The position numbers and the translations under genes are program-made. This document shows, in pieces, positions 1 to 26,761 of a stretch of DNA of 26,761 bases (position 1 is its first letter; each line of letters starts with the position of its first letter). The notes below the pieces were generated by a model, which was given only the letters and a program-made list of their open reading frames with translations, had not been told where the DNA came from and did not search any database. The DNA comes from a virus: IMG/VR virus record IMGVR_UViG_3300046804_004875, positions 1 through 26,761 of that record; one strand, written 5' to 3'.

Positions 1-1
1 T

Positions 2-1381
2 TCATTTACATTAGACAATGCAAAATTTTATAGAGGAAAGAGATACAAATACTGGAATGGTCAGATTAAACTTCTGAACATGAGAGACAACAGTTTGTAT
101 TGTGGATTACTTTATAGACTTACTGACTGGGCGGATAAACATAATTATACATGGGCATTTAAAGATAATAAATTTTATGGATTGCCTCATGAAGAAGATG
201 AACTAGTAACTCAAACTGGTGTTGAATTATTCATGAAGTCAATTCTTAAAGGTATTTCGCCCAGAGAATATCAAATTAAAGCGGTATTTGAAGCACTCCG
301 GTACAACAGAAAAACAATTGTATCTCCAACTTCAAGTGGCAAATCAGCTATCATATATTCAATTACTCGATATCACATTTCAAATAAAAGACGTGTATTG
401 ATTATTGTTCCATCTACCCAACTTGTAGAACAGATGTATAAGGACTTCTGGGAATACGGTTGGGATGTTGAATCAAAAGTTCATAAAATTTATAGTGGTT
501 ATGAACATCACACAGATAAATCTGTAGTTATATCCACTTGGCAAAGTTTACAGAATCATCATTCAAAATGGTTTGAACCATTTGATACTGTCATTGTAGA
601 TGAATGTCATTCGGCCAAAGCTTCCTCGTTGAAGAAAATAATGGAACAATGTAAAGATTCCAAATATCGATATGGTTTAACCGGAACACTCACAAACGGA
701 GATAATTCGTCTACTTGCAATAAATTAGTAATTGAAGGATTATTTGGACCAGTTTATCAGGTAATCAAGACAAAAGAACTAATGGATGCTGGTTATGTTG
801 CTAAGTTAAACACTCATGTCATAACACTGATACATCAGAAAAATAAATTTTACAATTATAATGATGAGATTGAATTTTTATGCCAATGTGAACCCAGAAA
901 TAAATTTTTATCTAAGTTAACTACGACACTCAAAGGAAATAATCTGATTCTTTTTTCTAGGGTTGAACAACATGGAATTCCACTATTCAATCTAATTAAA
1001 GAAATGACCGATAGACCAGTATATCTGATTTATGGCGGAGTTGACGTAGAGGATAGAGAAAAAGTTCGTGAAATTACAGAACGATCGAATGATGCAATTA
1101 TTGTGGCATCTTATGGAACTATGTCTACCGGTATTTCAATTAAAAGATTGAATAATATCATATTTGCTTCTCCATCTAAATCACGAATTAGAGTTCTACA
1201 ATCTATTGGTAGAGTACTTCGAAAGGCAATGGATAAAGACAAAGCAAATTTATATGATATATCAGATGATTTTCAGACCAATAATTACACACTAAAACAT
1301 CTAGAAGAAAGAGTTAAATTTTATATCTCTGAAGACTTTAATTACGATATACATAATATTAATTTACATTATGATAAATAA
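2..1381 (+). CDS. uvsW: UvsW-type DNA/RNA helicase, 5' end missing
   Basis: Superfamily 2 helicase; in T4, UvsW unwinds R-loops and branched DNA and helps switch from origin-dependent to recombination-dependent replication. The frame is open from base 2, before the first ATG at 80. The upstream residues (FYRGKRYKYWNGQIKLLN) match the N-terminal region of T4 UvsW (FRYGNWDGRIRLLD), so the gene runs off the left edge and 80 is an internal Met. Visible motifs are Walker A SPTSSGKSA (near nt 331), VDECH for the DEAD box (near 596), a motif III-like GLTGTL (near 675), VASYGTMSTGIS (near 1105) and motif VI QSIGRVLRK (near 1200). The C-terminus is intact. The stop codon TAA (1379-1381) is shared with a late promoter for the next gene. 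Identification is firm; only the N-terminus is unseen. Confidence 0.95.
   Translation, partial: SFTLDNAKFYRGKRYKYWNGQIKLLNMRDNSLYCGLLYRLTDWADKHNYTWAFKDNKFYGLPHEEDELVTQTGVELFMKSILKGISPREYQIKAVFEALRYNRKTIVSPTSSGKSAIIYSITRYHISNKRRVLIIVPSTQLVEQMYKDFWEYGWDVESKVHKIYSGYEHHTDKSVVISTWQSLQNHHSKWFEPFDTVIVDECHSAKASSLKKIMEQCKDSKYRYGLTGTLTNGDNSSTCNKLVIEGLFGPVYQVIKTKELMDAGYVAKLNTHVITLIHQKNKFYNYNDEIEFLCQCEPRNKFLSKLTTTLKGNNLILFSRVEQHGIPLFNLIKEMTDRPVYLIYGGVDVEDREKVREITERSNDAIIVASYGTMSTGISIKRLNNIIFASPSKSRIRVLQSIGRVLRKAMDKDKANLYDISDDFQTNNYTLKHLEERVKFYISEDFNYDIHNINLHYDK
1373..1380 (+). promoter_or_regulatory. Late promoter GATAAATA
   Basis: Match to the T4-like late -10 element NATAAATA. It lies across the last two codons and the stop of uvsW and ends 30 bases before the GTG of the 164-aa gene. 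Recognition by gp55 is inferred. Confidence 0.7.
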
Positions 1382-1410
1382 TTTAGTAATATTCCATCTG
1401 GAGTTATGTC

Positions 1411-1905
1411 GTGGATAATTATTCCAATTTTTTAATTGAGAGTGCTGTTAATAGCATCTCTTATCATCAAGAAGTTGATAAGATGTTTGATTTAAACAAT
1501 CAAACTATTTCAGAGGGTGCCGATGAAGAATATCGTAATCGTCTGAAGAAAGGACAGGATTACGAACAAGCTCAAAGAGCTGGTTCCGAAATGAAAGCCA
1601 AAGAACTGAAGTCTAAGTTGGGTAAAGGTGGTCTTGGTCATAGTGCATATGGTGTTGCCAACTATGAAAACAAAGACCGTCAAAAGGATGCTCAAACACT
1701 AAGAAGTATTCGTGATGTCCGTAAAGAAGCTCCTGGCATGACTTCTCGTCAACGTAGAATTAAAGAACTGAGTGCCAAGTATCAGAAAGAAGAATACTTC
1801 ATGGAAATGCTTGCCATTCTAGAAGAAGCCGGTTATCTAGAAACTCAAGAAGATTTTCTAGGTCTTGCTGAAGCAGCTTTAAGTAAGAGAGAATCAAGAA
1901 TTTAA
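1411..1905 (+). CDS. Late protein with capsid-targeting-like N-terminus, function unknown
   Basis: 164 aa, charged and probably helical. The start is GTG at 1411, with CTGGAG at 1398-1403 as ribosome binding site; the nearby ATG at 1406 is in another frame and stops after nine codons. The first residues (MDNYSNFLIESAV) closely resemble the capsid-targeting sequence of T4 internal protein III (MKTYQEFIAEARV), including an L-x-E triplet after which a T4 gp21-type prohead protease would cut. This suggests, by inference, a protein packed inside the head. The middle is rich in Lys, Arg and Gln (about residues 40-125) and the C-terminus is acidic (about 126-155). It is preceded by a late promoter and followed by a terminator, so it is a single-gene late unit. 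I recognise no enzymatic domain. Confidence 0.8.
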   Translation: MDNYSNFLIESAVNSISYHQEVDKMFDLNNQTISEGADEEYRNRLKKGQDYEQAQRAGSEMKAKELKSKLGKGGLGHSAYGVANYENKDRQKDAQTLRSIRDVRKEAPGMTSRQRRIKELSAKYQKEEYFMEMLAILEEAGYLETQEDFLGLAEAALSKRESRI

Positions 1906-1910
1906 TTAAA

Positions 1911-1936
1911 AAAGAGGAACTTATAAGTTCCTCTTT
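1911..1936. terminator. Palindromic terminator after the 164-aa gene
   Basis: Perfect inverted repeat, AAAGAGGAACTTA followed by TAAGTTCCTCTTT, flanked by an A-run and a T-run. It should work on both strands. The next late promoter starts 4 bases later. Confidence 0.85.
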
Positions 1937-1940
1937 TTCT

Positions 1941-1948
1941 TATAAATA
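1941..1948 (+). promoter_or_regulatory. Late promoter TATAAATA
   Basis: Exact T4 late consensus TATAAATA just after a terminator, ending 23 bases before the ATG at 1972. Confidence 0.85.
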
Positions 1949-1971
1949 AGGTATCCATTAAGATATAATTT

Positions 1972-2397
1972 ATGATGAATAAAAATATAGGTTTTATAGC
2001 AACTGTAAAACTTACTACTGGTGAAGAAGTTTTAGCTCATGTTATCGAAACATATGAAGGTGGATTAGAATATTTTTTCATGAGGAATCCAATTACATTT
2101 CGTGAACAGAGTGTTATGCTTGATGGTAAGATTGGAATTGCTTTACAGCCAGTAAAATTCTTAGAATTCTCTACCGACGACGTTGTTCTTATTCCAAAAA
2201 ATCAAGTTGTAGCAATGTCCGAATTATCTAAACATGGTGAAGATTTCTATAAAAAATCCGTAATGTTAGCAAAAGCTTCTTCTCCAATTAAAAAAATATC
2301 AGATAGTAAAGATAATAGTGCTTTTATTGGCAATATTGAAGAGACCAGAAAAACACTCGAAGATTTATATAAATCAAATTCTGAAGAAGATAACTAA
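1972..2397 (+). CDS. Sm-like (LSM fold) small phage protein
   Basis: 141 aa. The first 70 residues read like an Sm/LSM beta-barrel: a strand with VKLTTGEEVLAHVIE, then a turn, then strands YFFMRNPITF and KIGIALQPVKFLEF. That fold is seen in Hfq and Sm RNA-binding proteins and in small phage proteins near gene 55. The remaining 70 residues are a charged, probably helical or disordered tail. Two Met codons stand at 1972 and 1975 and either could be used; no strong ribosome binding site is visible. The gene has its own consensus late promoter and terminator, so it is a one-gene late unit. RNA binding is an inference from the fold; a structural role cannot be excluded. Confidence 0.75.
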   Translation: MMNKNIGFIATVKLTTGEEVLAHVIETYEGGLEYFFMRNPITFREQSVMLDGKIGIALQPVKFLEFSTDDVVLIPKNQVVAMSELSKHGEDFYKKSVMLAKASSPIKKISDSKDNSAFIGNIEETRKTLEDLYKSNSEEDN

Positions 2398-2403
2398 TAA
2401 AAT

Positions 2404-2425
2404 AAGGAGGTAGTACTACCTCCTT
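2404..2425. terminator. Palindromic terminator after the Sm-like gene
   Basis: AAGGAGGTAGT followed by its exact reverse complement ACTACCTCCTT, then TTATT. The AAGGAGG arm resembles a ribosome binding site but no start codon follows at a usable distance. Confidence 0.8.
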
Positions 2426-2449
2426 TATTCTTTAGGGTTAATTAAGTAA

Positions 2450-2545
2450 TTAAAGATCTAAAGCAATCTTCATTGGGACATTATGATCATCATCATTAAT
2501 GGAGTAAGTGTCAAGTAATGTGTAATAAATATTAATATTTGACAT
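2450..2545 (-). CDS. Possible 31-aa peptide, unknown
   Basis: A short open frame on the minus strand starts with ATG at 2545-2543 and ends with TAA at 2452-2450. It encodes MSNINIYYTLLDTYS and then an acidic INDDDHNVP stretch, ending MKIALDL. An in-frame TAA lies directly before the ATG, so it cannot be longer. It fills most of the otherwise empty 197-base gap between the Sm-like gene and gene 55, and the palindrome at 2404-2425 would terminate it. There is no good ribosome binding site and its start overlaps the -35 box of the gene 55 promoter. It may be real or chance. Confidence 0.25.
   Translation of the reverse strand: MSNINIYYTLLDTYSINDDDHNVPMKIALDL
2524..2531 (+). promoter_or_regulatory. 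Possible late promoter AATAAATA upstream of gene 55
   Basis: Matches NATAAATA but ends 63 bases before the gene 55 start, unlike the 23-30 base spacing of the other late promoters here. It may be a chance match in AT-rich DNA. Confidence 0.3.
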
Positions 2546-2567
2546 TTACTTCAATAAATTCTATAAT
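2539..2567 (+). promoter_or_regulatory. Consensus sigma-70 (early) promoter for gene 55
   Basis: TTGACA at 2539-2544, a spacer of exactly 17 bases, and TATAAT at 2562-2567: both boxes are perfect consensus. The start of transcription should be near 2574, about 20 bases before the ATG of gene 55. This implies early transcription by the unmodified host polymerase. Confidence 0.85.
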
Positions 2568-2594
2568 GTAAAGGAAGTTTATTTAATTCTAACT

Positions 2595-3077
2595 ATGACA
2601 AATTCTCGTAAAAAGAATCATTTTGTTGATGCTAAGAAGTTCTATGATGCGATGTGTGAGTATCGCCGCCAGTGTGACCTGGCATCCGCCCAGGAACTGC
2701 CTAGACCACGAATACCGAATTATATAGGAGAGTGTTTTCTGAAGATTGCCACTCATTTGGCGCATCGTCCAAACTTCTCCAATTATGTTTTTGTGGAAGA
2801 GATGATATCAGATGCAATTGAGTCTATGATTGTTTATTGTCATAACTTCGACCCAACCAAGACCAAATCGGCATTTGCTTATTTCACACAAATTTCTTGG
2901 TATTCTTTCTTACGTAGAATCGAGAGAGAAAAGAAACAACTTGCAGTCTTTGATAAGATGGTTGAAAAGAGTTCATATTCAACATTCTTTGATGGGGATA
3001 TTAGTGGTACTTTAGAACTTGCACAATATGAACAACTTAAGTCAACTTTAGACATTAAACGTAGAAATGGTAAGTAA
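2595..3077 (+). CDS. 55: Late-transcription sigma factor gp55
   Basis: 160 aa; T4 gp55 is 185 aa. It replaces the host sigma factor on RNA polymerase and recognises the NATAAATA late promoters found throughout this window. The diagnostic core runs from about residue 40 to 115: PNYIGECFLKIATHLAHR, then VFVEEMISDAIES, then HNFDPTKTKSAFAYFTQ and SFLRRIEREKKQ. This matches the T4 protein and corresponds to the sigma region 2 that binds the -10 element and the polymerase coiled coil. The ATG follows ATTCTAACT, a sequence also found directly before gene 47, with no clear Shine-Dalgarno site. The TAA stop is the first three bases of TAATAAATA, the late promoter of the next gene. Confidence 0.95.
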   Translation: MTNSRKKNHFVDAKKFYDAMCEYRRQCDLASAQELPRPRIPNYIGECFLKIATHLAHRPNFSNYVFVEEMISDAIESMIVYCHNFDPTKTKSAFAYFTQISWYSFLRRIEREKKQLAVFDKMVEKSSYSTFFDGDISGTLELAQYEQLKSTLDIKRRNGK

Positions 3078-3083
3078 TAAATA
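3076..3083 (+). promoter_or_regulatory. Late promoter AATAAATA
   Basis: NATAAATA element that begins inside the gene 55 stop codon (TAA at 3075-3077). It ends 25 bases before ATG 3109 but only 13 before ATG 3097, which favours the later start. Confidence 0.75.
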
Positions 3084-3108
3084 CTTCAGAAAATAGATGG
3101 ATAATATT

Positions 3109-5883
3109 ATGTTGAAATTTTCTGAATATCTAAAGTTACTAGACGAAGCGGTAACCGAAAGGAGAAAGATTAGTCGTAGTCCTGCAGAACTTTCTCCCGC
3201 CGATGCAAGACGGTTATTAACTAAGGGGATAGACCCAACTGACCCAGAAGCAAGAGGTGTTAGACCTGAACCTGTACCAACATCTCCGTATTATCAAAAA
3301 AAGACTGGTAAGGTGGAACAACCTAAACAGGAAACACCACAGTCTTTTTCTGATAGAGTGAACCAAAACATCGAAAAGGCAAAATCTGAAACTGGACCAA
3401 AAACAGTTCCTCCTGCTGCTAGAGCACTACAGGCAAAACAAGACCAAGAAGACAAAGAATCAGTACAACAAGTTAGCGGTACTACACATGTGCCTGGTAG
3501 TGCCCTTGATGCAACTAACTATATCAGTAAAGAAGGTAAGTCCTTAGTTGCAATCGATAAAGAAGCAGAAAATCAACCAGATGAAGCTGAAAGAGACATG
3601 GGAATGTCTCCCGAAGTTAATTCTGGTAGTACTCAAGAACCAGATTTTATTGACCAATTATCTGCAGCAGCTGCCCAAGAAAATGAACCCGAGACACAAC
3701 AACCTGTTGGGCCCGAGGGGGTTCCTCCTGAACAACAGGTTGTTAAGTCATTTGATGACTCTGGTAATCAAGTAGACCAAACCGGCCAAGTTGTTTATGG
3801 AAAATTTGGTGCAAATTTTAATCCAATTGATTATGATATTAGTACTCTTCAGTCAGACCAAGATTGGGAAGATTATTATACAGAACAAAATAAGTGGACA
3901 GATAATAGTATTAATCAGTTCATTCGTGAAAATAATCTAAATCCAGAAAATGACCAAGACCGACTAAGAATTAATCAACAATATCAAGAGATTGACCAAA
4001 GTATCAGAAACAAGGTCAATAGTCATATTAATTCTCAAATTGATAATTATATCAAAGAGAATAATATTGACACCACTCAACCAGAAGGTGTAAGACAAGT
4101 TAAGTCACAACGAATTAATCTAGATAATCAACAAATTACACTAAGACATAAGTCTACGTCGGCGATCAGACCAACATCTGTATATACTCCAAATCAGGAC
4201 ACTAGTGATACTGGATTGAGAACCAATGAGAAAGGAGAATCCTATATTCCCTACTCTGGCAGTGCAGAACAAAACAAATATGGTAAACTAGAGTATGATA
4301 GAGATTCTACTCTGAATAGATTTGGTCCAGTAAAGACAAAACAAATTGAAGCCGTATTTGAACTACTTAATCGATTCATTATTCCCGGCCAACCCGGTGA
4401 TAGAAAGTCTAAAGTTGCGGCTATTAAGTCATCTTGGGATTTGGACCAGAATTACGGTACCAGTAATCCCAATTATAATATTGTTAAGTCAATCTCCGAT
4501 TACTTTGAAAAGAATCCAAAACTACTTGAATTAATTCAAAGAGATTCAGATTCCAGTTTAATTAAACCAAAAGTTAACAAAAGAACTGGCAAGCCATCCA
4601 AGGCAATGGATGATACCAGAAGTAAGTCAGATGGTAATTACCTTTCAGTAGAAACTGTAGATGCCATACGTGATTCTATTTTAGACTCAAATTACATTGA
4701 CTGGACTCCAGAGATGACTAACTATGTCTTCTCTCACTTGCCTAGTCATCTTCGGTCATCACTTTCTGGTAGTGGTGCTTCACAACGTAATACATATCAT
4801 CCCAGAGAAGATGGTACAGTTATTGGTGATGTAGCTGATGCTAAGAAGAATGACCCACGAGGAGCAGCGTTCCTTCATGCTTGGATTAAACAAGGTGGAA
4901 GAGATGCTTACTCGGGTTCTGATATAATTTCTCCGTTATCAATGGACTGGGAACACACAGTTCCTCAACAGACAGCGGATGATGGTGTATATACTGATGA
5001 CCCACAACGTATGGTATTGGCTTCCAAAAATGCCAATCTAAGTCGGAGTGCTACTAGATTATATGATTGGATTCAGGGCAGAAAGAAAGTAACTGACCAA
5101 GGTGAAGATGCTTTCAATCGTCAGATTGAAACAGCTGTTAAATCGGGAGGCGGTAAAGATTCATATAAAGAAATTCTTGGATATAAACCAAAACTGGTAG
5201 GTGGAAAAGTTTCCAAGAAGTCAATGGATTTTGAACCGGAAACTTTCAGAAACTTTCAATCACAATTCATCCAGCCAGATACAACTGGTAAAGATAATTT
5301 AGATAGTGTTCCCAGAGCAATTGCACAACAATATGGTATTGTTCCCGGTGATGCTAGAAAGTACTATGTACGAGCTGCAATGTTTGATTTGGTTAATAAT
5401 AAAATCAAACAGAACGGAAATTTCCCAGAAGGATTCCCACAATTCGACGGCGCCGTTACGTTACAGAGACCACATAGAGCCGGTGGAGATTATCCACCAT
5501 CCAAGGCTCTGAGTAATTATATTCATAGTACAATGTTTGACCCAGACCCAGAAACACAACGTAAAGGTGCAAAGGATATGGGTACTTACATCAACTCTTG
5601 GAATGATTTCATCAAAACGGGTGATATTCAATCTCATTACAATACTGTTCTGAAGATTGCATCTGATATTTCATCAGACCCCAAATATGGACCATCTGAT
5701 GCTGCTAATTTTGTTTATGGCGAGACTCAATATCTGTTAGACCATTACAATAAACCTGCTGTTAGGTCATATATTGGTAAAGATAAGTTTGATGATTCTA
5801 TGGAAAAGTCAATTACTAGTAAGATGCAAGAAGTGATGGACGCCTTAAATAATAATCAAAATATAGTTTCTTTCTTGAAGTAA
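3109..5883 (+). CDS. Large late protein with HNH-like nuclease region and capsid-targeting-like N-terminus
   Basis: 924 aa from ATG 3109 (an in-frame ATG at 3097 would give 928). The later start is preferred because it restores the usual promoter-to-start distance. It then begins MLKFSEYLKLLDEA, close to the T4 internal-protein targeting peptide MKTYQEFIAEA, with LDE as a possible gp21-type cleavage site. Residues about 20-230 are rich in Pro, Gln, Glu and Ser and look disordered. Residues about 575-660 (numbered from 3109) look like an HNH endonuclease: DAYSGSDI, then MDWEHTVPQ with the likely catalytic His, then DDPQRMVLASKNANLSRS; compare the YTG-(x)n-DHIVP-(x)n-N-(x)n-N-K pattern of HNH enzymes. 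No zinc-binding cysteines are seen. The rest is unrecognised. A head-internal nuclease delivered with the DNA is an inference; a processing or structural role is possible. Confidence 0.8.
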   Translation: MLKFSEYLKLLDEAVTERRKISRSPAELSPADARRLLTKGIDPTDPEARGVRPEPVPTSPYYQKKTGKVEQPKQETPQSFSDRVNQNIEKAKSETGPKTVPPAARALQAKQDQEDKESVQQVSGTTHVPGSALDATNYISKEGKSLVAIDKEAENQPDEAERDMGMSPEVNSGSTQEPDFIDQLSAAAAQENEPETQQPVGPEGVPPEQQVVKSFDDSGNQVDQTGQVVYGKFGANFNPIDYDISTLQSDQDWEDYYTEQNKWTDNSINQFIRENNLNPENDQDRLRINQQYQEIDQSIRNKVNSHINSQIDNYIKENNIDTTQPEGVRQVKSQRINLDNQQITLRHKSTSAIRPTSVYTPNQDTSDTGLRTNEKGESYIPYSGSAEQNKYGKLEYDRDSTLNRFGPVKTKQIEAVFELLNRFIIPGQPGDRKSKVAAIKSSWDLDQNYGTSNPNYNIVKSISDYFEKNPKLLELIQRDSDSSLIKPKVNKRTGKPSKAMDDTRSKSDGNYLSVETVDAIRDSILDSNYIDWTPEMTNYVFSHLPSHLRSSLSGSGASQRNTYHPREDGTVIGDVADAKKNDPRGAAFLHAWIKQGGRDAYSGSDIISPLSMDWEHTVPQQTADDGVYTDDPQRMVLASKNANLSRSATRLYDWIQGRKKVTDQGEDAFNRQIETAVKSGGGKDSYKEILGYKPKLVGGKVSKKSMDFEPETFRNFQSQFIQPDTTGKDNLDSVPRAIAQQYGIVPGDARKYYVRAAMFDLVNNKIKQNGNFPEGFPQFDGAVTLQRPHRAGGDYPPSKALSNYIHSTMFDPDPETQRKGAKDMGTYINSWNDFIKTGDIQSHYNTVLKIASDISSDPKYGPSDAANFVYGETQYLLDHYNKPAVRSYIGKDKFDDSMEKSITSKMQEVMDALNNNQNIVSFLK

Positions 5884-5892
5884 GGTAAAAAT

Positions 5893-6207
5893 ATGAATTT
5901 TAATGAACTAAGAAATCAATGGGTGAAAATTTACCAATCATACGTTGACGGTGAACTGGAAGATGTTGATTCTCCATTTACAGAAGAACAATTAATGGAT
6001 GTCGATATTCAAGAAGGTGTATTGCAAGATGTTTTTCTACCATATTATCAGGAAGGTGGGGTCATCGAACCAAATGATGAAGACCTATATAGTGATATCG
6101 AACAGTATTGGGTAATGAATATTGGAGAAAGTTCCAGTGAAAATGTGAATGAGGAAAATGACTGGTATCAAGATGTCCTCTTTGTAGAAAAGTTCGGACG
6201 TAGATAA
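5893..6207 (+). CDS. Small acidic protein, function unknown
   Basis: 104 aa, strongly acidic, starting MNFNELRNQW and rich in Asp and Glu throughout, with aromatic residues (YYQEGG, QYWVMN, DWYQDVLF). It follows the 924-aa gene by 9 bases (AAGTAAGG upstream) and is closed by a terminator, so it is the last gene of that late unit. No motif or family is recognised. An acidic partner for a basic or DNA-binding protein is conceivable but not supported by anything specific. Confidence 0.75.
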   Translation: MNFNELRNQWVKIYQSYVDGELEDVDSPFTEEQLMDVDIQEGVLQDVFLPYYQEGGVIEPNDEDLYSDIEQYWVMNIGESSSENVNEENDWYQDVLFVEKFGRR

Positions 6208-6210
6208 ATT

Positions 6211-6242
6211 AAAAGAGGAGGTTGACTTGACCTCCTTTTTTT
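6211..6242. terminator. Terminator before gene 47
   Basis: Stem AGGAGGT / ACCTCCT with loop TGACTTG, flanked by an A-run and a run of eight T (6235-6242). Confidence 0.8.
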
Positions 6243-6259
6243 GTTAAAATAATAGGGAC

Positions 6260-6265
6260 TATAAT
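6260..6265 (+). promoter_or_regulatory. Early promoter -10 box TATAAT before gene 47
   Basis: Perfect TATAAT between the terminator and the gene 47 ATG. There is no good -35 at 17 bases (TTTTTT); TTGTTA lies too close. Transcription would start near 6272, leaving a leader of only about 6 bases. Confidence 0.5.
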
Positions 6266-6277
6266 CTGATTCTAACT

Positions 6278-7318
6278 ATGTCTAAAGTTGTTTTAATTAC
6301 AGACCTTCACGTTGGATGTCGTAAAGGTAATCGAAGTTATCATAACTTCTTTGCTAAGTTTTATGATAATGTTCTATTCCCATATATGGATGAAAACAAT
6401 ATCAAGAATCTCATCTGTCTTGGTGATACATTTGATGTCCGTAAAGGAATTGATTATTGGTCACTTCAATGGGGACGTGAACATCTATTTGACCAACTTG
6501 AGAATCGTCAAATTGAATCACATTTCATAGTTGGGAATCATGATATCTTTTTACGTAATTCTACTGAAATTAACTCTGTTGGTCTTCTTCTGAAAGACTA
6601 CCAGCACATTCATACATACGAAACTCCACAAGAAGTAATGATTGATAATCAATCTTTTCTTTTTATTCCGTGGATTTGTGAGTATACACAAGAAGAAACA
6701 GAAAAGTTAATTCAACAAACTTCATCTGAAGTTGTATTTGGTCACTTAGAAATTAAAGGATTTGAGGCTCACCCTGGATTTGTTTGTGACCACGGTACAG
6801 ATAAATCAATGTTTTCGAAATTTAAGAAAGTTTTCTCAGGTCACTTTCACTGTAAATCTTCACAGGGTAATATCACTTATCTTGGTAACGTGTATCAAAT
6901 GTATTGGAATGACTACGGAGACACTAGAGGATTTCACGTATTTGACACAGAGACATATGAGATTGAATTTGTACCCAATCCATATAATCTATTCACAAAA
7001 GTGTATTACGATGAAGATAATTTAGTTAAATTTGATAGTTCTCTGTATTCCGATAAATATGTGAAAATTATTATCGAGAATCGTAAGTCACAGAAAAAAT
7101 TTAATGATTACCTTTCCAAGGTATATGACTGTGGTGTACTTGATGTAAAGGTAATTGAAAACTTTGACCTAACTGTAAATAATACAGATTCCATCGAAGT
7201 ACAAGATACTCTTACTATTCTGTCCGAATTTATTCAGAATCTGGAAACGGATAGAGATAAAAATTCAATATTTAATATTGTTAAAAGTTTATATACAGAA
7301 GCTCAGGAATTATCATGA
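6278..7318 (+). CDS. 47: Recombination endonuclease subunit gp47 (SbcD/Mre11 family)
   Basis: 346 aa, like T4 gp47 (339 aa). It is the manganese-dependent nuclease subunit that, with gp46, resects DNA ends for recombination-dependent replication and repair. The calcineurin-like phosphoesterase motifs appear in order: TDLHVG (residues 7-12), LGDTFDVRKG (near 47), VGNHDIF (near 86), FGHLE (near 150) and SGHFHC (near 186). It starts 13 bases after a TATAAT box, with the same ATTCTAACTATG initiation context as gene 55. It overlaps the next gene by four bases (ATGA), so the 47-DUF3110-46 genes form a translationally coupled early or middle operon. Confidence 0.95.
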   Translation: MSKVVLITDLHVGCRKGNRSYHNFFAKFYDNVLFPYMDENNIKNLICLGDTFDVRKGIDYWSLQWGREHLFDQLENRQIESHFIVGNHDIFLRNSTEINSVGLLLKDYQHIHTYETPQEVMIDNQSFLFIPWICEYTQEETEKLIQQTSSEVVFGHLEIKGFEAHPGFVCDHGTDKSMFSKFKKVFSGHFHCKSSQGNITYLGNVYQMYWNDYGDTRGFHVFDTETYEIEFVPNPYNLFTKVYYDEDNLVKFDSSLYSDKYVKIIIENRKSQKKFNDYLSKVYDCGVLDVKVIENFDLTVNNTDSIEVQDTLTILSEFIQNLETDRDKNSIFNIVKSLYTEAQELS

Positions 7319-7605
7319 TGGAAGACATCGTATATATTTTGAGTCCGGGTGAAGAAATTACAGATGGTGTTTATGCTTCTAAAGATTATGATGGAAACAA
7401 CGAAGTTGTTATTTTTGAAAATATAGATGATGTGGAAAGATATCGAATACAATTAGAAGCCATAGATTTCCCGACATCGGTGATTGAAATACCAAAGGAA
7501 GAAATTATTACATATTGTGAACTTTCTAATTTTCAATATGTAATAATTACTAAGGATGAATTGGTATTTCCCAGATATGAAACTTTAATTTCTTTGGATT
7601 TATAA
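7315..7605 (+). CDS. DUF3110-like protein between genes 47 and 46
   Basis: 96 aa. The central pattern VVIFENIDDVERYRIQLEA, then DFPTSVIEIPKEEI and TYCEL, resembles DUF3110, a small family known mainly from cyanobacteria and their phages; this supports a cyanobacterial host. The ATGATG start overlaps the gp47 stop, and gene 46 starts 1 base after its stop, so it is cotranslated with the two nuclease subunits. Its role is unknown. Its fixed place suggests, without proving it, an accessory or regulatory subunit of the gp46/47 complex. Confidence 0.8.
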   Translation: MMEDIVYILSPGEEITDGVYASKDYDGNNEVVIFENIDDVERYRIQLEAIDFPTSVIEIPKEEIITYCELSNFQYVIITKDELVFPRYETLISLDL

Positions 7606-7606
7606 T

Positions 7607-9328
7607 ATGATAATTTTTGAGAAAATTCTATATCGTAACTTTCTGTCTTCTGGTAATCGAGATACTGTTATTCATTTAAACACTGATAAAATGACTTGTA
7701 TAAGAGGCAAGAATGGCAGTGGTAAAAGTTCTGTATTGGATGCAATTACATTTTGTTTGTTTGGTAAACCTTTTAGACGCATAAACAAACCTCAACTAGT
7801 AAACAGTATCAATAAAAAAGATTTATTTACCGAAGTATATTTTACGATTGGTCAAAATAAATATGTGGTTCAACGTGGAATCAAACCAAACGTATTTGAA
7901 GTAATTATCAATGGAGAAAAACTTCAACAAGATGCAGCTGTAAAAGATACCCAAAAACATCTGGAACAAAATATTCTCAAGATGTCTTATAGGTCGTTTA
8001 CACAAATTGTAATTCTTGGCAGTGCAACATTCGTTCCGTTCATGCAACTTCCGCCAGTTGCCAGAAGAGAAGTAATTGAAAATCTGTTGGATATTCAATC
8101 CTTTTCTATCATGTTTGCCTTGGTTAAGGACCGTATTCGTGGGTTGAAAGAACAAGTAAAAGACCTTCAACGAGACGAAAAATTAACACGTGAAAGAATT
8201 CGTATTCAAGAGAGTTACATTAATGACCTGAAATCTCAATCTGTTGAAAAGATTGGAGAAATTAATAGTGAAATTGAAGAATTGAATAGTGTTCTGGCGA
8301 ACTATCAAATACAGGAAGAAGTTCTTTCATCGGAAATTAATTTGATTCATGAATCAAATGAAAAATTAACCAATACAAATCCATCACAGAAACTAAGAAA
8401 ACTACAGTCGTATGGCGGAAAAATTGAAAACAAAATTGAACGAATCGTAAAAGAAAATGAATTCTACGAATCAAACGATGTATGTCAATCCTGTCATCAG
8501 ACAATAGACCCGTTATTCAAAAAAGACAAAATCACAAAAAATAAAGACGAGATTTCTTCTTTGAATGATGGATTAAGTCAGTTAAAAGTCGAAACCGATA
8601 AGTTAATCGAAATTATTTCTAATATAGAAAAAAACACAAGTACAATTCATAACTTGATGAATTCCTTGACTTCTATTAAGACCAAGAGAGAATCAACCGA
8701 AAAACAAATAAAAAGATTTAAACTTGATGTACAGAAGTTAACTAATTCAGAAAATAATTTATCTCGGGAAGAAGGGAAACTAAGTATCTTATTAGAAGAT
8801 TTAGATATTCAATCTAACAAGTATCAAGAAGTATATGATTCATTGGAACAACATGAAATTGTATATAATCTTCTAAAAGATAATGGGGTTAAAACAATTA
8901 TCATTAAACAGTATCTTCCATTGATGAATAAACTTATCAGTAACTATCTAAGAGAATTTGATTTCCCGATTAATTTCACTTTGGATGAGGAGTTCAATGA
9001 AACCGTAGAGTCTCCGATTCATAGAGACTTTTCGTATCTATCTTTTTCAGAAGGTGAAAAACAAAGAATTAATCTATCAATTCTACTAATGATGAGAGAA
9101 ATTGCTAAACTTAAACAATCGGTAAATACTAATATTCTTTTCTTTGATGAGGTATTTGATAGTAGTTTGGATTCTTCGGGAACAGAAGAACTCATGAGAG
9201 TTCTAAAATATCTGGTAAGTGACTTAAATGTATTTGTTGTATCACATAAACTGTCTGATAGTTTGGCAGAGAAATTTGATAACGTATTGACATTTGAGAA
9301 AATCAAGGGATTTTCAGTTATGTCTTAG
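7607..9328 (+). CDS. 46: Recombination endonuclease subunit gp46 (SbcC/Rad50 ATPase)
   Basis: 573 aa, T4 gp46 is 560. It is the ATPase partner of gp47 and bridges and opens DNA ends. Seen in order: an SMC-type N-terminal strand, Walker A GKNGSGKSS (about residues 34-42), two coiled-coil arms (about 180-280 and 300-410), the zinc hook CQSCH (C293, C296) between them, the ABC signature SFSEGEKQRINLS (about 478-490) and Walker B NILFFDEVFDSS (about 508-519), followed by the SHKL switch His. All key residues are present. It ends the 47-46 operon and is closed by a terminator. Confidence 0.96.
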   Translation: MIIFEKILYRNFLSSGNRDTVIHLNTDKMTCIRGKNGSGKSSVLDAITFCLFGKPFRRINKPQLVNSINKKDLFTEVYFTIGQNKYVVQRGIKPNVFEVIINGEKLQQDAAVKDTQKHLEQNILKMSYRSFTQIVILGSATFVPFMQLPPVARREVIENLLDIQSFSIMFALVKDRIRGLKEQVKDLQRDEKLTRERIRIQESYINDLKSQSVEKIGEINSEIEELNSVLANYQIQEEVLSSEINLIHESNEKLTNTNPSQKLRKLQSYGGKIENKIERIVKENEFYESNDVCQSCHQTIDPLFKKDKITKNKDEISSLNDGLSQLKVETDKLIEIISNIEKNTSTIHNLMNSLTSIKTKRESTEKQIKRFKLDVQKLTNSENNLSREEGKLSILLEDLDIQSNKYQEVYDSLEQHEIVYNLLKDNGVKTIIIKQYLPLMNKLISNYLREFDFPINFTLDEEFNETVESPIHRDFSYLSFSEGEKQRINLSILLMMREIAKLKQSVNTNILFFDEVFDSSLDSSGTEELMRVLKYLVSDLNVFVVSHKLSDSLAEKFDNVLTFEKIKGFSVMS

Positions 9329-9331
9329 TAT

Positions 9332-9357
9332 AAAGAGGAGGAAAACTCCTCTTTTTT
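9332..9357 (+). terminator. Terminator after gene 46
   Basis: Stem AAAGAGGAG / CTCCTCTTT, loop GAAAA, followed by a T-run. The late promoter of gene 5 begins 3 bases later. Confidence 0.85.
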
Positions 9358-9360
9358 ATT

Positions 9361-9368
9361 AATAAATA
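9361..9368 (+). promoter_or_regulatory. Late promoter AATAAATA for the spike operon
   Basis: NATAAATA element ending 28 bases before the gene 5 ATG, directly after the gene 46 terminator. Confidence 0.75.
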
Positions 9369-9396
9369 AAAACGAAATGGAGTAGTATAAGTCGGT

Positions 9397-11613
9397 ATGG
9401 ACTTTCTTAGTAGTTTTAATCGAACGGATTTTTTTGGAAAAGACCCAGTTTCAATCTTTCTTGGTCAAGTTGAAGATGTCAACGACCCTAAGATGTCTGG
9501 TAGAGTAAAGGTTAGAGTAGTTGGTATTCATCCGAAAGATAAAACGGGTGAAGATTCACTTAAGACAAAGGATTTGCCTTGGGCACATGTAGTAATGCCA
9601 ACAACTCATGCTCAACAGGCTAGAGTTGGGGGTAAGCACGGATTGTTGCCTGGTTCCTGGGTCATTGGATTCCATATGGATGGCCAAGAATTTCAGATGC
9701 CTTTTGTTATTGGTAGTTTTAACTTTACTGCGAAATCTGTTGATTCAAACAATCGAAAATCTCCCGTTGGCCAGGACGGAACACTATCTGATGCCGACCC
9801 TACATTTACTAAATTAATTGCAGGTTCGTCTCAATTTCCAAATTCAGGTAGAAACACAACCAAAGAACCAGGCGGTATATTGTTTGGTGACCCAAGTGAC
9901 CCAGCTGGCGATACAGTTTTAAGTGAAGCTGATGCTACTAAATGTGGTGGGGAAAAAGTACTGATTTCTGTTGCTGATGTTAATAGACAAGATAAGTACA
10001 CAAAGGCAGGAAATCCCTCTGGTCAAGTTAAAAAAGTAACAAAGGCCGATGGTGCTTGTGGTTCCACTAAAAATGCAAAAGAAGACGTAAAAAAAGAGAT
10101 GGAAGAACAGCTTCCATCTGCTACAGATAGATTTTTATATGGTGATGTGGTATGGAATAACATCACCGGTAATTTCATTAATTTGAATGGAATTATTAAT
10201 AATCTTGCTTGTACCCTTGCTTCTTACTTTATTCAGGCAATAATGTCAAAAAAGGCAGAGGAAGAAGAGAAAAACCGAGAAGATAGAAAAAAAGGCAATA
10301 AAGAAGCAAATGATAGAGATGGTAAGTTAGTAGAAGAAACTGATGATTCACAACAAGCAAAAGATGATGTATTTCACGCACTTCTTGCTACCACTTTAAT
10401 TGACATTTTATGTTCTCTATTACAACAGTTATTAAGAGATATTGATAAGAATGCTGGTCCTAAAGGAATTGTCAACCCAGGGGCAGACTGTATTGCTGAA
10501 CAAATTACCAATAACGTTGAATCGATTGTAGATAAGGCAATAAAAGAAGCTAAAACTAGTGCTTCCAATTTTGACATTTCTTCTATTATATCTCTTGCTA
10601 GTAGTTTATTAGGTTTTATTAAATTTACTGAAGAAGAAAAATATACAACAAAGGAACCTCATAACAAAGCGGGTAAACAATCACAAGATAAAAAGAATAA
10701 AGAGGATAGATGTAATAAGGAGAGAGTATATAATACTGAACTAGGTTCTCTCCCTTCGATAGGATTTAACTTTGGTTCGTTTGGCGGCGGAACTGGATTT
10801 TCTTCTAATTTTGGTGGAACACGTAATGCATCCACTGGAGAAGTAAATACGGTACCGTGTAGAGACTCCGAAACTCCAGATGAAGAAAACGGTTCCGGGG
10901 CTGAAATTCTACCGGTTCCACTTCCAGCTGACATTCAAGGACCGTGTGCTCGGAATTTTGAATTGGGTGTTCCAAATACTTTAGTTATTTTAAATCCAGG
11001 CAGAGGATATTTTTACTATGATGAAATACAAAATAAAGTAAATTTCCCAATCATTTATATAAGAAATTATCGGGGAACACCAATTCCAGTTGTGGATAGA
11101 ACTACTGGTGAAATTGTTCTAGTAGTTACCTCTTGTTCTTCATTTGACCCCGATGACCCATCTTCTCCTGTTACTGTTATTCCAGCTTCACCTATAGAGA
11201 ATGAAGGTATCTTTAGTGATGACCCAAATTTCAATGTAAGATTAAACGGATTCTTCATTCAAAATACAGGATTCAATTACTGTGAGCCAGTTATTGATAT
11301 CATCGATAGAGATACTGGTGCTGTAAATGGAAAAGCCAGAATTGAGGTAGTCGAAGGAAGAGTAGTTAATATTGAAGTTATTGAAAAGGGAGATAATTTC
11401 AAGAGAATTCCTGAAATTATCATTACAGATAATGGTTCGAAGTGTAATGGTTTGATAGGAAGTGGTGCAGTAGTTTATCCTATAATGGAACTAGTACCAA
11501 GAGACGATGAACGTATTCTAACTCTGGAACGAGATGTAATATTCAGGCTTTCTCCAACGTTAGAAAATGGAATTTTTGACAAAGATGGCAATAAAGTGGG
11601 AGAATTACAGTAA
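9397..11613 (+). CDS. 5: Baseplate hub protein gp5, OB domain, lacking lysozyme
   Basis: 738 aa. The N-terminal OB domain (about residues 17-110) carries VEDVNDPKMSGRVKVRVVG, then DLPWAHVVMP and LPGSWVIGFHMDGQ, as in T4 gp5 and VgrG-type spikes; it sits on the gp27 trimer. No GH24 lysozyme follows, unlike T4 gp5. Instead residues about 235-450 are Lys/Glu-rich and helical, about 460-500 are Gly/Asn-rich, and about 515-725 are beta-rich with GRGYFYYDE- and NTGFNYCEP-type turns reminiscent of beta-repeat tail proteins. The beta-helix needle is also missing from this chain and is encoded next, through a one-base overlap (TAATG). The muralytic function seems to have moved to the 1191-aa protein downstream. 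Confidence 0.88.
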   Translation: MDFLSSFNRTDFFGKDPVSIFLGQVEDVNDPKMSGRVKVRVVGIHPKDKTGEDSLKTKDLPWAHVVMPTTHAQQARVGGKHGLLPGSWVIGFHMDGQEFQMPFVIGSFNFTAKSVDSNNRKSPVGQDGTLSDADPTFTKLIAGSSQFPNSGRNTTKEPGGILFGDPSDPAGDTVLSEADATKCGGEKVLISVADVNRQDKYTKAGNPSGQVKKVTKADGACGSTKNAKEDVKKEMEEQLPSATDRFLYGDVVWNNITGNFINLNGIINNLACTLASYFIQAIMSKKAEEEEKNREDRKKGNKEANDRDGKLVEETDDSQQAKDDVFHALLATTLIDILCSLLQQLLRDIDKNAGPKGIVNPGADCIAEQITNNVESIVDKAIKEAKTSASNFDISSIISLASSLLGFIKFTEEEKYTTKEPHNKAGKQSQDKKNKEDRCNKERVYNTELGSLPSIGFNFGSFGGGTGFSSNFGGTRNASTGEVNTVPCRDSETPDEENGSGAEILPVPLPADIQGPCARNFELGVPNTLVILNPGRGYFYYDEIQNKVNFPIIYIRNYRGTPIPVVDRTTGEIVLVVTSCSSFDPDDPSSPVTVIPASPIENEGIFSDDPNFNVRLNGFFIQNTGFNYCEPVIDIIDRDTGAVNGKARIEVVEGRVVNIEVIEKGDNFKRIPEIIITDNGSKCNGLIGSGAVVYPIMELVPRDDERILTLERDVIFRLSPTLENGIFDKDGNKVGELQ

Positions 11614-12584
11614 TGGCTGGTTCTAAGATTAAAAAAGATAAAGTTGAATATCAATATTCATTTCCGTGGGTTTTTCCCGATGGGTCTCAGTTTTCAGTAT
11701 ATTCGACCCCAAAAAATGAGACACTTGTGATTCAACATTCCAGTGGTTCTCACATTGAGTTTAAGTCAGACGGAAGTGTATTTCTTCATTCAATGAAAGA
11801 TTTTCATGTTCATCAGAGTGCTGCAGGTACACTAAGTTCAAATGAAAAACGTTCTGATAGTTCAACTTCTAGAACAGAGGTTGACCAAACAATTGAGATT
11901 AAGGGGCGGCTCAGAATTAAGTGTGATGAGTTTGATTTGGAAATAGCTAAAACCGGTAGAATATATTCGGGGACGGATTTATTTGTACAATCAAATAATT
12001 TAATTGCTAAATCAACAGAAGCAATTACTCTTGAACCAAGAAAGACACTACATATTGATACAAAAGAAGTTCGTCAGAGATATGTCTCCCAAGTAACAGA
12101 AAATGCCACCAAAGAAGATGGTGGTGGCCCCGGTGGTGCTAGAAATACAATGAATGTTTCTGGTAATTTTACTATTCGAAATGATGACCCCAACGGTTCA
12201 ATTTCTTTATATTCCAAGGGATATATTAATATCGTTTCTGGGATGGAACGAGTTGATATTATTGGAGATTACACCGATACTCCGAGTCAACAAGCTAAGG
12301 CAACTTTTACTACTATTGTTAAGAACCCAACTCAGGGGGGAAAAGGTCAAATTGGTAATGGTGATTTATACGAAGAGGTTGCTAATAAAGTAACTATTAA
12401 ACACACCCAGGAGGGTGGAGATTATATACATGAAGTTACTACTGGCAATATGACTGAGAAAGTTTTACAAAAAGACTTTAAACAGGAAGTGGCAGGTAAT
12501 AGAACCAGACAAGTATCCAAAGATGAAACCATTAATGTTGGTGGTATTCAACGGGTAAACGCTAAGAAGATTTTCTTGAATTAG
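11613..12584 (+). CDS. Spike beta-helix protein, equivalent to the C-terminal part of T4 gp5
   Basis: 323 aa. Two parts are visible: an N-terminal beta domain with HSSGSHIEFKSDGSVFLHS (about residues 42-60), typical of spike proteins just above the needle, and a C-terminal region with short strands ending in turns such as VTTGNMTEKV, VAGNRTRQV and VGGIQRV, resembling the V-x-G repeats of the gp5 triple-stranded beta-helix. It overlaps the gp5 stop by one base and lies upstream of the PAAR tip gene, as expected for the membrane-piercing needle. It carries no catalytic motif. The identification rests on repeat pattern and context. Confidence 0.8.
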   Translation: MAGSKIKKDKVEYQYSFPWVFPDGSQFSVYSTPKNETLVIQHSSGSHIEFKSDGSVFLHSMKDFHVHQSAAGTLSSNEKRSDSSTSRTEVDQTIEIKGRLRIKCDEFDLEIAKTGRIYSGTDLFVQSNNLIAKSTEAITLEPRKTLHIDTKEVRQRYVSQVTENATKEDGGGPGGARNTMNVSGNFTIRNDDPNGSISLYSKGYINIVSGMERVDIIGDYTDTPSQQAKATFTTIVKNPTQGGKGQIGNGDLYEEVANKVTIKHTQEGGDYIHEVTTGNMTEKVLQKDFKQEVAGNRTRQVSKDETINVGGIQRVNAKKIFLN

Positions 12585-12594
12585 GATTTTTTAT

Positions 12595-13269
12595 ATGACT
12601 CAACCAACTATTAATTATTTTTTGGGGTTAGAAATTACTGGTGGTAGTGTTACTCATGGATTATTGGGTACCAGTTATTCATTTAATCCTACTTCCATAT
12701 ACACTCCTCTTAGTGGTTATACAGCGGTTCCTGTTTGGTATGTTTACAATTCTCTTACTCAAACATATACAAAAGTAACAGACCCAACATATACAGCCTC
12801 TATTACCAGTCGTTCTTTATCAAATGGCGATACATCGGTGACTTTGGGTACTAGTTCTTCTCTGTTAACATTGGGTGGAAATTATAGTAATTTAACATAT
12901 CCTAATAATGACATCAGAGGAATATTTCATAATGGTATTCGAACCGAATATGAAAACGGAGTTTGGGGGAATTCTGTAACTCTACAGAATATTTCCAACT
13001 TTGGTCAATTAGATGCTATTACTAAGTTTTTCCTTGAATCTGGTCCAAAGACAGTTAGTATTAATGTTTCTCTGAGTGGTAATCCTGGCACCGGACAACC
13101 AACAGAAACCGAAAATGTTGTAATTACACAATCCGTAAACAATCTATCATTGAGTTCTGAATCACTGAATACTTATGTTGGTCAGACTTATTTTGGAAGA
13201 AAAATATATCCAAACAATTCCGATGGTTCATTGAACTTGGAATATTTCGATGGAGTAAAATATGAGTAA
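12595..13269 (+). CDS. Beta-rich virion protein of unknown function in the spike operon
   Basis: 224 aa, rich in Thr, Ser, Asn, Gly and aromatic residues, poor in Lys and almost without helix-forming stretches. The composition is typical of secreted or virion beta-sandwich proteins. It has no signal peptide. Segments such as YTAVPVWYVYNSLTQTY and GIFHNGIRTEYENGVWG look like beta hairpins. It lies between the beta-helix spike and the PAAR tip and overlaps the PAAR gene by 8 bases, so it is likely made in step with them and may be a spike-associated or adhesive protein. I do not recognise the family. Confidence 0.75.
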   Translation: MTQPTINYFLGLEITGGSVTHGLLGTSYSFNPTSIYTPLSGYTAVPVWYVYNSLTQTYTKVTDPTYTASITSRSLSNGDTSVTLGTSSSLLTLGGNYSNLTYPNNDIRGIFHNGIRTEYENGVWGNSVTLQNISNFGQLDAITKFFLESGPKTVSINVSLSGNPGTGQPTETENVVITQSVNNLSLSSESLNTYVGQTYFGRKIYPNNSDGSLNLEYFDGVKYE

Positions 13270-13561
13270 ACCAGCAACACGATTGGCTGATTTAGACCAA
13301 TTTCACTGTAGTCAACCATCTCGGGGCGAATCTAGTGATAGTGTTTTTGTTGATGGTCGAGGTTGGTCTCGATTTGGTGATAAGAATATAGTCCACTTAA
13401 AACCAGCCGGAAATACTTGTGTTCCACATCAATCTCCAATAGTGGAGGGGTCGGAAACAGTTTTTATAAATGGAATTCCTGCTGGTCATTTGGGTAGTGA
13501 TGTTGGAGGGGAAGACTGTACTATTGTCATTCAAGGTTCGGAAACAGTTTTTGTCGGTTGA
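13262..13561 (+). CDS. PAAR-repeat spike tip protein
   Basis: 99 aa, equivalent to T4 gp5.4. PAAR proteins form the sharp cone on the beta-helix needle, held by one metal ion. Seen here are PATRLADLDQFHCS with His and Cys, GRGWSRFGDKNIVHL, the NTCVPHQSPI segment, and paired SETVFINGIPAGHLGSD and GSETVFVG turns. The His and Cys residues are suitable metal ligands. The TGA stop is the beginning of TGATAAATA, so the late promoter of gene 26 overlaps the end of this gene. Confidence 0.9.
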   Translation: MSKPATRLADLDQFHCSQPSRGESSDSVFVDGRGWSRFGDKNIVHLKPAGNTCVPHQSPIVEGSETVFINGIPAGHLGSDVGGEDCTIVIQGSETVFVG

Positions 13562-13567
13562 TAAATA
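13560..13567 (+). promoter_or_regulatory. Late promoter GATAAATA for gene 26
   Basis: NATAAATA element that includes the last two bases of the PAAR stop codon and ends 31 bases before the ATG of gene 26. Confidence 0.7.
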
Positions 13568-13598
13568 AATTTGATAAGTGAGTTGAGTAAATTAAAAA

Positions 13599-14303
13599 AT
13601 GGCTTTACCTCGTCCAAGTACACCATTATATAATGCAGTCATTCCTTCAACCAAACAGAAAATTAGATATAGACCGTTTACTGTTAAAGAAGAAAAAATT
13701 CTAATGTTAGCCGCAGAATCTCAAGATTCTGGTGAAGTAGCGAATGCGGTAGAAACGGTAATCAATAATTGTCTGGAGACTTCTATTGATGTACGTTCAC
13801 TCGCGACATTTGACATCGAATATCTTTTTCTACGTCTTAGAGCTAAGTCAGTTGGTGAGAAGATTTTTCTTAAAACTGTAGCTCCTGATGATGGTCAGAC
13901 AGAAATTGATATTGAAATTGACATCGACAAAATTGGAGTGGATGTTCCTAAAGAACATACTAATAAAGTTAAATTTAGTGATAACTTTATGGTTGTAATG
14001 AAATACCCAAACATTGAATTTTTCAGTGAAGGAATTGACCTTTCAAGTCTTGATGCTAGTTCAAAGGTATTGGCTAGATGTATTTCTCAAATTGTAGATG
14101 GTGAAGAAGTATATCAGGCCGCGGACCAAACACAAGAAGAAATTGTTGAATGGATTGAGTCTCTTACTTCTTCACAGTATGGTGAACTTGAAAAATTCAT
14201 CAATACTATGCCTAGACTCAAACATGTAGTTAAAACCAAGAATCCAGTGACTGGAAAAACAATCGAGATTCCATTGGAAGGATTGGCAGATTTTTTCCAA
14301 TAG
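13599..14303 (+). CDS. 26: Baseplate hub subunit gp26 (T4_baseplate family)
   Basis: 234 aa, T4 gp26 is 208. It belongs to the hub assembly pathway. Family features are PFTVKEEKILMLAAES (about residues 27-42), NAVETVINNCLETSIDV and TFDIEYLFLRLRAKSVGEK (about 68-87), followed by acidic strands and a C-terminal helix-rich domain with EEIVEWIESL. The last codons are GAT TTT TTC CAA TAG. T TTT TTC is a canonical -1 slippery site, and a 16-bp hairpin follows it, so a share of ribosomes probably shifts into the -1 frame and makes a 294-aa fusion with the next feature. Expression comes from its own late promoter. Confidence 0.9.
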   Translation: MALPRPSTPLYNAVIPSTKQKIRYRPFTVKEEKILMLAAESQDSGEVANAVETVINNCLETSIDVRSLATFDIEYLFLRLRAKSVGEKIFLKTVAPDDGQTEIDIEIDIDKIGVDVPKEHTNKVKFSDNFMVVMKYPNIEFFSEGIDLSSLDASSKVLARCISQIVDGEEVYQAADQTQEEIVEWIESLTSSQYGELEKFINTMPRLKHVVKTKNPVTGKTIEIPLEGLADFFQ

Positions 14304-14341
14304 CTCTCAAATATGTGTCGATTGATACGTATTACGAGAGC
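14291..14341 (+). promoter_or_regulatory. Programmed -1 frameshift signal at the end of gene 26
   Basis: T TTT TTC (14291-14297) stands in the correct phase for the X XXY YYZ rule two codons before the TAG. After a 5-base spacer comes a stem-loop at 14303-14341: outer stem GCTCTC / GAGAGC (6 bp), a small internal loop, then an inner stem with ATATGTGTC / GATACGTAT and one more A-T pair (10 bp, two of them G-T), loop GATT. Spacer and stem are within the range for bacterial and phage -1 frameshifting. That the signal works is inferred. Confidence 0.75.
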
Positions 14342-14482
14342 ATGTTCAGTTTAATTCATACTCATGGTTGGGATATGAATTATATTGATACTTTAATTCC
14401 TTGGGAAAGAGATATACTATTGACATATTTGTCAAATTTGATAGAAGTTCAAGAACTTCAACGTAAGAATAGACCAAGATAA
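14297..14482 (+). CDS. -1 frame extension of gp26, tail assembly chaperone-like
   Basis: 61 codons open in the -1 frame relative to gene 26, from the slippery site to TAA at 14480-14482. The product reads PIALKYVSIDTYYESM, then LIHTHGWDMNYIDTL, then PWERDILLTYLSNLIEV and ends QELQRKNRPR. The PWER-(x)n-L pattern resembles the short second domains of tail assembly chaperones, which in phages such as lambda and P2 are added by -1 frameshifting. Possible independent starts (GTG 14315, ATG 14342) have no properly spaced ribosome binding site and would begin inside the hairpin. Its place between 26 and the large tail genes is that of T4 gene 51, but I cannot show homology, so no symbol is given. 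Confidence 0.7.
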   Translation, partial: PIALKYVSIDTYYESMFSLIHTHGWDMNYIDTLIPWERDILLTYLSNLIEVQELQRKNRPR

Positions 14483-14512
14483 AAAGGAGAGGAAATATAT
14501 TTCCTCTCCTTT
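14483..14512. terminator. Palindromic terminator after gene 26 and its extension
   Basis: Perfect 15+15 inverted repeat, AAAGGAGAGGAAATA followed by its reverse complement, beginning one base after the stop codon. Confidence 0.9.
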
Positions 14513-14515
14513 ATT

Positions 14516-14523
14516 CATAAATA
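14516..14523 (+). promoter_or_regulatory. Late promoter CATAAATA for the large tail-protein operon
   Basis: NATAAATA element right after a terminator, ending 27 bases before the ATG at 14551. Confidence 0.75.
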
Positions 14524-14550
14524 AATTGGAAAATACTACGGATAGTAGAT

Positions 14551-16797
14551 ATGCAATTAGGCAAGTCTCCCCTACAGAAATCATTTAAAGTTATTGTAGA
14601 TAAGATGGAAAAAATCGAGAAAAATATCTCGATTATTTTGGAGTTAGAAGAAGAAGAGATTGAGTTTCTTAAGAAGAAAGAAAAAAGAGAGAAAGATAGG
14701 GAAAGAAAGAGAAAACAAAATGAAAAAAGATTTAGCCTTGGTCTTCGAAATGTCCTAAAAGGAATGAAAAAGAAAGCTGAGAAAAAAGTAAAGAGTTTTC
14801 TCGATACCTTAAAAGAACTTTTAATCAAGGGACTATTGGTTACAATTGTTGGTGCAATTGTTGCTAATTGGAAAACCATTGAACAATGGTGGAATGATAC
14901 TAGACAAAAAATTGAAGATTTGATTAATTCCTTCAATGAAGGTGTAAATGATATATCAGAATGGTTTGGTGGTGGAACTGTAATTGGTCAAAAAGACCCA
15001 TCTACCAATAGAGAAGATTTTGAACAAGCATTACATGATTTTCTTAAGAAAAAGTTCAATAGAGAATCGGATTCCGGAAAAGTTTCATATCGTAGAGATG
15101 GTGATAAAATTGTTATTACTTTTTCCGATGGAACAGAACAGGTAATTGAAAAGACTAGTCCCGATTATGGTGATATTAATTCTATTGTGACTCTTTTGGA
15201 AGGGTCAACTTCTGGACTTAATTTAGGTGTATTGGATACTAGATCGACAATACAAAAATATACTGACCTAAATCGTAGAAAAAAAGAAATTGAAAAAGAA
15301 TTACCAGAGACTACGGATACAACTAGAAAAGAAGAGTTAAATAGAGAACTTCAAGAAACAGTTAAAAATCTTGGAGATATAAAAAATAAAATAAAAGATT
15401 CCAAGATTAAGTTGAGTGAATCAACCAAGTCACAATTAAATATTCCAGATGAAATTAAAGAGTTATTTGAAACTGTGCCATCGACCGAACGTAAACGTTC
15501 CGGTGGTGATATTATCATGACCCCCGGAGGAGGTAATGTTTTCGGTAAAATAAAAACAGGAGATACAGTTCCTGCTTTGTTGGAACACGGTGAATACGTT
15601 CTGAATAGAAAAGCGGTAGAACATATTGGTAAGAATAATCTAGATGCACTAAACTTTGGAACTGCTCCAAGGTTTCAGGCCGGTGGACAGGTTGGTAATA
15701 ATCGTGCGATGGAAAGTAATATTCCATCATTGAATCGAACTCAATCGGCTTCTAGAAACAATAATCAACAACGACAACAATCCAGGCCCGGCGGCGGAAA
15801 CATTATTGGATATACTGGCGGTGTTCCCGGTCAACGAGGTTCTGGCAGTTCTACAGGCCCACACGTACACCTTGAGTTAGGCACAGGTAGAAAGGATGGT
15901 AGACCATATGATTCTAATTTGCCTGGTAAATATATCCTAGTCAACAATCGACCAATTAGTTCATATCCTGTTACTTCTGGATATGGTATGCGTGGGGGTA
16001 GACCACACTATGGTATAGATTATGGTACTCCCCCAAATCTTCCTATTACTTTGGCAGGCGGGGCTATTTTCAAGGGATTTGATAAAACCTCAAATCCGGG
16101 TGGATATGGTTATTTTGCAGAAGCGGTGGACCCATCCGGTCGAAATTGGCTGATGGCTCACTTATCGGGAGATGGTAATGCTACTCCCGGTGAAGTATCG
16201 GGAAATTCAGATGCACAAGATTCTCCCGGTGGTTCAGGTGAATCTATGATGAGTTCATTTACATCTGGTATTTCTGGAGTTCTTCCTGCTGCTGGTCAAT
16301 TTTTACAAGGATTTGTACAAGGATTTCAAGAATCGTTTGGTAAAGGGTCACCTTCTACCACTCCGCCCAATCCATCTGCTCCCAATACTGTTTCCTCTTT
16401 ATATTCTTCTGGTTCTGTTGGTACTGCATCTGGCCCAATTGGAGATAGAATACCAGCAGTTTTGGAAAACGGCGAGTATGTTTTAAATCGCAATGCAGTA
16501 AAATTAATTGGAAAAGATAATTTAGATGGAATTAATTTTGGATTGGCATCTAGATTTGGAGACAGGGGGCCATCTAGTCAATTAATGCGACAAATTGGAA
16601 AAGGAAACTACATTGGTGGTAATCAGACAGTTCCAGTTATAGTGAATGCACCTAGACAAAATCCACAAGTGGTAGCTTCAACTGTTCCACAACCGAACGA
16701 TAATTTGCTTCCAAATTTACCGTCATTTCCACCAATGAGAGTCATGAACACATTGGCATTCAGACCAATGGGAACTACTTACACACCATACGCGTAG
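14551..16797 (+). CDS. Tail/hub protein with a circularly permuted M23 peptidase domain
   Basis: 748 aa. The N-terminus (residues 1-85) is a highly charged coiled coil (Lys/Glu/Arg), followed by a hydrophobic segment LLIKGLLVTIVGAIVANW (about 91-108). Residues 337-370 and 631-664 are two copies of a GDxxPAxLExGEYVLN unit (24 of 34 residues identical by eye), a type of segment found in tape measure proteins. Between them is a zinc peptidase of the M23 (LytM) type: GPHVHLEL (H438, H440), then GYGMRGG and HYGIDYG (H486, D490), then MAHLSG (H537). All ligands are present, but HxH comes before HxxxD, the reverse of the usual order. It probably cleaves peptide cross-links during infection. It shares an SGIS-x2-LP-(x)n-GF-x2-GF motif (about 572-595) with the next protein. 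Confidence 0.85.
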   Translation: MQLGKSPLQKSFKVIVDKMEKIEKNISIILELEEEEIEFLKKKEKREKDRERKRKQNEKRFSLGLRNVLKGMKKKAEKKVKSFLDTLKELLIKGLLVTIVGAIVANWKTIEQWWNDTRQKIEDLINSFNEGVNDISEWFGGGTVIGQKDPSTNREDFEQALHDFLKKKFNRESDSGKVSYRRDGDKIVITFSDGTEQVIEKTSPDYGDINSIVTLLEGSTSGLNLGVLDTRSTIQKYTDLNRRKKEIEKELPETTDTTRKEELNRELQETVKNLGDIKNKIKDSKIKLSESTKSQLNIPDEIKELFETVPSTERKRSGGDIIMTPGGGNVFGKIKTGDTVPALLEHGEYVLNRKAVEHIGKNNLDALNFGTAPRFQAGGQVGNNRAMESNIPSLNRTQSASRNNNQQRQQSRPGGGNIIGYTGGVPGQRGSGSSTGPHVHLELGTGRKDGRPYDSNLPGKYILVNNRPISSYPVTSGYGMRGGRPHYGIDYGTPPNLPITLAGGAIFKGFDKTSNPGGYGYFAEAVDPSGRNWLMAHLSGDGNATPGEVSGNSDAQDSPGGSGESMMSSFTSGISGVLPAAGQFLQGFVQGFQESFGKGSPSTTPPNPSAPNTVSSLYSSGSVGTASGPIGDRIPAVLENGEYVLNRNAVKLIGKDNLDGINFGLASRFGDRGPSSQLMRQIGKGNYIGGNQTVPVIVNAPRQNPQVVASTVPQPNDNLLPNLPSFPPMRVMNTLAFRPMGTTYTPYA

Positions 16798-16807
16798 GAG
16801 CAGATAG

Positions 16808-19800
16808 ATGTCAGATTTTCAGAAATTGATAGATTCATTAGACCCATTGTCTGGTGAAAATTTATCTGCTTTCAATGAATCGGAAGTAAAAGAATTCATA
16901 GATTCGCTTAAACATACAGAAAAATATACTAATGAATTAATTGGTAGAAATAAAAAAAGAATTAAATTTGATAAATTTTTAGATAATAAACGTCTCAGAG
17001 ATGAGAAGAAAAGAGAAGCGGAAGATAAAAGAAAAAAGAAAGTTAGATTAGAAGATACCGTCGAATTCACTGAACAAAAAGTTGAAGACGAAACTGATGA
17101 TGGGTTAATCAAGGCATTGACTCAACTTTTAGCTGGTGGTGCATTAACAGCTGCATTGGCTGCTTCAAATCCAGAATTATTTTCTAAAATTCAACTTAAG
17201 AAATTAACAGGTGTTCCACTTAAAAAGTTTATAAAACCAAGAAAAACACCGAAACCATCAGTACCAGAAAGACCAACAAGAACACCATCTTCTGTTGCCA
17301 GAACAGCTGCAGAATCCGCAACTAGAACACCAACTTCTTCGATTAGAGGAACAACTGCTGGTGAAAATATTATATCTCGTATCTTTGGCACTAGTGCTAG
17401 TGCAGGCCGAACCATTATTTCACCAACACCACGTGGATTGACTGCGGGAGTACAAAGACCCAGAGTTGAAGTAGAAATTCCCGGTAAAGGATTTAGGACT
17501 GTTCAGGAATCTGGTAGAGTAAATAATTTACTACAAGAAATTCGTGAAAAAGCAGTTAGAAACGGATTCACTCCATCTGAAGCATCTAAGTATGCAAATA
17601 GTTGGAAAGATAAACTTATTAAGGCATCCAGAGTTTCAGCTAATACACTAGGAGTTGTTGGTAAAGGAATTATTAAGTCTTTGCCATTTATTGGTGCTAC
17701 CCTTGGGTATGTAAGTGCAAATCAACGGGCAGAACAAGGATTCACACGATTAGCTGCATTAGAGAGAACCATTGCTGGTGTTGATGTTTTTGTTGGTGTT
17801 TCGGGTGTTACTGGTGTAGGAACAGGAGCAGCTGGTATTGCTGCTGCAGGAACATTTTTGGCGGACATGGGTTTATTGGTAGTTGATTTGGTTGACATGG
17901 CTACCGAAGTTGTCACTGGTAAAAAACTAGCTAGTAATGCAGTTGAATACTGGTTATCTCAATTTGATAAAAGGCCAAAAATTAATCCCACCAGAAATAT
18001 AAAAGACCCAAAATTTATAAGACCAGAATATTATGATGATTATTTAAAACAAATAAAAGAACTTAATCCTACTGGAGCTCGTTTTCAATCTGGGGGCAGA
18101 GTTCGAAGATTTCAGACGGGCGGTTCGACCGATGGGATTGCACTGAATACAATTAAACATCATGAAGCTCTATCTTCACTCACTCCTGGCCAAAATGATT
18201 ATGTTAAATCCGGAAGTCGTTCAGTTATATCTGGAATTCCTTGGTCTAGGATAAATGGCAATACAAAAATTTATTCTTATAGAGATTCTAAAGGAATCCC
18301 GACAATTGGATGGGGTACAGTAACTCAACCAAATGGAAGACAAACCAGAGACGGAGAAGTAATTACAAAACAACAGGCTGATAATCTTCTAAACTGGAAT
18401 TACCAGAACATGAAAAAATACATGTCTCGGGTAATTCCTACATGGAATGGGATGTCTCCTTCTCAACAAGCGGCAATTATGGTTCTTACATACAATACTG
18501 GGCCGGGATGGTTTGCTACTTCTGGCGACGGTGCATGGCCAAGTCTAACCAGAGCTATTGTTTCTGGTGATTTTAGGGGGGCCTTGCGACACTGGTCTGG
18601 TTCTGATACAGTACTGGAGCCAAGAAGAAGAGAAGAGAGAATGTTATTCTCCAGAGGTCCAGCAAAACCAGAAGTAAAGAAACAAAAACAGGGAGAAACC
18701 GGTAGTATAGATGCAGGTGTTATTGGTAAATTAAAAAATATATTTGGATTTCAATCTGGTGGTTCGATTGGAAATTTAAATGACCTACAGAAGATGTCAT
18801 CTCAGGGAATGACATTATCTATGGGTAATGTTCCTATGAGTGTGATTACCAGAGGCGGTGCCAGTTCTGTTAATGAAATGAAACAATTTGAAAAAATTGC
18901 CTCTAGATATGGAGTCAGACTTCAGTCTGGTGGCATTGTACTGTTCTCTGGTCATGGTGATATTTTAGATGTAAATGGAACCAATGGTTTAATTGGTTCT
19001 ATTAATGGAGAAACAGCAGAACAACATTATACTAAGAAAGTTGCTTCTGCAATTAGAGATAAATCTGGTGGGAAAATTAAATATATACCATCACAAGTTA
19101 AGTGGAGAGCAAAATCTGACCCAGAGCCAGCCAATTCTAATTGGAATCTAGGCAAAAAACAAGCAAGTATTGGAAACATCCCCATCGAATTACATTTTGA
19201 TACTCCTACCGGTCGGTCTGGGTTAATTACTAGTAATTTAAATCGACCAGTTAGTGAATCCGAAAAAGGATTGATATCTGCATTTGGAACAATCACTGGT
19301 GATTATGGTGCTGGTAAGTATGGAGTATCAATGTTGGAACTCGAACCAATGAAAAGGTCTGTTGCTGTAAGTTCATTGGCGGATAAATTTATAAAAGCGG
19401 TAGAAGGTAAATACGGAACGGCATCAGTTTCAGAAACAAGTTCTGATAGTTCCCCAGCAACTCAACCACAACAGTCGTCAATAGGACAATCTATATCATC
19501 TGGTATAAGTAGTTTAATTCCGGGTTTGGATTCTTTCATGAAAGGATTTGCCGAAGGATTCAAACAAACATCCGGAATTGATTTAGGTTTAATGTTTGGA
19601 CAAACAGCTCAAGCTGCAGCTATTCCCCCGCCCGGTAGTGATTCTTCAAATGTTCCTTTTAGTATCGAATCCCCACCACGTTCAAACGAGGAAGCTTTTA
19701 AAAAGATATATGATGCGGCCAAAAGAGCCGGCGACCCTGTTCCAGAATTAACTGCTGCTCAAGCTATGTTTGAAAGTGGATGGTTGTCCAGTAAAAAGGC

Positions 19801-20383
19801 AAGGGAATTGAATAATCCTTTTGGTCAAACTGGCGCTGGTGATGCAGGTAGTGTATTCATTGGTGATAGGAGATGGGCAAAATATTCATCTTATGATGCA
19901 GCTGTTAAGGCACGTATCAGAAGATGGGCAACTACAACACCAGCTGGCGGCCCAGGTTATGCATCCGCCGGAGGTGCACCAATTCCCGGTTTGAAGGCTA
20001 TATTGAATACATATGCTCCTGCTTCTGAAAATGACCATAGTGCTTATATTGGTGCTGTATCTAATATACTCAGACAATTTGGTTTCGACCCAAATAAGAA
20101 AAATATGGCTGGAATCCGAATTGCATCTAGACAATATGGTGGTTTCATGGATAATTCAATTCAATCACGTATTGTTAAACAAATGGTTAATGGTTCATAT
20201 ACGTCAATAAATAACAATGAACCACAAGTAGTAATACTAAATCAACCACAGACATCAACTCCACCGGTACTTAGTCCAGTAGTATCAATTCCCAAATTTT
20301 CTTTTGAATATATTACTGGTGATGGTACAGATGGATTTATGTTGAATGAGTTATATGGATTACTTCAACTATCTTCTTTATAA
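16808..20383 (+). CDS. Giant tail-associated peptidoglycan hydrolase: GH24 lysozyme, amidase and GH73-type domains
   Basis: 1191 aa, start preceded by GGAGC. The N-terminus is a charged coiled coil (about 1-95), then a hydrophobic stretch (about 98-120), a Pro/Thr-rich linker, and a long hydrophobic region (about 285-380) rich in Gly, Ala and Val. Three enzyme-like domains follow. A GH24 lysozyme (about 445-620) has HHEAL (E453), YRDSKG (D493) and TIGWGT (T499 and T504). A putative zinc amidase (about 710-870) has LFSGHGD (H716), SINGETAEQHY (E735 or E738) and IELHFDTPTGRSG (H796). A glucosaminidase of FlgJ/GH73 type (about 965-1095) has AQAMFESGW (E989) and NNPFGQ. It probably supplies the lysozyme absent from gp5. 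The amidase call is the least certain of the three. Confidence 0.88.
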   Translation: MSDFQKLIDSLDPLSGENLSAFNESEVKEFIDSLKHTEKYTNELIGRNKKRIKFDKFLDNKRLRDEKKREAEDKRKKKVRLEDTVEFTEQKVEDETDDGLIKALTQLLAGGALTAALAASNPELFSKIQLKKLTGVPLKKFIKPRKTPKPSVPERPTRTPSSVARTAAESATRTPTSSIRGTTAGENIISRIFGTSASAGRTIISPTPRGLTAGVQRPRVEVEIPGKGFRTVQESGRVNNLLQEIREKAVRNGFTPSEASKYANSWKDKLIKASRVSANTLGVVGKGIIKSLPFIGATLGYVSANQRAEQGFTRLAALERTIAGVDVFVGVSGVTGVGTGAAGIAAAGTFLADMGLLVVDLVDMATEVVTGKKLASNAVEYWLSQFDKRPKINPTRNIKDPKFIRPEYYDDYLKQIKELNPTGARFQSGGRVRRFQTGGSTDGIALNTIKHHEALSSLTPGQNDYVKSGSRSVISGIPWSRINGNTKIYSYRDSKGIPTIGWGTVTQPNGRQTRDGEVITKQQADNLLNWNYQNMKKYMSRVIPTWNGMSPSQQAAIMVLTYNTGPGWFATSGDGAWPSLTRAIVSGDFRGALRHWSGSDTVLEPRRREERMLFSRGPAKPEVKKQKQGETGSIDAGVIGKLKNIFGFQSGGSIGNLNDLQKMSSQGMTLSMGNVPMSVITRGGASSVNEMKQFEKIASRYGVRLQSGGIVLFSGHGDILDVNGTNGLIGSINGETAEQHYTKKVASAIRDKSGGKIKYIPSQVKWRAKSDPEPANSNWNLGKKQASIGNIPIELHFDTPTGRSGLITSNLNRPVSESEKGLISAFGTITGDYGAGKYGVSMLELEPMKRSVAVSSLADKFIKAVEGKYGTASVSETSSDSSPATQPQQSSIGQSISSGISSLIPGLDSFMKGFAEGFKQTSGIDLGLMFGQTAQAAAIPPPGSDSSNVPFSIESPPRSNEEAFKKIYDAAKRAGDPVPELTAAQAMFESGWLSSKKARELNNPFGQTGAGDAGSVFIGDRRWAKYSSYDAAVKARIRRWATTTPAGGPGYASAGGAPIPGLKAILNTYAPASENDHSAYIGAVSNILRQFGFDPNKKNMAGIRIASRQYGGFMDNSIQSRIVKQMVNGSYTSINNNEPQVVILNQPQTSTPPVLSPVVSIPKFSFEYITGDGTDGFMLNELYGLLQLSSL

Positions 20384-20386
20384 AAT

Positions 20387-21742
20387 ATGACAGAATATAC
20401 CCTTCCTACACAGTACGAGATTAAAAATATAAAGGTAGACGACGTAAATATACGTGGTTTAACTCTTGGTGTTTCATTATTTGAAAATATCTACACTCCA
20501 GCTATTAGTGGAGTTATTGCCCTGGGTGATACTCAGGGTATGAATTTCCTTGAAGAATATGATATTCAAGGAACTGAAGATGTTGAGATTGAAATTGAAG
20601 GAGCGAATAAACAAACTATCAGATTCAAGGGACATTTAAATGGTGTTAGAAACAAAACACATGACCAACAAAAGATGGTTTATTCACTTGAAGTGATGGA
20701 TGTCGTTGTTCGTGACAATGAACAGGGATTTATGACAAGGAGATTTACAAATAAGTCTCCTAAAGATATTGTTGATGAATGTATTAAAAAACTTAAGAAT
20801 CCAAAAGTTGACAATATCAAAATGAATGGTCAACCCATGAACTTTTTGGCATCACGATGGAAACCATTTGATGTAATCTCATATGTTCTTAAACATGGTC
20901 TTGTAAACAAGTCTGGAAGTTCTGAAGGAAAAGGAACAAATGGTTATTTGTTCTGGAAGACATTCATCGGATATCGAGGTGGTGCTGTAGAGGATGTTTT
21001 ATCTGGATCTATTGGTAAGGACCAAGGTAAATTTACTTATAGACTGGGTAAATCGGGAGCTTCATTTGAAGAACAAACTAGAGCCATTCTCAGTTATGAC
21101 TTTAAAAGATTGGGTGACCAATTTGAAAAAATGAAAATGGGTTCATATAAAAGTACTCAAATTATTTTTGATTTAGACAAAGGGGAGTACAAAGAACTTG
21201 CCTATGTCGATGATAAAGAATTGAGTGAACGTCACAAAAAATTTCTTGAAGCTCCTACAAGATATTTTTATAGACCATTTTCCAACGAAAGACTAAACGA
21301 TGAATGTGCCAAAGCACCAGATAATAAATATGATTTTTCAAATAAGACACTACAACAAACAACTGTAGCTAATGGCACTTTTAATGATAAATTGGGTGAG
21401 ATTACTATACCTGTTAATTTTCAGATAAATGCTGGGGATAAGATTGAAATTCTGATTCCAAAGATCAAAAGTGACGATACAAAATTTGAATCTGAAGATA
21501 CAAAATTTTCTGGGAAGTATATAGTTGTTGCTGTTGGACATCACTGTTCAATTACCAAAGAAGCATATACCAAGTTAAGTATTATGAGAGCGGATAAAGA
21601 ACAGAACGATACCAGTGCTAATAATTCTGGTGGAATAAAGTCCGGTTTGGTTGATAATCCATTGAAAGATTCTATCTATAGAGGTAATCTTATTAAACAA
21701 CCATTCTCTGGTTTTCCAACTGGTAGTAATAATATTGGATAA
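20387..21742 (+). CDS. Baseplate hub protein, gp27-like
   Basis: 451 aa, T4 gp27 is 391. The N-terminal half has the beta-rich tube-like layout of hub proteins: LTLGVSLFENIYTPAISG, then DIQGTEDVEIEIEG, IRFKGHLNGVR and YSLEVMDVVVRD, followed by the helical SPKDIVDECIKKLKNP. A C-terminal OB- or beta-type part (about 330-420) ends with GKYIVVAVGHHCS and YTKLSIMRADKE. This pattern is shared by T4 gp27 and gpD-type hubs, whose trimer links the tail tube to the spike. It lies 3 bases after the hydrolase gene, so both are in one late operon. The remaining C-terminal tail is Asn/Ser/Gly-rich. Assignment is by pattern and position; no symbol is given because sequence similarity to T4 gp27 is low by eye. 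Confidence 0.75.
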   Translation: MTEYTLPTQYEIKNIKVDDVNIRGLTLGVSLFENIYTPAISGVIALGDTQGMNFLEEYDIQGTEDVEIEIEGANKQTIRFKGHLNGVRNKTHDQQKMVYSLEVMDVVVRDNEQGFMTRRFTNKSPKDIVDECIKKLKNPKVDNIKMNGQPMNFLASRWKPFDVISYVLKHGLVNKSGSSEGKGTNGYLFWKTFIGYRGGAVEDVLSGSIGKDQGKFTYRLGKSGASFEEQTRAILSYDFKRLGDQFEKMKMGSYKSTQIIFDLDKGEYKELAYVDDKELSERHKKFLEAPTRYFYRPFSNERLNDECAKAPDNKYDFSNKTLQQTTVANGTFNDKLGEITIPVNFQINAGDKIEILIPKIKSDDTKFESEDTKFSGKYIVVAVGHHCSITKEAYTKLSIMRADKEQNDTSANNSGGIKSGLVDNPLKDSIYRGNLIKQPFSGFPTGSNNIG

Positions 21743-21743
21743 T

Positions 21744-21771
21744 AAAAAAGGGGACTTAAGTCCCCTTTTTT
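21744..21771. terminator. Bidirectional terminator between convergent genes
   Basis: Perfect palindrome AAAAAAGGGGACTT followed by its reverse complement, between the stop of the gp27-like gene (+) and the stop of the Gln-rich gene (-). It should end transcription from both sides. Confidence 0.9.
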
Positions 21772-21773
21772 AT

Positions 21774-23078
21774 TTAATCGTCCCCGTATCCAGATGGGTC
21801 TACTTGTTTAACTACTTTTGATAGTGAACCTAAACTAGATGAACCGGGAACTATTTTCTTGGAATATGGTGCACTGAATCTTTTTCTTTGTTGTAATGTT
21901 TTATTATTTGGTTCTTGTTGGGATTGTTGTGTTTGTTGGGGTTTTGTGGGTCTTGCAAATGCCTCTGGTTTAGAACCTTGAGGTGGTTGTCCAGCGGTAG
22001 GTTCTGGATTTATATCTTTTACAATTTGACTGGTTGGTTTTGTAAGTTCAGGATTATTTTGTTGGGATTGTGGTGTTGGTTTATTTGTAACAGTCTGTTT
22101 TCTTTGTGCTATACTGGGAGTGGGTGTTGATTGTTGTGTTTGTTGAGTGGCTGGAAAATTAGTTTGAGTTGGTTTTGTAAATCTAATATCTTTTTGTGAA
22201 TCTCCAGTATATCCTCTTCTCATTTGAGATGCGACACGTGATGCAGAAGATTGATTTGCGAACAATTTACTGCCAAAACTTCTTTCTTTTTGTGGTGTAT
22301 TTTGAGTAGTTGTTTGTGTTTGAGGTTGGGATGCAGTTGTTGTTTTTTGTTGAGTAGTAGGTTGAGGTGGTTGTTGTTTTTCTTTTTGCCCCTGGTCCCG
22401 AAGTTCTTGTTCTATCTTTTGAGCCGCATTATATTTTTTGGCTCCCATTTGTTTAGCAGTTTTATTGAGTTCTTGTTTTTCTTTTTGTTTTTGTTTCTGT
22501 TTTTGGACTTCACGTTGTGGATTGGGTGTTCTGTGACGGCCCATTGCTTCAACTTCCGCTGTATCCATTTCAAGACGTTTATCTGCTTCTTTGTTGTATA
22601 GTCTTTCTCTTTCTGCTTCGTATTTTTTTCTGGAAATTTCACTACCCGAAAGTTTTCCACCGAGTTTAGATAAACTTTTACCTACAATTTTTGTAGGTAG
22701 ATTTCCTACTCCTTTGGCTAGGTTACGTCCCAATGCAACTGGGTCTGTTACATCTACGTCTTGTAATTTTTTTCCTGCTTTCTCTAATCCCATCCCCATC
22801 TTTTCTTTAAAGGATGGGGTTACTTTTTTTTGTCTTAGTGCTTGTGCTTCATCTTGTGCAATTTGGTATTCTGTTCGAGCTTTTTTGTATCTGTCTATTG
22901 CTTCCTGTCTCGCGGCTTCTCGTTTTTCTTTTTCTTTAACTGCATTGGATTTTTGTGCCAATTTTCGTAAAGCTTGTTGTTGTTGATTTCTTTGTGTTTT
23001 TATTTTTTGTACTGAATTATCTACGACCTCTTGTATGTCATATTGATATGAATTCAATAACAACTCGGTGAAATTCAT
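21774..23078 (-). CDS. Gln-rich basic late protein, function unknown
   Basis: 434 aa on the minus strand. The ATG at 23078-23076 has an AAGGAGA ribosome binding site (23087-23093) and a late promoter before it. Residues about 25-100 are a Lys/Arg/Gln/Glu-rich helix, about 100-150 contain GLEKAGKKL and a Gly/Lys-rich patch (KIVGKSLSKLGGKLSG), and the second half is a low-complexity Gln/Thr/Pro chain that is probably disordered. The first residues MNFTELLLNSYQYDIQE weakly resemble a capsid-targeting peptide with an I-x-E cleavage site. Its strong basic charge and late expression next to head gene 4 would suit a DNA-associated head protein, but this is inference and no family is recognised. Confidence 0.75.
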   Translation of the reverse strand: MNFTELLLNSYQYDIQEVVDNSVQKIKTQRNQQQQALRKLAQKSNAVKEKEKREAARQEAIDRYKKARTEYQIAQDEAQALRQKKVTPSFKEKMGMGLEKAGKKLQDVDVTDPVALGRNLAKGVGNLPTKIVGKSLSKLGGKLSGSEISRKKYEAERERLYNKEADKRLEMDTAEVEAMGRHRTPNPQREVQKQKQKQKEKQELNKTAKQMGAKKYNAAQKIEQELRDQGQKEKQQPPQPTTQQKTTTASQPQTQTTTQNTPQKERSFGSKLFANQSSASRVASQMRRGYTGDSQKDIRFTKPTQTNFPATQQTQQSTPTPSIAQRKQTVTNKPTPQSQQNNPELTKPTSQIVKDINPEPTAGQPPQGSKPEAFARPTKPQQTQQSQQEPNNKTLQQRKRFSAPYSKKIVPGSSSLGSLSKVVKQVDPSGYGDD

Positions 23079-23104
23079 TGGAAAAGTCTCCTTGGTATCT
23101 TTTG

Positions 23105-23112
23105 TATTTATT
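23105..23112 (-). promoter_or_regulatory. Late promoter AATAAATA on the minus strand
   Basis: Reads AATAAATA on the minus strand, contains the TAA stop of gene 4 (23110-23108) and ends 26 bases before the ATG of the Gln-rich gene. Confidence 0.75.
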
Positions 23113-23557
23113 TCCCGTAGATGTTATCTTCGGTGAATATCACAAACTCCCATCCTTGTTGGTCACAATATTTTCTAGCTGCTTCCCATTTTGCTTGATT
23201 TTTTGACCACTCCACTACTTTCTGTACCCAAGCTGTTGTTCTTTTCTTTGGATTCATTTCTGGTTGAATTGTATATTTTTTAGGTTTGACTTCGATTAAC
23301 CATGTTTTGACTTCTCCGTTTTTATTAAATTTAACCAAAAAATCTGGGAAATATCGATGTACCTTTCCGTCAATGGGAGATACATATGGAATTATCAATT
23401 CCTCATTTGACCAACTTTCTATGTTTTCGTTCAAATCAAAGTAGTTCATGCACTTTAATTCCCATGAACTACGGTAGATTACATTGGTATGGTCTCCCTT
23501 GTACTTGATTGGGTTCTTGACCCTATATCTACCTTTGTAACTGTTGCTTTCTTTCAT
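23108..23557 (-). CDS. 4: Head completion protein gp4 (nuclease-fold)
   Basis: 149 aa, T4 gp4 is 150. It is needed to finish the DNA-filled head before tail joining. Matching features are NPIKYKGDHTNVIYRSSWE (about residues 15-33), NENIESWSNEELIIPYVSP, then HRYFPDFLVKF and WLIEVKPKK. The PDF-(x)n-EVK pattern is that of TnsA/PD-(D/E)xK-type endonucleases, so a trimming activity on DNA ends is plausible. The ATG at 23557-23555 is preceded on its strand by CTGGGAG. Its start codon overlaps the plus-strand late promoter of gene 54. Its own promoter is unclear; CATAGATA (23592-23585) is a one-mismatch late element. Confidence 0.92.
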   Translation of the reverse strand: MKESNSYKGRYRVKNPIKYKGDHTNVIYRSSWELKCMNYFDLNENIESWSNEELIIPYVSPIDGKVHRYFPDFLVKFNKNGEVKTWLIEVKPKKYTIQPEMNPKKRTTAWVQKVVEWSKNQAKWEAARKYCDQQGWEFVIFTEDNIYGK

Positions 23558-23562
23558 AAATA
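23555..23562 (+). promoter_or_regulatory. Late promoter CATAAATA for gene 54
   Basis: NATAAATA element whose CAT is the reverse complement of the gene 4 start codon. It ends 26 bases before ATG 23589. Confidence 0.75.
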
Positions 23563-23588
23563 CTCCCAGAAATAAGAGGAAATTATCT

Positions 23589-24440
23589 ATGGCTTCCGCC
23601 TATGATAAAGTTAAGAGTTTGTTGAAGGGAGGAATCTCTAGGCCTACCCTATATCGAATTCAATTTTATCCCCCAAAATCAACTGGATTTACAGGCACTT
23701 CATCACTATTAACACTGAATGATTACTCAAAGTATCTAGTCAAAGATTGTGTTTTGCCTGGTTCTACTATTGTAACTTCTTCGGTCAAAGGTCAAAACAG
23801 AGTAGGTGTTTTTTATGAACAACCTATCGGCGTAACTTATGATGAAACATTGACAATGACATTCATTGAAAGAAGTGATTATTTTGTACATCAATTCTTT
23901 ATGCAATGGTTAGAATATGTCACTCCCGGCTTTAAACAGTCCTCACGGGGAGCTACAAATATTCATGTTGGTTATTATGATGAGTTCACGACAAAACTTG
24001 AAATTTATAAAATGGAATTGGGTAAGAACCCAAATCCAACCAGAAGAAATGGTCTGGAAAATACTTTAGTAGATAAAGTTAAATATATTATTCACGGGGT
24101 ATATCCAATCGATGTGAATACTATTCCATTATCTTCTGAAGCAATTGATAGTTATGTTGCTACTACAGTACAGTTTCAGTATGAAACTTTTTATATTGAA
24201 TATAATAAAGATAATATAGGTTCAAGAGTATTTCAGTCTCTGGCTGGTGATACAAACACTCAACAACTTATAACAACTACTTTGAATCAATTTGCACCAG
24301 TAGCTGATAGTGGACTAAAAGATTTTGTAGCTACACAAGGAACAAATCCCAATGGTTTATTTGTTGGAGCAGGTACACCCTTACCTACTCCACAGTTAGA
24401 TACTCCCGGTCAGGGGCCTCTATTTTTTGGTGAAAGATAG
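23589..24440 (+). CDS. 54: Baseplate tail-tube initiator gp54
   Basis: 283 aa from ATG 23589, preceded by AAGAGGA (23574-23580). An earlier in-frame ATG at 23544 would lie upstream of the late promoter and is rejected. It has the tail-tube fold shared by gp19, gp48 and gp54: TLYRIQFYPP near the N-terminus, CVLPGSTIVTS, YEQPIGVTYDETLTMTFIER and FFMQWLEYVTPG, then a beta-rich C-terminal half with DVNTIPLSSEAIDSY and TTVQFQYETFYIEY. In T4, gp54 sits on gp48 and starts polymerisation of the tube. The C-terminal 50 residues are Gly/Pro/Thr-rich. The choice of gp54 over gp19 rests on length and neighbours. Confidence 0.78.
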   Translation: MASAYDKVKSLLKGGISRPTLYRIQFYPPKSTGFTGTSSLLTLNDYSKYLVKDCVLPGSTIVTSSVKGQNRVGVFYEQPIGVTYDETLTMTFIERSDYFVHQFFMQWLEYVTPGFKQSSRGATNIHVGYYDEFTTKLEIYKMELGKNPNPTRRNGLENTLVDKVKYIIHGVYPIDVNTIPLSSEAIDSYVATTVQFQYETFYIEYNKDNIGSRVFQSLAGDTNTQQLITTTLNQFAPVADSGLKDFVATQGTNPNGLFVGAGTPLPTPQLDTPGQGPLFFGER

Positions 24441-24452
24441 TGGAGATTACTA

Positions 24453-24794
24453 ATGGATAGAATATCTCGCTTACTTAAAAAACTTAAGCCAGGAAATCCG
24501 GATTATTACATGATGAAACTACTTGATATATTGGAACCGGTTGGACTGGTTCCGGAAGTAGGAAAGTCTTATTTTTTCATCTATGTCGCAAAATCCCCGA
24601 ATATTATTTTTGACCGACATCCATTAGTTACTGTTAGTTATGTTGCTTCATGGGGATTCAGTGGTTATTCACATCACTGGAATAAGACACGTAATTATGA
24701 TTACTCGGAGATGATGTCACAGTTATATGAAATTAATGGTTCTGAATTAGGTTCGGCTGTAAAATATCCAGTTATGAAGGTAATGGGAGGATAA
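24453..24794 (+). CDS. Small protein between genes 54 and 48, unknown
   Basis: 113 aa, start preceded by GTGGAG. The pattern GKSYFFIYVAKSPNIIFDRH, then PLVTVSYVASWGFSGYS, looks like a small beta-barrel seen in other T4-like marine phages (GK-x-Y-x-F-x-Y-x-AK-x-P, D-x-HPL), whose function I do not know. It lies in a run of baseplate genes: gp54 ends 12 bases before it and gp48 starts 1 base after it, with the GGAGG inside its last codons serving as the gp48 ribosome binding site. A baseplate or assembly role is inferred only from this. Confidence 0.75.
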   Translation: MDRISRLLKKLKPGNPDYYMMKLLDILEPVGLVPEVGKSYFFIYVAKSPNIIFDRHPLVTVSYVASWGFSGYSHHWNKTRNYDYSEMMSQLYEINGSELGSAVKYPVMKVMGG

Positions 24795-24795
24795 T

Positions 24796-25623
24796 ATGCA
24801 ATTTCCATCGGATTTGGATATACAAGGTGATACAGAATATCTCAAAATAACACCATGTAAATATCGTGGAGGAAAGGCAACTCCGGATGGAGATAGTATT
24901 AAACTCTATATGCCATCTGGATTAGCATTCACAAATAGTCAAAAGTGGAATAGTGTAGATTATACCCCTCTGGGTAAATCTCTTTTGAACGAAGCTTCTT
25001 TTTTATTGGAAGATAATATATTAGACACTCTTAAAAAACCTAATGTATTATTAGAAAAGGGACGAAAATTAGGTGAATTTGCTGGTTCTAGTATAGGACC
25101 ATATGCAAGACAATTTGGTGCTGGTATTGGAGCAGGTGCATTACAAGTCTTGGGACAAGCAATGGGGGTGCAATCTAATTTTTCACAACAGGCTATTACA
25201 GGTTCAGTTCGAGGTGAAATTTTAAATCCACAGACCGAATTATTCTATGAAGCTCCTCAGCTTAGAGGATGGGGCCTTTCATATATGTTTGCCCCTAAAA
25301 GTAAAAAAGACGAAGAGATGATGCAGAAGATAATTCAGTATCTCAAAATGGAATCCAGTGCAAAGAAGAATGATGGGAATCCTTGGTTGTCTGTACCTAA
25401 AGTATTTCAAGTTGAATTCATGAAAGGTTCTTCACGAAATAAGAATGTGCCTCTACTCAAACCTGCTGCCCTACAACAAATAGATACGGTATTAAACCCA
25501 GGATTAGATTACTGGGCATCATTCAAAAGTGGAGGTCCAGTAATGATTGGATTGAATATGAAGTTTGATGAAATTGAAATTGTGTATAGTGATGACCACA
25601 AGGAAGGTAATTTAGGATACTAA
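24796..25623 (+). CDS. 48: Baseplate tail-tube cap protein gp48
   Basis: 275 aa, T4 gp48 is 364. gp48 forms the first ring between hub and tube. Visible family pattern: SIKLYMPSGLAFTNSQKWN near the N-terminus, a Gly/Ala-rich hydrophobic helix (about residues 97-125), then GEILNPQTELFYEAPQLRGW, GLSYMFAPKSKKDEEMMQK, and WLSVPKVFQVEFMKG before a C-terminal strand PVMIGLNMKFDEIEIVYSD. The NP-x-TE-x-FYEAP-x-LR stretch followed by F-x-PKS-x2-E is typical of the gp48/gp54 group. Start by GGAGG. It is probably cotranscribed with gp54 and gp53. Confidence 0.82.
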   Translation: MQFPSDLDIQGDTEYLKITPCKYRGGKATPDGDSIKLYMPSGLAFTNSQKWNSVDYTPLGKSLLNEASFLLEDNILDTLKKPNVLLEKGRKLGEFAGSSIGPYARQFGAGIGAGALQVLGQAMGVQSNFSQQAITGSVRGEILNPQTELFYEAPQLRGWGLSYMFAPKSKKDEEMMQKIIQYLKMESSAKKNDGNPWLSVPKVFQVEFMKGSSRNKNVPLLKPAALQQIDTVLNPGLDYWASFKSGGPVMIGLNMKFDEIEIVYSDDHKEGNLGY

Positions 25624-25624
25624 T

Positions 25625-26296
25625 ATGGCCAATCCAATATATTTTCAACAATTACCAAAGTTAAATTACCTGACATCTATTAATAATGCAGGAATAGGTC
25701 AGTTCACTTCAACAGCTAATATTTTTCGAAGAAATAGATTGAAGGATAGTGTATTCAAGTACGCTGCTTTCTATTACAATTACTCCATACAAGAGGGTGA
25801 GAAACCAGAAGACGTAGCTAGAAATGTATATGGTGACCCTGGACTATATTGGATAGTACTTCAAATCAATGACATTGTGGATGTCTATAGTCAATGGCCA
25901 TTAACTTCTTATGATTTGGACCAACATATATTAAATCTATATGGGTCATGGACGAATGCAGAACAGATAAGTCACTATGAAACAGTAGAAACGAAAAATT
26001 CAGTCGGGGATATAGTTCTCCCAGCTGGGATTATAGTTAGTTCTGATTATATCTTTAGGTATTTTCCGGACCCAAATAACAAAGTGATAAACGAAGATGG
26101 TGATTACGTTCAGTTATCATCGTTACCAATTTCAGTGAGTTACGCTGAAGTCGAAAGACGTAAAAATGAAGAAAAGAAATTAATCAATCTATTGGACAGA
26201 AAATATATCAATGATTATATTCGACTGAATAAATTTGAGATGGAGTCAATTGAAGAGAAAACATCTGATGTGGACCTTACTAAATTTTTGCAATAA
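25625..26296 (+). CDS. 53: Baseplate wedge protein gp53
   Basis: 223 aa, T4 gp53 is 196. gp53 joins neighbouring wedges around the hub. The hallmark is the LysM-like N-terminal part, YNYSIQEGEKPEDVARNVYG, then DPGLYWIVLQINDIVDVYSQWP (split here by function: the LysM helix and the following LQIN-(x)n-WP segment). A charged helix near the C-terminus (EVERRKNEEKKLINLLDRKY) is followed by INDYIRLNKFEM, common in phage baseplate proteins. It starts 1 base after gp48 and is followed by a terminator. Confidence 0.92.
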   Translation: MANPIYFQQLPKLNYLTSINNAGIGQFTSTANIFRRNRLKDSVFKYAAFYYNYSIQEGEKPEDVARNVYGDPGLYWIVLQINDIVDVYSQWPLTSYDLDQHILNLYGSWTNAEQISHYETVETKNSVGDIVLPAGIIVSSDYIFRYFPDPNNKVINEDGDYVQLSSLPISVSYAEVERRKNEEKKLINLLDRKYINDYIRLNKFEMESIEEKTSDVDLTKFLQ

Positions 26297-26324
26297 AAAA
26301 GAGGGCTTTAAAGCCCTCTTTTTT
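26295..26324. terminator. Bidirectional terminator between genes 53 and 32
   Basis: Perfect 15+15 palindrome, AAAAAAGAGGGCTTT followed by its reverse complement, between the convergent stops of gene 53 (+) and gene 32 (-). Confidence 0.92.
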
Positions 26325-26325
26325 A

Positions 26326-26761
26326 TTATTCAGCAGCTAGACGACTAAAGTAAGACATTGGGTCTTCTTCATCCTCTTCAACATCCTCTACTACCGGAGT
26401 AGTCTTGAACTTATTAGGATTGAAAGTTGGTTCGTCATCTTCGAACTTATTAGCCTTGGGGGTTTCAACTGGTTGTTGTTTCACTTCTGGTTGACTGGAA
26501 GTTAAACCCAGAACCATGTTCATTCGTTCTTGGAGTTGTTCACTCGACTTGTATTGACTTTCATCTACGAAATCAGCAAGTGCGTATTGCTTGTTGAATA
26601 CATCTTCGAGCTCGGAATCATCGTATCCTTCTAGAATATTAGGATTGGTGAATCCAGACTTTTCATATGACCAATAAGGACCATTCTTACTAATCTTTAG
26701 TTTGAAGTCAGCGCCTTCCTTGAGGTCAAAAGGATTGATAGGTTCTTCGTCCTCAAACTCT
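26326..26761 (-). CDS. 32: Single-stranded DNA binding protein gp32, C-terminal part
   Basis: The minus-strand frame is open from the right edge to TAA at 26328-26326, about 144 residues; the N-terminus lies outside the window. The segment NPFDLKEGADFKLKISK, then KNGPYWSYEKSGFTNPN, belongs to the OB-fold ssDNA-binding core of gp32. ALADFVDESQYKSSEQLQER follows and leads into a low-complexity tail ending in an acidic EDVEEDEEDP stretch and MSYFSRLAAE. Acidic C-termini of this kind recruit replication and recombination proteins. The internal ATG at 26523 is not the start. gp32 works with UvsW and gp46/47 in recombination-dependent replication. Confidence 0.88.
   Translation of the reverse strand, partial: EFEDEEPINPFDLKEGADFKLKISKNGPYWSYEKSGFTNPNILEGYDDSELEDVFNKQYALADFVDESQYKSSEQLQERMNMVLGLTSSQPEVKQQPVETPKANKFEDDEPTFNPNKFKTTPVVEDVEEDEEDPMSYFSRLAAE

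Follow-up and report, generated by a model that had tools for sequence, protein, structure and literature searches.

A 2022 study is reported to describe frameshifting in tail assembly chaperone genes as conserved in several groups of T4-like phages, with T4 itself using genes 26 and 51. Two later papers convey that Vladimirov, Gautam and Davidson (Virology 2022) identified the chaperone genes of the gp26/gp51 family in T4-like phages: the PRFect paper, citing that study, notes that some T4-like phages do not frameshift but have one short and one long copy of the chaperone gene (PMC10885494), and the paper on phage Adele credits it with the poly-T slippery sequences in the TAC-N genes of T4-like phages (PMC12846349). 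Because both citing papers give this credit, the mechanism in the gp26 family was, as far as they relate the 2022 work, already known, and the statement of our preliminary description that no account of a gp26/gene 51 frameshift pair was known does not stand. In T4, gp51 is absent from the particle, and gp26 and gp51 are both listed as hub assembly chaperones (PMC3004832). Sullivan et al. 2010 found the gp51 of cyanophages to be cut to about 20% of its normal length, the first ~200 residues being absent, and recorded that Aeh1 has no gp51 (PMC3037559).

The window considered here (the whole stretch of viral DNA that we analysed, 26,761 bases) has its nearest named relatives in the Kyanoviridae at about 46–50% protein identity, and it is therefore placed on a deep branch; judged from its sequence, the phage would be a Kyanoviridae-like (T4-like) myophage, a kinship from which a cyanobacterial host is not to be assumed. 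Its gp26 has at most 50% identity to the records searched, and the window is a new, divergent, deep-branching member of the known frameshifting family. Compared with the systems of the 2022 study, as these are represented in the two citing papers, it has the same gene family, but in a divergent phage and with an unusually strong stem, and the codon, selection and structure statistics come from the present analysis. Almost certainly, gene 26 is a tail assembly chaperone gene that makes a short and a long form by −1 ribosomal frameshifting, with the features collected in Table 1.

Table 1. Features of the gene 26 region, with positions counted from the first base of the window.
Feature	Positions	Strand	Evidence or remark
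Gene 26, short form (TAC-N)	13599..14303	+	234 aa; PF12322 E 8e-65; phrog_150 baseplate hub E 6e-69
Slippery heptamer T TTT TTC	14291..14297	+	sequence; in X XXY YYZ phase, two codons 5' of stop
5-nt spacer, heptamer to stem	14298..14302	+	sequence and fold
0-frame stop TAG of gene 26	14301..14303	+	sequence
Stem-loop, 6 bp + 10 bp, 4-nt loop	14303..14341	+	−19.9 kcal/mol, z −6.24; likely stimulator
−1 frame, C-terminal extension (TAC-C / gp51 C-terminal domain)	14297..14482	+	61 codons plus stop; phrog_634 match
Next gene downstream	14551..16797	+	748 aa; weak repeat-type hits to tape measure PHROGs

The product of gene 26 matches PF12322 (T4_baseplate, the gp26 family) over the full profile with 219 bits, the curated cut-off being 24.5, and the 3' end of the gene reads GAT TTT TTC CAA TAG. 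An in-phase T TTT TTC near this end, and a 16-bp stem-loop beginning five bases after it, had both been claimed in the preliminary description; the position and phase of the former were confirmed in the sequence, and the latter was found again as a stem with pairs 14303–14308/14336–14341 plus 14310–14319/14324–14333, for which an equally good fold was obtained in 0/200 shuffles and which is the second strongest among the 91 loci compared. The short form has the C-terminal peptide TIEIPLEGLADFFQ, and the predicted shift-spanning peptide of the long form is TIEIPLEGLADFFPIALK. The heptamer alone is weak evidence: in the window's genes, with 8,468 codons in all, the pattern XXXYYYZ occurs in phase as often as 66 times.

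Gene 26 3' ends were compared in 80 IMG/VR loci with gp26 relatives plus annotated phage records; a related-locus search started from the gp26 of Vibrio phages K469 and K567 returned nothing. The statistics are based on 91 complete loci, on 74 representatives with less than 85% nucleotide identity, and, for RNA structure, on 59 representatives. Close to the stop, every one of the 91 loci has an in-phase heptamer, either T TTT TTC or T TTT TTT, together with an open −1 frame, and this heptamer is invariant in phages of the Kyanoviridae, Methylophilales, Sinorhizobium and Aeromonas, in KVP40-type Vibrio phages, and in those of Stenotrophomonas, Agrobacterium/Rhizobium, Cronobacter (S13) and Desulfovibrio. 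Among the representatives, F232 is encoded by TTT in 74/74 and F233 by TTC in 71/74, and no other of the 28 conserved columns has a synonymous entropy as low as these two. The codon 5' of Phe-Phe always ends in T, whichever residue it encodes (S as AGT or TCT, D, A, G, N). From codon usage alone, the chance of the heptamer in the 74 representatives would be ~10^-29, a figure that is overstated because a star tree was assumed. The abundance of XXXYYYZ in the window speaks for an incidental heptamer, with Phe-Phe conserved for the sake of the protein and the −1 frame being noise, a reading whose probability we regard as practically nil: it is refuted by the synonymous choice fixed at both Phe codons, unlike that of other conserved gp26 Phe codons, which are mixed (F27 40:33, F77 33:39), and also by a −1 frame that is under purifying selection and homologous to the T4 gp51 C-terminus. 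As a separate observation, the Stenotrophomonas phage locus L127 (about 2245–2255) is almost the same as L126, but its slippery run is shorter by one T, which moves gp26 to another frame and is either a sequencing error or a real variant.

The RNA directly 3' of the heptamer is structured in most relatives, with a mean z of −1.9 to −2.1 and 78–83% of the 59 representatives below −1, as against z values of −0.15 to −0.26 at 100–200 nt and +0.45 at 50 nt upstream. The identity of the stem varies among relatives, the commonest being a 5-bp hairpin 10–23 nt past the heptamer with partial covariation, clear in two of its five pairs. Of the conservation that the preliminary description proposed to look for in aligned gene 26 ends, that of the heptamer was seen in all 91 loci; the compensatory changes in the stem were found only in part, and the stems themselves differ. 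The position of the structure exactly 3' of the site, as ribosomal frameshifting predicts, also bears on transcriptional slippage along the T run as the source of the −1 product, which we consider extremely unlikely; in its favour there is the T6 run here, and Melnitz, C48C1 and phiN3 have runs of at least T7, but T6 runs are short for efficient RNA polymerase slippage, and a C caps the run in exact codon phase in 71/74 representatives.

Ribosomal frameshifting would give access to a −1 frame that begins PIALKYVSID from 14297 and stops at 14480–14482; translation confirmed the earlier claim that it is open for 61 codons. The frame is matched by phrog_634, “baseplate hub assembly catalyst” (gp51), with E 3e-16, and by 463 phage records in tblastn. 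It is under purifying selection, with a pN/pS of 0.229 vs. 0.215 for gp26 and differences of 0.36/0.215/0.527 by codon position. The frame had also been said to have no credible start of its own, and this agrees with what we found in the window: there is no ATG before codon 15, and the only start codon in that interval is GTG 14315, which lies within the stem and has no Shine–Dalgarno-like AGG, GAG or GGA upstream. These same findings count against the 61 codons being a separate small gene with its own start or with stop/start coupling, which is how GenBank annotates gp51, with starts that are inconsistent from record to record (S-SM1 +8, syn9 +50, OLIVR5 +41, counted from the first base of the gp26 stop). 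TAATG/TGATG overlaps in K567, Mendera and LIMEstone1 favour such a gene, as do an ATG or GTG with a weak purine-rich match upstream in 33/91 loci and an ATG early in the −1 frame in 70/91 relatives, where some independent initiation may occur. However, 17/91 loci have no ATG, GTG or TTG before the core domain, and a separate gene leaves unexplained both the fixed TTT TTC codons and the homologous fusion in T4 gp51, so we consider it very unlikely as the general explanation of the frame.

The connection with T4 is drawn through gp51, whose residues 1–201 match PF12322 over the full profile (E 4e-52) and whose remaining C-terminus matches phrog_634, as the −1 frame does; the −1-frame profile also aligns directly with residues 210–245 of T4-type gp51 (E 5e-7). 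BLASTP of T4 gp51 against the window's gp26 alone gave no significant match, and the Pfam and profile comparisons were needed. Because gp51 consists of the PF12322 domain (1–201) plus the same extension, T4 gp26 and gp51 are, by sequence homology, paralogues, gp26 matching the short form and gp51 the long one, which upholds the suggestion of the preliminary description that gp26 is linked with the gene 51 position. Since T4 gp51 is a gp26-family domain plus extension, one frameshifting gene would here serve for both of the T4 genes, 26 and 51. The two systems are alike in that both T4 proteins carry the gp26 family domain and gp51 carries the extension homologous to the −1 frame, but they differ in that the two T4 forms are encoded by two genes on opposite strands, and T4 gp26 keeps Phe-Phe in GAG TTC TTT GAG (G TTC TTT), which is not slippery, its partner being a separate gene. 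In Aeromonas phages Ah1 and Asswx_1 and in Cronobacter S13, the −1 frame is unannotated and falls in gaps after gp26 (L089 4717–4884, L090 4705–4873 and L133 2217–2381, respectively).

In the Ackermannviridae (L108, L110, L111, L114, L121, L123, L128, L129), N NTT TTC/T takes the place of T TTT TTC, with the variants A/G ATT TTC, G GTT TTC and C CTT TTT two codons before the gp26 stop; the −1 frame is open, and several of these phages have no start codon at the gp26 stop. The likeliest reading is that NTT TTC/T acts as a weaker slippery site, and N NTT TTC/T presumably resembles the site of T7 gene 10. A stand-alone gp51 in LIMEstone1 and K469, considered on account of their TAATG overlaps, was dropped when more Ackermannviridae showed a kept NTT TTY, several of them having no start. 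The chances seem to us evenly balanced that frameshifting at gene 26 is ancestral in the wider group, with the Ackermannviridae having kept a weaker site and the Tevenvirinae having duplicated the genes and lost the site.

The AlphaFold models of gp26 and T4-type gp51 (mean pLDDT 87 and 83, respectively) have the same order of secondary structures, with extra C-terminal helices in gp51. The N-domain of the gp26 model superposes on the HK97 tail assembly chaperone 2OB9 with Z 8.0 and an rmsd of 4.2 over 84 aligned residues, a score that is borderline alone and at the edge of chance; the next solved structures are 3FGX (Z 7.6) and 3KLU/YqbN (7.3), which we take to be prophage chaperone relatives, and all others have Z ≤2.8. 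When PDB sequences were searched with the gp26 profile, nothing relevant was matched. The likeness to 2OB9 lies in the fold of the N-terminal ~85 residues, and only this N-domain is common to both, at 12% identity, gp26 having a further part of ~150 residues. Since the −1 frame has gp51 identity, T4 gp51 is the gp26 domain plus extension, and the modelled fold is 2OB9-like, the lambda G/GT-type chaperone-pair reading proposed in the preliminary description is supported, and models and homology together support gp26 as a probable gpG/gpGT-like tail assembly chaperone. The predicted long form consists of the whole short-form domain plus a C-terminal extension under purifying selection, with T4 gp51 as its natural fused homologue. 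In LIMEstone1, gp26 is annotated as “confirmed structural protein”, which is awkward for a chaperone absent from virions.

By the mechanism that we propose, most ribosomes would stop at TAG 14301 and give the 234-aa short form, while a minority would pause at the stem-loop, slip by −1 on T TTT TTC and read to 14482, giving a long form of 294 aa, to which gp26 contributes the first 233 and the extension the other 61. If the lambda pair gpG/gpGT is taken as a guide, the short form may coat the tape measure protein, and a few copies of the long form may use the extension to recruit tail or hub subunits; the ratio of about 30:1 belongs to lambda, and no sequence similarity to gpG/gpGT is expected of the 234-aa protein of the window. 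In T4, the same short/long pair would come from the two separate paralogous genes, 26 and 51. We infer that frameshifting takes place in vivo, with an efficiency that would leave the long form in the minority, and that the products bind the tape measure and the tube.

Genes for tail assembly chaperones characteristically stand immediately 5' of the tape measure gene. A candidate for the tape measure itself is the product of the next gene downstream, which is possibly, on weak similarity, tape-measure-like; it found one partial match in 50,697 phage records, and the genes downstream of gp26 in homologues belong mostly to uncharacterised PHROGs. Elsewhere in the window, the gp5-type spike is apparently divided between two genes, one for an OB-domain protein (9397–11613, Gp5_OB E 1.5e-7) and one for a separate protein with a weak Gp5 C-terminal repeat match (11613–12584, E 0.003), and the 1191-aa product of 16808–20383 has a phage lysozyme domain plus a glucosaminidase domain.

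With gp51 read as the frameshifted end of gp26, the short gp51 of cyanophages is directly explained, and its absence in Aeh1 likely has the same explanation; in the Aeromonas phages Ah1 and Asswx_1, the −1 frame is present but without annotation. Many cyanophage records list a small “gp51” gene that is probably a mis-annotated piece of a fusion protein. Were the ancestral reading true, strong site, weak site and gene duplication would form a natural series, and the gene 26 family would be a well-sampled case of frameshifting replaced by gene duplication.
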